A model generated the notes under the pieces. It saw nothing but the letters and a program-made list of their open reading frames with translations. It was not told where the DNA came from and did not search any database. From the NCBI GenBank assembly GCA_963978545.1, contig OZ021729.1:14411501-14475500 (forward strand): a DNA stretch of 64,000 nucleotides, read 5' to 3'. Source of the DNA: Linyphia triangularis. Taxonomy: Eukaryota; Arthropoda; Arachnida; Araneae; Linyphiidae. The translations under genes were made by a program, and so were the position numbers. Below, piece by piece: positions 1 to 64,000 of the stretch (the stretch's first letter is position 1; each line of letters begins with the position of its first letter).

Positions 1-1250
1 TATAGATTAAGTTGGTTACAAAATTACAAGGAATTATAATTATTCTTACTTTTTCAAATATATATTTATAACCCACTGATGAACGAAAATGTCGTGTGCG
101 TCAGTGGTTATAAAGAAATATTTCACACAATCAAAATATTTATTTTTCCATATAACTTTGCCACCAACTAATATAATGTAAAAACTACTAGATTCATCAT
201 AATTTTATGATTCTAATCTGTTAACTAACAAGAGAAAAAAAAAAAAGAGTCAAAATGCCCCGTGGAGAATTGTCTATGTATAATACTTATAAAATATGCA
301 TTTAACAAAATGTATATTGAAAATTTATTTCGATGTGTTTGAATGCAAATAAATTTAACGAACAACAAATGTACGTTTTTCAAACCCATCCTAGGAATAA
401 TAATTGAAAAGCCAGGAATATTCTCTACAACAGTGGCGACTCGTGGGGTGCAGCAAGTACAGCCGGGCTGCATCTATATTCGCTTAAAATTAAAGTTTAC
501 TAATTACTAGTCAACTTTGATTATTTATTTCACTAATTTCCTTAAATATAGATTAGTATATTTCTTCTAAATTATTCAATCTTGGAAAACGAACTGATGT
601 TTTCCTAAGGAAGACAAGTTTCAATGCAGTCAACCACTATAACTACATCATGCCATTCCAAACAAACGAAATACGAATTCTCTGTGAAAGTCCATGAGAA
701 AAAAAAAGAAAAGAAATAAACACTGGTTAGGGTCGACCCCTATTTCCCCCACACTATTTCTTAGAAGGGGGAAGTGATCCTCCTTCCCCTCACCATTCGG
801 ACACTTGACGGAAATAGGGGAAACAAACCGCTTCGGGGTGGGGGGGTTTACCATACCATGATGTTTATCGCCCAAGTGAAAATCAGTGCCATCTATGAGG
901 AAAAGGTGCAAATGACATTGGTGCCAATCTGCCTTAAGCTATGTGGAGAGAAATAAATATATGTTTATCCCATCGAATTAATTACTTTTTATCCTTCTTT
1001 ATATTTTATTACACTTATAATAAACATAAATTTTTTTTCTTTTGAAAAATTATTATAAAATCACCAAAACACATGAGGAATTAAGTAACCTTTGCTGCAA
1101 AAGTATTAGTCTGAACATTTTATACGTTGCTTTTACACCATTATTATTAATTTTGTGATAATTGAATTGTAGTTACAATATCAAATTACCTGTTCCAATA
1201 CGAAGTAAAAAAATTTCGAAAGTTTTTTCAATGATGTGTATTAAAAATGA
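1..1250. other. AT-rich intergenic stretch, no gene seen
   Basis: No coding region or RNA gene is convincing here. A GC-richer patch at about 730-850 contains an 11-bp perfect inverted repeat (CCCCTATTTCC at 735-745 and GGAAATAGGGG at 811-821). Short open frames in the patch look random. Downstream exons of the minus-strand zinc-finger gene at 1253-1852 could lie here, but I could not identify any. Confidence 0.5.
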
Positions 1251-1252
1251 TA

Positions 1253-1852
1253 TTAACCTGCATAATCTTGAAATATTTTTATTTCCTCTTCACAGATAAT
1301 TGAATGCGTTTGTTGTAAGTGATTGATAAAATCTTTTTGCAGATGAGACACAAAAGAACAATTTTCTTCCAGGCATTTGAAGTTTTCCAATATTTTGGTT
1401 CCATTTTCTTTGCTAACTTGGCCACAATATCTTTTGTGGCTATGCAAGGCAGATCGATTTAGAAAACTTTTCCCACACTCGCAAGTTTGTAAATTATCGT
1501 TTGAAGTTCCATTTTTTTTACATGTCTTTCTGTGCAAATAAAACGATGATTTTGATGTAAACTCTTTATGACAATCATCACAAACTTTGTACAGCGTTTT
1601 TGAAGTTTGCAAATTATCATTTGACATTCCATTCTTATTACACATCTTTCTGTGCAAATAAAACGATGATTTTGCCGTAAACTCTTTCTGACAATCATCA
1701 CAAACTTTGTAGAGAGTTTTTGAAGTTTGCAAGTTATTAGTTGAAATTTCAGTCTCGGTATTTTCACACCTTTTTCTGTGCTTATAAAATGATGATTTAG
1801 CCTTAAACTCTTTCTGGCAACCATCACACACAAACGCTTTTAAAGAATTCAT
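1253..1852 (-). CDS. CCHC/C2H2 zinc-finger protein (first or only coding exon)
   Basis: A 199-residue open frame that is almost entirely zinc fingers. Three near-identical units of about 40 residues carry CCHC fingers (C9-C12-H25-C29, C51-C54-H67-C71, C91-C94-H107-C111). A fourth finger follows (C124, C126, H139, C143), then a C2H2 finger (C160-C165-H178-H183). This order, CCHC fingers then one C2H2, is the same as at the start of the transposase reading frame at 21.3-22.0 kb, so the two are probably related. At the 3' end the minus-strand sequence reads GCAG|GTTAAT just before the stop, so the frame may be an exon spliced onward. It is transcribed away from the transposon copy that starts about 240 bp upstream of its ATG. 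DNA or RNA binding is expected from the fingers; no specific function is recognised. Confidence 0.6.
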   Translation of the reverse strand: MNSLKAFVCDGCQKEFKAKSSFYKHRKRCENTETEISTNNLQTSKTLYKVCDDCQKEFTAKSSFYLHRKMCNKNGMSNDNLQTSKTLYKVCDDCHKEFTSKSSFYLHRKTCKKNGTSNDNLQTCECGKSFLNRSALHSHKRYCGQVSKENGTKILENFKCLEENCSFVSHLQKDFINHLQQTHSIICEEEIKIFQDYAG

Positions 1853-2108
1853 ATTTTTCTTAAATAAAATTCATTTTCGAAATGATGATGATAATGAAAT
1901 TTATAGATATGTTATGATGTAATTTAAAGCGACAGAAACGGAAACCACGATGTTTAAAAAAAGCGTGGTAGACGAGTAGAGGGGAGGGGTTTAGAGGGGA
2001 ATACAAACGGATGCCGCTAGCCAATCACCTTCTATTTGTCTCTAACTTGGACTTGGGACCGTCCGAAAATTACCGGCTCGTATTTCACGAGTATGGTCAC
2101 GTGACAAG
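1853..2108. promoter_or_regulatory. Divergent intergenic region with CACGTG palindrome
   Basis: This stretch lies between the minus-strand zinc-finger frame and transposon copy A. It ends in a GTCACGTGAC palindrome (an E-box core) at about 2096-2105, followed by the TTA used by the inserted PIF/Harbinger element. The last 30 or so bases align with the region around 19190-19220 upstream of copy B. A shared or bidirectional promoter is inference. Confidence 0.35.
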
Positions 2109-2455
2109 TTAAGGCGGGCACACACAGCAACGGTCCGGCGACGGCGAAGACACCAGCCCCCTTTTGATAAATGTCGAAGGGGGAGAAATGCACTGAAATC
2201 TTAAGGAGGATGGGAGCTTGTAAAAGTGTCACTATTATTACCCCAACACGCCCACAAAACCGTCCCGGTGAAAGGGATGATGCGTCAAACTACGGGATTC
2301 CCTCTTTCCTAGGGATTCTTTTAACTGCTGGCTTTAACTGGGGAAAAGAAAGCACTGCTGAGGGAAATCTTTTTCAAAAGTAAATACGATAATAAGTGAA
2401 TTGTATTGCTGGAGGAGCTGAATTGTCCATTTTCCGTTGATCCTTATCACTACCG

Positions 2456-2596
2456 ACCGCGAGGTTGCGGGTTCGAGTCCCGTGTTAGGCATGGGTGTTT
2501 GTAAATGTATGTTAGCTTGTCTAATGACGAATGTTTCGGGGCATTATAGCCCTCGTGTTGCTGACGGCGCCAGATAATCTGAAAACAACCAACCAA
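2456..2596 (+). mobile_element. tRNA-derived SINE, 5'-truncated
   Basis: It begins inside the tRNA-related head (GCGAGGTTGCGGGTTCGAGT, containing the B box) and runs to the tail AACAACCAACCAA. It is flanked by a 14-bp direct repeat CCTTATCACTACCG (2442-2455 and 2597-2610), a target-site duplication of the L1-type reverse-transcription kind. The body matches the longer opposite-strand copy at 16431-16615. The missing A-box half shows 5' truncation. Confidence 0.85.
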
Positions 2597-2610
2597 CCTT
2601 ATCACTACCG

Positions 2611-4073
2611 TGTTTTATAAGCAGTTGAGTCTTTGTGTAAGAATCTAAGAATCTTTTTAATTGGATAGAATGAGATCTATAGAAGGGGCCTAGGCATAAA
2701 ATCTCAATGAATGTGTCTCAGTTATTTCAACACGTTTCTAAGAGGCAGACATATCTCTCGATCCAACAAGCAATGTCCTCATTCGATGCAGATTTTCTTA
2801 TTTCCCTTGGTGCAGGAGAGACCTGTACTAAGGGATAAGACTAAATAAAATCCGCAACAGATGACGCATGGGACTGTTATTGATTACGTGCCAAAACTTA
2901 ATTATACTTCATTCTTCTAAAAAGAGAGTGAGGAAAATAACTATTTGTTAATATAAACGTGCCAGTGTGATGGTAAATGCTTTTTTTTTTTTTTTATTTA
3001 AAAATAACATCGCTTTTACTTGCTAATATGTATAAGGATTTTTTCACCCTAATTTATATTTCCTGCGTTTGTTTAAAGACTTTAATTTCATTGGAATCTT
3101 TTTAAACCTTGTGGCCTAGTAAGGCTGTCATACAGATATGTATATATTGGTCTTGCTTTATTATACTTAATTCTTCTAAAACGAGAGTGATGAAAATAGT
3201 TATTTGTTAATATCAACTAGTTGCTGGCATTAATTGTAGTGATAATTATTAATGTAGTGATTAAAGATCTTCCGTAGTAATAATGCTGAAAGACACTCAA
3301 CTTTTAACATGATTTTCTAAGGTGATGAACTTGATTTTTCTAAGTTAAATTTAGAGAATAAATATTTTTATACATCAGTATCATCAAAGTTGTTAGAAAT
3401 TTTTTAACATAAAAAATTATACTAAAAATTTATAACATTATAAATACTATTGATTTTCACAGAATTTTGAGTGAATTCAATTTTTCTGGGAAATAAAGTT
3501 AAAATTTAGGGTTACTGTTTATTAAATACTTAAGTAAAATAAATTTTAGTAAATTTTAGAATTATACTAAACATTTAAATGTACGAACTTTACGAATTTA
3601 AATAATTCTGATATACTTTTTAGAAAATCTTAATTAAAGTTTCAAAAATCTGAATCAAAGTGTGTTTCTAAATAAACTTTAATTGAATAAAAAAGAAATT
3701 AACATGATTTGTTCTTAATTTCATTTAATAACATATGTTCCAGAACACCATTATTTATCCCATTGAATACCTCCCTAATTTCCGTAAAAATATTTGTATC
3801 ATATTTAAATAATTATAAATTTTTTAATGAGCTCAAAACAAATTTAATAAAATTGGAAGGTTTTTTTTTTTCTTTTGTTTTTTCTGCAACCTTAGTTAAT
3901 AACTTTCACGGCTTTAAAGTAGGTAATTTTAGTAATTGATATAAAAAATTACATACCCTTCAACAGAAAAAGAAATTCTTCTTTCTTTAAATAGGAATCG
4001 ACATAAATGAAAGAATGATATAAATAATAATACAATACCGAAGCGTAACTGCTATTTTCTCTGTAGGCGATAT
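2611..4073. other. Interior of PIF/Harbinger element, no gene seen
   Basis: AT-rich filler between the SINE and the hAT MITE. A short segment recurs: the block around 2896-2965 (TTCATTCTTCTAAAAAGAG and following) is echoed at 3162-3220. The open frame at 3709-3939 shows no recognisable domain. No transposase motif was found. Confidence 0.4.
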
Positions 4074-4864
4074 CAGGGCTCGATTTAGAATTTTTTTTAC
4101 TGTAGGCCCAACATTCAGAGAGGGGCCCCCAATAGCAAATATTTATTTCCTTACGTCACAATATTACCAGATCAAGCTACAATCGTTAAGACTAACTTTT
4201 TACAATTAAAACTCATAGTTTACTTTCACACGATTTTTTTTGTTATAATTAGTATGATCTTGATTTCCTCAAAACATTTGAATTAATCAAGGCCTCCCAT
4301 GAGCACTAATTTTAAAGCACACTTTCCTGTATTTACATTTTACCACAGGATCCACAAATTAATAATAAAGATTACTTAATTTTATAACAATAATTGTAAA
4401 TAATACAAAGTAACCTTTCCACGATCTCACCGAAAAGGAGGGCCAAAAAAATTAAAAAAATCCACGGTAGAGCCTGCAAACCAACCAATCACAAAGACTC
4501 TTTCATTTCATAATATAAGAAGTTGTACATGGTTGGTTGGTTGGTGAACATCTCTTTACAAGAGGGGAGAGAAGGAGAACAACGGAGTAAAGCCCTTGTC
4601 TCCGTGTACATATGAAGAAGTTGTATATGATTGGCTGAACAGGAAAGATTTGCTTAATTAGGTTTTATTAGGTTAATCTATCTAACTTAACTCTCTGTGA
4701 CTATAAAAAATATGGAATTTGCGGTTTTGTAACTAAAATTTTTTATTATTTTTGTTCATTACTTCTCATAAAAAGACCATTATATTTAAAATTTTCAGAA
4801 AACTTTCAAAATTTGGGGGTCCCTGGGCCCGGGCCTAGTGAGCCTAACGGTAAATCAGGCCCTG
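4074..4864. mobile_element. hAT MITE with 8-bp duplication GGCGATAT
   Basis: The ends are inverted: CAGGGCTCGATTTAG at the left, and the reverse complement of the right end reads CAGGGCCTGATTTAC. Perfect 8-bp direct repeats GGCGATAT flank it (4066-4073 and 4865-4872). An 8-bp duplication with CAGGG ends is diagnostic of the hAT superfamily. There is no open frame of note. It is nested inside the PIF/Harbinger element, so it is younger than that element. Confidence 0.85.
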
Positions 4865-5249
4865 GGCGATATATTCCTCCGATAGTTAGTGTCTGGTTTT
4901 TGCAGTCTGGAACATAATTTCTCCACCAACTCGTCGAAGCTCTCAATCGACATCCGGAAAAAGTTGAAAATTTTTACTTTGTCTTCTTCCCTTAATTGCG
5001 TATGCTAAGCGCGCTCTTTTTCTTTCCATCTCCATCTCGAACAAACACAAAATCCTCTCTGAGGAAAATTTTGGTCATTTGAGAATGCACCTAATGAGGT
5101 AGGGAGAAAAGGGAAAATAACCCGCATATCAAATTACACCCTCTTTCCACCGGATAGCCACCGTGCAACTTTTTGTCCCGTTCGGGGAGAGGCCAAAGGT
5201 CATAGTGACCGTGCCGTTCCCGTGCCGTTGCTGTGTGTGCCCGCCTTTT

Positions 5250-5585
5250 ACCCTGTTTGAAGACGACTTCCGCGCGCATCTAATCACGTGACACGTTAAC
5301 TTCCTGGAATCTGGATGTCATGGATACGATGGTAACGTACACAGAGTGTGTACACACACTGTGGTAACGTAAATACTAGTTAAAAAATGCTTTTATGGCT
5401 TCTGCTTGACTATTGTGTTCATTGTTAGTTATCTTTTTGATCACATCTGTAGAAAAACGTGTTTTTTTAAAGAGACATTCTTTGTGCTGCCTTTTTATTT
5501 GAGTAAATTCTTTTTATTAGCTTTTATATTTGTGTGATTTGCCATTACATGTTTTAGTATTTTGTGCTTTTTTTACTTATTTTGT
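5250..5585 (+). promoter_or_regulatory. Leader/promoter region of transposon copy A
   Basis: It aligns closely with 19221-19545 of copy B: CCCTGTTTG, the GCGCGCATCTA block, TCACGTGACACGTTAAC, and the TTTGTGCTGCCTTTTTATTT block. In copy B this leads into the hydrolase gene. In copy A it is joined directly to protease-region sequence by the large deletion at about 5586. Confidence 0.7.
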
Positions 5586-6003
5586 GGTGAACAAGTAGCG
5601 CATCAAAATGATTCCTGGTTGGTTAGTTCTCAGTCAACCAAAAACAAACACTACATAATTAAACAAATTTGTACAGAGTGCCCAATCATTTATCACTTTT
5701 ATTTTAAATGTAATGCGGTGACTTGCTAATCTTTATGCAGCGATTTGTATACTTGTACTTGTCCAGCTAATAGCAATTAATGCAAACATATCCACAAAGT
5801 TCGCTCCATGTCAAACATCCAGAAAACACCACAAATACTTTGTTGCCTATGGAACCATCAGAAATAATTAAACAAAATAATAAACCATTGTATTCTAATT
5901 AATACGTTGGTGTATCATCTGTTAGGACAGTTACTAATGAACAAATATCAGGCGATTTTGACAAACTGTTTGGTGAATTAGCAGGCTATATGAGGATTCC
6001 ACT

Positions 6004-7928
6004 CAGTGGCGGATCTAGGATATTCCTGAGGGGGGGGGGGCGCAACACCTGTGCCTTAGCCAGGATGAAATCGAATATTTTAAAAAAGTTTTAAAAAAAA
6101 AATCTATGCAGTGTTCTAGAAATATACTTCAAGATAATCCGTATCCATTGATTGACCCCCTCCCCCCCCCCTTTTTTTTTCCCGTCACATTTCTGACTCG
6201 CTATCTTAGCGTAAGGTGAAATGCCCAGGTTATACCAAAATTACTTTTCAATTTAAAAAAAAAAAAAAAAACTCCCCCCTCCCACTCCTCAAAAAACACC
6301 CTTCTATGCTAGATATTTTTATGAACTCCTTTGTTTCTTTATACTCATGACAAATAAAACGTTATTGCAAAGTTTCATGAACGGACCAATTTTTTATTTT
6401 TTAATGTCGTATTTTACCTTTCCTTGGATTTTACATGTGTTTTCGTTTATAAAAAAGAACTGTAACTTTTTTTAGATTAGTTATATCGTTTTGCTTTTTT
6501 TCATTCGATTCAGCATAAAAAAAAGTAATTTAAAAACATGTGTCACATGCCTAGATTGCTCCAAAATTAATTTTTCAGCCACAAAACCCCCTGACCCCCC
6601 CCCCCCCCCAAAAAAAACCCCTTCTTTTCTAGATACTTTTATGGACTAATTTGAATATTCATTTTCATGACAAATATAGAAAAATTTTGCTTAGTTTGAT
6701 CAACGAACCAATTTTTTTGTTTTTCTTATGGTCTTGGGTACTATTTTACCAGCACTAATACATATATTTGGTGCTATTTTATACATCCATATTTTTTTTT
6801 ACTTTCAATTACCCGTATGGTATAAAAGTATTGAATTCGGTAAAAAAAAATCGATTTTATTGCATTTCTACACGTTTTGGAAAGTGATGAGTTCAAAAAA
6901 AAATTTGTGCTTGTTAGTTATCAGCATAACTCCAAAAACGGATTGACCTGCTATGTTCAATTTTTATGCACAGGTTATTGATGGCCATGGGACCTGGCAT
7001 TACGGTTTTCATCAAAATTGCACGTGTGCATTAAGTAGCTGATATTAAAAAAACTACGTTTTTCAGTGATTTTTTTAATGAAATGGTGCGATGGTTTTAA
7101 CGATTTTGATTAAAATCACTGTAAAAATGCCTTTAAAGGTGTTCTAATCATTCCCACCTCCGTAGAAATGAGATAATGCGAACCCTCATCAACGACTGTT
7201 GCACTTAAAAGAAAGGATAATGCAGTGTTTATTGAAAAATATATCACAATTTTCACCGTTTCAGCGGCGTTTTTTTAGAATAATAGAAAAAAAATAGGTA
7301 AATTATATCAATCCGTGACAAATTAAAAAAACATCGCATACTGAAATATTTTGTTCCTATTCTTCAATTATAACTGGAAGAGAGAGATTGTAGGAGGATC
7401 ATTGTAATTAAAAAAATTTAAGAACTTCATTTTGAGTTGCAATATCATTTTACTTCTTTCACGAAACTTTTGAACAAGAATCAGAAGTTTCATAAAAAAT
7501 GTTTTGGAAGAATAGGATTAGAATAAAATTAGAGTAATCTTAGCCTTCTCTAAAAGTATGTTTATATATTATGCCGTAAACATGTGAGTCAAAATCTCTT
7601 CCTCCTACTCGACAGAAATGGGATCGGGTATCAGGGGTCCAAGATATCTTCAAGGTCAAGAGGGTGGAGGTTTGAATACTTGTACAGTCTTCCAACATCC
7701 GTTTGAATGGGAAGAGAGAATGCTATAAATAGAACCTTGGTACAAAAATAAGCTTTTTTTTTGTTGCTTTTTTCGGAAATTAGATGAAGGTTAAAATATA
7801 ATTGTTGCGTAAACTTCTTGGGGAAAAAAAATATTTTTATTATTATTTATTTCTGTAAATTGTAAAAAAAGACTCCACCCGAGGAGGGGGCGCGCGCCCC
7901 TCGCGCCCCCTGGCTGGATCCGCCATTG
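6004..7928. mobile_element. hAT element, non-autonomous, 8-bp duplication ATTCCACT
   Basis: Terminal inverted repeats: CAGTGGCGGATCTAGG at the left, and CAATGGCGGATCCAGCC as the reverse complement of the right end. Perfect 8-bp direct repeats ATTCCACT flank it (5996-6003 and 7929-7936). Copy B carries the single empty site near 23860. Both subterminal regions are G/C-homopolymer rich. The longest internal frames are short and unrecognisable, so I infer a non-autonomous derivative of 1,925 bp. Confidence 0.9.
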
Positions 7929-8876
7929 ATTCCACTAGACAAGTTGTTATGCTAAAACCACACATCATTGAGATCGTTAATTTCTAGTTGCAGAGGTGTT
8001 GCAAATTTAAAAGGTATTGTAAATGATATGCTGCAAAAAAAGGAAAAAACAAATGCATTTTAAAATCCATAATTCAAAAAGTTGTTTAAATTTAGAAAAC
8101 GTTGATCAAGCTGCTAAGTGTATTATGCCTCCTATTAAGCGATTTAAATGTTGCAACTATTGATAAAATTCAATCACCCACCAAACATACAGAAAAAAAA
8201 GTTGCTATGTTTTTTTCTATATAGAGTTAAAAAATGTGATTGTCTAAAAATTTTAGGTATTTACAACCTGAGTTATATTTCTCTTAAATCTCTTGATCAT
8301 TGTATTGATACTAAAAATTTGAATTGATTAAAATCAAAAGATCCTCAGTTTGTTTTAGGATGGTTGTAAGATGAAACTATTGATTCATTTATATATATGT
8401 TATGTAACAACAAAGTTACCTTTTCATCCATGAGCTCAAGTATTTTTTTAATCCTTTGTTCAGGTGAAAGTTCATATGATTTTGATCTTCATACAACAGT
8501 TATATTCAAACGGGGTTGGTTGTACAATTCAATAATTCATGCATTTATACAATAATTAGACACGATCCTAGAATACAACAATTAAATCTATAATTTCGGC
8601 AACAATGCCTTACAAATCAGCCTTTAAAAGTCATGTTTTAGGCAAAGATTTGGGGTTACTTTTATTAATTCCAATTAATTTAAATTTTCATTGAGTGTTA
8701 CTTTTGGCTTTTTTACAGGAACATAGATTTGAATTTTATGACCCACTAAATAATCATATTAGTCCAAAGTTTCAGAAGACCATTCAAAACTGTTTTTTAT
8801 TGCTTAATGAATTGTTAAACAGTTAATCTAAATGGTCAATTGAGACTCCTCCTCATGTGCAACAAATGGATTGTTG

Positions 8877-10736
8877 CAATGCTAGAAGTGTGGGTAGACG
8901 CAAGGTGACGCGTCTCTCCACTTGCCCAGAAAATACCCATGCGTCACCCCATTTCTAAAAACACTGAAATCCATTACCCCACTCCTAAAACCATTGAAAT
9001 CCATCCCCCCACTTCTAAAACTACCAAAATCTATTCTCCCAATTTAAAAAAACTTTCAATCCATCTAAAAGGAGAGGGGAAGGGAAATAAAATTAACCAT
9101 TTTCATTACTTCTGCTTTTTCATGCTGTTTTTTATTTTTTATACTTTCATTTTTGTTTTGTTTAAAGCAGATTCAGTCAATTTTTCTTGGAAATGCGCGG
9201 CGAGTTTTGGCGCCCGTTGTCTGGGATTATTGAGGAGTGGATAGAAAAGGACATATTTATTGCACTATCATTTCCTGTTTTGTCCTCGACCATTTACTTT
9301 AAAATGTTTTGCGTTTTGTTGATTATTAGTAAAAAACCGTGTATTCCTCCAACTTGACTATTAGCTCTTACTTCTGATTCTAAACGGCATTTGTATTCGT
9401 AATCCATCTAGTTCAAAACAAGATGAGATTGATATATTTGGCTTCAAAACTGTAAGAAAAATGACTGATACACTGCAGAACGTTGAGGAAGGAGCAGTGG
9501 AAAATTTTTAAGTGCATCAAGTTGAAGAGACCACGGGGAGAGAGAATCTAGCACGTGGCAGCAACAGTAAGCAAAAACCCACTGCAGTAATGATTATCCA
9601 AAGTATTGGACACAAAATGATATGCATCTTCAGAAATACAACGAGTATCCATGACTTATTTGTGAAGAACAAAAACCAGGATGCAACACATACAAAAGGC
9701 TGCTAAAAAGCTTGGAATCAGAAAAAAACAAGATTTGAAACTTTCTAACGAATGGGTTGAGTTTAACACATTGCCACATGGAGACAAGGAATTTGACTAA
9801 TGAGAATCCTTAGGAAAGCAGATTTTTAAACACAAAACAAATAAAACTCATAAATGTGCAGGAAAAATTATTCATGAAGTCAAACGAGAAAGCTGAAAAA
9901 TGCAAACATTTAATTTAAGAAGGTAAAATATCATTTTGCATTTTTTTTACTTTCAATTTTTGAATGCACGATACAATACTTGTATATACTATCAATGCCA
10001 AAATGGTTGAAACAAATTCATCTTTCACTGTCTTCCGAGTCATGTAATTCAAAATTATATAATTTTTTTTATTCATTCCCGACTATATTTTTCAGTTTTT
10101 ATCACTAATTTTGTTTATAAATTTTTTGAACACTAAGCAATACTGGGCATGGGATATTAGATAGTACTAAAATTAATTCAACATAGATTTTCTTCTTAAA
10201 AAATATACCAAGCATGTAGGGAAATGCGAAATGTAATGACACTGAGAAAAAGTTTTAAGTCACTGAAAAAAAAAACTATTTATGTCATAGTGTTATAAAA
10301 ATGTATTATACTACTTTGTATAAAGATATAGGTATTTTCACTTGGTCAAATTTTAATTTAGGAGGAACTAGCAAAAAATAAAAAGATAAAGTATTTAAAA
10401 AAAAAAGAAATAGAATTCCTTATTAATTTAATTTTATGAAAGTATGCTTATTTAGAGGCAAAATTTAAATCTAAAACAGTTATGTATATAATGTTGAATT
10501 ATTACTTCACTTCATCTCTTACTTCCTACTAAAAAAACTAAGTCGCAGAATATTCATTAAAATAACAATAAATTTTGGACCCTTGTTCGTTTTGAAAATT
10601 GTTTCCTTTCTACTAGTTAATTGTTATTTATTTAATTGTTATTAGAAACGAAATTAAAAAATTTATCTTTCAGGAGGTGCACTTATCACCAACTTTTGGC
10701 CTTCCCCCCACCTTTTTTTCCCCACTTCTACCACTG
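8877..10736. mobile_element. hAT element with eroded transposase N-terminus, duplication GATTGTTG
   Basis: Imperfect terminal inverted repeats: CAATGCTAGAAGTG at the left, and CAGTGGTAGAAGTG as the reverse complement of the right end. Perfect 8-bp duplications GATTGTTG (8869-8876 and 10737-10744) flank it. Around 9580-9780 the plus strand encodes a DYPKYWTQND-like stretch and an LSNEWVEFNTLPHGD-like stretch, broken by stops. These resemble the N-terminal zinc-finger region of TTF/ZMYM-type hAT transposases. The element is 1,860 bp and apparently dead. Confidence 0.85.
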
Positions 10737-11031
10737 GATTGTTGTACTTATGATGTATTTATATGTTATTATGCCCAACAAAGAATATTGAGTGATTCAT
10801 TAACTGATAAGTTTAGCACGCATTGTTTTAGGGGGGAAATGTAAAAACATTGACAGAATACATGTAATTAAAAAAAACGTAATAAGATGTTTCTACTTGG
10901 AGTTTGTGTAATTTTAATTCTTTTGTTTGGCTGTTAACGAGATTCAGTTTCTAACTGTCTCGATCTGTATTTCAAGCTTTGTAAGTAATGCTGCTTTAAT
11001 ATCATGCTATTTATTATTATCTACTAAATAA

Positions 11032-11146
11032 CAGAGTGACCATAGAACCTGGAAATTAGGGGAATGTCGGGGAGCTTTAAAAAAAGTTTGCCGTAAAATC
11101 GTGGAATTTTTTAGAAATCTTTTTTTTTATTGAATTTGTGGCCACC
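11032..11146. mobile_element. Possible short hAT MITE
   Basis: The segment starts CAGAGTGACCA and ends TGGCCACCCTG. The ends are roughly inverted (reverse complement of the right end CAGGGTGGCCA). It lies inside the 3' part of copy A at a point with no counterpart in copy B. The flanks share AATAA but no clean 8-bp duplication, so this is a weak call. Confidence 0.4.
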
Positions 11147-11249
11147 CTGAATAATTAACTAATTGTGTTTTTAATCAAGTCATCGGACACTTTACTGTTG
11201 CTATTTTAGTATTTATACAGGTAAAAATTTTAAATATATATTGGTTTTG

Positions 11250-11335
11250 TTGCATAAGAGACAGGGATGTAGCTGACACCTGGATTAAAAAATAAACTCC
11301 TGTACAGTCTTGTGCAATAAGTTAACCTCCAGGTG
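11250..11335 (+). ncRNA. Conserved 3' non-coding segment of copy A with pseudoknot-like pairing
   Basis: Counterpart of 25677-25773 in copy B. TTGCATAAG (11250-11258) can pair with CTTGTGCAA (11309-11317), one pair being a G-U wobble. CACCTGG (11277-11283) can pair with CCAGGTG (11329-11335). The two stems interlock. Whether an RNA of this shape is made is inference. Confidence 0.4.
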
Positions 11336-11419
11336 CGTGTCATGTATGCTGACAAAAGCCAATTTAAAATATTAATATACATAATTTAGGTTACTGAATT
11401 ACAATTTTTATTTTTGTAG

Positions 11420-11700
11420 GCTAATTTGCACTTGTGAAGATGCCTCATCAGTTTTATGCTGGCCTACCCTTCATGGACATACTGCAACATTACAAAGCAG
11501 TCACAAGGCAACCCCACACATCTTGAAGGTGTCACAGATTTCCTCCAGTGACCGTCATGACAGGCTCACAAACTGGCATAGCAACTCCACTGGCAACCAG
11601 CTTAGGCTATGACCAGGTCTAGCCTGTAATACCTTAATTTGTCATTACCACTCATTACTATATCCCTTGTGTGTCCAGACATAAGTACCAAATTAAGAAT
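11420..11700. other. Unexplained less AT-rich segment after copy A
   Basis: It follows TTTTTGTAG at about 11411-11419 and is noticeably richer in G and C than its surroundings. No long open frame is present. It could be an untranslated exon or an unrelated repeat. Copy B has only weak similarity at the corresponding place (25870-25910). Confidence 0.3.
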
Positions 11701-12239
11701 AATGTGAATAACTGTAGTATGTCATTTGCTTTTGTGAATTACGTTCCATTTGAAATAATAATAATAAAAAAAAATGCTTTGTAATAATTGCTTTCTTTAT
11801 TATTATTTATACTGTTAACATGTACAAATTTTGAAAGTTCCTATCAGTATACTATGTTCAAAATGTATTGTGTAAAAAGTCTCATCTGATAATGCTAGTT
11901 GTGTGTTAAGGTTTTTATAAAAAAAAAAAAAAAAAAAAAAAAGTAAGTTAATAAAAAGATTTATTTTTTTAAATCTCAAAACTTATAGTTTAATCTATTG
12001 CTATAAACATAGTACTATTACCTCTTTGAAACAATTGATTATTAGTTAAAAGAAAATTTCATACATATTTCTATTCTAAAAAAATACTCTAATTGTAAGA
12101 ATAAGTCAGGTCACTTTTGACATTTAATAGAAACAGCTTTGTTGCAGAAAATATAATTGTTTTTATTATCCTTCACCTTGTAAAAATTTTAATAGAAAGT
12201 TGAAATGCCTATGTCCAAAATTACCTTCCTTCTTGGAAA

Positions 12240-12845
12240 GCTGCTTGCACCTAAACTTTTTTCTTACAAACAGGATTTATGTTGAAAATTTCAAAGCTGT
12301 AGCCCTATTTGAAATCGTTTTGTAAAATGTATATTAATTAAAAAAAATTAATAACGAACTGAACAAAAATTTAAAATTCTGTTTTTCTAAAGGCCAAAAC
12401 TACTAATGCTTATGTCGAAAATTTTAGAGCTGTAGCCCTATTAGAAATTGTTTTGTAAAATATTAATTCATTAATTAAAAAGAAACTAAATAAAATATAA
12501 AATTTCTGTTTATCATAAGTCCAATCAGAAAGCCAAAACTACTTATTTTTAATATTTCAGAGCTGTAGCCCTATTAGAAGTCGTTTATTAAAAACATTTG
12601 TTAATTAAAAAAAAAACAAATAAAAATTTTAAAATTCTGTTTTTTAAAACTGCAATTAGAAGGCTAAAACTACTTATGTGGAAAATTTTGGAGCTGTATT
12701 TCTGTTTGAAGTCGCTTTGTAAAAAAAATTAATTAAAAAAGAACTCATTAAAATTTTAACATTCTGTTTGACATGTATACAATTAGAAGGCCAAAACTAC
12801 TTATGCTGAAAATTTCAGAGCTCTTTTCCAATTTTAAATAGATTT
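12240..12845. repeat. Tandem repeat, about 130-bp unit, about five copies
   Basis: The phrase AGAGCTGTAGCCCTATT recurs with drift; its GCTGT (GCTCT in the last copy) falls at 12296, 12429, 12562, 12693 and 12820, giving periods of 133, 133, 131 and 127 bp. Each unit also holds an ATTAATTAAAAAA tract, an AAAATTCTGTTT block and an AAGGCCAAAACTACTTATG block. No coding potential is seen. Confidence 0.8.
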
Positions 12846-13129
12846 CTATAGATCCACAGACAGACACACAGCTTGTTTTGTTATGTTACATTGAAAGCAA
12901 AGTTAAATTCGGGTTATTCCACATCAAATCAACCAGAAAAAATAAATTTCGAACCCATACCACTTTCAATTTTTTTTTTTTTTTTTAATTTGGTGTGAAC
13001 CTATTTCTTATGGTTATTAAGAAAATTCTTGAATATTTTTTCAATATTCCTACTGATTGAAATTTTACAGCACTTTAAAATTTTCGATTTTGTCAAATTT
13101 TGAATTCCTGAAAATTTTGAAACAAGAGG

Positions 13130-13207
13130 CACGTGCCAGAGAAATAATTTTTTTCTCTATAATTAGGGAACGTGCCAGAGAAATAAATTTTTTCTCTATA
13201 ATTAGGG
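13130..13207. repeat. Two-copy tandem duplication, about 38 bp
   Basis: ACGTGCCAGAGAAATAA followed by TTTTTTCTCTATAATTAGGG appears twice back to back with minimal change. It falls within an otherwise uninformative open frame. Confidence 0.8.
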
Positions 13208-13393
13208 ATTATACCTTTATGAAATTTTTTTTCAATGCACCAAAACTATGCAAAATTCAGGGAAAAAAAATATTTTTGCTTCAAGTTAATAAAAAATTAT
13301 CAAAGTGATGATACTCTATTTTCTTCTGAAAAAAAAAAATAATAATAATATGTGGGTCCTTCCGCAACCAATTTTTATATATATATATATATA

Positions 13394-13566
13394 CAGTCAA
13401 ATTCCGTTAATGCGAAGTCGATGAGGCCACTGAAATTGTTCATGTTAACTGAATTACGTGCTAAGCTAATAATTTAACGTTAAGTTTTAAGTACTGAGAA
13501 CTGCCTTTACTTTCGCTTTAAACGGGATTTCATGTTAAGGGATTTCACGTTAACGGGGTTTGACTG
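13394..13566. mobile_element. pogo/Tigger-like MITE
   Basis: It starts CAGTCAAATTCCGTTAATGC after a TA and ends with the inverted counterpart (reverse complement CAGTCAAACCCCGTTAACGT). CAGTCAAACCCCGTTAAC-type ends with TA targets are typical of pogo-like members of Tc1/mariner. The right flank is CA instead of TA, so the duplication has decayed. It resembles the element at 47554-48111. Confidence 0.75.
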
Positions 13567-14643
13567 CACTTAAAAATTATTTCAAGATTATATATTACCT
13601 TTAAAAAAAAAAAAAATTAATGTGTTTTGGCCTTGTTATAGTAAAATTTTTCACTTTTGTCAATTTTTCGGGAAAAAAACGTGTTTTCTTAAATTTAAAT
13701 TTGAAGCATGCGAATATAACTAAACATGAAAATGTCTGAATATATGTACTATGGTCATGAAGAATAAAATTAATCGAATTTCAAACCCTTAATATTTAAA
13801 ATTCGCAAAGTTGTCGTAGTGCATTTCTTTTTTATGAATCTAAATGTCCATAATGTGGATCTATCCTATACAAAAATAAATCGGCAGGCACGCCGTACTT
13901 GTTGTAAAAAAAAGGTGCCCGTGCGATGTAACGACACTATTTAAAGTTAATATTATTCATTAGCTAAAAAAAGTCATTGTACTTTTAGGAAATTAGATTA
14001 CATTTTTCCCCGCTACAAAATTTATATTTTCCTTCTATAAAATTATAATTTCCTAATGCGATTTTTTTTTTCTTTTTTTCCCATCTATACCATCTACGAA
14101 AAGGATTATTACTACTATAACATATTCAAACCATGATGTATAAAACATATTTAAGCGATTTCGGCCTTAATTTCTAATCAAATTTTTTGAAATCTAGCCT
14201 AGGGTAAATGATTCAACATTTTTTTTGTAAAATCTATAAAATTTGACTGTATTTTATATTTTCTGGAACAAGAGACCACTCGGTGCAGGAAAATGTTTGG
14301 ATCAAGATCTGGACTGCTCGGAATAATCAATCGAAATTGTTTCAAGGGAAAACTGCTGCACATTTACGTATCGAATGGAAGGAAAAAAACAAACACAGAG
14401 GTACTCAATTTGAAACGAGATTCATTTTGAGTAAACTGCATGTATTTGAAGATGGCAGAACACATAAAATTGTTAGCAGTTTAAAGCTGACTTAGCCGTT
14501 CCTCTTGATTCAATTCCATTTTGTTATGAAATTTTCACAGAGGAAGTGATACTCAGTTTTTACCAAATAAAAATTATAAATTTATTCTTTTTTCGAACAA
14601 CAATAAACTCATTATCTAACTTCAACACAAGCTTCGATGCATA

Positions 14644-15329
14644 CAGGGGCGTACTGGCCATAGGGTTGTCCGGTACAATCACTGGGCCGGTCAGTGTCGA
14701 TAAAAAATTGGCAGGTACGGTATGAAAGTTATTATTATTATTATTTCTAATATAAGTACTTGTTTTCCTTAACTTTTTTTAAAAAAAAGCTCAATGCGTT
14801 CAATTTCATATTTAGAAAATAGATGCACTAAGATTTATATATTATAGTATTATGAGTTTTTAATTATTTTATAACTTTTAAGGTAAATTGTATATATTAT
14901 CATTTCGGATGTAATTTTCTAATAACCTGGACATTCTTTATTTTGCAATTTAGATTTCTTTTAGTTAGTTTTTGCGACAAACAATAAATGGTTTATAAAA
15001 ACCAAGTTCACTCAAAGAAGTTATAAATAATAGAGACAATTTGATGTAATTAAACTAATCATTAAAACAGTCAAATTATTAAAACTAATGAAACTTTAAA
15101 ATTATTGAAAACTAATGAAACTTTAAAAGTATTGAAAACTATAATAAAACTAATTATTGAAAATGAATATTTAAATAATAAAATATACTGTTAATTACAA
15201 TGAATTACTTTTTTGAATTATTTTATTATTAACTATAACTACAAATATTTGATTACTGATTATATTGAAAATTTGGGCCGGCATAAATCTAAAATCACCG
15301 GGCCGATATTGCTTCCCAATACGCTCCTG
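14644..15329. mobile_element. hAT MITE with 8-bp duplication GATGCATA
   Basis: Left end CAGGGGCGTACTGGCCATAG; the reverse complement of the right end is CAGGAGCGTATTGGGAAG. Perfect GATGCATA repeats flank it (14636-14643 and 15330-15337). The interior is AT-rich with no open frame. It is 686 bp long. Confidence 0.88.
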
Positions 15330-16430
15330 GATGCATACCGTTTCGGATACAGGAAAATGCAGGCACAACAAAAGTAAACAAAAGCTTCGATCCTTTCAAA
15401 GCAGCATCCAAAACTCGACTGATTCATGATTTCACGTCGCGGTATCGTATTTATAGAAGAACGTGGGAACTTTTTCGAAAAATTCCAGTCAACCGATCAA
15501 GTGATTAAAATGCCTCGAAATTTTCCGATTGATTTGGATATTACCACCTTTTTTTCTAACCTGTATTATTGCTGTCAACAAATAAAATAAAACTTTTTTG
15601 ATGAATGATTCCTCAATTTCTGTTGTTATTGTTTTATTTTCGGAATAAAATTTTAGGGTACGGTTTTTGAACAATTATTTTATTTAGATTCAGCACAAGT
15701 ACAAAACATAGTATAATTTTTAAATTTTTTTTTATTATGAGAAGCTTTCATTTGAAACAAAAAAATACTATTTGAAGAAAAAATTGTACTTAATTTTGAA
15801 AAAGTTTATAAAATTGTGAAATAAGAATTTAAAAAAAAAATTGTATTTCATCAACCCTACGAGATTAATTCAATTTTTTTTTTTTAATTCTCTAGGGTTA
15901 ACGAAAGCATCCTAACACTAACAGAATCTCATGGGAATCTTCTCTATGATACTGGAATAAAGCTAGAATGAAAAATTGAAGTTTTATTACTCGCGTGTGT
16001 AAATAAAATGCTCCAAAGACGTGACAAAAATTTCACGTGGTCCCATCTTTTAGACTAGATTGAAATTGCCCTGTTGAAGTCACACCACGTTTCTCTATCT
16101 TTTTATAAATCTATTACAGTGTTAGAACACTTTCTCATAGCTAGCCAAGTTTCCATAAGAATTTACCGCCATGATGTTGTTTAGAATGCAAATAAAAGGG
16201 AAGTTGATGTTTTCTCGGTTGGATATTTTCATCAGCGTGCAGTTATACAATTTGCCGATATCATTTTTCAATTATCTGTTTCAATTACTTTTAACGAGTT
16301 TCTTTTAAACAATAAAACTTGTCATGTAAATTAGTTCATCAACTTTTTATAACCAGGCGTGTAAGTGGTTGAAGACCCAAAAGACTGAAATCATATGCAA
16401 GCAAAAAAATTGCACCATACTTTATGCGTG
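15330..16430. other. Non-coding AT-rich stretch
   Basis: No gene, tRNA or clear repeat is seen. Simple A- and T-runs are frequent. The frame at 15489-15674 lacks any recognisable feature. Confidence 0.4.
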
Positions 16431-16615
16431 GTTGGTTGTTTGGTTGTTTTCAGATTATCTGGCGCCGTCAGCAACACGAGGGCTATAATGCGCCGAAACA
16501 TTCGTCATTAGACAAGCCAACATACATTTACAAACACCCATGCCAACACAGGACTCGAACCCGCAACCTCGCGGTCTAGAAGCTAGCATGCTAACCACTA
16601 TACCGTTTGGTCGGC
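16431..16615 (-). mobile_element. tRNA-derived SINE, full length
   Basis: Read on the minus strand it starts GCCGACCAAACGGTATAGTG, has an A box (TAGTGGTTAGCATG region), a B box (GGTTCGAGTCC), a body matching the copy at 2456-2596, and a tail of AACAACCAAACAACCAAC type. A 14-bp target duplication ATACTTTATGCGTG flanks it (16417-16430 and 16616-16629). It is 185 bp and represents the complete version of the family in this window. Confidence 0.9.
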
Positions 16616-16949
16616 ATACTTTATGCGTGAAACATATTTTAAGAAGTAAATTATCAAAAAATACTACGTGATGAAAAAATTGTTCAATAATAATTAATAA
16701 CTTAATTATATTTTATTCAGTAAGTAATAAAAAAGAAAAAGAATACTAAATTATGAAATGATTTACATTAAAAGTTCAATTAAGAAATAAGTTTATCACA
16801 TTATCAAGGCCATCAAAAATCTAAAATTAGGCATTAAAACATATTTACAACCTGTTCATTACCGAGATGCAACATTCACCCAAAAAAAGTATAAGAAGAA
16901 TTATATTTAATAACCTTTTGATAAAAATTAGTAGCTAAAAAAGCATATG

Positions 16950-17425
16950 GATTTCAAGGCTCATCCCAAAAAAAAAAATTCAATTCAAGGACCCATCTCC
17001 AATCATCACCCACACTAATCACGGACTTAGCTGCTATCACATCAGCAGAAACTGCGTTGCAAATTTTGGCAATAACTGCTTTATAATGGCTTAAATCTAG
17101 ATGAAAATTACTACTACTCCAACTTAAATATCGGCGATAGCGGCCAGAATACCGGCGCAAATCTCTGCAATCATATTAAAACAACAATCGGCAAACTGAC
17201 CATCACGTCAACTTTAACATCAGGTTTAGTACCCAATATATAGGTGGAAATCTCTGCATAGAGGCGATTATATCGGGGTGATACAACATAAATTTCGTTG
17301 TGATATATCATAACAACATAGATTTCGGCGATTGCATTCGCTGTAATAGTGCAAATCTCAGCAATAGTAGTCCTTACGTCATCGTAATCCTCAGCGAAAA
17401 TAATTACCACGCACCAACGTAAACG
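16950..17425. repeat. Degenerate array of about 100-bp CGGCGATAGCGG-type units
   Basis: Units drift around phrases such as AATATCGGCGATAGCGGC, ATACCGGCGCAAATCTC, GCAATAACTGC and GACCATCACGTCAAC. The same phrases in the same order fill 42110-42930, inside a hAT element in a GBF1 intron. Open frames on the minus strand in this stretch are by-products of the repeat. The origin of the array is unknown. Confidence 0.6.
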
Positions 17426-18032
17426 ATGCCGATAGAAGCTGTAATCTGCAGGAAAAGTGGTTGGCCACGGCAGACCAGTGGATTCGTAATTTACTCAATT
17501 TTTTCCAATTTCTATAAGAAATTCAGAATGATGTTCGATGGGGTCCAAAAATTGCATTTGCCTCTTGGACTATAGGGGAAAATTTTCTTTGCAAAGTTCT
17601 TTTAGCAAATAGGCAAAAATAAATATTATTAGAGTGTTAATGTGCAAGATTTAAAATTAATCAGTGATGTAAAATACTTGGATACATTTATTTTTGTAGG
17701 TCAATATCCTGGGTATATTACTCAAGTATTTACTGAAATTGGGTATTTATAATTTTTCTTCAAATTTAACTGCTCATTACACAATAATCTATTAATTGCT
17801 TTAACAAACATTTTTTTTTATATATAATTACATTTTTTTAAAAGTCTATAAAAAACTTAAGTGTGGAAATTTTTGTATTATAACCTTAGGGTAAGTAGGG
17901 TTACATGAAACAATCTATTTTTCTTTGGCCTAGTTAGACTTTCAGATATTAAAAAAAAAAAAAATTGATAAATTTGTACTCAGCAAAATTCAACTTTTAA
18001 TGTTACTTAAATAATGTTAATGAAATTTATAG
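17426..18032. other. Downstream flank of the zinc-finger gene
   Basis: No gene seen. It probably includes the 3' untranslated region of the minus-strand zinc-finger gene that stops at 18033. Confidence 0.4.
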
Positions 18033-18932
18033 TTATTTTATCATGTGTGTTAGGAGGTGTTTTCGAAGAGCCTGCTTACGAACAAATGCTTTATTGCACC
18101 TTTCACACACATGCATGTTTTCTCCAGTATGGATGCGGCAGTGTTTCTTCAGATTACTCTTATTAGAAAACTGTTTGTTACACACTTCACACACGTATGG
18201 CTTCTCACCTGTATGCACAAGTAGATGAGAATTGAGATGTCCTTTATGAGCAAACTGTTTATTGCACACATCACACACGTGTGGCTTCTCACCCGTGTGG
18301 ATAAGGAGGTGTGAAATGAGGTATTCCCTATGAGTAAACAGTTTATTACACATTTCACATTTGTGAGACTTTTGTCCTTTATGTATAAGTAGATGTTTTT
18401 TAAAATTACACTTGTCAGCAAATTGTTTGTTACACGCTTCACACGTGTGTGGTTTTTCACCAGTGTGTGTTAGGAGGTGTCTCTTGAGACTCTTTAAATA
18501 ATTAAATTGTTTGTTGCACACATTACATACATACGATTTTGGCTTTTCTCCAGTGTGGATAAAGAGGTGAGTCTTGAGTTGTCCCTTATAAGTAAACTTT
18601 TTATTGCACACTTCACACATGTGGGGCTTTTCTCCTGTGTGTACTAGAGAGTGTTTTTGAAGATTATGTTTATGGGCAAATGTCTTATTGCACTCTTTAC
18701 ATACATGCTGCTTTTTTCCAGTGTGTATAAGAAGGTGAGCATCGAGATGACATTTTTGAGTAAATTGTTTGTTGCACACTTCACAGATGTGTGGCTTTTT
18801 TGTGGTGTGTGATAAGTGGTTTTTATGAAGAGCTTCCTTTCGAGAAAATGTCTCATCGCATTCTTTGGACTCTTTTAGATTTTCTTCAGCGTGGACAAGA
18901 TTTTTGTTTGGACCATTTTTTTGCGAATACAT
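18033..18932 (-). CDS. Multi-C2H2 zinc-finger protein (TGEKP-linker type)
   Basis: A 299-residue single-exon frame with one degenerate N-terminal finger (residues about 22-42) and nine intact C2H2 fingers of the form C-x2-C-x12-H-x3-H. They are joined by TGEKPH-like linkers (variants TTKKPH, TGKKQH, KGQKSH, TGENMH). It has the layout of a nuclear sequence-specific DNA-binding protein. No SCAN, KRAB or BTB domain is present. Finger backbones are highly alike (CEVCNKQF), indicating recent tandem growth, while the DNA-contact positions differ. The start ATG at 18932 is the first in frame. It lies head-to-head with transposon copy B, about 270 bp from the CACGTG repeats. It is either a host gene beside the insertion or cargo of the element. 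Confidence 0.8.
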   Translation of the reverse strand: MYSQKNGPNKNLVHAEENLKESKECDETFSRKEALHKNHLSHTTKKPHICEVCNKQFTQKCHLDAHLLIHTGKKQHVCKECNKTFAHKHNLQKHSLVHTGEKPHMCEVCNKKFTYKGQLKTHLFIHTGEKPKSYVCNVCNKQFNYLKSLKRHLLTHTGEKPHTCEACNKQFADKCNFKKHLLIHKGQKSHKCEMCNKLFTHREYLISHLLIHTGEKPHVCDVCNKQFAHKGHLNSHLLVHTGEKPYVCEVCNKQFSNKSNLKKHCRIHTGENMHVCERCNKAFVRKQALRKHLLTHMIK

Positions 18933-19202
18933 TTCGCAGAAATTTCTTGTTGAATATTGAGACTTTTTATAATGTTTTCAAACTAACCTTACATTAATTC
19001 CTGTTCGCATAAATAAGAACTTTCGTTGCCCACTGCGGTTATGGATATACGTTTTAATCTTATCCTTCCTTTCAATTGAATGCTTTTCTATTTTCTATAT
19101 GCACCTGATCACAATAGAAGGAGAAAAAAAAAGAAAAAAAAACCTATTTTTTCATCACGGTACAGCTGGAATACTGCACATTCTAGTAATATTTTACGCA
19201 TG

Positions 19203-19259
19203 GTCACGTGACATGTTACCCTGTTTGGAGACGACTGCGCGCGCATCTAGTCACGTGAC
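19203..19259. promoter_or_regulatory. Paired GTCACGTGAC palindromes (E-box) upstream of copy B
   Basis: Two perfect 10-bp palindromes at 19203-19212 and 19250-19259 are separated by a GC-rich block with CGCGCGC. Both survive in copy A (about 2096 and 5285), so they are conserved parts of the element. CACGTG is the classic target of bHLH-zip factors. A CRE-like TGACGTAA lies near 19315. Binding is inference. Confidence 0.5.
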
Positions 19260-19633
19260 ACGTTAACTTCCTGCTCCTGGAATCTGAAAGTGCTGGATAC
19301 GATGGTAACATAAATGACGTAATTAGTGGCTTTTAGACACTTTAGTGGCGCTCGCCTGAGGCCTGACTATTGTCTGCACTGCTAGTCATCTTTTTGATCA
19401 CGTCTGTAGAAAAACGTGGTTTTTTAAAGAGACGTACTTCTTTGTGCTGCCTTTTTATTTGAGTTAATTCTTTTATTAGCTTTTATATTTGTGTGATTTG
19501 CCATTACTTGTTTTAGTATTTTGTGCTTTAATTACTTATTTTGTGGTTTATTGTTAATCCTATTTGCATTCATATATCTTTTTTATCAAATATTTACGCT
19601 TTTTTTTCTTTTGTTTACCTTTGCTATTAGATT

Positions 19634-21283
19634 GTGCTTAGCTATATTTTCTTCAGTTTTTCACATTTCCTTAAGATGAGAATTCTCGTAATCGGCGATT
19701 CCATTGTTAAGAATCTGGGGTTATTCTTAACGGAGGAGTTGCTTGATCATGATGTTTTTCTCAAACCGTATCCAGGTTACAAGATTGAAGGGTTGAAGGA
19801 TATGATTTCCTCTTTGGACAACCAATACGACTGGGTTTTTGTGCATGTTGGTACAAACAATACCTATCATGATCACACTGAGACCATGTTAGAAAAGTAT
19901 GGTTGTCTCTTTGAGGAAATACTGTTTTTTAACCCTGATGTCAGGGTTATCGTTTCAGGTATCCTACCCCGTAAGGAGAACAGTTTTCCAGAAGAGGCTG
20001 GTAAAAGGGATAGGTTTGTGAACCAACTGGCTTCCTTAAATAAAAAAATCGAATACATTAATTCTAGGCTGGAAAAGCTATGCCTAGGCCGTGAGGCATT
20101 CTTTTATTACAAGTTGCACGAGCCTATCTTGGGAAGAGACGGCCTTCATCTCGGACCACGTGGTCATCCACAGATGGGGAAGGATGTCGCAAAGACACTA
20201 AAGACATTGATAGGTAAGGAACTTAAGGTATGTAATATCCCTCGGTTTCTTTCTCCCGAGATTTTCCCTTCTTTATCTTTAGGATATTCTCAACAGTCCT
20301 GTACTACTTCCTTTCCAAAATCTTTTTCTTCATTATTCTCACCAAATGCTCTTGTCCCTTTTATATCTTTCTCACCTGCTCTCTCTTCTAAGCATTCTGC
20401 TTCCGCTACTTCTTCTAAGCCTTTCACTTCCACTGCTTCTTCTAAGCTTTTCACTTCCGTTACTTCTTCGAAGCCTTTCACTTCCACTACTTATTCGAAG
20501 CCTTTCACTTCCGCTACTTATTCTAAGCCTTTCACTTCTACTTCTTCTAAGTCTTATGCTTCTGCTCTTGCTCCTAATTCTAAGCCTTTTGCTTACCAGA
20601 TTTCTTCTAAATCTTATGCTTCTGCTCCTTCTTCTAAGTCGTATGCTTCTGCACTTACTTTCAAGCCTTCTACTTCCGCTTCTCCTAAGACTTATGCTTC
20701 TGCTCTTACTTCTAATTGTTTGACTTGCCCTACTTTTTCCAAATCGTATGCTTCTGCACTTACTTCCAAGTCTTTTGCTTCCACTCTTCCTAAGCCTTTT
20801 GCTTCTGCTCCTCTTCCTAAGCCTTTTGCTTCTGCTCCTCTTCCTAAGCCTTTTGCTTCTGTTCCTCTTTCTAAGCCTTTTGCTTCTGTTCCTCCTTCTA
20901 GGCCTTTTGCTTCTGTTCCTCTTTCTAAGCCTTTTCCTCATGCTCCTTCTACTAAGCTTTTTCCTCAAGCTCCTACTAAGCCTTTTCCTCACATTCCTTC
21001 TACTAAGCCTTTTCTTCATGCTCCTACTAAGCTTTCCTATTCTAAATCTTCGGTTTGCTCTTACAAACTACCTTCTTTTTCCTCTAAACCTTTTTCTTTC
21101 ACTCCCTCTTCAGAGTCTGCCTTTCCTACTCCCTCTTCCAATATGGTTTATACTGTAAAGGTGTGCAATCGATTTTCAGTGTTGGAAAATACTCCCTCTC
21201 TCTATCATAAATCCCTCTCTTCTCCTTCAACTAAACCCCTTTTTAAATCATTCCCAATCAAATTTTACAAGCGTGTTTTGTGA
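19634..21283 (+). CDS. SGNH/GDSL-type hydrolase domain with Ser/Pro/Lys repeat tail (transposon-encoded)
   Basis: Residues 15-195 form an SGNH hydrolase-like domain: block I GDS with the nucleophile at S23, block III as HVGTNN (71-76), and block V DGLH with D169 and H172. Such esterase-like domains are known in some non-LTR retrotransposon ORF1 proteins; their presence next to a MULE transposase is unusual. M15 (19676), after TTCCTTAAG, is an equally good start. From about residue 205 to 520 the protein is a low-complexity series of KPFTSxxSS, KSYASA and KPFASAPLP units. A strong splice donor AAG|GTATGT sits at 20228, exactly on a codon boundary after K198. The tail could therefore be intronic in a spliced form and translated only when the intron is kept. 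Confidence 0.75.
   Translation: MLSYIFFSFSHFLKMRILVIGDSIVKNLGLFLTEELLDHDVFLKPYPGYKIEGLKDMISSLDNQYDWVFVHVGTNNTYHDHTETMLEKYGCLFEEILFFNPDVRVIVSGILPRKENSFPEEAGKRDRFVNQLASLNKKIEYINSRLEKLCLGREAFFYYKLHEPILGRDGLHLGPRGHPQMGKDVAKTLKTLIGKELKVCNIPRFLSPEIFPSLSLGYSQQSCTTSFPKSFSSLFSPNALVPFISFSPALSSKHSASATSSKPFTSTASSKLFTSVTSSKPFTSTTYSKPFTSATYSKPFTSTSSKSYASALAPNSKPFAYQISSKSYASAPSSKSYASALTFKPSTSASPKTYASALTSNCLTCPTFSKSYASALTSKSFASTLPKPFASAPLPKPFASAPLPKPFASVPLSKPFASVPPSRPFASVPLSKPFPHAPSTKLFPQAPTKPFPHIPSTKPFLHAPTKLSYSKSSVCSYKLPSFSSKPFSFTPSSESAFPTPSSNMVYTVKVCNRFSVLENTPSLYHKSLSSPSTKPLFKSFPIKFYKRVL
20228..21179 (+). other. Predicted intron joining the hydrolase to the zinc-finger/transposase frame
   Basis: The donor is AAG|GTATGT at 20228; the acceptor is GATTTTCAG|TGTTGG ending at 21179. 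The interior is extremely pyrimidine-rich on the sense strand, with repeated TTCTAAG. Both junctions are in phase 0, and the frame from 21180 is open into the zinc-finger ORF. That ORF has an in-frame stop at 21156-21158, just before the acceptor, and no good ATG of its own before its fingers. This is a prediction from sequence; no transcript was seen. Confidence 0.6.
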
Positions 21284-22688
21284 AAAAATAGATTATAGTC
21301 TCTCAACTGTGGAACTATGTGCTTTCAAGCCAACTGTAGAGGGAAAATGTAATTCCAATCAGCACCATGTAACTGGAGGTGGAGATGTTAAATGTACTTA
21401 TCCTAGACAGTGCTCACAATGCAAAGTATATTTTCCCACTCGAAACACTTTTCATAAACATGTTAAAAGAGCTCAGTGTAAGTCAAACCAAGTAGAGGTA
21501 TGTACAGTTTCGTATCCTAGAGAGTGCCCCAATTGCTTGAAATCGTATCGTTCTAAAGCATCGTTCTTCAATCATAAAAAAAAGTGTAACAATCAACAAA
21601 TGCCTGCAGGCTCCCTGGTTTCTTCAATTAATGTGAAAAATAGTTTAGCACTTTATGACACTGACTCAATGGAATCCCCTCCTGACAATATCTCATCAAC
21701 TTTTTACCCAGGTTTAAATTCTGAAGCGGATATGCAATGTCCATCTGGTGCAGAAATAGATTGTGAAATTTTCCAAAATAGTTTTAAGTCAACTTATCCC
21801 AAGAAATGTGAAACCTGCAGTATTGTTTTTCAATATCGACAGGGATTTTATAGTCATAAAAGTAGGTGTTCTATTACTAAGTATAAGTTTAACAAATGCC
21901 TATATCCCGAGTGTGAAGAATCATTTAGGCAGCTTGGTCGCTTAAATAAACACTTATTGGAGAAACACAATTTAGGGAGCATGAAAGTTTTAACCTTTAA
22001 TTCAATTGATACCTTTTTAGTCTGGTTGGATTCTGAAGGTACTTCAACCTACAGCTCATTTAAAAAGTTAACTGGAGTTAAAGTTAGTGGATCAAAGAAA
22101 CTTCACTATTATTCCTGTCAGTTCTATGTGTCCCCTTCTTTGCAAGCTAAGCCTATCAAAGGTCATTTTCGTAAAAATCAAAAAGGTACTATTCCAATAG
22201 ATATCAATTGTCCAGTTAGAATGTATGTATGTGAAGAGGTAGATACAGTAACTGTATATTATTTTTCAGAACATAATCACCACATTGGTTTTGAAAATTG
22301 TATATACCAACCCCTAAAACTACATTTCAGGGATTCTATAAAACTACTGTCACAGTTAAAAGTTCCCATTCCAGAAATTCAGCGCTTATTAAGAGAAGAT
22401 GTAGCTCATCGTGGTAATCGTTTCACACATCCCACAAAGGAAACTCTTGCTAACCGCAAATCAATTCAAGCGTATGCAAGACGAATGCACACTTCTCTGT
22501 ACCCAGAAAATGATGCCGTTTCTGTTTGTACGATTGTGCAAAATCTAAGTTACGAAACATATAACTCTGTTTTAATATTTAAACCTTTCAACTCGGAAAC
22601 ATTATTTGGTCCCGACAATCTTGATACGTTACCAAATTCAAAGGGTATTTTTGCATTGGGTATTCAAACAGAAAGAAATGCTGGTTAA
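21180..22688 (+). CDS. Transposase N-terminal part: CCHC/C2H2 fingers and FAR1/WRKY-GCM1-like region
   Basis: Open from 21159 to a stop at 22688. Three CCHC-type fingers (CSQC...HVKRAQC, CPNC...HKKKC, CETC...HKSRC) are followed by one C2H2 finger (CLYPEC...HLLEKH). A Cys/His region comes next (YYSCQFY...CPVRMYVC...EHNHHIG), resembling the FAR1/WRKY-GCM1 zinc cluster common at the N-terminus of MULE transposases. It likely binds element ends. No ATG precedes the fingers within the frame, which supports expression by splicing from the hydrolase exon. The terminal residues before the stop are displaced by a single-base indel; the transposase continues in the next frame from about 22680. Confidence 0.75.
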   Translation, partial: CWKILPLSIINPSLLLQLNPFLNHSQSNFTSVFCEKIDYSLSTVELCAFKPTVEGKCNSNQHHVTGGGDVKCTYPRQCSQCKVYFPTRNTFHKHVKRAQCKSNQVEVCTVSYPRECPNCLKSYRSKASFFNHKKKCNNQQMPAGSLVSSINVKNSLALYDTDSMESPPDNISSTFYPGLNSEADMQCPSGAEIDCEIFQNSFKSTYPKKCETCSIVFQYRQGFYSHKSRCSITKYKFNKCLYPECEESFRQLGRLNKHLLEKHNLGSMKVLTFNSIDTFLVWLDSEGTSTYSSFKKLTGVKVSGSKKLHYYSCQFYVSPSLQAKPIKGHFRKNQKGTIPIDINCPVRMYVCEEVDTVTVYYFSEHNHHIGFENCIYQPLKLHFRDSIKLLSQLKVPIPEIQRLLREDVAHRGNRFTHPTKETLANRKSIQAYARRMHTSLYPENDAVSVCTIVQNLSYETYNSVLIFKPFNSETLFGPDNLDTLPNSKGIFALGIQTERNAG

Positions 22689-24951
22689 AAATTCTCATAA
22701 AACACTTTGCATTGATGCCACTTTCAATACTAACCAGTATGATTTTTATCTTATTACTATTGTTATTCCTGATGAATTTGATCAAGGTTACCCAGTTGCT
22801 CATTTCATTACAAATCGTTTAGATTATTGTTTGATAGTTTGCATGTTTACCAGCTTAAAACTTAAAGTACCTGAATTAGAAGTGCATACTCTAATGACTG
22901 ATGATGATACATTCACATATGAAGCATTTGAGACAGTCTTTGGTCCTGACGTTAGGCATTTTTTATGTCAGTGGCATGTTCTACGAGCTTGGTTACGACA
23001 AATTAATTTAAAAGGGCTGTCTCAAGAACTTAAAGAAGAGATGAAAATGAAGTTAAAAGAATTATTGTATGAAAAGAGTATTAACACATTTCATATCCTT
23101 CTTAAACAGTTTCACAATTTTACTTCTAAATTCCAGGCATTTCACAATTATTTTTTTAATACATATCATCACAGGCATGAATTATGGGCAGGATGTTTCC
23201 GCACCTCACCTTTTACCTCAATTACAACAAACAACTATTGTGAGTCATTTCACAATCAACTAAAATCTGTCTATTTAGAACGCAAGTACAATAGACGATT
23301 AGATGTCTTGTTACTAAAGCTGCTGCAGATGGAAGAAGACCGTTATCTAAGCCATGCTCAAAAGAAGTTAAATGATTTCCCTATTGCTTCCAAACAAAAT
23401 AAGATTTCAAAAACAACACATAATTGTGGGCGAAAGATACCAGATGAACATGTTGCACATCAAAATGATTCCTGGTTAGTTAGTTCTCAGTCAACCAAAA
23501 ACAAACACTACATAATTAAACAAATTTGTACAGAGTGCCCAATAATTGATCACTGTTATTTTAAATGTAATGCAGTGACTTGCAAATCTTTATGCAGCCA
23601 TTTGTATACTTGTACCTGTCCAGCTGATAGCAATTTATGCAAACATATCCACAAAGTTCACTCCGTGTACATCCGCAAACATCCAGAAAGCACCACAAAT
23701 ACTTTATTGCCTATGGAACCATCAGAAATAGTTAAACAAAATAATATACCATTGTATTCTAATAAACATGTTGGTGTATCATCTGCTAGGACAGTTACTA
23801 ATGAACAAATATCAGGTGAGTTAGACAAACTGTTTGGTGAATTAGCAGGGTATATGAGGATTCCACTTGTACGAGATGTTATGCTAAAACCTACAATCAC
23901 ATCATTAAGATCGTTAGTTTCTAGTTGCAGAGGTGTTGCAAATTTAAAAGGTATTGTAAATGATATTCCACATTCTAAAGTTGCGCCTAATCAAAGGCTT
24001 GCTCGTCAAGTAGATTTCTTCAAAAATAATCCAAAGAAGAAAATGTCAAGAAAAACAAGAAAACAATTGCATTCTAAAAGGCACAATTCAAAAAGATGTT
24101 TAGATTTAGAAAACATTGATCAGGCTGCTAAGTGTATTGTGCCTCCTATTAAGCGATTTAAATGTTCAGCTATTGATGAAATTCAATCACCCACCAAACA
24201 TACAGAAGAAGAAATTGCTAGATCTTTTTCTATAGAGTTAAAAGAATGTTATTGTCCAAAGATTGTAGGTATTTATAACCCGAGTTATGTTTCTCTTAAA
24301 TCTCTTGATCATTGTATTGATACTAAAAATTTGAATTTATTAAAATTAAAAGATCCTCAGTTTGTTTTAGGATGGTTGTATGATGAAATTATTGATTCAT
24401 TTATATATATGTTATCTAACAACAAAGTTACCTTTTCATCCATGAGCTCAAGTATTTCTTTAATACTTTGCTCAGGTGAAAGTTCATTTGATTTTGATCT
24501 TCCTACAACAGTTATATTTTTTCCCGTTTGCATCAATGGTCACTGGATTTTATTAGTTGTGAATAAAATAAATAAAGTAATTGAAGTGTATGATCCAAAG
24601 CCAGGTACTAATTACCAAAACTATTTGTATAATTTTAAGACTTCTTTGGAAAGAGGCGGCATAAGTAATTTGCATGAATGGAAAATTACTTTCCCTCCTC
24701 ATACACTGCAACAGGATTCCATCAGTTGTGGTGTATTTGTTTGTTATTATGTGCATCAAATTATACATGAGCATAATGTTTCAACAAACTTTAGTCCCAG
24801 TCAATTTAGGCCATATATGTATCATGCTTTGTTGAGTGCAGCTCCTTTAAAGTTTAGTAATGATGAAAATTACATTTGTTCTGATGACAATCAACATGAA
24901 ATTTCTCAACCCAATGGGAATTTAGAAAAAAGCTCAAGTTTTTCAATTTAA
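22606..24951 (+). CDS. MULE transposase core, SWIM finger and Ulp1-like C48 protease domain
   Basis: Meaningful sequence starts near residue 24. MULE catalytic motifs: CIDATF (D37), LMTDDDT (D99/D100), CQWH (C121, H124), and NNYCESF (E213). A SWIM finger follows, CTC-x6-CKH (C336, C338, C345, H347). After a basic linker comes a Ulp1/SENP-like cysteine protease fold with GHWILL (H646), VYDP (D663), Q703 and SCG (C708). The family acts by DDE cut-and-paste transposition; the protease would process SUMO-like conjugates, but its true substrate is unknown. The apparent ATG at 22606 is probably not the start; the frame continues from 21180-22688 across a single-base shift. The stop at 24951 follows a six-A run, after which the next frame continues into a second protease. 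Confidence 0.85.
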   Translation: MVPTILIRYQIQRVFLHWVFKQKEMLVKNSHKTLCIDATFNTNQYDFYLITIVIPDEFDQGYPVAHFITNRLDYCLIVCMFTSLKLKVPELEVHTLMTDDDTFTYEAFETVFGPDVRHFLCQWHVLRAWLRQINLKGLSQELKEEMKMKLKELLYEKSINTFHILLKQFHNFTSKFQAFHNYFFNTYHHRHELWAGCFRTSPFTSITTNNYCESFHNQLKSVYLERKYNRRLDVLLLKLLQMEEDRYLSHAQKKLNDFPIASKQNKISKTTHNCGRKIPDEHVAHQNDSWLVSSQSTKNKHYIIKQICTECPIIDHCYFKCNAVTCKSLCSHLYTCTCPADSNLCKHIHKVHSVYIRKHPESTTNTLLPMEPSEIVKQNNIPLYSNKHVGVSSARTVTNEQISGELDKLFGELAGYMRIPLVRDVMLKPTITSLRSLVSSCRGVANLKGIVNDIPHSKVAPNQRLARQVDFFKNNPKKKMSRKTRKQLHSKRHNSKRCLDLENIDQAAKCIVPPIKRFKCSAIDEIQSPTKHTEEEIARSFSIELKECYCPKIVGIYNPSYVSLKSLDHCIDTKNLNLLKLKDPQFVLGWLYDEIIDSFIYMLSNNKVTFSSMSSSISLILCSGESSFDFDLPTTVIFFPVCINGHWILLVVNKINKVIEVYDPKPGTNYQNYLYNFKTSLERGGISNLHEWKITFPPHTLQQDSISCGVFVCYYVHQIIHEHNVSTNFSPSQFRPYMYHALLSAAPLKFSNDENYICSDDNQHEISQPNGNLEKSSSFSI

Positions 24952-25587
24952 CAAAATTGATGAAGATAATGTTTCGGATCATGTAGTCACCATAAATGGC
25001 ATAAAAATTACTCAGTATATGCTTAAGTGTTTAGATCCTTCTCCTACTTCTAATGAAGAGAGAATTTTAAAGTTAGCTTCCCCTTGCTTTAAAAAGGGTT
25101 GGTTGTATAATTCAGTAATTGATGCATTTATTTATAATATAATTAAGCACAATTCAAGCATTAGTTCTATGAATTCTGTACTTTCGGTAGAAATGCTAAA
25201 CAAATTTGCCTATAAAAATCTTAGTCGTTTGGGAAATGATCTTTAAAAAAAAGAGCTTTTATTAATTCCTATTAATATAAATTCTCATTGGGTGTTGCTA
25301 CTTGCTTACATTAAAAAGTGTGAATTTCAATTTTTTGATCCATTGCGTCTAGAGATTTCACGAGTATTATAAGTAAGTGTGTTTTGTTTCTAAATGATTT
25401 GTTAGGTATTTCATCTAAGTGGTCAATTAATTGTCCTCAGCATGTTCAACAAACAGATAATTTTAATTGTGGTCTGTTTATTTGTTATTATGCTGAACAA
25501 ATAATTAAAAACGCCTCATTAACCAAAGAATTTAACTCTTATCGTTTTAGGGAATATGTTCATAAAAGCATAATGGGTTTGTCATGA
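24952..25587 (+). pseudogene. Second Ulp1-like protease domain, frame-broken
   Basis: Reading onward in a shifted frame from about 24930 gives a second domain of the same design as the first. It has a GWLYNSVIDAFIYN block (25095-25140), SHWVLL with the catalytic His (about 25285), FFDPL with the Asp (about 25337), and QQTDNFNCG with the Gln and Cys (about 25447-25470). Stops or shifts at 24951, 25246 and about 25370 break it into pieces. Copy A retains the stretch between the Asp and Gln blocks more continuously. It was therefore once part of a single long polyprotein carrying two tandem proteases. Confidence 0.75.
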
Positions 25588-25630
25588 TGAAAATGTTTCA
25601 TGTATGTGTTAGTAATTTATACCTTTTTTA

Positions 25631-25636
25631 AATAAA
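25631..25636 (+). terminator. Candidate polyadenylation signal of copy B
   Basis: AATAAA lies 44 bp after the final stop of the second protease block. It is a plausible mRNA 3' end signal, although the conserved non-coding segment continues beyond it. Confidence 0.35.
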
Positions 25637-25676
25637 TACTGTTAAAGTTGTAAGTAAATTAAGTAGTAATGGTTAT

Positions 25677-25773
25677 ATTGCATAAGTCTTGCAGGGAAGA
25701 GGCTGGCACCCGAGTTAAAAACTAAACCCCTGTTCAAATACACTTATGCAATCTGAGAACCCGCAGGTGTCAG
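25677..25773 (+). ncRNA. Conserved 3' segment with interlocking stems (candidate RNA pseudoknot)
   Basis: ATTGCATAAGT (25677-25687) is the exact reverse complement of ACTTATGCAAT (25742-25752). CTGGCACC (25703-25710) pairs with GGTGTCAG (25766-25773) with one G-U. The second stem starts inside the loop of the first and ends outside it, a pseudoknot layout. Copy A keeps both pairings with changes. It could be a transposon terminal structure or an RNA element. Confidence 0.45.
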
Positions 25774-25859
25774 GCAGTAATGCCGTCAAAAGCCTATTAA
25801 AAATATTAATATACATAAAAGTTTTTTAGTGTGACTGTTAAATAGATATTTAATTTTTT

Positions 25860-27330
25860 TAATAATTTTAACAGCAATATTGTGCTTGTTCCACATTGTG
25901 CCATAGTTCTAGGATTGAAAATTAATTTAATTTAATTATTTTTTTAATTTCATTCCATGTTAAAAGCTCTCCTGTAATATTTTTTTTGTATCAGAATTGG
26001 TTCAGTGTTCTCATTTCTCTTAATAGAATCACCACTTGAATTAATTGATAACATCACATAAAAATTGGAAATAAAGTGAGGCTACTTTATTGTGTCAAAT
26101 TACTTATGTTTGTTTTATTTATTCAACAGTGTAAAAGAAACTAGATGACCATGACTAACTAGATATCTGGATCACCATTTAGAAAAAACCTCAATTCTTA
26201 ATAATGTTACTCAAGCATTCCAAGAGTTTAAATTTTGTGTATATTGGTTTTCTTTTTAAATAATAAAATTCTTAAATGAAATATGCTTTGTAATTATATT
26301 CTTGGTGTATGTATTAGCACAAATATTATAAATTTCATTATTATTTTTTGTTATATGCAAATGATATAGCTCAATATTATCAATTGTTGCCTGTTATTTA
26401 GTAGGTAACAAATATATTCAGACCACCTATTACTAGTTTATTAAAACTGTCAAATTCAGCATAGTAAATAAACTATTAAATAATTATAATATATTTTTGA
26501 AAATAATTAAGCTAAATTTTTCACTCTATGAAATGGCATAAAAATAATTAAAATATATATATTAAATGATGAATGAAATATTAAATGATGCCTTACAAAT
26601 AGAAAGTTAGGTGTAAATAAATTTTAAAAAAAATAAAAAATTTACTTTTATTATTTTGTTACAAACTTATTGCATTGATTAAGGTTAACAAAAATGCATA
26701 ATCTCCTTAAATTGTTGGGAAAATTTCCAAAAGAAAGCAATGTATTTATTGATATATGCATGTCTTTTCCTGTTGGATTTTAATTTGTGGGTACTAGTTT
26801 TTATGAACTTAATTTAGGTGCGTTTATACAAGAAATTCCTGCATTGGATAAAAAATCAGTTTTAACTCTACCTTTATAACATTCATTCCAATAAGAAAAC
26901 TTTTATTTGGATGTACTTTCTAATCATCAATAGTTGAAATACTTACTAATTTAATGGGATATAAGACACATTTTTAAAAGAATTCTATTAAATTTGCTGG
27001 GTGTGTAATGAAATATTGCAAATCGAAAAACAACTTGAATGATGATGGCAAACAATGAATTTTGTATTTGATTAAACACTATCACGCTTACTTTTAGAAT
27101 ATTCAAATGATAAGGCATACATTTTTTGAAAAGTTCTCACCATTTTTTGACAATTTATAAAATGATGGAAACTATTTATAAAAATTTCGTGCATTTATAA
27201 AAAGTTAGCAATTATTGAATAGTAAGTGTTCTATGCAGGTAGAGTTAAAATTATGATTTCACATTGAACTCAAAAACATCAATATTTTTGGAAAAGAGAT
27301 TTTTTTATAATATTTCGTTACCCAATGCAG
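25860..27330. other. AT-rich stretch, no gene recognised
   Basis: No coding or RNA feature is evident. It is presumably intronic for the plus-strand gene whose last exon starts at 27331. Confidence 0.35.
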
Positions 27331-27470
27331 GGTGGTGGGGGCAATTTGCTCAGGATCTACAGAAATCTAAAGGAAGGTCCTCTCTGCCTCTTAAGGAGCT
27401 AACCTGGGGTAAAATTCTAGAATTAACAAAAGAGAAAGAACAGGCGATTGATCCCGCAGATTTTCAATGA
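27331..27470 (+). CDS. Probable terminal coding exon of an unrecognised gene
   Basis: A clear acceptor (TTACCCAATGCAG) precedes a compact, non-repetitive frame of about 46 residues ending in TGA. It starts with WWGQFAQDLQ and contains a basic SKGRSSLPLKELTW segment and an EKEQAID tail. Base composition is less AT-rich than the flanks. The exon enters in phase 2 (two leading bases GG). The style is that of a small soluble or mitochondrial protein C-terminus, but I do not recognise the family. Upstream exons were not found. Confidence 0.45.
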
Positions 27471-28560
27471 ATTCAGCTTTGACTATTTTACATTTTTAAA
27501 AGCATATGAAAGCGATCGCATTTACTAGTATTTTAGTTTTAAATTTGCAGTTCATATAAGCATATATTTTCCTTTTATACACACCGACTAAACTAATGTA
27601 CGTTATTTTGCTAGCATAATACTCGAGCTTCGTTTCAAAACTGTTCCTAGTTTTAGGGTTATGGAAAGTAGACATAAGAATATTCCATATTTGAAACGTT
27701 TTTATCCCTTTATTAACTCTTATAGATCGGGGTAGCTTAGTTTTCCAATGTACAGCTACTGAAATGAGTGCAAATATTTTCATCTCATTGCTGATTATTA
27801 GGTTTGAAGAACGGTTTCGGTTTCCCTTAATTGAGATTAGTTCAAATTGTAATTGTTTAGTGTTGCTTATGGCTTTAAGAATATGTGTACCAGTTTTCAG
27901 AGTCAATAGGTGTTTTCTGCATTTGGAACCCTTTAAAGTAAGTTAATCGAGATTCGAATGGCTGTGTAAGATTATCTATATTAGCCATGGTTATCATTTG
28001 TATTAAATTGTAAAGTTTTGGCTGTTTGAGGATTTGGGACCAGCACTGACACTGCGTACTGCTCTAAAAAAAGGAACTATGACAGTGATTGTAGCAGATA
28101 GATTACACGATAAAAGAACGGCAACTTGGTTTGAATTTCCAATATCTTATTATTAAAGAAGCAAATATGGACAGATCTACATAGAAGACCTCCTAAAAGG
28201 CACACCAGAAGTTATGTTTCATTAGAGCGATATGTCGTCGCGATGCTTCAGTACAGTACAGTCTAATTTATATTAAAGTAAAAATAATATACATATTTAT
28301 AGACCTCCTACTCCTTTTTAAAAGTATTTTAAAGAAAAATTCACGTTTTTAGTTAATTGTCGTTTCATAAATATATATCATAAAATTTATTTTAAAGCAC
28401 ACAGGGACAGTTTCTAAACGAAAAATAAAATAACGCAGTAAATTCATTAACATGAAATCCCTGAAATTAAAATTGAATAAAAAAATAAATCTCTTAAGAT
28501 ATTGAGTTATTTTCTCAATGTGGGGTCCACCACCACTCCACAATTCCTAATCACGTCCAG
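27471..28560. other. 3' flank and intergenic region
   Basis: It probably includes the 3' untranslated region of the gene ending at 27470. Open frames exist on both strands at 27496-27946 but show no domain. A GTAAGT donor-like site occurs at 27938 on the plus strand. Confidence 0.35.
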
Positions 28561-28720
28561 AAAAAACTAGATGCGCGCGCCGGTGTCTCCTCCGAGGGTC
28601 ACTTCATACGTCATATCCGTAAAAGATTCCTCGAGTGGAGGCCGTTCGTACAGCTGTGTTTGTATTTACTTTTTGTTCATAGCTTGTGCCACAGGCTAGG
28701 TTATATGTGAATATGGACCT
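28561..28720 (+). promoter_or_regulatory. Putative promoter/first exon region of ALKBH1
   Basis: A local rise in GC (GCGCGCGCCGG, CTCGAGTGGAGGCCG) and CRE-like TACGTCA within ATACGTCATATCCG stand out from the AT-rich surroundings about 300-400 bp before the coding start. Spacing fits a promoter and untranslated first exon spliced to 28848. Confidence 0.4.
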
Positions 28721-28847
28721 TATGCACAGTATTATTTGGAGTGAATTTCAAGGATTGGCATTAGTTATGACTAACTTCATATTGTTGAAGTTTCATATTC
28801 TTTGAAACAATCAAAATATATATTTTATTAATATTTTTATTAGCAGA

Positions 28848-28983
28848 ACAGATTAGCAGTGAGTTGCGATGCCACCAAAAGCTAAGATAATTTCCCCATG
28901 CCATTTGTTCTTTTGCAACAATTGGCAACAGATTGTATCAAACATGTAAATAAACATTAGAAGTGCACGCATTTTGTCCCATT
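28848..28983 (+). other. ALKBH1 5' leader with a short upstream reading frame
   Basis: After an acceptor-like TTTTTATTAG at about 28838-28847 the leader holds an upstream ATG at 28869. It opens a 26-codon frame (starting MPPKAKIISP) that ends TAA at 28947-28949, before the main ATG. This could damp translation or encode a small peptide. Confidence 0.4.
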
Positions 28984-29883
28984 ATGTGTGAAAACGATCT
29001 ATTTAAAGAAGATTTTAAGTATTACAAAAAGAAAATTCCACCTCCAAATCTTGACAAAGTGATAGATTTTAATCGATATTTTGATTTCGATACAGTTCAC
29101 AACGTTACAGAAACTTATATGTGGGGAAACTTAGACGGAAATCAATGTCCAGAATGCGAACAGCTTCATCTTAAATGCCATCACACTTGGGAACTGTATT
29201 CAGTAAAAGGCCTAGAGGGATTTATTTACATCAAAAATCCATTCTTTGTCACTGGTCAACAAACTTGGTTAAGAAAATGCTTAGAGCAATATCCCCGCAA
29301 GCCTTCTATAACCAATCTAGACGCGCATTTCCTAAATGTTGACGATATTTGGTCTCTTCGTAATGGTTCAGATACTGAAAGATCGTATTTAAAGAAACTT
29401 TGTTGGGCGACGCTTGGTTACCATCACAACTGGGACACAAAACGGTACGATCCTCATCACAAATCTGAATTTCCATCTTGTTTAAAGGGGCTATCTAAAC
29501 ACATTGCCAATTGCTTAGGATTTGTGAATTACAAACCAGAAGCAGCCATTGTCAATTACTATAACTTGAAATCGAGCTTGAGTATACATAATGACCATTC
29601 TGAAGACAGCAAAGCGCCTATAATATCCATTAGTTTTGGACAGACAGGACTGTTTTTGATCGGGACCGAAAATAAGTTTGAGAAGCCACATGCTGTTTTT
29701 TTGCGGAGTGGGGATGTAATTGTAATGTCTAGAGCTTGTAGATTATCTTATCATGCTGTGCCATGTATTTTACCCGAAGACGTCAGTAACAGGTTTTGTG
29801 ATTCTCGGAATGATGATTGGACAGAATTTTATGAGTATATAAATAAGTCCCGTATCAATATTAGTGTGCGGCAAGTTTACTAA
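28984..29883 (+). CDS. ALKBH1: Alkylated DNA repair protein AlkB homolog 1
   Basis: An Fe(II)/2-oxoglutarate dioxygenase of the AlkB family. ALKBH1 in animals demethylates m1A in tRNA, oxidises m5C in mitochondrial tRNA-Met and has reported DNA activities; it acts in mitochondria and nucleus. The 299-residue frame is uninterrupted. The iron triad is visible: HND (His-x-Asp, about residues 198-200) in SLSIHNDHSED, and the distal His in LSYHAVP. The C-terminal RINISVRQVY gives the Arg residues that bind 2-oxoglutarate. The FPSCLKGLSKHIA and NYYNLKSSLSIH blocks match the ALKBH1 subfamily. The ATG at 28984 is the first in frame. It is single-exon here, so either the host gene lacks coding introns or this is an intact retrocopy. 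AATAAA follows at 29884 and about 30104. Confidence 0.9.
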   Translation: MCENDLFKEDFKYYKKKIPPPNLDKVIDFNRYFDFDTVHNVTETYMWGNLDGNQCPECEQLHLKCHHTWELYSVKGLEGFIYIKNPFFVTGQQTWLRKCLEQYPRKPSITNLDAHFLNVDDIWSLRNGSDTERSYLKKLCWATLGYHHNWDTKRYDPHHKSEFPSCLKGLSKHIANCLGFVNYKPEAAIVNYYNLKSSLSIHNDHSEDSKAPIISISFGQTGLFLIGTENKFEKPHAVFLRSGDVIVMSRACRLSYHAVPCILPEDVSNRFCDSRNDDWTEFYEYINKSRINISVRQVY

Positions 29884-31439
29884 AATAAATTTATATAATG
29901 CTGTACTGAAATTATTTTTTAGGATTTGAGTTATTTTAAACTTTTTGACTAGATTCTTAACTTTTCAAAATGCAGTCATTATAATGACACTAAAATACAT
30001 GTCTGGTCGCAAGTTCTGTTTGACTTTTTTAGCACTAAAACTATGAAAATGATCCAAAGTATAGGTAAACATGGAAAACTAAATTTATATTTCTTCTAAA
30101 ATGGCAATAAAGAGTGGATCAATTGAAAACTTAATATACCATTTGGTATAGAAAGTGTCCTATGATTGATTTCTTGTGTGCCTTTTCCAGAGTTTGAAAT
30201 ATGTCACTATTTAAAATCATATTTTATATAAATTCTTTGCTAGTCCTGGAATGCATAAATGTACATCAATATAATATAGTGTAGAACGTAAAGATGTATT
30301 GGCAATAAGCTAATAATAGCTACAGGTTCACAACAGGGAGATACATCTACAATGAGTATTTAATTGGATCTAAATGAAATTTCATTTTTACTATTTTACA
30401 AAATGATTTGCAATCAATCTTTATTGTTGTCAAGTAAAATAAAACTGGAGTTAATGCATTGATTTTTTTAATATCATGATATGTAAACTTATAATTTGAT
30501 ACACATACATTACTTATCCTGGGAATAACAGGTTATGGTGTTGAAATAGTTTAAAAAACATTAAAATATATGCCTAGTTTTCATAAACTTAAATATGATT
30601 GAAGTTTACAATGATATGAATAAATGGAGCTGCGTAGCCCAATTTATATTTATGATACACACATTTAAAAATGGTTCCTTCTGAAAAGACTCAAAAATAA
30701 AATTCTGTGGGTTTTCGGGAGCAAAAGGTTAAAAGTGAGGAACCCAATATCTGTGGGCTGAATGTGAATCAAAATTCTTTGTGTGAAAGGTTCTGTTTTT
30801 GAGAAGTTAAATAAGAAGAAACCCTGAAATTTACTTTCAGGAAGAAAATGTGCAATTCAAGCAAATGAATCACTTTTAAAGGGTTATTTTTTCAATAGAG
30901 AAATTTCGAGATGGGCCAGTAAAGTGAAGGTTCATTTAAATAATTGTACATTTTGCGCTTTTTCTATGCTGAAGGAAACCAAATACTTGTCCAAAGTAGA
31001 AAATAACTAAAGTTCAAATAAAATTTTTCACATAAATATCTGAACTTAATCAAATGAAAGATTCAGATAAATTTTTACCTCCTCCTATATCATTTTAATT
31101 AATTTAATACCAAATAAAAGTTATAGATGAGGATATCAGAATTTTTTTTGCAAAATTATCAGAAAAGTAATGGTTCATCAGGATATTTCAAATTCAAAGA
31201 AATTATTTTCAACATCCAGTTGATTATAAACAGCTGATCATATTAGCTGTTTAAAATAAGCTGCACGTACCAATAGTGGTTGGTTTTTATATTACAAGAG
31301 TCAATATTGGCTATACTGGGTCAAACATTTGTTTCTTGCAAATCAAAAACTTAAAATATCAAAATACTAAAAAAATAAATTTAACAAAACATTCCTATCT
31401 AGTTTGTAAAAATAAAATCCTTAAGAAATAAAAACAAAT
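29884..31439. other. ALKBH1 3' flank and non-coding sequence
   Basis: The 3' untranslated region probably ends near one of the AATAAA motifs at 29884 or 30104. Nothing further is recognised up to the LINE remnant. Confidence 0.4.
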
Positions 31440-32330
31440 TTGGGTGAGGATCGTTGTCCAGCAAGTCCTCCAATGTAAAATTTGTCCTACCAAAGCGGTA
31501 CCATCTTACATGTTTAAAATTGGGACAAATACACATGATTTACAGTTAAAACATAGCTGCACCGTGAACATGTTGGTGCTGGTTCAGCACACATCAAATG
31601 TTTATGTGTGAAGTGACTATGACCAATACAAGTCTTGCAAGAATGTTATATCGATGGTATTAAACTTCTTAAAATGGCTTGACAGATGATTTAATGAATT
31701 ATTATTTATTTGGTTTTTCCGTTTAGCCTCACTTATTCTGGGCTTGTTCCACAGCATGCTTTGCATCACACAAAGGTATGAAATTGTCACAGATAGAGGC
31801 ACTTTTTGCCGCAGCATCAGTGAAATCATTCCCATGGATACCAGCATGCCCATGAATCCAACAAAGCAAAACATCATACGATCGTTTGAGGGTCGCCTTC
31901 AATCCTACAGTTTGTAAAACTAGTGGATGGCTTTGAACAGAAAAGCTCGGGAATGCCTCAATGCAACTCCTCAAATCAGTGTAAATGATGCAAGTTAAAA
32001 ACATTCAGTAATGCTAAGTAAATGGCATAAATTTCCGATGTAAACACAGAACAAAATGAGTGTAGTTTATTTGTAATTGTCAAATTTTTAAAAATGGCAG
32101 CTGAACCTACAGTCATTTGATTTTGAACAATCGGTAAAAATGTCATGGTAGTCATTAAAACATTGTCTATGGTGATAACAAACCTGATGAAAATTGACGT
32201 TTGGAGTAGATGGCATGTGGAAATGAGTAAAGTCATGAATAAAATTAAAATGCATGTCACTCCAAGATGGAGGTATGTCTCCTCTGCAGAGCACAGGAAT
32301 ATCTGTGATACTGTAAAAACTTAAAATATC
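31440..32330 (-). mobile_element. Non-LTR retrotransposon fragment with RNase H domain
   Basis: On the minus strand, broken frames encode a type-I RNase H: a VGSAAIFKN strand, FTSEIYAIYLAL (Glu), IYTDLRSCIEA (Asp) and LLCWIHGHAGIHGNDFTDAAAKSA (His and terminal Asp). This is the C-terminal domain of I/Jockey-like LINE ORF2. The degenerate Cys/His-rich tail seems to run down to about 31450. Frameshifts and loss of the reverse transcriptase make it a 5'-truncated dead copy. Confidence 0.75.
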
Positions 32331-34014
32331 TCCTATTCTAAAACCAAAAGATGAGATGAACGATCATCTGTACCAATAGTGGGTGCACTGTCTTAGTTGA
32401 TGTGGCCTAGGATTACCATTTAAGTAAAGTGGGCTCAAAACTTGCATGTTTGCTTAGCACAAAGTTTTTTGTCTGCTATTCTATGGTTACATGGAAAAAA
32501 AATGGTAACATCCGAGTGGGCAATCATCAACTTAAATAAGAGCGGATCCAATATACAGAGAGCTCTTGCATTTTATATTTTCCATTTCCAAAAGCCAGTC
32601 AAGGTACCAAGCAAAGAGTATTTCCTTTGTATATAATTCCAATGAATTCTTTGGGTGCTTTTTCAACTCAGAATGATTTAAGGAAAAGAGACATTTGTAT
32701 AAAAAAATTAATTAGTTGATGCCTATTGAATATGAATGAAATGGCTATATATAATGAATAAGTATATGATTAATGTAGATATGTGTATGGTGGTGTCTCA
32801 AGAGAATAATTCATTTAGAAATTGGATTACAAGTTCATCTTTTTACTCATTTAATAAAAAAAATTTAAATTGGATCGTAAAGTTTAAACTTTCGAAATTC
32901 TTAAAAAATGTAAGTACAGTGAGCCCTCATCATAGCGTCCCTTGATATATTGCACATTCGGATAAATAACGCTTTTGCTGTCTCCCATTTTCCCCTGATT
33001 TTACGTTTTATCATATCGCTCTGTCAGATAGATCGTGCATCTTGCTTGTCTCCCGATAAGCATTATAATGTTGAGAGGCTAAGGTATTTTATAATTTACC
33101 TTGTTTCAAGTATCAACTTGAATACTTGAATCCAAGATTGAGAAAAGGCAATTTTTAAAATAAATAGCAATTTCAGCTGGATTACATTCAGATTGTTACA
33201 CATATTCTTCAACACAGATGAAAACTTATATTAATGAAACAGGACTTTATTTATATAAATATATATATTTATTGCTTTTATTTTCTACATAAAACAACAC
33301 AAGTAAATTGAATAATATACAATTTTTTTTTCTGTCAGTGCATGATATAGCAGATGCTCCCCTGATTGAATATAGTTCATAATGTTTCAAATTGAAAATA
33401 CATCCTTTTAAGAATTTTTATTTTTCGAGAATAATTTAGTCAAACAAATAATTTATAAATATTTTTCATCCCATTAGACAATATGAACACTTTGGTGACA
33501 ATGGCAGATTTTACAGATCATGCCTAAGACAAATTTTAATAAAATTATAAGTCAGTCTAAACATTATTGATTAACTTTTGATAAATAATGTAATAGAAAT
33601 AACATTTTCAAATGCATAGTTTTGAGGTTTTGTCACATTATTTTATATTGTGGTTTAGTTAAAAAATTTTTAGATTTACAATTTTTAAGATTTTCTGATC
33701 AAATCTACATTATGATTTTAAATACAAATAAAAAAATGATCAGAAATGCTAATACAATATGAAAAGGGTTGTGAATTTATAAATATACTTTTATTACATT
33801 TACATATAAATAACAATAAAATTTTAAAAAGTTCATTTGCACTTTAAATCTGCTATTAACCTATATACACATCATTAATATTTTTACATGTTTTAAAACA
33901 AATATCTTTTACTAATGTCTTTAGTCACAACTGCATAGAATTCACTCACAGATGAAATCTTCAACATCTCACTAATTCTAATTTTTTCTAATTGCACTAG
34001 ATCGTTACCTCATG
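32331..34014. other. Non-coding sequence including probable GBF1 3' untranslated region
   Basis: A single pogo-like end (TACAGTGAGCCCTCATCATA) occurs at 32915-32934 without a matching right end. On the minus strand AATAAA occurs at 33790-33795 (TTTATT on the plus strand), a candidate 3' end for GBF1. Open frames at 32442-32636 and 32736-32945 show no domain. Confidence 0.4.
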
Positions 34015-34040
34015 GAATGTGGTCCATCTTTTTGAGAATT
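34015..34040 (-). CDS. GBF1: GBF1 probable last coding exon
   Basis: Acceptor GAATTTTTCCAG|AATTC leads, in the required phase, to [11 protein letters not shown] and a TAA at 34015-34017. It was chosen because acceptor, phase and position fit. The sequence is too short to confirm by similarity, so another terminal exon is possible. Confidence 0.5.
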
Positions 34041-37000
34041 CTGGAAAAATTCAAGTAATTATTCATTTCATAAAAGGAAGGGACACAGTTATCAGTATGC
34101 TCGTGTCATGATTATAAGAGTTCATTAAAAGTTTTTTTTAAATGTGGGTGAACAATATTTGTACCCTATAATGTTTGTAATATCTATACGAAAAACACCA
34201 TCTCTATTTTACTTAATTATCTGTATAAACTACACTTTCTCCTTTTTCCCCATATTATCTGCATAAAGAACACTCCCTAAGAGTTCTAGTTTTACATTAG
34301 AGCTGACCTATGTTAAGAAATCTTTTATCCCTCTACTTTTGAAAATTGCTCTTTAAAAATGAGTATTCCCGTTATAAAGCCTTGGTTTAGATTGTATTGT
34401 ATAACTAGAGATAGGGCAAAACACACAAAATATTGCTATCGTAACTTGAAAAATTAATCCAATTAAAACTGATTGGATAATTTTTCAAGTTACATATTGA
34501 TTATTATTATTCATTTGTAAATGAATATAAAAATAGATTAATTATTTATAAATGCATCGATAATTTTTATGTGCAATTGCAACTTATTTAAGTGATTTTG
34601 AGCTCGGATCAAATTTTTATAGTGTGACCACTACTAAGAAAACCATAGATTCAGCACCATGGACTAACTTTTTACTTTCCAAAGATTGATAGAGTGCATT
34701 GTCATCAACAATGAGTCTATCTGCCAAGTTTTAGACCGATTGGATGACAATAATTGGGTTAATTAGCCGTACGAAGCGCATGTAAAAGCGAGTTTTTAGT
34801 GACAATCCTACGCATTTTTGTAAACAACGTTTGATAGAAAGCATTTTTGTAAACAATGAATCTGCCAAGTTTCAGCTTGATAAAATGATGGCAAGTAAGT
34901 TGATTAGTCCTTTAAAGTGGAAATGGAAACGTAAAAATTTATTCACAAATTTTCTAAAAGAAAGGTTTATTGATGTGATATGATTTCTTCTTGGTGTAGA
35001 GTTTCAGACAATACTAATTCAAAACATGCAAAATTTTGTATTTACACACTTTGAAGAGATAATAGAGTACATCTCTTTTGCAATAATTTCAAAATTAATT
35101 TGTATTATTTCAATGGTCTCCACATGTAGTAGAAGACACAAACATATGTAACATTTGAAATCTTAATTTCAAGATAAAATTTTCAATCAACACATTGCTG
35201 CTATTATGTGTGATAAAACCAGAATTTATGATTGAAAAAACTGTGACAAGTCCAAATTTCCCATAAGGTTAATATAAATATTCATAACGTAAAATACACT
35301 GTGATAATTAAAGTATCGCTTTTGGTCTGTAAATCAGAGTAAAGATCAAGTAAGAAACCTGACTTTTATATCACGAACTTACCTGCGGAGAAGTGAAGAT
35401 GGGCATGTTCGTTTGCGTCATGACCTCTGGATCCAACAGCAATGGCAGAGCAACAGGTGTCGATGACACATTCTGCGGAAAGCTTGCCTTGGCTGTGCAG
35501 CTGGTGATGGGGGTAGCAGCTGCACTGTGGGGAATCGGTGATGAAGGGGGGTGGAGGATAAAAGACACAGGGGTGGAGGACAAAGATGTGTCTTCTGTTG
35601 GACTTTTTACTTTGGGAACACTGACTGGACTAGATGGACTGATCAGAGCGGTTTCTTGGATTTTATCACATGGATCTGAGGATGCTGGAACATAACATTT
35701 TTGTTATTAGCTTATATTATTGGAAGATTGTTAGGAAACAATTTATATTTTAGTATAATATTAGGGGAAGAGGAGCACCTAACTAACTCTTAACAGACAG
35801 CCTATCAAACAACATTAGACCATGCCACAATTGAAGGGCTAAGGCAAAGAACGATCAGGGTCTGTTTTTCTCAACTCACCAGAAAAGCTGATTTAAAGTT
35901 TCAAGTATCAGGGTTGAGGTAAATGGTTGCTCAAAATCTCACGTACCATGGTATCTATTTAAAGAAGACTCTGCATGATTAAATTATCTGCTATAACCTT
36001 GCAGATGGCGATAAAACATTGATTTCGAAAAAATTGGAAACCGATTGTTCTTTGCTGTGGCCCTTCAATTACTATAACCTTTTTTTAACAGATAGGTTGC
36101 AGAGCGTCAATGCAAGGAATAAATTCTGATCTGTTGGCTTTTGTTCTAAAGTTCATAGTTAGAAACCAAATAGGTATTTATTATGAGTAGCCAATTAAAT
36201 ATATATATTAGTTTGAATAAACATGACAAAATCACATATTCGTTATGCAATGTAACTTTTTTAAAAAATGCAATCATGGATCATAAATAATTTTTTATGA
36301 AAAGCAAACCAATGCACTTATTTTTTGACAGTTGTCAAGTTTGAAATATACGCGTAAAAATACTGTGAGGAGTTTTTGAAAATATGGAGTTTACATTCAT
36401 TATAGACCAGACATTTTGAAAATCCCTTCAAAATTAACAATATCTTGTCACTTACACTTTACCAGGGGTGATTCATCTCAATCTATTTTTGTGTGGCAGT
36501 CATGTTAGATAACATTACCCAAGTAAAATATTACCAGGTTAAGCCTGTTTCCAATTATAGCTAATTTCAAACAGCTTTTCTAAAATGCTTCTGGTTCATT
36601 TTAATGGTACACGAGTTACATCAAGTGTTTGTTTTCATACATCACTCATGAAATTGATTTCTTAATTTATTCAAGATTAATTTTAATGTTAAGTTAAAAT
36701 CGTATATATTAATCCTTTGTTCGGTTATTCGATAATTTGCAATACAAGAATGATTAATCAGTTTTATATGAATTTTTATACTTTAATAATGTTACGAATT
36801 TCTCATGTTATGTTCAATCACACACAAAGCTTTCAAACCAAGAACATCTACAAAATTATTAAACGTGTAATTTTGAAAACCAAACCATTGCTTTTTAGTA
36901 AAAACTTGAATATTTTGAAACGTTTCTAGTAAAAAAATATATATATAATTCTCGAATTACGAGTCTTCTTTTATACAAATTATAAGTGAAACTCATTAAG

Positions 37001-40000
37001 GATATCCCAATTTGCATTCCTCTAGAAATACATATAGGCACCCTTGATGCTCTATGCATAATAGGGTAATGCTGCAATAATTGCATTAGAAAGTAAAGCA
37101 TGGATTGATTTCAAAGTTTTGATACAATACTTACCTGAAATTTTGTTGGCACTCATTAGACACAATAAGACTCATTAAAATTTATTTAATGTATTAGAGT
37201 AATAGATGGTTAAATTTTTCAATTAGGTCAACACAACAAAAAACAACTTTCAAGTAGCTGAAAATTACATATTTCATTTTATGACCTAAATCTTCACCAT
37301 TAAAAGGGACATTTTAATTGTTTAACTACTTAAAATAAAGTTTTTGTGTGAAAAACTTAGGAATAGTATCTGGTTTTACATTTTGATTTACAGTAGTAAG
37401 CACATTGAAGATAAGTAAAATATCCTTCTTAAATATAAGGAAAAAAAATTCTTAATGTCAACACACCAGTATCTAATTTTTTAATATAGTTTTTTAAAAT
37501 ACAATATCAAATATACAGATATGGATGAAAAAAAAAATTCACTTATTAATTTTCAATAAAAATTAAGTCAAACATATCTAACCAGGATTCCCACTCTTAT
37601 TGAAGAAAAAAAAATTCAAGGACCTTTTTAAGAAAATTCAAAGACCTCTTTGAGAAAATTCAAGGACCATAAAATTACATACTGTAGATATACAAATAAC
37701 AAAATGGAGGTGGAGATTATTTGGTGGTCACTTAAAAATTCAAGGACTTTCAAGGACCTCATCTTGTTTTCAAGAACTAAATTTCATCCAAAAAATTTCA
37801 AGGACCAGATTTTATAATTTTTTTTTTCGAGGACTGCAGTTAACTCGGCTAACTTAAATTTATGACTGTAAATTAATTTTACTAATGTTATAAAAACTAT
37901 CAATACAAAAATAACAATTTGACACTCACACTTAGAAGGGTCTTCTTCCTTGGTAGCTTCAGGCACTTGTTCTTTCTGGTCAGTCGCTTTAGACACTGAC
38001 TGCTTAAACAGCTCGTTTTTGAGTCCAGGAAGGAAGGCGTTGATGCGATCCCATGTTATGTGCCACATTTGGCACTTATCGCTGTTGCTCCCATCTTCAG
38101 GGCATTCGAATACTCTTGCGGTGTCCATCACTAACAGCATGTTCTTTAAAGATTCTGGAATGGCTTCAGCCTACAAAGCAGCACATGCAGAAAGATTCAA
38201 GGAATGGTGATTACAGTATTGTTGATGAGAACTTTATATAATCCCTAAATTTTTGAAATTGTGAACAATTCATTGATTTATAAAGAAAGAAATATTCCCC
38301 AAGAAAACTGCACCAATGTGGTAACTGACATTTAGGATTTTTTTAGATAACTGGGGTGAAATCTTTAACTGTTACAAAACTATTGTGGTATTTGTGAATT
38401 TGCTTTATTTGAAAGAAACCTTTATGTGTTTAGAACAAGTATTCATAAAAACACATATACACATTAAACTAAATTTTTTAAAAATTGCATTAGCAACAAA
38501 AATATGGTTGTCATACAGATTTTATTAAGTTCCTGATTTCTATTATAAAACATAATTAGTTTATATAAATAATAGTTCTTAAATAAGAAAAATTTATCAA
38601 GAACCTTAACAAAGAAACATTTTGTATCATTGAGGAGTAATCACCTTTTTTGTAAAAGGACACAGTGCTCGTTAATAACTTTCAAGATTAAACTAACAAT
38701 GCAAGGTTATTCAAATAGCAGTAGAAAAGTCTAAGTCAGTTATACAGCTTTGATTGAAATGAATGTTACCTTTAATTAAAAAAAAACAAACTTAGTTACC
38801 TTTGTGATATTTGAATTAAAAATACTTAGTGGAATATTGCTATTAGTTTTTAAGAAACTTTAATTTTAAAAGAGTTTATAATTGAAATTGCTTAGACTAT
38901 GAAATTATAAAGAAAAAGTTGATTTTATACCAGTAAATCGCTTCCATCAGCATGCATATATTTGTCCATGAACTCTAGAATCGTTAACCAAAGAGCCATA
39001 AACGTAGGCAAAGTCAAAAGCGGACTCAAATGCTGAAGGAAAACCTAAAAGCAGACGAAACATATTTTATAAAATGAATATTTTAATGGCAGTTAATGAC
39101 CGTAATTTCTCAAATTTTTTTATATTTTATGAAAATACTGACTTTGCAAAGTAATGTGGCTCCTCTCATGCGAGTTTCTTCCATTCCAATTGGGTCGTTT
39201 GGATTGATAGTTTCAAGAAGTTTAGCAAGTAGGGGAAATAATACCTAAACAACAAAATACACACAAATTTAACCAGTCCACCTCAATACATAGTATAAGA
39301 TCAAAGTGTTTAGTTTCAGAGAATAATTGTGTTAAAAATACACCAGACCTATTTAATAAAACTTAGTAAAAATTAGCAATATTTTGCTACATACACTTTA
39401 ACCCAGTAATACTTATTAGAATAGAAGTACTTAAGTGAATTATGTTGTTAAATCACGACTTTGAAACAATTTGCGTTAATGTTTTTTAGCAATGGTGGAC
39501 CCACAAAGCATTCTAAAGATAACTACCACCATCTATTGATATTCTGAAGTCTTGATCCACAACAGCCCTGACTTAACCCACTTTAGCTTCGAGTACCTCG
39601 TAGGATTAACACAGACACATGTTAAAAAATATTGCTTTTTTAAAATTAATTTTCTAAAATGGGTTTTTTAACATATGATCAGAAATTGACAAACAGAATG
39701 AAATTTCCATGAGTAGAATATTAGATGTTATATATTATCCAACATAAATGTAATAAATTAGCAGCTTCCACATCTAAAACAAATGAAGAAAATTACTTTA
39801 TTAAAACAGGACTCCCATTCTAATGGTGTTAGAGTTTGAAGGTCATGCACTAAAAGAGCTCTGGGCAATAAGGTAAGAGCAGCAGTTCTGATAGATCTTC
39901 TGGAGTCGCAACAAAGGCGAGCAATACCTATAAAATATTAATGAAGCCTAATTAAATAAAAATTCTTCAAAAAGGATCTATAATACAACATAATAGGAAA

Positions 40001-43000
40001 CTATAAGAACAGGGATTTGCACTGTGATGATAAACCATAAGCTCTTATCTATTTTTAAATCTTTTACATTAACTTTGATTTTGTGTGTGTGTGACTGGAT
40101 ATGTCAATGGAGGGCAAATCTGAGGAGGCCAAATTAACCACCGTGGCTTCATCCAATAGAGCTGAAACTTGGCAGATAGATTCGATGACAATTCATTCTA
40201 TCAAATTTTGGCTGCTGTCACTGTCACTAAAAGGTTGTTTTTACGGAATACTAATACACCAACTTGCCGTCATCCAATCGCGCTGAAATAGCATTTAACT
40301 GATCATTAAAACTCTTTCCTGTTGCCAAAATTAAATTATTTTAATCAGAATAAATAAATGATATTTGGATGAGAGTGCTAAATTAACATTCATTTTTAAT
40401 GAATAAATTTTTAAAAGTAGTTTACATCATATTTTGCTGATAGAGATCTTTTTAATATTTGAAATTGGATGCCAACACCAAGCATATGCTGGCAACATAA
40501 ACGGCACTTAGTAAATCGATAAATTTTTTTTCAATGTATATAAATTATTTATATTAAAAACTTTTTTATGGGTTATATTATTAGCTTCTGCACTCTACTA
40601 AAGTAGTGTAAGCTTATACAAAGGCTCTGTCATTCAGTGTGGGGTCAATACTTCCATATAACTCTGAAAATGCTACAGGTATGTGTAATGCAATATAAAG
40701 AAATAGTTAAAACAAGTTCCCTTAAAAAATTTCAACTGGATATTATGAGCAGAGAGGATATTATAAATATAAAGTCAACAGGATGTCAATTTGCAATAAT
40801 TAATCCTAAATTATAAATGCTTCAGACATTCTTCTTCTATCAGTTTAAAGGACTAAATCAGATTATTAGGATGACATAAGATTCAAATTGGAAGTGTATT
40901 AAAGTCTGATAAAAATAATGTTTTATGGGAAGTCCAGAATTTGACACCAAATGGTGACATTACAACTTGGACATTAAGTGAAAAGATTTTACACACAAAC
41001 TCCTCAACATGTTTATAAAAACTCTGAGCTTTTTGATCTGCATCTTTAAACATAAAAAGGTAGGACTTAAGTCATTAAATGTTGCTAAATAGTACATGCT
41101 TGGTATCTGGAAATGATGTACCACAGTAAAAATATAAATAGGATAATTTACCTTGCAAAAGTGGACACCAGCAACTTGACCAAAGGTTGGTAATTGGCTT
41201 TATTTCACTAATGTAATCAACAGGTTCCAATGGATTGCATATAGAAGCCGCTCGTGTATGAAGCGTATGCATTAGATCAAGAAGCTGTAAATGATACAGG
41301 GTTAAAAGAAACATTTAAAGTGGTACAATATAATTGGGAGGGTCGTATTTCAACTCTAACTAAACGATTTAAATAAGTGCGGAAAAGTTGCTAAATTAAA
41401 AAAAAGAATATTTTTTTTTTAAATCAACTATCTAGTTTTTGAAAATTTTGAACTTGTGATAAATTTATCAGATTGCATTAAAAATCTGTAAATTAAGTCA
41501 ATGATGTCACTAATATTTAAAAAAATGGTAATAAAGGTTCAGCACACTTCCGAATGGAAGGAATCATTTTCTGTGAAAATATTTAAAATATGAAAAGAAA
41601 GCGTATTAAAACGAGTAGAACTAAAATACAGGGATGAGTTTGGTAAAAAATCAAAAAGCTGAAAACAAAACTCCAAACGTTTTATGCGTAAAACACTTTT
41701 TAAGCTATCATCAGGTATGGTATAGCTTCACATTAAAAAAAAACAACTTTAAAATCGATGGAATCCGGCAAAAACTACAAATTTTCAACAAGTCAAACAA
41801 CTTTAAGCAACTATACCATATTGACAAACAGGCTGAATATAATTAAACCTAGTTTTCTAAATTTTTAAGCTACATTTTAAGTAGTAAAATCTTTACATTT
41901 AAATTTCTATTCCTACTGTTCAGCTTGTTCAATAAAATAAAAAGCAACAAACAATTCTACATACAATAGCTGTTAAAATAACTTTAAACACAGCTTCTTT
42001 AGAAATTTTTTAATTAGAACTAATTTTCAGAATATTTTTTATATCATTTTTATACAAAATGATATAAAATGTTTAGTATAGATTCACATGAAACGGCGAA
42101 ATCGATCCTTAAATAGGCACTAATCACGGATATAGCGGCTATCGCATTTACGGAAGTCTAGGCGAATGGCTACGAAACGGTGTTGAAAATCTCGGTAATA
42201 GCCGGAATTGTATTAGAGTAAACCTCGGCGAAAATGACCATCTCTCAAACGAAAGCAATAGCGTTTGCAATACCAGCGAAAATCTAAATATCAGCCGAAA
42301 TGAAAATCACAACAACGTGAGTATCGGCGATAGCGTCCACGATATCTGCACAAATTTCGATAATATCGGCATTTTCTTGGTAATACTAGTGCAAATTTCG
42401 GTAATATCGGATGTTATCAAAGTAAAGCATTTCACGAAAACAACTCTCACACCAACTGAAATATCAAAGTTAGAACCTAACTAATCAAAGTTAGAAATAT
42501 CAAAGTTAGAACCTAATATACCGGAGCAACTCTCAACAATAACGCTATTGTATGGACGTGACGTATTACCATCGACGACACTCGACGAAATTACCATAAA
42601 AAAATCTCGGCGATAGCGCAATTCATCATGGTACTATCAACATTCTTTCGGTAACATCGGTGCAAATCTCAGATTTTACAACAGGGTAGCACACTCAACG
42701 AAAATGCCCATCACATAAACGTAAATATCAGCGTTAGCGCCGAAGATACCAGAACAATTCTCAGCAATAACGCTGTTATATCGGAATAATACTCCGGGAA
42801 AATGGTCACCACAACAACCTAAATCACAGTGATAAGGCACGTCCTAGCCACACAAATCTCGGCAGTAACGGACATTACATCAGCGTAACGCTTAACGAAA
42901 ACAAGCAACACATATTAACGTAAATAAACGATAGTTCCGTGGATGTCAGACTTGGAAGCAAGCGCATTATTAGTATACGTTAATCGCGTGAAATCGTAAG

Positions 43001-46000
43001 AAGGAATTTACATTTTGAGCCGAGAAAAGAATGACACAAAAAGTTAAAATTTCGGCGCAGTTGGAAATATACAAAATGCAAGTTTGAGCGCCAATCTGAC
43101 TAAAAAAAATGCTTTTCAGTGGATTTTTGTACTTGGAGCAGGAATAAGGCAGGAATGTGATGCGACCCCTGAGCGATAGGTTTCCCGATCTTTCGGAAGT
43201 GAAGCTGCTTCGCGGTTCAGCCTTAGAAAAAAAGTTATTTTTCCGTGGGATAGAAAAAGCTAGAAAACACGGATTTTTTTTCAGAAATTAGAAAAGCGGA
43301 ACTTTCTTTGAAAAAGCGGAATTCTTTTTTTTCTAAAAAATTAAAAAAGCGGAATTCCGCCACATGGCGGAAGAAACTCATCCCTGTAAAATAACTCTTC
43401 CACAACATCAAGACTTTAGGTCACTTCTTAAATGAAAGGTAGATAAGGTATTTTGATCCAATTGAAGAAGGCTTTATTTGAATCCAACGACTATGCATAG
43501 GATACATTGATTCTGAACAAAATGTTCCAAAACCTTCTACTATCTCTCACACTCAATGGTCATTTTTAAGCAAAGTAAAAAAATACAGCTTTTGGCACAT
43601 TCACACTTAGAAATATTGGATAAGGAATAAAGACTATAGAAATAAAGACTAAGAACTCACTCAGTAACAATTTATCCCTTTATCTTTATTGAAATTTGTG
43701 GTTACCCAGATTTTTCAAAGAGCAATTTAAATAAAAACTTCAGTTGTCCTTTGGGCAATTAGAAATTTAATATCTTAAATTTGCATAGTCCTAAATTTGA
43801 TTATCTGAATTTTTTCCTTTATATTCTTAATTTCCTTTCATTTTAAATTTGTAAGTTTACATATTTACAAAAATAAAAGTATTAATCCACATTCTGAAAC
43901 TTCATTTTCTTTTCTTAACTGTTGAGTATGCAAGTAAATTTTACAATATTTTTTTTTTATGAATAAACCTATATTAAATCATTCAAACAACAGTAAAAGA
44001 AATTTCTAGTTTTTTTAATCTGTAACAAAGAAAAATTTAAGGACAACAAACTTTTCTTGAGGACAGCCTAAATCACTTCAGTAGTTGCCTTTAGGGCAGC
44101 ATTCTTCACTAACTTTTAGAGGCGGACAGTATGACTTACGTTGGAGCTTTTGGGGGCCGAATACACCAAAATATGTATCTTTAATTATTACTGATTAAGA
44201 ATATATAGCATTTCAGAAAACTGGAAAAAAATATTAATTTTTTTTATCTTAATAAAATTGCAACTGATATTTGACTTTTTTTCCAAATAATTTTAAAAAT
44301 AATAGTTTTCCTAATTAGTAAACCAATCTCTAAAAAAGAAATGAATCTTGTATCAACGTGACAGTGAGACTTGGCCTAACTTTTAATAATTTAATAAAAG
44401 TATTTAAACTATACTTTCAAATTACTCTGTTTTAGTCGATATCAATTGTGTGATGATGGCGGTCAAAATCGTTTATTTTATGATAGAGTCAATGTCTTTG
44501 GAAGTATTTGTTGCAGCCAATCTTAATAAATTTTCCAAATAAGATTTAGTTAAGTTATTGCTGTATTTATTCTTGTTAAAAACCATCTTGCTGAAATTTT
44601 CTTCATACAGTTTCTCCAAGCACGTAGTGAGGAACTCTGTTCTACATAGTTAACTCATATTATTTTGGACAAATTATAACTAAGTAAAGAAAAAAGACCA
44701 AGCTGTGAAATTAAATTTTTTTATCTTCTGTGTGGCGGGCCACAGTAAAATGTGGTTAACGTTGCTTTAGGACGACCATAAGAAATCACAATATTCGACT
44801 CCTGTCTATTACCATTGGATATGAATGCAGGAGTTCCTCAACTGAAACTAAACTTCTTTGTTTTAAAAAGTATCCTAGTTGAGATATTGTTGAATCTTTA
44901 CAAGAATTCGGAGAGTTCAATTCTTCCACAATGCTTTTTATCACTTCTGGATATTTTTCCTGCAAATGATCCCTACATATTTCTTTAAGGATGGCGTTGA
45001 CCCTTTCATGAAAATTTTGGAATGTCAGTGACATCATAATGACACAAAAATTAGATATTTTTAACACAAACTGAAAGATTTATCACCAACTCAATTTGTT
45101 TTTATTGATCTTTCTTGACAATTTTATAATGAAAAATGACCCCCTTCCACTTCCATTGGGAGTTGTTGATATTATCTTTGAAAATAGTTCATGATGTGTT
45201 ATTTCCATTGTGTTTGGCACAGAAAAGAAGACATTATTGTTGGTGTCATATTAAATTCCTATTTTTAATGTGTATCTAGGATAATTTTAATGTATAGTAC
45301 ACAAAAAAAAATCCAAACGATGGCCTTATCTTTAGTTCTAAATATCGTAGAATCTTACAGTTTGCACCAAAATGTTTTGTTTATGATTTTCTACATGCCT
45401 GTTTTTTTTTTTAGGGGGCTGTTTACGAAGTAAATTTAACTCTTATCTTAAAAAATTCAATATAAATGCCTATTTTTAATGTTTTAAATCGATTTAGAAT
45501 ACTTCGTTTACCCTATATATCAAATTTCAGTTCATTATGTTGAGAAACACGCCACTTATGAACAAAAAACGTTTTGGCCAATCTACAGGGCAAATTTCTT
45601 TAAAGCGAGAAAGGATCGAGTTTTCGAAAGGGATGTTTGTGTGTTTCAAGACATAATCTATTACACTGTCCCTTAAAGTGAGCTTTTTTACATTTTTGCT
45701 AATATATTGAGAACTAAACGTCAAAATAGCATGAAAAAATTCTGGAAGGGTTTTCGACCATGATAAATCTAATGAAAATAATAATAATATTTTATTTTTT
45801 TTTAAATACGTTTCTATTTAAAAAAATTTAAAACTTGTTTTATTAATTAATAATTAATTAATAAATAAAAAACTGTTAGGTGCAAAAGCTGATTGCTATT
45901 TATGTTTGGCATTTAACAAACTATCGTTTGAAATAAAAATTATTAAAATATATTAAGAATTTATAGCCAAAAAAGAAATTTTTTCTGTAAACATTCATTA

Positions 46001-49000
46001 GTCAATTCTTTAACCTCATTTAAATTTCTAACCACTCATTGGAAAATTATGAAATTTTGTATTTTGCCATTTTTTTGGATTGTAAATCTAAATATGGCAT
46101 GATATTGCCACGAAGCTGCGGTAGTGCAAGTCACCGTGACTCGGTGGTAAAACATGGGTCTGCGAAACAGCAGGTCCCAGGTTCGATCCTTGACATGAGA
46201 ATTTGAGTTTATAATTTATTTTCATTGCTACTTCTAGAAGCTTCTGTTATTTTCAGTTTACATCATTTTGTCTTTAGTTATTTATAGAACCTTCTTTGTA
46301 AGTATATATAAGTGATTCCTTCATTGCAAGTGGTTAGTTCTTAGTCAGTCTTGTAACCTGTGCTTTGTAATTCCTTCGCCTTAATAAACTTGCTTTTAAA
46401 CTTAAGGAAAGCACCTTTACTAAGCTTTTTAAACGTGACAATATTATGGGGTCGCCATTGAACTTTTCCCAGTTTGGTTCAGTTTAAATATGCAGATGAT
46501 CCCTCGTGATAAAAAAAAAATACCTACAACTAATAAAAACCTTCCATGATTTACACTGGCACTTGACTTTTGTTATTTCATCAATTAGAATACCAAGATA
46601 CAGCCATCGTTCAAATTTTTTTTTGCGTACTATAACTAGGATCCTTTTACTTTAAACTTATGTGAACACCAATGGATGTAAATAAAATTAAGGAGGAAAA
46701 ATGTTTTTAACCAAACTACTTAGAATGGATTCAAATATAAACTATACCAAACTAAACAGCATTATTAGAAGAAAAGTTACCTGCAAAGAAACTTGTTGAT
46801 ATGCTGGGGTAAACTCATCACTTTTGTCCTCATCGTCAGCTTCGTAACCTTCCCCTGACCTCATTGAGTTGCTACGATTTGTTTTAGGTCTTTCATCTTT
46901 CTTTTTAGGTGTAATCTTGGCCTTCTTTTCCTTATGAAATTTTGATTTCATTCTTCGATCATAAGAAGAACCTAAAATTACAATTGTATTACTTACAAAT
47001 GGTATGTTTATTTATGTATGCTACACATTAAGTAAATGCATTTTAATCTACCCAATGATGCAACCTGTGATTTAGATCCAGAGATAAAAAAATTACATTC
47101 AAGTTGATTGTGACTGTATAAAATTTTTAAATATACTATGGCTGAATATATTTTTTTTAATGAATTTGATGTATAGATTTGAAATTTTGAAAACACTATT
47201 ATTTCATAACTATTTTCATTTTCTCAAATAAAAAGAATAATTTAACATTTCTACTTGTTACAACATCTGATGGATTTCATATAAATTTAGATATATAAGG
47301 GTATAGAAAGAATTTTTAAATGAGGTCCAATTAAGTATTTAAATACAATAGCTAAATGAATTACTAAATTGCAATAGTTCATACCAAAGGTGGCACTCAA
47401 TGTTTGAGAAACAAAATAAAAATGAATTTTAATTTTTGCAAAATTAATTGATATTACATGGTATTACAATCATTTTGAATTGGTATATATCTGCTTCACA
47501 ATAATTTTAAATGGCTACAATGTTTAATTTAGAAATTCTATCAAATATAAGTACAGTCAAACTCTGTTAACGCAAAATCGCTTAATACGAAACTCATTTA
47601 ACGCAAAGTAAAAGCCGTTCTCTGTACAATGAAGCTAAAACTTAACTTTAATTTATTCGTTTGACAAAAAATCTCACAAAATGAAATCTTGCTTAGGATG
47701 AAAAAAATTGCTCTTTAAACCACTTTTAATTTTCGATGAAATTTTAGAATGTTTCTTAATGCAGCAGACCTCATGTGCTTTGAATAATTTTGAAGAGGTA
47801 AACTTATTTAAAAATATTTTTTTTATTACAAACTTAAGGCAAAAATCAATAACAAATGTCTTAATAAATCAAATTAATAAGTTACTAACAAATAAATTTT
47901 GTTGCTGTTGTTCTTAATGAATATCTTGTCAAACTGTTGTACTAAATACAAGCCCTGTAGCAATGTAAATGTTCTAAAAAAACCCAGCAGTATTAAATAC
48001 ACATGAATCCGGAAGTTTTAAATCTGCATTAATTAGATGAAAGAGGTTTTAGATGGTTAATTTGAAAAATTTCGGTGACCCCATCGACTTCATGTTAAGG
48101 GGGTTATAGACTGTATATGAAATAATTAAAATTTCTTATAATAAACATTTAGCAAAGCAATTTTGAACTTTTACAAGCGATGTAACATGCTATTTAAAAT
48201 AATGGTGCATATTTACAGCATTTCAAGGTCTGTTACCTCCATTAGTGCTGGCTTCCACAAATGTCCGAATGCAGTGAACGCAACATTCAAAATTCTCTGT
48301 TGTGATGTGGGCTGCATCCCTCACCAAAAATGCCAATGATTCACAAGATTTTAAAAATGCATAGGATTCATGAGGCAGTAGTTCTCTGTGTAGGACAATA
48401 TTGTACTGATTAACAGGCATCGGTTGAATGCTCTCAATTTCTCCATTTTTGTTTACCTATATGGTGTGAAAATTACTTTAAAATAATGAAACATTTGGAG
48501 GAGTAAAAATTTGCATAAAGTATTCAATACAAAAAGGTACAAAATACGTAATAAAATATAAACAGATACACCTGAATATACTAAAAAACAATAATGAAAG
48601 AATTTAAAAAAGTAAATATAATAGGTAGCAAATTGAATTTTATATACTTTTATATTTAGGAGGACGATTTTTTAATCTTTTAATTTTTTTCAGACATGAA
48701 ATGCACTCAATAATTTTAGAGGACCTTGTAATATTTTCATGAATGGGATTAGTAAATTCTTTCTTCTAAAAAGCCCTTAATGGGAATTATCCAGCATTTA
48801 TGGGAGCCCCCATGGGAGAAAATCTGGAAACAATTAAGGACATATAGTCTATTCCATCGTAGCCAGTAACATTTGTGAAAGAATTTTTTAGTTCACTGCT
48901 CATGGAAACATAACTAAGTTCAATGAGCAACAGAAACATGTCTTACTTCTGAACTAAAATTTCAAGGTAGAGAAAAAAAATTTAGATTTAGAAATTAAAA

Positions 49001-52000
49001 CAAATTCTTCAACTGGTTGTTAACCATAAGAATTTATATATTATAAGGTAATCTGGCTTGCTTTGTGTAAAATAATCGGAATAAGAATTAAATAAAAGTA
49101 TAAAAATCCATAAACAATGATAAATAAAACAAATAAAATTAAGAAAAACATTCAATTTTAGACTTGAATCAAGGATGAACAAAAGAAACATTCAACACAA
49201 TACAATAACTGCCCACATATAAACCATAAAAAAGAAATCTAATTAGATCAAAACAAAATTAAAGCAAACTAAAAAAAAAAAGGAAGCCAGTGGTTGGGGA
49301 GTGACGATGGTACAACCCCACTCACCAATGTCCACCCTCCCTGTATACCCACACTATCACTCAGGAGGAGGTTGAGCTGGTGGTTGTGGGTAGGACTAGG
49401 GCTGCCTGGATTACTGTCATAAACGCCACTGTCAGAAGTGTAGCCTCGATCGCTCACTTGGCAGGTCTCTTGAGTATGCCTGCCGATGCTCAGTTCGCTG
49501 TCTGATTGAGCACCTGAAAGATCATAGCTTTGAATATAAACTAGAAAATAAATATATGCTGAGGTCAAATAGTTAAAATATAATAATAATTTTTTTTTTA
49601 AAGATAAAATATTCATTGAAACTTGCCATCAATCTAAAGGCTTGTAAAACGTCAAATTCAATCCATTAAAAAAAATTCTAAATGACAAAATCCGAATGAT
49701 ATCACAATGAAATTGAAACTTATGATGTTCAGGTCAACAGAAGTAAAACTAACAAATTCCGTTGGGAAGTAAGGCTTTTAGCTAAAGGAAATTCAATAAA
49801 CAAAGATTACATTCATTAGAGTTGAACCCACAGCTCAGAGGCAGAATGTTTGACTAGCATGCAAAAGGTCTTGGAATCGAACAATGCTTAATTTATTTGT
49901 TTAGGGTAAAGTAAATTACCATTTAAAATAAATTCTTAATTAAAACACCTCATACTTGGAAAATAACTAACTACTGATTCATTCATTACTTATAATTTAC
50001 AGGGTTCCCACTCAAATCACAGAATGAAAATCAATGACTTTTAAGGACCTAATCAATGTTTTCAGACATCATATCAATAAATAAATTTTTAATTAAGTAT
50101 ATTCTGTCAAAAAAGTTACAAATTGGTGGATGCGTAATACAAATATGTAGGAAAATTTTGATACGGTGCAAATACGTGGCGGTCACGCGAGGATAGCAAG
50201 TTCAAGTTGCATTTTTATAAATTTTGCAGTTAGCCACATAACATTTGCAAAAATTAAGGACTTAAAGGACCTCTAAGTATTTTCAAGGACTTTAAGCACC
50301 TTCAAGCACTTTCAAGGCCTTAAAACAAGTTAAAAAATATTAAGCACTTTTAATGACTTTCAATGACCGTGGGAACCCTGATTTAACATTTTTATTTGCC
50401 AGTCAATATTAAGTCATTTTTCAACAGCATGTAATAAATACTTTACAGATTCCTGTTAATCACCTTATTGAAATCGCCTGTGCTTACCAGTTGGGATGAC
50501 TTTGGTGGGAGATTCTGTGGGAGTGGTGGTTGTAAACTCTCTTGGTGGTTTAGCCCCTGCCCCAACCCTTTCCAAGAGGGAAAATATTAAAGACCAATCA
50601 TGATGGCTGTGGATGTTTGCTGCATTGGTTCGAAGAAGCTCGTGTAATGCATACGCTGTTTGCTTGGAGACTAAATATAATGCTGAAGGTTTCAGATATA
50701 ATAATACTCTCAGTGACTGAAGAACCTAAAAATATAAATATAAGCTTGGACATATATTTAGGTGCAATTTGAACTACTTTCCTATGATTCAATTGATTAT
50801 ACTAAGGTAAAATTAATTTCATACAATAATATTACAATTTTATCTTTTTAAAATAAGTTTATTGCTTTCCATTAAGGCAACTAATGGTTTTGACTGATCA
50901 TAAATCAATATTTTTAGCACACAAATTTAAATTGTATTTATTTGAATAGAGATACTTTTAAATATAATTAAAGTATTTCTCTATCTCCTTAACCCACTTA
51001 GGTTTGAGGCTTTTGAATTAATTTTATCTGTACATTGCACACACTTTTATTTCATCACAAAACTTTGCCTCTCGTAAAATTAACTTGATACTTTAATTGT
51101 TTTCAATATAGTTTTTAAAACACATTTGAAATTAAAAGATTAATTGAAAGTTTAAAAAATGGATGGAATTGAAATAAAGAAGAAATATGCTTCAGTCCTA
51201 TATTTCTTCCTTTCACGTGGTTGTGAGCAAGGGAACATTTAAAATAACCATCAGAAATAAACAGTACAATTTTCACATAACTAAAGAACTCAGTTCTTTA
51301 GGATTAATGAACTATTATTAATTAAAAGTGGTATATATAGAAGTCAACTTGAGAATAGATAAATCAGTAAAGTAAATACATACAAAAGCATAGGATATTA
51401 ACCCCGCTAAGATATTACCAGTGCGAAAGCTAAGCGCAGAACTCTTCCCTCCAAATTAAATTGTTGCAACGAAGATACACATGCTGTTGTGTGCTATAAT
51501 CTATTATTTGTTGTTGCAACAAGAGTTCACAAATTCTAAATAATTGAAGTTTGTTAACAATTTAACTATTACAAAGCAATTTAACATTAACAATCCCAAA
51601 AAGGGTAAAACTAAAGAACTACAATTTGAAATGAAATTTCTATAATATATGCTACAATTGCAAATAAAACAATCTGTAATAGATAACATACACGTACAGT
51701 TATGTATAGCAAATTTAACTTATCTTTCCAGTTCAAACGTTGAAACTAGTAAATGATTAATAAATATCATTTTACAAAATAAATAAATAAAAAATTGCAT
51801 GTTCAAAAAATACTGACGATTTGATCAGCCTAAAATTTTATGTAATTCAATTTGGATTATATAAGAAACTGTGCAATATAATTTATAGACAATATATTTA
51901 TAAGTACCTGGGGTATCATCTCTTCTTTACGTATCAAACGAATGGCTATCCTTAAAATTCCTACGACAGCTCGCTCCAGGAGGAAATTGTGATCACTAGC

Positions 52001-55000
52001 CGCAGATGCCATTATAAGGTTTAATAAATGGTCTCTAATAATAGCCCAGATGATCATCACTCGATCCCTAACATCAAACGAAATGAATTAAAACAATTTT
52101 CAAATTATCTATACTTTCTTTAAAAAATATCATAAAATAGAATGTACAAATCAGTTATTGTTTAATAAAACCATGTATTTTGGAGCTTACCTATTAAGGA
52201 GGACAATTTTAATTAAAAGCTCCAACAAGAAAACAGTTGCATCTTCATCATAGCTTCCACCAACTAGCATAGGAGATTCTGGCGTACGACATACAAATAT
52301 CAACGTCTACAGGAAAAAATAAATATAAATATAAGCAAGTTACTTAAATGAAAATACGTTTTCAATCCTTTGAACAAATAAAGTATAAATTAGTGAAAAC
52401 AAATAAAAGTTTGATAATTAACAATATGATTATTTAAACTGTAATAAAAAGTTAACTAAGTGCAGTAACTTCGTAACATTCCAAAAATTAGAACTAATTA
52501 TAATAGGGTCCCTCGGATAAGGAACAAAAAGAAACCATTCTATTGACTTTTTTATCTTGTTTGTCATTTAATGATTACACTTGGAGAAGAGTTGTAATTT
52601 ACATTTTCTATACCAGTAATAACAATTCTTGGTGGCTGTTATTCAACTAAATTTGTACTTCCAAGTATCTTAAGTAAGATTTTAGTTGAAGGATCCAAGT
52701 TATCCCAATACCAAAGGATATTAAAAGCATAATCTTCTTGGGTACTCGTTTAGGTGGAAATCCAAAAATCAAAATACCAAATAAAATCACAAACTGTCTG
52801 TCATGCAGCATCAACTCTCGCATTGAATTCACTCGGCACTCTGTGAGCAACTAGAAAGAGGCACTTGCAGCGAGTTTTCAAATCAAACATAACGAATTAA
52901 GAGAAAGTCTTAGTAAGGCTCATTCCCTATACTCGCTTTGTTATAATTTTCTAACCCAGTTTGTTTAGAAACTACTTTGTATAAAACATTGAAATTTGGT
53001 GAATAGATATAAAAATGATTACTTAATTCAATGACATTAATTAAAAACTTGAAACTAGCATCTAATATATTTTAAATCCATACATCAATGTCATTGCATT
53101 GGAGCCACCTACAATAGTCATTTGCAATTTTAATTTTCTTCATTTATAATAGACAGGTATTAAATGAAATTTTTTTCCCCCCAAACAATAAAAAAAAAAA
53201 AAAATCAGCTTAGGGCTGATGCACAGTTTTATCTTGAGCCTTAAGCTCAAGCATAACGAATACCTTATAATGGGCTTGAGCCTTAAGCTCAAGCATAACG
53301 AATACCTTATAATGGGCTTGAGCCTTAAGCTCAAGCCCATTATAAAGTTTTTTTATTTGAGTTTTATAACACATTGATAAATCAATACAACGGAACAACA
53401 TTAGCATACATCTCTTTTTATACAAGCAGGTGGAGCAGGCGCATGCCCCCACAATGTCTTTCCTGTGCATGCTCAAACATTAAGTGGGGAAAGACACTAG
53501 ACCATATTTTTGACCAATTGAAAACAATATCCATGGGCTTGCTTTTTTCCAATATCCTTGGGACGGCTTTATGTCATTGAATTAAATGATGCACAGGGCA
53601 AAAATTTATGTCATTGAATTAAGTGATCATTTTCATTCTTACACCCCAAATTCCAAGGTTTTATACAAAGTAGTTTCTAAATGAACTGGGCTAGAAGATT
53701 GAAACAAAGTGAGTATAGGGAATGATCCTTACCAAGATTTTCTCTCAATAGAAGGAGATGAGAGTTGTCGTTTGGGGTCTGCAAGGGGCTTTTGGAATGG
53801 ACGTTGGGACTAATTTTACAATTTTTTTTTAGAAACTAAATGCTCTGAAGCAGTTTGTTTGGATAATTTATTTTTTTAAGTTTTCCTTACACAATGCAGT
53901 CCAGTGCCTGTACAAAAACGGTGCACCCCCTTGTGAAAACTTTTATTTGACACTAAGCTTTTAAATGAACTTTCACTAATTTAACCTTTTAAATTGAACA
54001 CATCCATTCTATAATGCACATTTTAGCTTTATAAATTTGAATCGTACAGTTGTTGAAATTTACTGGCTCAAGGATAATGCTAGGGGGCATACTGTCTTGA
54101 TTCAGTCGGATAGAGTGGCTTATGGTAGTTTCTCTCGTACATTCTAACAATAATACTAACCTTAACCAATTCTTGTAGGGAATCCTCCCTGAGAAACTTG
54201 CTCTCTGTGAAGAGCTGTTCACAGTGGCACTCGCAGATACAGTCTAAGGCCGTCTGTCTGGCTGCCTCGTCTTCCTGCGTGGGCTGTCGCTGGGGAGATT
54301 CTGAGTTGGACACAATATAAGAATAAAAGGAGCTGAAGAGGCCCGTCTCTGATCGAGGGATGGCAGGAACATCCTCACGCACCAAGGATATCACGCCTTT
54401 AGGGTGGACAAAGTCTTCCGCCTAAAATAACGCATGTTGTGAAAAATATAATGGTAATGAAAGAACTGAACAAAAAAAACAGACAAAATATTTTTTTTTC
54501 TAGTTCCTTGATTTTTTGGATTAATTTCAGTGACATCAAAGAATCAAAGGTAATGCCTATGCTAATTGCAACGTGAGCAAAAAACTTGACATTTACTAAT
54601 TTTTGTGGAATATTAATCCCTTGAAATTTGTATGATATTTCCAAGACTTTAAAATGTTTAATGAAGTTACTGATTTTTGTAATGCTGTACAAAGCAGCAT
54701 CAAAATCCTTGCAGAAATATTCCCTGATTAATCTGTTAAACTACCTAATATTTGAGGTTTTAGGTAAAATACAGCTACTATGATGAATCGTGATATTTCA
54801 GTTAAATTTACCTGATTTTAATAACATTATTTTATTTCTCAGTTATTTTTCAACAAGAAAATATCAAAGTGTGGAAAAGTTATGGCAACACTAATGCCGT
54901 TTTTATGCATCAGAAATCTACCTTTTTAGGTATGTTTAGAAAAGTGTCATGAATATCCCTGACTTTTCTGAGAGCAAAAATTTATATTAATTAAAACAAT

Positions 55001-58000
55001 AAATGTCCTATCAATAAAAAACTTTTAGTGTAAATAACAATTAGACAATAAAATGCAAAAACCAGACAAGTTTAAAAAATTAAAAAATTAGAGTTTGAGG
55101 TTTTTTTTTTTTTTTTTTTACTACATTTACAATATATTAAAATTTGAAGGAATTAATCCCAAAATAATTGCAAAAAAGTATTTAAAGCTGAAAACATTTT
55201 CTTTTTGCATTTTTTAAAGAATTGGGAATATATCCAATCCAGTTTTGGCATTTGCATTCCAATTTTGGTTGCTAAAAATCAGTTAACGTACTTCAACTAA
55301 CTCCTTTGGCAAGAGGGAAGATTTGAAGAGCAACAAAACACAATCCAAAATGTTCTTCCAACCTTCTCTTAAGATATCTCCATGGTGATGAGCCAAACGA
55401 AACATTGCTTTGGTTGCAATTTGAGCTTTGGTGTTGTTTCCAAATGACAAAGGCAAAGTCTTAGGAGTCTATAAAAAAATAAATAAAAAAATAATAATAA
55501 TGTTTTGTTAAAAAACTTTACAGATTACAAAATAGATAAGGGAAAATTTTCTTGCCTATTATTACACTTCCATTTAATGGTATATGTGAATGAAAAGTAA
55601 ACACTAACAATTTTGTTACAATGAGGAACTTTCATGTTTTTTGGTTTTATTTTTAAATAAAAGTAAAGAAAAAAAATCATGAAAAACAATACCATTCTTT
55701 TAAAAATTTGAGCTTGGATAGATAGTTAAACAAAATATTTAGTTTGTCAATTTGCGATTTGGAGGGAAAAAGCCACTTTTGCATGGGACATCAACAAGCA
55801 GATGATGAACTAGTCTAAAACCTGTTTTCGACCAGGTTCCTCCTCGGATTTTCGACCGAATCTATGCGTAACTATGTCACGGTTTTTTATGTATTTTTGG
55901 TCACATGACTTTTGCTATGATTTCAAACTCGATTTTTGATTAATTGAAAGCATAAAGATAAAAAAATAATTGCACTGCTCAAATATGTTCATTAAATAAC
56001 ACTACAAAATACAAAAAAATATTCATTTTCCTCACTTGTGCAAGTTTCTCATTGAGGTTAAATAGAAAGTAAAATAAGCACTGAATCAATATATAGAAAT
56101 TTACCTCAATTTTACAATTTGAACAGAGATTCAAATTGTAAATTAAGTTTAGTAATAGTTGGATATGATTTTTTTAACAAAATATCCTTGTTTCAGTGTG
56201 GTTCAAATTTAAGAAAAAGTATATAGAAATTAGTAATTATAGTCTTTAAAATTAGATTTATTTACTACCAAGTTTGTATGTATGCAAAACAATGTGGACT
56301 AATGAAGAATTGTTAATTATTTATAAATACTTCATGTTTGTCAGTTATTGGTACTTATCTTCATCAAAGAAAACAAAGTTCTTGAACACCCCTACACACT
56401 TAAAATGTTTTAGATTGAGCTGAAAGTGCATTCTTCTTGAACAAACTAATCCCATGTATATTAGAACTTATGTTAAATTAAGGATACACTTTTGCTTGCA
56501 TATGTTTATTACAAACTTTTTACTGATTTGGTAAAATATGAAAAATGATATTAGAAAAAAGAATCTAAATTTATCAAAATCGTTAAATGACATTCTTTAC
56601 TTTGTATTACTATTATTTTAAACCAGTTTTATTCTTACACAAAATTGAAGTAAAAAGTTTGTAATAAACATAAGTAAGCAAAAGTGTTCTAATATACATG
56701 GAATTAGTTTGTTCAAGAAGAATGCACATTTAGCTCAATCTAAAACATTTTAAGTGTGTAGGGGTGTTCAAGAACTTTGTTTTCTTTGATAAAGATAAGC
56801 ACCAATAACAAACAAACTTGAAGTATGTATTTATGAAAAATTAACAATTCTTCATTAGTCTACATTATTTTGCATACATACAAACTTGGTAGAAAATAAA
56901 TCTAATTTTAAAGACTTAAATTTAACCAGTCAGTTAAAGGTACTATTGCTTATGATATTAAAAATCAAGTTAAATACTCACTTCTGTTGTATTCATCAAA
57001 GTACTAAATTTACAAAGAGATATTATCAGGTTGTCAAACACATCACTCAATGAATAATGAGCAGCTATCATAGCACACTTCTTAAATCCATAAATAGTTT
57101 TGTCGATGACAGCAGATTCAGAGCTTTTATCGAAAATAAAAGATAATGCCGCTACCGTAGGACCCCAAATCAAACTAAATAACTCTTGATCAAAATCTCC
57201 ATTGGGTGTGTGTATAAATTTCCCATCTTTAGTGTTTCCTCTACGCAGAAGCACCTGAAAAAATACAAAATTACCATTATTTAATAACTGGATCTAAAGT
57301 GTATACTTGTTATTTTTTATAATTCCAAAACATTTAATTTTTTTAACTTATTTAATGTAGATCAAGTTTACCTTCCACATGTAATTTTCTTTAACAATAC
57401 CAGTTTGCTCTGCTGGCATCACAATTTCTTCATTTCTGAAAGGCAACAACAATGAGAATACGTATTATGAACTTTCTTTTTGAAAAACATGTCTTATTTT
57501 TATTTTGTAAGAGTTGAAATTAGTGATTATGTAGCAAGTCTTTATTATGACATGACATTATTTTTAAAAAGTTAATTTTTTTAAATAAATAAAACCAATG
57601 ATAGAACTTTAAACTAGCAATATGTTTGTGTATGTGGTTGTCTATTCATGAATTACAAAACAAATTAATAACAGATATTAGAAAGTATTTCCTTTAAGTG
57701 TATGACTTACTGAACTTTTGAGTGGACATACAAAAGCATTCTTGTGAAACTGATTAGCTTAAAGTTGATATTACATAATTTCTAATCTCAACTAAGTAAA
57801 AAAAATTATTTCATTTTATTCATTTATAATTAATATTTCATTTAATAAGATTTGACATTTTTGCCTAAATTAAGCTATGTTGCATCCACAATTAAAAAAA
57901 TTACTTTCTTAAAAGAATTAAATCCAATAAGATTTTAAATGTGAAATACACAATTTTGAGGAAAGGTGCAATTGATCTATTAAGAGGACCTTTTCATAGA

Positions 58001-61000
58001 GAAAAGATGTAAAAACTATAACTCCAATCTAAGTATAAAATTTCACACAGGTGTTAGCATATAGTTTCTAAGCAGTTTCACACAAATATTAAGTCACTTA
58101 AACCTCATGATTTGGTCCTTAAAGACTAGTTCAACTTTGCAAAAGTACAATAAATGCTATTAGAAAATATATATAATAAGATAAAACAAAAACTTACTTT
58201 ATTGATGCATATATTTCTTCTAACAGACTTTCATCAAAGTCGTTTCCTCCATTGACACCTTTCAAGTTTTTTCTGAAATCCTAAATGAGTAAAAAAAAAC
58301 TATATCATCATTTTAATGTAATTTAGATACATGAGCAGAAAATCCCCCAAAAATTCAAATAAGATGATAAATGGGTAATCTAAAGTAAGCTGACAGTATT
58401 TTAATTCATGAAAGAAAGAGGAATAAAAAAATTATAATTCACCAAAAAATAAACATAGAAAAGTTTTTCTCATGTCATAAGGGAATATCAATAAAAGCTT
58501 TCATAAATTAAAAAAAAAAAAAATTAAAAAAGTAGAATGCAATACATAATAAATTTCAAGGATTAGTTGGTGCTTTAGGACTTAACGTTAAGAGAAATTG
58601 CTATGCTTTAAAGCATAAAAGGTTAAATAATTAAGATATTTAAATTTTTTTTTACGTCAGATAACAGTTTGTTAAAGGCCCAATAAAAAGATCAAGCCTA
58701 TTTTGGATGAAAGTCATTTAAAATAATAGTAAATCCTCTGAGGGTCATGGACGTATATATACGTCCTTTGATCCCCAGTTTTCGAACAATACACAATATT
58801 TTTAAATGTATAAATAAAATATTTTTAGCAAAATAATTAAAAAAAAGTTATATATTTGAATCAGAAATATAATTTAAAAATTATTGGGAAGGAAAACAAT
58901 TGTATGATTTTGCCCAGTCCCTGGACGCCCAGAGGGTTAACAATTTTTTTTTTTTTGAAAACTAGTTTTAAGATTTAAAAAATTAAAATAGATTTTGTTT
59001 GTTTTCATTAACAATTAATAACAGCGAAACCGAACTCCTTAGTATCTCTCAGCAATTTGTTTTTATTTTGGGGTCTGGTAATCACAGCATGAGCTGACTT
59101 TTTCTGAATCATACACTAACTGCATTCATAAACCATTGCAAGTTGAAATGAACTAAAGCAATTCCTTGTGCTTTGTTACCACAACTGACAGAATGCAATT
59201 TTCAATACTGACAAAAAATCCTAACACAATACACTCCTAACTAACATTTTATTCAACATACAGAAGTGAAAATTTATATTTCGGTAATTATAGCATGATT
59301 AATCAAGTTAATAGGGGGAAAAAAATCCATAATAAAGTTTTAAAGTATACATGAAAGTAACCTAGTAGACAGCCCTTAAGAATTATTTTTTAAAAGAGTA
59401 CTAAAAAAAGTTGTAAACAAAACACAAAGATCCAAACAGCTTTATTCTGGTACAAGCCAAAAATGTAGTTCGAGTTTGAAATTTATTTCACAAACTCACT
59501 GTACTTACCTCAATAGTCATAGGTATATTTTGCTTTCTCACATTGTTGTTATGTTGATCAACATTTAACATAATTATGGCATAGGCTAGGGTGAAAGCAG
59601 CATCATTATGAGCAAAAGGCTGGTTATTACTTTTCTGAAAAATAGTAATATAAAAGTTATTAATAGTTAATAATAGAACAATTGACATCTACTGATAAAA
59701 AGAACTCACATGCCAATGCTCAGCAAAATGTTCCATTATAAGTGATATTAAAGGAGCTTCTCCAGGCAGGCGAAATGTTTCTAGATATTGCCTCAGAGCC
59801 TCATCGATCCTTGTTCCTTCGAATGGAAAGGATCTACAAAGAAAAATAAATAAATATGCTAACATACTAAATAAAATTACTGATATTTTCAGCCTACTGT
59901 AAGATAAATCGCCAATACTTAATATTACAGAATGAGAGTCGTTTATTCCATGTCTGTCCATGTTACAATTTTTCAAAACACAACTGCATATATATTGCTT
60001 AAAAAAGTTTTTTTTTTTTTTTTTTTTTACTAGATATAACAGTAAAAGGAGACAAATAGCAAAATTTGAATAAATAATATAGCACTTTTTATAATTAACG
60101 AGGAGATATTAATAAATTGAATTCTTCATTTTAGTGGTACCTGTTAAAAATGACTAATACATGTCAGCATAATTTTTATTTGCATATTTTATTACAAATA
60201 AATGATTTATGGGTTATATATTGTAAATATTTTATGTATTCAAGCACAATTTTGAAGAAATTTTGATCCTTAAAATTGAGCAATATAAAGGCATGATGGC
60301 AATAGCATAGAAAATTAATTTCAGCCACATTCAACATTCAGATATTCTTTTTGCTTGGTAACTTATTACAGGGGGAGCACTTTTCTAAAAAAATTAGGTA
60401 GGAATTTTAGGGATGATATCAAAAGTTTCAGGAATATTTTAAGGATAATTCCAAAAATTTCAGGAATATTTTAGCGATGATTCCAAAACTTTTTGGAATA
60501 ATTCTAAAAAATTTAGGGATATTTCTTTTAAAGCTGACATAGGTTCCTAACGAACACATTCTTTTCAAAGCATGTTTCAATACCAGCAAAAAAATTCCAA
60601 TTTTCAAACAATTGAATTAATGATTAAAATCTCAGAAAAGATTTTTGTCCTCTGGAGAATTATCCGGATTTTTTTTTAAAGCATGTTTTGGGTTTTGGAG
60701 AAAAATCTGGAAATTTTCGAGGCCTTAATTTTTTTTTAGGAATTATCAAAAAATGTAAGTATAATTTTAGAAATTTTTGGCAGAAACAAAAAATTTAAGA
60801 AAATTTAGGGTGAATGCGACACCTCTCTTATTATAATAAAACTATAAAAAAAAAGGCAGTGGCAGTTTAGATTAACTGTAAATATGAATACTTTTCCCTG
60901 ACTATCAATTCAAATTCGTTGTATTGTATACAAGACAAGAGATAAGATCAGACCAGAATAATGTCATGACCATGCAACTGGAAGTTTCATGTGAACCTTA

Positions 61001-63700
61001 AATGCACATGTAAATAATGATTTTAAAACACAATTACCAACTTTCTAAGTCAATTGAAAGCAAGACAAAGACAATGTTTATCATTTTGCAAACTCTTAAA
61101 TTCAGAGTGCTTTTGAAATATTACAAATTTAAGTTTAAAAACAAGTTATGCAGATGACAGATGTTTTTTCTAGACCACTTTTTTTAACTCTGTATGTTCC
61201 AAAACATGCAGAAGTATATAAAAAAAAAAAATCAAAAAATCAGACCTAATGGAATACTTTTATTTCTCGATATTACAATTAGGGTATTTGAAAAAGTAAA
61301 AATATATAAAAAAAAAAAAAAGGTTTTTACTGAGCGATTTACTCAATTATTTAGTTTTGGGTGTTCTTACTTTTTAGCACAAATAAAAATACATATTTCA
61401 GTTTACACACAATTGAAAAAATATCAGAAAACGATTCAGTGAAATACATTAGAAAACCTTTTTAGATACTAATATTTTTTTTTTATTGTTGTTTGCCATT
61501 TTACAATAAAAAATAAAAAGTTCATATTAGTTTAGAATTTCTTGTCAAAATGATTGTTTACAAGTAAGTTTATGTAATTAAAGCCACTAGATAGATTGGT
61601 TTGTACGCTCAACGACCAATTTTTATGCACAGTAACGGCTAATCAGGGTGGGACCTACAGCTTAACGTGGATTCCGAACTACAACGAACATCCATGTCAA
61701 ATCCGGGATTCGAAGCCGGCACCTTTGGCATGCAAAGCCAGAGCAGTAACCCCAGTCATCAGGTGGGCCATTAAATCCATTAGGACTAGTAGTTACAATA
61801 TTACAGAGTTTAGCATAAACTATGAAATGAAAGATAAAACACAAATAATGGTTAAAGACAATATGCAATTTGAGCCCCATAAAAAGCATTTAAAATATTT
61901 CATAAAATTGTTCAAATTATCACATACTTTACAAAAGCTTCAAGCACTTTCAGATTTTTTCTGTTACTGATGTACTCTCCAATCATTTTCTTGTCTAATT
62001 GAGGGTTATCTCGAAGAAAAGTCGCTACTTCTTGAGGATCCAAGGGATTTTTTAGCAAACCATGGTCTTGTAGAAATTGGATGCCTTTACTTGGTTGGGA
62101 ATTGAACTGCTCTGTACCAGTTATAAGAATCTGAAAAGTAGGCAAAAATTTAGCACAACTGAGTAATAAATTGAATTATAATCTTCCATAAACATTTAAT
62201 TTTTCATGAATACGCAATTTCTGAAATCTGAAACTAACTAGGAACAATAAAAAGAGTTGCCTATTTTTTAATGTCTGGCTATTTTTGAAGGAGAGAGTTA
62301 TGAGATGTAATAAACCAGCGGGTCTCAACCCATGGGCCGTGGCCCATGAATAGCGGGGCACTGGGCCACGGACACTGGTCGTAAATCTAAACCAATATAA
62401 ATGTTATAGAAGCTTCAGAAGTAGAGATAGGAATAATCAGGTCAATGGTGTAACGAGTGAATAATGCATGCATTCAATAGCATAGATGTAACTATCCAGT
62501 TTTAATCCAGATATTTTACTCTCTCATGGGGGACAAACAATGTAAAAAATCCCATGAACTTTTTTTTTTAACTTTGACCACTTATTTTTTAGTTTTCTTA
62601 GAGTTGTGATAGCAAAAGTATAAAAAATAAAGTTCCTTTCTATATAAAAAAGAATATTATTTAATATTTCTTATATTTTATTAATTACTGAACATATTTT
62701 ATTAGCTAATGGGCTGCAAAGCTTTTTTTTTAACAAAGTAGGTGGTTCGAACAACTAAAAAGGTTGGGAATTACTGCAATGGACTATTCATGGTACAAAA
62801 GTTACACAAGGGCTTACTTCACTAAGTCGTCAGGACAACATCATCTCAACTATTGACAGCAGTCGAATTTCAAAGGAGAAACCTGGCATTGGATGTGCAA
62901 AGAGGAATTTGGTCCCTAATCTGTTTCTAAGGGAGAAACCCAAATACTCCCAGCAGGCAGCTAAATAATTGTAATCACAACACACAATGGTGTCTACTAA
63001 CTTTTGATATCACATTTCAGAGTGCATTGCAACAAACACAAATTTTCTCTTTAATAGGTAAGTGTTCAGTCTTCAAGCTATGAATTTGGCCAATACTGAT
63101 TATATAACTTTTCAAAAAACCAGTAACAATATCAAAGATCCAAGCTTCAAGTTTTATTCATGCCTGAATTCTTATTTCTTACTAGAAACTGCAATTAACA
63201 AAATTTTCTGTAACTATTCATTGAATGTGGAAAATTCCTCTTCTACAGATGAAGAGGGACCATTCTTAAGATATTATTGAGACAGTAAGATATCTCAATC
63301 AGTCTAACTTTGAAAGCTCTTAACTTCTTTATTTTGATAAATATTAAAAAAAAGTTTTGGACATAACACTTTCTTTAATGGAATCTATATTGATTTTGAA
63401 CAATTAAAGACATACTTCAAAATTTAAAAAAAAAAATAACAAACTGTTTTTAAAAGGTATCATAGAATGAAAAACTTACTTTCTTTTTACATTTAACAGC
63501 CTTTAAAATTTCATGACCAGGAATTTCTTGAGAAATTTTCATTCGGTTTGGCATAATCAAAGGTTTCTGCTTCGTTGGTACTTCAACTACAGACACATTC
63601 TTTTCAAGGCCATGATTCGAGACCAGCTCTTGGCCCAATAAATAACCAGAAGCTCCTTGCTGAAGCACCCCACGTTTAGAAGAGTCCACAGAATCGGCTT
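34015..63700 (-). CDS. GBF1: GBF1, Golgi brefeldin A-resistance guanine nucleotide exchange factor (Sec7 domain to C-terminus; 22 exons)
   Basis: GBF1 (Drosophila garz) activates ARF1 at the cis-Golgi and ER-Golgi intermediate, driving COPI coat assembly. Twenty-two exons on the minus strand, described separately, give about 1,231 codons from just before the Sec7 domain to a stop at 34015. Every junction has AG/GT sites, and codon phase is kept throughout. Conserved blocks follow the order of animal GBF1: Sec7, HDS1 ([30 protein letters not shown]), HDS2 and HDS3 regions, an acidic/Ser linker, HTLHTRAAS, and a Pro-rich tail. The N-terminal DCB and HUS domains must lie beyond 64000. Introns are large and full of transposons. 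The gene appears intact in this window. Confidence 0.93.
34680..34920. repeat. Dispersed repeat (ATCTGCCAAGTTT family), with an inverted copy at 40100-40300
   Basis: The phrase ATCTGCCAAGTTTTAGACCG plus ATTGGATGACAA recurs, in part, at about 34858-34890 (CTGCCAAGTTTCAGCTTGA). The reverse complement of 40150-40200 reads ATCTGCCAAGTTTCAGCTCT. It lies downstream in a GBF1 intron; it is non-coding. Confidence 0.5.
35383..35684 (-). CDS. GBF1: GBF1 exon: proline-rich tail
   Basis: It encodes a Ser/Pro/Thr-rich tail with [13 protein letters not shown] and [12 protein letters not shown], comparable to the PP..LPIILNP tail of vertebrate GBF1. The 302-bp length starts with two bases and ends on a codon; donor CAG|GTAAG. 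The plus-strand open frame over the same place is a shadow. Confidence 0.88.
35685..37929. other. GBF1 intron
   Basis: AT-rich intron. Only the MITE-like segment at 37583-37806 is recognisable. Open frames at 36717-37101 carry no domain. Confidence 0.5.
37583..37806. mobile_element. Degenerate MITE of the CAGGGTTCCCAC family
   Basis: It begins CAGGATTCCCACTC and contains repeated TTCAAGGACCT and TTTCAAGGAC phrases, as does the complete copy at 50000-50380. The right end is missing or decayed. It runs close to the exon that starts at 37930. Confidence 0.6.
37930..38170 (-). CDS. GBF1: GBF1 exon: end of conserved C-terminal region
   Basis: It encodes [46 protein letters not shown] and an acidic Lys/Glu linker. 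Acceptor TTGTAG|GCTG and donor AAGT|GTGAGT; the Ser codon is split. Confidence 0.93.
38931..39044 (-). CDS. GBF1: GBF1 exon: [11 protein letters not shown] block
   Basis: It encodes [20 protein letters not shown], then [18 protein letters not shown]. Donor CTG|GTATAA. Confidence 0.92.
39143..39244 (-). CDS. GBF1: GBF1 exon: GMEETRMR block
   Basis: It encodes [18 protein letters not shown], then [16 protein letters not shown] 34-codon exon in phase 0 on both sides; donor AAA|GTCAG. Confidence 0.92.
39797..39927 (-). CDS. GBF1: GBF1 exon: C-terminal helical repeat
   Basis: It encodes [30 protein letters not shown] and [10 protein letters not shown]. Acceptor TATAG|GTATT and donor AAA|GTAATT. 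Confidence 0.92.
40100..40300. repeat. Dispersed repeat, inverse of the 34.7 kb copy
   Basis: It contains the reverse complement of the ATCTGCCAAGTTTCAGCT phrase twice-related to 34680-34920. The plus-strand frame at 40101-40286 is a by-product. Confidence 0.45.
41152..41284 (-). CDS. GBF1: GBF1 exon: HTLHTRAAS block
   Basis: Acceptor TTTACAG|CTTC and donor CAAG|GTAAAT. It encodes [14 protein letters not shown] and [11 protein letters not shown]. The upstream intron is about 5.5 kb and contains a hAT element and an LTR. Confidence 0.93.
41629..43386. mobile_element. hAT-like non-autonomous element in a GBF1 intron
   Basis: Perfect 13-bp terminal inverted repeats, CAGGGATGAGTTT at the left and AAACTCATCCCTG at the right. 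The flanks share TAAAATA (before 41629 and after 43386), approximating an 8-bp duplication. The middle (42110-42930) is filled by a degenerate CGGCGATAGCG-type array. Near the right end, GGAATTCCGC-type palindromic sequence and repeated AAAAAGCGGAA occur. No transposase is seen. Confidence 0.75.
42110..42930. repeat. Degenerate about 100-bp repeat array shared with 16.95-17.42 kb
   Basis: Recurring phrases: AATATCGGCGATAGCG, GAAAATNACCATC, GTGCAAATCTCGG, AATAACGCTGTTATATCGG and ACATCAGCGTAA. Around eight units are visible with heavy drift. CpG-containing motifs recur despite the AT-rich genome. Confidence 0.6.
43387..46105. other. GBF1 intron with eroded insertions
   Basis: The stretch 44093-44772 has hAT-like, roughly inverted ends (CAGCATTCTTCACTAACTTTT at the left; reverse complement of the right end TAAAGCAACGTTAACC). 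Two minus-strand frames, 44786-45067 and 45527-45724, may be remnants of a mobile-element or nested protein but match nothing I recognise. Confidence 0.35.
46106..46440 (+). mobile_element. LTR of a retrotransposon with an internal tRNA-like Pol III promoter
   Basis: It starts TGCCACGAAG and ends AACGTGACA (TG...CA with inverted ends). TATATAAG lies near 46305 and AATAAA at 46383-46388, giving a U3-R-U5 layout of 335 bp. ATAT flanks both ends (46102-46105, 46441-46444), as in a solo LTR. However, TGGGGTCGCCATTGAAC (46447-46463) downstream looks like a primer binding site complementary to a tRNA 3' end, so this may instead be a 5' LTR left after truncation. Inside U3, 46123-46195 is tRNA-like with A box (GACTCGGTGGTAAAAC) and B box (GGTTCGATCC at 46180-46189). 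Confidence 0.65.
46447..46463 (+). other. Candidate retrotransposon primer binding site
   Basis: The 17-mer TGGGGTCGCCATTGAAC begins with TGG (complement of tRNA CCA). Its reverse complement carries GTTCAA, as in a T-arm. It sits 6 bp after the LTR end. Confidence 0.4.
46781..46971 (-). CDS. GBF1: GBF1 exon: basic/acidic linker
   Basis: It encodes [20 protein letters not shown], a Lys-rich segment, then an acidic stretch ([12 protein letters not shown]) and AYQQVSLQ. Donor CAG|GTAACT. Vertebrate GBF1 has a few extra residues (VSQD) before [11 protein letters not shown], which are absent in the direct join to the next exon. Confidence 0.9.
47554..48111. mobile_element. pogo/Tigger-like MITE in a GBF1 intron
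   Basis: Starts CAGTCAAACTCTGTTAACGC after TA and ends GTTAAGGGGGTTATAGACTG before TA. The reverse complement of the right end is CAGTCTATAACCCCCTTAAC. It belongs with the element at 13394-13566. No transposase; the small plus-strand frame inside (47708-47917) has no domain. Confidence 0.75.
48237..48456 (-). CDS. GBF1: GBF1 exon: HDS3
   Basis: It encodes [20 protein letters not shown], then [14 protein letters not shown] and FVEASTNG. Acceptor ATATAG|GTAA and donor GGAG|GTAAC; the Gly codon is split. Confidence 0.92.
49326..49513 (-). CDS. GBF1: GBF1 exon: Ser-rich linker
   Basis: It encodes [11 protein letters not shown], then [20 protein letters not shown], a likely phosphorylation-rich linker (the [11 protein letters not shown] block of the family), and GGWTL. 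Donor TTG|GTGAGT was chosen over open read-through to about 49269. Confidence 0.88.
49824..49892 (+). pseudogene. tRNA-Ala(AGC)-like pseudogene or tRNA-derived fragment
   Basis: Reads CACAGCTCAGAGGCAGA (A-box/D-arm), TAGCATGC around an AGC anticodon, and AAGGTCTTGGAATCGAAC in place of a T-arm. The order and spacing match tRNA-Ala, but the acceptor ends do not pair and the B box is mutated, so it is not functional. Confidence 0.5.
50000..50380. mobile_element. hAT-like MITE, CAGGGTTCCCAC ends
   Basis: The left end CAGGGTTCCCACTC and the reverse complement of the right end, CAGGGTTCCCACGG, form inverted repeats. Interior phrases (CTTTTAAGGACCT, TTTCAAGGACTTTAAGCACC) recur. Flanks share ATTTA only, so the duplication is decayed. 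It lies in the GBF1 intron between the exons at 50488 and 49513. Confidence 0.7.
50488..50725 (-). CDS. GBF1: GBF1 exon: HDS2-HDS3
   Basis: In the frame set by its neighbours it reads [20 protein letters not shown], then [37 protein letters not shown] and a Thr/Pro tail. The acceptor is TTTTTAG|GTTC and the donor CTG|GTAAGC. A different minus-strand frame here is longer but meaningless. Confidence 0.9.
51908..52067 (-). CDS. GBF1: GBF1 exon: HDS2
   Basis: Acceptor TTAG|GGATC and donor CAG|GTACTT. It encodes [18 protein letters not shown], then [22 protein letters not shown]. Confidence 0.93.
52191..52306 (-). CDS. GBF1: GBF1 exon: HDS2 start
   Basis: It encodes [11 protein letters not shown] ... 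[21 protein letters not shown], matching the family's DEEDAAFCLEMLLRIVLENR block. The final Arg codon is split across the junction (phase 2). Confidence 0.88.
52900..53746. repeat. Foldback (inverted-repeat) element with central tandem palindromes
   Basis: The left arm (52900-53040) and right arm (53606-53746) are reverse complements at high identity; for example CATTCCCTATACTCGCTTTG and, reversed from the right, CATTCCCTATACTCACTTTG. The centre holds a 43-bp tandem repeat (53232-53340). It sits in a GBF1 intron and could fold into a hairpin in the pre-mRNA. Confidence 0.8.
53232..53340. repeat. 43-bp tandem repeat with palindromic core
   Basis: Two full units and a third partial unit of CTTGAGCCTTAAGCTCAAG followed by CATAACGAATACCTTATAAT. 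The core CTTGAGC-CTTAA-GCTCAAG is a hairpin in every copy. Confidence 0.85.
54161..54421 (-). CDS. GBF1: GBF1 exon: HDS1-HDS2 linker
   Basis: It encodes AEDFVHPKG, a Ser/Glu-rich linker ([19 protein letters not shown]) and [18 protein letters not shown]. Acceptor TTTTAG|GCGG, donor AAG|GTTAGT. Confidence 0.92.
55292..55468 (-). CDS. GBF1: GBF1 exon: HDS region
   Basis: It encodes [19 protein letters not shown], then [19 protein letters not shown] and LLPKELVE. Acceptor TAG|ACTCC, donor GAA|GTACG. It matches the [10 protein letters not shown] block of GBF1. Confidence 0.92.
56241..56916. repeat. Large foldback element, arms of about 270 bp
   Basis: The left arm (56241-about 56520) and right arm (about 56650-56916) are near-perfect reverse complements. 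AGTCTTTAAAATTAGATTTA begins each arm read inward. The blocks GAACACCCCTACACACTTAA and CAAACTAATTCCATGTATAT (one mismatch between arms) also match. A spacer of about 130 bp separates them. It lies about 65 bp from the donor end of the GBF1 exon 56982-57254. Confidence 0.88.
56982..57254 (-). CDS. GBF1: GBF1 exon: HDS1 region
   Basis: It encodes [11 protein letters not shown], then [26 protein letters not shown] and [16 protein letters not shown]. The HDS1 region binds lipid and is needed for Golgi recruitment in vertebrate GBF1. The donor, GAA|GTGAGT, lies only about 65 bp from a large foldback element in the following intron. Confidence 0.93.
57372..57435 (-). CDS. GBF1: GBF1 small exon after Sec7
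   Basis: A 64-bp exon with acceptor CTTTCAG|AAATG and donor AAG|GTAAAC. It encodes [20 protein letters not shown], the family's EEIVMP...ENYVW block. Confidence 0.88.
58198..58280 (-). CDS. GBF1: GBF1 exon: end of Sec7 domain
   Basis: It encodes [20 protein letters not shown] and EEIYASIK, with donor AAA|GTAAG. The frame is too short to stand out by itself; it was recognised by its match to the GBF1 family and by phase. Confidence 0.88.
58735..58936. mobile_element. piggyBac-like MITE
   Basis: The right end reads, in reverse complement, TTAA then CCCTCTGGGCGTCCAGGGAC. The left end is CCTCTGAGGGTCATGGACG, followed by the palindrome GGACGTATATATACGTCC (58750-58767). TTAA is intact only on the right (58937-58940). 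TTAA targets and CCCTCTG-type ends point to piggyBac. Confidence 0.6.
59509..59634 (-). CDS. GBF1: GBF1 exon: Sec7 hydrophobic groove
   Basis: Acceptor TTTTTCAG|AAAAG and donor GAG|GTAAG. It encodes the second conserved Sec7 motif, [18 protein letters not shown]. The Tyr and Asp in this motif correspond to residues linked to brefeldin A sensitivity in Sec7 proteins. Confidence 0.93.
59710..59833 (-). CDS. GBF1: GBF1 exon: Sec7 catalytic region
   Basis: Acceptor TTGTAG|ATCC and donor CAT|GTGAG. It encodes [20 protein letters not shown] followed by RLPGEAP, which holds the catalytic glutamic finger (the Glu of FRLPGE). Confidence 0.93.
60400..60560. repeat. Short degenerate minisatellite
   Basis: About four units of a 35-40-bp motif: GAATTTTAGGGATGAT then TCAAAAGTTTCAG, repeated with drift as TTTCAGGAATATTTTAAGGA and GATTCCAAAACTTTTTGG. 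It lies in a GBF1 intron. Confidence 0.65.
61640..61790 (-). mobile_element. tRNA-derived SINE fragment
   Basis: On the minus strand: GACTGGGGTTACTGCTCTGG (A-box arm), TGGCTTTGCATGCCA (anticodon arm with TGC), and CCGGCTTCGAATCCCGG (T-arm with B box, paired). About 90 bp of unrelated body follow. It differs from the SINE family at 2.5 and 16.5 kb. The plus-strand open frame across it is spurious. No target duplication was found. Confidence 0.65.
61928..62130 (-). CDS. GBF1: GBF1 exon: N-terminal Sec7 domain
   Basis: Acceptor TTTTCAG|ATTCT and donor AAA|GTATGTG. It encodes [10 protein letters not shown], the [11 protein letters not shown] helix and the [15 protein letters not shown] helix, all typical of the GBF1-type Sec7 start. 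Confidence 0.92.
62316..62776. mobile_element. hAT-like MITE (CAGCGGGTCTCAACC ends)
   Basis: Left end CAGCGGGTCTCAACCCATGG; the reverse complement of the right end is CAGTAATTCCCAACCTTTTT. The interior has the GGGCCGTGGCCC and GGGCTGCAAAGC motifs typical of this hAT end type. No clean 8-bp duplication. It lies in a GBF1 intron. Confidence 0.6.
63480..63700 (-). CDS. GBF1: GBF1 exon preceding the Sec7 domain
   Basis: Acceptor TTTAG|AAGCC and donor AAA|GTAAG. It encodes the linker before Sec7 ([13 protein letters not shown] ... [11 protein letters not shown]), entering with two bases of a split codon. The Lys-rich end runs straight into the Sec7 start in the next exon. Confidence 0.85.
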
Positions 63701-64000
63701 CTAAATTTGCAAAAATAAAATTTATAAATAAAAGCATATTGCTATTTGTAGCATTTTAATAATAGAATGACTTAATTTGATGTAGAGAATTGTTTAAATT
63801 TTTAATAAACTAATAACAGTTCAAATACATACACTAAAGATACACTAAATACATACGCTAAAGCTAAATTGGGTGGCTTTATATAAATACTAAGAAAAAG
63901 ACGCCTCTATGATTTCCGGGCAAATGCATCAGCAAGGTCTTGGAAATGCAATACACACTTTTAATAAGAGTTACTTAACTGTTTTACAAACAAATTATGA
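63701..64000. other. GBF1 intron continuing past the window
   Basis: AT-rich intron upstream of exon 63480-63700. No further exon is recognised before the window ends. Confidence 0.5.

What the first reader, a model, noticed from the sequence alone, without database searches (positions are those of the whole stretch)
19634..25587. A MULE-like transposon encoding SGNH hydrolase, zinc fingers, MULE transposase, SWIM finger and two Ulp1-like proteases
All modules are visible in one orientation with recognisable catalytic residues (GDS/DGLH; D-D-CxWH-E; CxC-x6-CxH; H-D-Q-C). Ulp1-like proteases are known in some plant MULEs, and SGNH esterases in some LINE ORF1 proteins. I do not know of a described animal DNA transposon combining both with a zinc-finger MULE transposase.
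Basis: partly seen in the sequence, partly recalled or inferred. Interest (0 to 1): 0.85.

Follow-up and report, generated by a model that had tools for sequence, protein, structure and literature searches.

The report
Spider jumping gene with built-in esterase
This is a cut-and-paste jumping gene of a spider whose one very long protein joins a lipid-type esterase, DNA-binding fingers, the cutting enzyme and two SUMO-type proteases; a kept glycine pair between its two halves hints that the protein may cut itself apart.

Summary
The finding is real. It is the coding part of one Mutator-like (MULE) transposon, window 19169-28647 (9,479 bp), with imperfect ~73-bp inverted ends and a perfect 9-bp target duplication. 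The host is a spider (21 Spidroin_N matches). The window copy is frame-broken; in six other copies (families A-D) the coding part is ONE open frame, 2,008-2,177 aa from the first Met: SGNH esterase, Ser/Pro-rich linker, C2H2 fingers, DDE transposase, SWIM, Ulp1, Ulp1. SGNH is in place in 40 of 45 copies that reach the transposase N-end, is under purifying selection (dN/dS 0.20-0.29), and its nearest solved relative is a LINE ORF1 protein. Araneus has the front half (truncated models); the mealybug Planococcus citri has the whole order with one Ulp1. Ulp1 in animal MULEs is on record; SGNH in a MULE I did not find in print in seven searches (Repbase not covered). New here: a Thr/Asn-Gly-Gly just before the first finger, in linkers nearly free of glycine. 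Ulp1-clan proteases cut after Gly-Gly, so I propose a self-processing polyprotein that frees the esterase half from the transposase half. That step is inferred, not shown.

The parts
19160..19168 (.). left target-site duplication GTACAGCTG
   Evidence: identical to 28648-28656; lies just outside the stretch shared with L021 and L022
19169..28647 (+). whole MULE-like element, 9,479 bp
   Evidence: shared with L021 (99.5%) and L022 (97.9%) from end to end
19169..19251 (+). left terminal inverted repeat
   Evidence: 73 bp at 72.6% identity to the right end; alignment
19676..20233 (+). SGNH (GDSL-type) esterase domain, from the likely start Met
   Evidence: Pfam 4.5e-7; fold like PAF acetylhydrolase; 4c1b LINE ORF1 protein 5.1e-16 by profile
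20234..21371 (+). Ser/Pro-rich linker with 27-base repeats (frame break inside this copy)
   Evidence: repeats; dN/dS 0.47-0.68 in other copies
21372..21380 (+). Thr-Gly-Gly, proposed self-cleavage site (cut after the second Gly)
   Evidence: position; kept in families A-D, Araneus and one Bemisia protein; cleavage not shown
21390..21968 (+). C2H2-type zinc fingers
   Evidence: weak Pfam matches; Cys/His pattern
22705..22983 (+). MULE domain of the DDE transposase; D at 22714 and 22900, CxWH, E at 23242
   Evidence: Pfam MULE 1.1e-11; residues read from the sequence
23611..23646 (+). SWIM-type finger CTCPADSNLCKH
   Evidence: read from the sequence; motif
24240..24860 (+). Ulp1-A protease (His codon 24541, Cys codon 24727)
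   Evidence: Peptidase_C48 9.9e-11; model of the L023 copy matches SENP5, E 1.5e-9
24950..25587 (+). Ulp1-B protease, frame-broken in this copy
   Evidence: 32-36% identical to Ulp1-A in L023, L024, L026, L028; second C48 stretch in L023 and L024
25588..28565 (+). right part without a clear gene
   Evidence: longest frame 148 aa, on the - strand
28566..28647 (+). right terminal inverted repeat
28648..28656 (.). right target-site duplication GTACAGCTG

Best explanation
A copy of a young group of cut-and-paste MULE families of a spider, coded as one polyprotein of about 2,000-2,200 residues. Shown by sequence: ends, target duplications, layout, kept catalytic residues, purifying selection. Inferred: (1) the C2H2 fingers bind the ends and the DDE core cuts and joins; (2) one or both Ulp1-type proteases cut the polyprotein after the kept Thr/Asn-Gly-Gly in front of the first finger, setting the SGNH-linker half free from the finger-DDE-SWIM-Ulp1 half; (3) the freed half, a LINE-ORF1-type esterase, acts on lipids or membranes, as proposed for LINE ORF1 esterases; (4) the proteases may also take SUMO off the transposase or off host silencing proteins. 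I hold the identity of the element at about 0.97 and the self-cleavage step at about 0.4; the figure below is for the statement as a whole.
For: Ends and duplications: 4 of 8 copies with both ends read have perfect 9-bp duplications, one 10 bp, one 8 bp. One frame in six copies. SGNH in place in 40 of 45, dN/dS 0.20-0.29. Nearest solved sequence 4c1b, LINE ORF1. Same order, with one Ulp1, in Planococcus citri. The [T/N]GG lies 8-12 residues before the first finger in six lineages; shuffled linkers put a GG in the last 20 residues in 27 to 434 of 20,000. Ulp1-A has the SENP fold; clan relatives process viral polyproteins, the ASFV enzyme after Gly-Gly (passages of PMC12445089 and PMC7178854).
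Against: No cleavage was shown. The lineages are related, so the six GG cases are not independent. L009 and L010 of 20 loci do not show the site. Bemisia P0006 has the GG but no SGNH in its model; Planococcus has a Gly-rich linker and no clear site. The 7 SGNH-less proteins without GG have only 29-53 residues before the first finger, so their lack of it is weak support. Families A-C have one more GG, inside Ulp1-A. Cellular Ulp1 needs a folded SUMO (recalled), and I saw none in the linker. The membrane role rests on analogy alone.
Confidence: 0.42

Rival explanations
1. Same transposon, no self-cleavage: the polyprotein works whole, the Ulp1 domains act only in trans (taking SUMO or ubiquitin off host factors or off the transposase), and the GG is a hinge.
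For: Ulp1 domains stand at the end of transposases without SGNH in thrips and other animals and in plant and animal MULEs (passages); best fold matches are SENPs bound to SUMO.
Against: Does not explain why a GG with Thr or Asn before it is kept at the one joint between the halves in linkers that hold 2-7 glycines otherwise.
Confidence: 0.45
2. SGNH is a passenger: a captured gene piece that rides along and decays.
For: MULEs capture host gene pieces (PMC6446971 text); 5 of 36 pieces show no SGNH.
Against: dN/dS 0.20-0.29 and kept GDS/GTNN/DGLHL across families A-D, in frame with the transposase in six copies; again fused in an insect.
Confidence: 0.05
3. Neighbouring or nested elements, or an assembly artefact, that only look like one unit.
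For: The window copy is split over several frames.
Against: The same unit with the same ends at other places of the genome, with their own duplications, and as one open frame.
Confidence: 0.01
4. A virus-derived element whose protease matures virion proteins.
For: Clan CE proteases mature several DNA viruses (PMC12445089 passages).
Against: No capsid, packaging or polymerase family in the Pfam scans of window frames and three copies; no relative confirmed in the viral contig scan; nearest folds are SENPs.
Confidence: 0.01

Closest known systems
MULE/MuDR elements with Ulp1 in hydra and lancelet (named in PMC2836005, passage seen)
   Same: MULE transposase with a Ulp1-type protease in an animal
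   Different: No SGNH mentioned in the passage; here SGNH at the front, two Ulp1 copies and a kept GG. Their sequences were not compared.
Plant KIU/VANDAL-type MULEs with Ulp1 (PMC13317346, passages seen)
   Same: MULE carrying a Ulp1 domain
   Different: Described there as non-TIR elements with Ulp1 in a separate gene; here TIRs and one polyprotein
Spectre and Ghost clades of arthropod MULEs (PMC6446971, two of six parts of the text and passages seen)
   Same: Arthropod hosts including spiders; Spectre has C2H2 fingers and TIRs of about 74-76 bp
   Different: Spectre is given an 8-bp duplication and two ORFs; no SGNH or Ulp1 is mentioned. Kinship not tested.
LINE ORF1 esterases (ZfL2-1; PMC3905857, passages seen; PDB 4c1b matched here)
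   Same: SGNH domain, nearest solved sequence
   Different: There part of ORF1p of a retrotransposon; here the front of a DDE transposase polyprotein
GDSL esterase ORFs of bdelloid LTR elements and Terminons (PMC5408684, PMC6431247, passages seen) and texim next to fish Helitrons (PMC4021074, passages seen)
   Same: SGNH/GDSL gene carried by a mobile element
   Different: Separate ORF or neighbouring gene, not fused to a DDE transposase

Membership tests
MULE (Mutator-like) superfamily | MULE-type DDE transposase domain | tested here: met
   Pfam MULE 1.1e-11 in the window, over cut-off; D-D-E with CxWH
MULE (Mutator-like) superfamily | 8-11-bp target duplications (range from PMC6446971) | tested here: met
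   6 of 8 copies have a perfect 8-10-bp duplication; L023 7 of 9, L027 none clear
MULE (Mutator-like) superfamily | terminal inverted repeats (absent in non-TIR MULEs) | tested here: met
   72.6% over 73 bp in family A, 85.9% over 78 bp in C; family B not measured
Spectre clade | place in the transposase tree | not tested
   no Spectre sequences at hand
Phantom group | FLYWCH finger (recalled) | tested here: not met
   no FLYWCH match in Pfam up to E 1 in the window frames
SGNH hydrolases | Ser, Gly, Asn, His blocks and flavodoxin-like fold | tested here: met
   GDS, Gly34, GTNN, DGLH invariant in 6 of 6 rows of A2 except Asn-Asn/His after GTN; fold match TM 0.72-0.76
LINE non-LTR retrotransposon | reverse transcriptase | tested here: not met
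   no RT family in the Pfam scans
Peptidase C48 (Ulp1/SENP) | His-Asp-Gln-Cys and Ulp1 fold | tested here: met
   His, Gln, Cys invariant in 9 of 9 domains, Asp in 8 of 9; SENP5 best fold match 1.5e-9 for Ulp1-A
Peptidase C48 (Ulp1/SENP) | cleavage after Gly-Gly or removal of SUMO | not testable with these tools
   needs an assay

The most novel reading that the evidence does not exclude
A DNA transposon that makes a self-processing polyprotein: SUMO-protease-type domains cut it at a kept Gly-Gly and release a LINE-type lipid esterase from the transposase. Cut-and-paste transposons would thus, like some retroelements, carry their own membrane enzyme, perhaps helping spread between cells or species, in spiders and sap-sucking insects alike.
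Probability: 0.4. Interest if true: 0.86.

Novelty: new variant of a known kind. Interest (0 to 1): 0.68.

Why it matters
Why mobile elements carry lipid esterases is an open question, so far posed mainly for retroelements. The same module fused to a cut-and-paste transposase, kept under selection in several families of one genome and met again in an insect, suggests that its use is not tied to RNA or reverse transcription. The role of Ulp1 in transposons is also unknown; the kept Gly-Gly gives a concrete, cheap test. Nearly identical copies with one open frame point to recent activity.

Tried and rejected
Chance neighbourhood or nested elements: rejected by shared ends and single frames. Viral origin: the viral-contig scan gave 98 pattern matches, none confirmed. 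A gene in the right part: no frame over 148 aa. Rfam: 0 matches. Single capture of SGNH: not rejected (p-AU 0.112), not proven. Not done: a survey of all MULEs (PF10551), of all SGNH copies and of copies by their ends in the own genome, because the machine was busy each time; so I cannot say how many MULE families of this spider lack SGNH, nor the copy number. The GG site in 20 further copies could not be fetched. Five of 36 pieces showed no SGNH; whether it is lost or lies outside the piece I did not find out. Papers: seven searches; no listed title or abstract start describes an SGNH module in a MULE; an eighth was for Gly-Gly cleavage. Subscription journals and Repbase are not covered.
Full report
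WHAT IS THERE. Stop-to-stop frames at 19631-21283, 21159-22688, 22576-24951 and 24926-25246 hold in order an SGNH esterase, a Ser/Pro-rich repeat linker, C2H2 fingers, a MULE transposase, a SWIM finger and Ulp1 proteases (Pfam; motifs). In this copy the Pfam scores of SGNH (31 bits, cut-off 32.9) and of the fingers are below their cut-offs, so I did not rest on them alone.

ENDS. The window is G000:C9:14411501-14475500 of a 1.35-Gb genome. Against other copies, identity starts at 19169 and stops at 28647 (L021 99.5%, L022 97.9%), and GTACAGCTG stands on both sides. Of eight copies whose two ends were read, four have perfect 9-bp duplications (window, L021, L024, L025), L022 has 10 bp, L026 8 bp (9 if its first G is flank), L023 matches 7 of 9, and L027 has none that is clear. 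The ends are inverted repeats: 72.6% over 73 bp in the window, 85.9% over 78 bp in L026. The element is 9.5 kb in the window, about 10.2 kb in L026 and about 12.1 kb in L024 and L025. Copies near 99% identity to the window's transposase frame I call family A, near 84% B, near 63% C, near 42% D.

ONE POLYPROTEIN. The window copy is frame-broken. L023 (A), L024 and L025 (B), L026 and L027 (C) and L028 (D) each carry one frame of 2,012-2,187 codons stop to stop, 2,008-2,177 aa from the first Met. L022 (A) is open for 1,864 aa and stops early in Ulp1-B. In one search, 15 of 68 matches lie in an open frame of at least 2,012 aa without a stop in the match; six of the 15 are the copies named here.

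IS SGNH PART OF IT? Of the 68 matches, 45 start at query residue 50 or less. Nine of these I had as 10-kb stretches (window, L021-L028) and all nine have SGNH: seven by translation, L021 and L025 by near-identity. For the other 36 I fetched 1.5-kb pieces where it should lie: 31 have it on the same strand, 26 of them over at least 182 residues and 5 in part; 5 do not (L047, L053, L061, L067, L069). Together 40 of 45. Of the same 45, 32 keep Ulp1-A in the same match; 13 end before it. Pairwise dN/dS for SGNH is 0.20 (A-B), 0.26 (A-C), 0.29 (B-C) and 0.28 (B-D); A-D is saturated. The DDE region gives 0.15-0.18 and the linker 0.47-0.68 among A, B and C. This argues for a working domain rather than a passenger.

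WHAT THE MODULES ARE. The SGNH model (6 sequences, mean pLDDT 82) matches PAF acetylhydrolases (best E 1.3e-8, TM 0.72-0.76 among the first seven). By sequence profile the best solved relative is 4c1b, a LINE ORF1 protein (5.1e-16), ahead of the next at 2.2e-7. A profile of whole proteins also hit P0017 (2.1e-11), which has endonuclease, reverse transcriptase and a C-terminal SGNH. I infer a LINE-type origin; direction and date are unknown. The Ulp1-A model (9 sequences, pLDDT 88) matches SENP5, SENP1 and yeast Ulp1 (best 1.5e-9). Ulp1-B is 32-36% identical to Ulp1-A in L023, L024, L026 and L028, so the doubling is probably older than the split of the four families. In 9 aligned domains His, Gln and Cys are invariant and Asp is Asn in one.

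WHO ELSE HAS IT. The host is a spider: 21 Spidroin_N matches, 0 of 14 control genomes. Three protein searches gave, for Araneus ventricosus, P0002 and P0003 with SGNH, fingers and MULE in truncated models (SGNH below cut-off; P0003 reads GDL for GDS), and for Planococcus citri P0005 (1,698 aa) with SGNH over cut-off, fingers, MULE, SWIM and one Ulp1. Proteins with MULE and Ulp1 but no SGNH in the model are P0004, P0009 and P0011-P0015; P0006, P0007, P0008 and P0010 show no Ulp1 in the Pfam column either. In an 18-row transposase tree, with P0001 counted as SGNH-bearing because it is 93% identical to P0002, SGNH needs two changes. Holding the seven SGNH rows together is not rejected (p-AU 0.112), nor is a set with Bemisia P0006 in place of Planococcus (0.338). 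Three long branches make this tree weak.

THE GLY-GLY SITE. Before the site the linkers of L023, L024, L026, L028 and P0002 hold 2, 4, 2, 7 and 3 glycines in 303-524 residues. Yet each ends with [T/N]GG 8-12 residues before the first finger: VTGGG, VTGGA, VTGGG, ITGGG, KNGGG (KNGGD in P0003); Bemisia P0006 has VNGGG. Shuffled linkers put a GG in the last 20 residues in 36, 42, 27, 201, 115 and 434 of 20,000; the lineages are related, so these do not multiply. Family D has no other GG in the protein; A-C have one more, inside Ulp1-A. Other fingers start with the same YPRxC without GG. 18 of 20 loci L001-L020 (families A and B) keep it. Results that do not help: seven SGNH-less proteins have no GG before their first finger, but only 29-53 residues stand there; P0006 has GG without SGNH in its model; Planococcus has several GG in a Gly-rich linker. 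The clan of Ulp1 includes adenain, vaccinia I7L and the ASFV protease (PMC12445089 passages); the ASFV enzyme cuts polyproteins after the second Gly of Gly-Gly-Xaa (PMC7178854 passages). That SUMO precursors are cut after Thr-Gly-Gly, and that cellular Ulp1 binds folded SUMO, is recalled. Hence the proposal that the element's own proteases split the esterase half from the transposase half.

WHAT IS KNOWN. Ulp1 in Mutator elements of hydra, lancelet and plants is on record (PMC2836005 passages; PMC13317346 passages). SGNH/GDSL is on record in LINE ORF1 (PMC3905857 passages), in bdelloid LTR elements and Terminons (PMC5408684 passages; PMC6431247 passages) and with fish Helitrons (PMC4021074 passages). 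Two MULE surveys had no occurrence of protease, esterase or Ulp in the main text by term search, though the first lists an OTU domain: PMC6446971 (abstract, two of six parts, passages) and PMC13359780 (two of five parts, passages, table), whose complete transposases are 313-1136 aa long. Their supplements were not seen. Seven paper searches listed nothing that joins SGNH to a MULE. Repbase could not be searched.

VERDICT. A genuine, probably recently active MULE with a new set of modules: a new variant of a known kind. The identity of the element is close to certain; self-processing is a testable guess at about 0.4; the membrane role of SGNH is by analogy.

Noticed in passing
window 24,820-28,448 against L026 (family C): Family C carries family A's right part: 94-99% identity in 400-column bins from about 24,820 to 28,448, against 58-83% to the left and 74% at the right end; sharp break near 24,800-24,850 at the end of Ulp1-A. 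Exchange between MULE families.
   Followed up: partly
window 28954-29883 +: Intron-free 309-aa frame with 2OG-Fe(II) oxygenase domain (2e-38), ALKBH1-like by recall, starting about 300 bp right of the insertion: the element may sit in the 5' flank of a host gene.
   Followed up: no
window 18033-18977 - and 1253-1870 -: C2H2 zinc-finger frames of 314 and 205 aa, the first about 180 bp left of the element.
   Followed up: no
G000 C4:55.508M, C14:11.489M, C15:42.576M, C8:19.276M, C14:8.045M: Five places share the same broken pattern of transposase matches (291-445 and 536-719), as if one defective copy had multiplied.
   Followed up: no
P0015 and P0009: Public gene sets name MULE-Ulp1 proteins after the protease (P0015 Sentrin-specific protease 1, Frankliniella fusca; P0009 Ubiquitin-like-specific protease), although they hold a MULE domain.
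   Followed up: no
L023, L024, L026, P0002 linker ends: A second kept motif, VKVxNxFxVLE-like, stands some 25-80 residues before the Gly-Gly; meaning unknown.
   Followed up: no
P0017: A retroelement protein with SGNH at the C-end behind the reverse transcriptase.
   Followed up: partly
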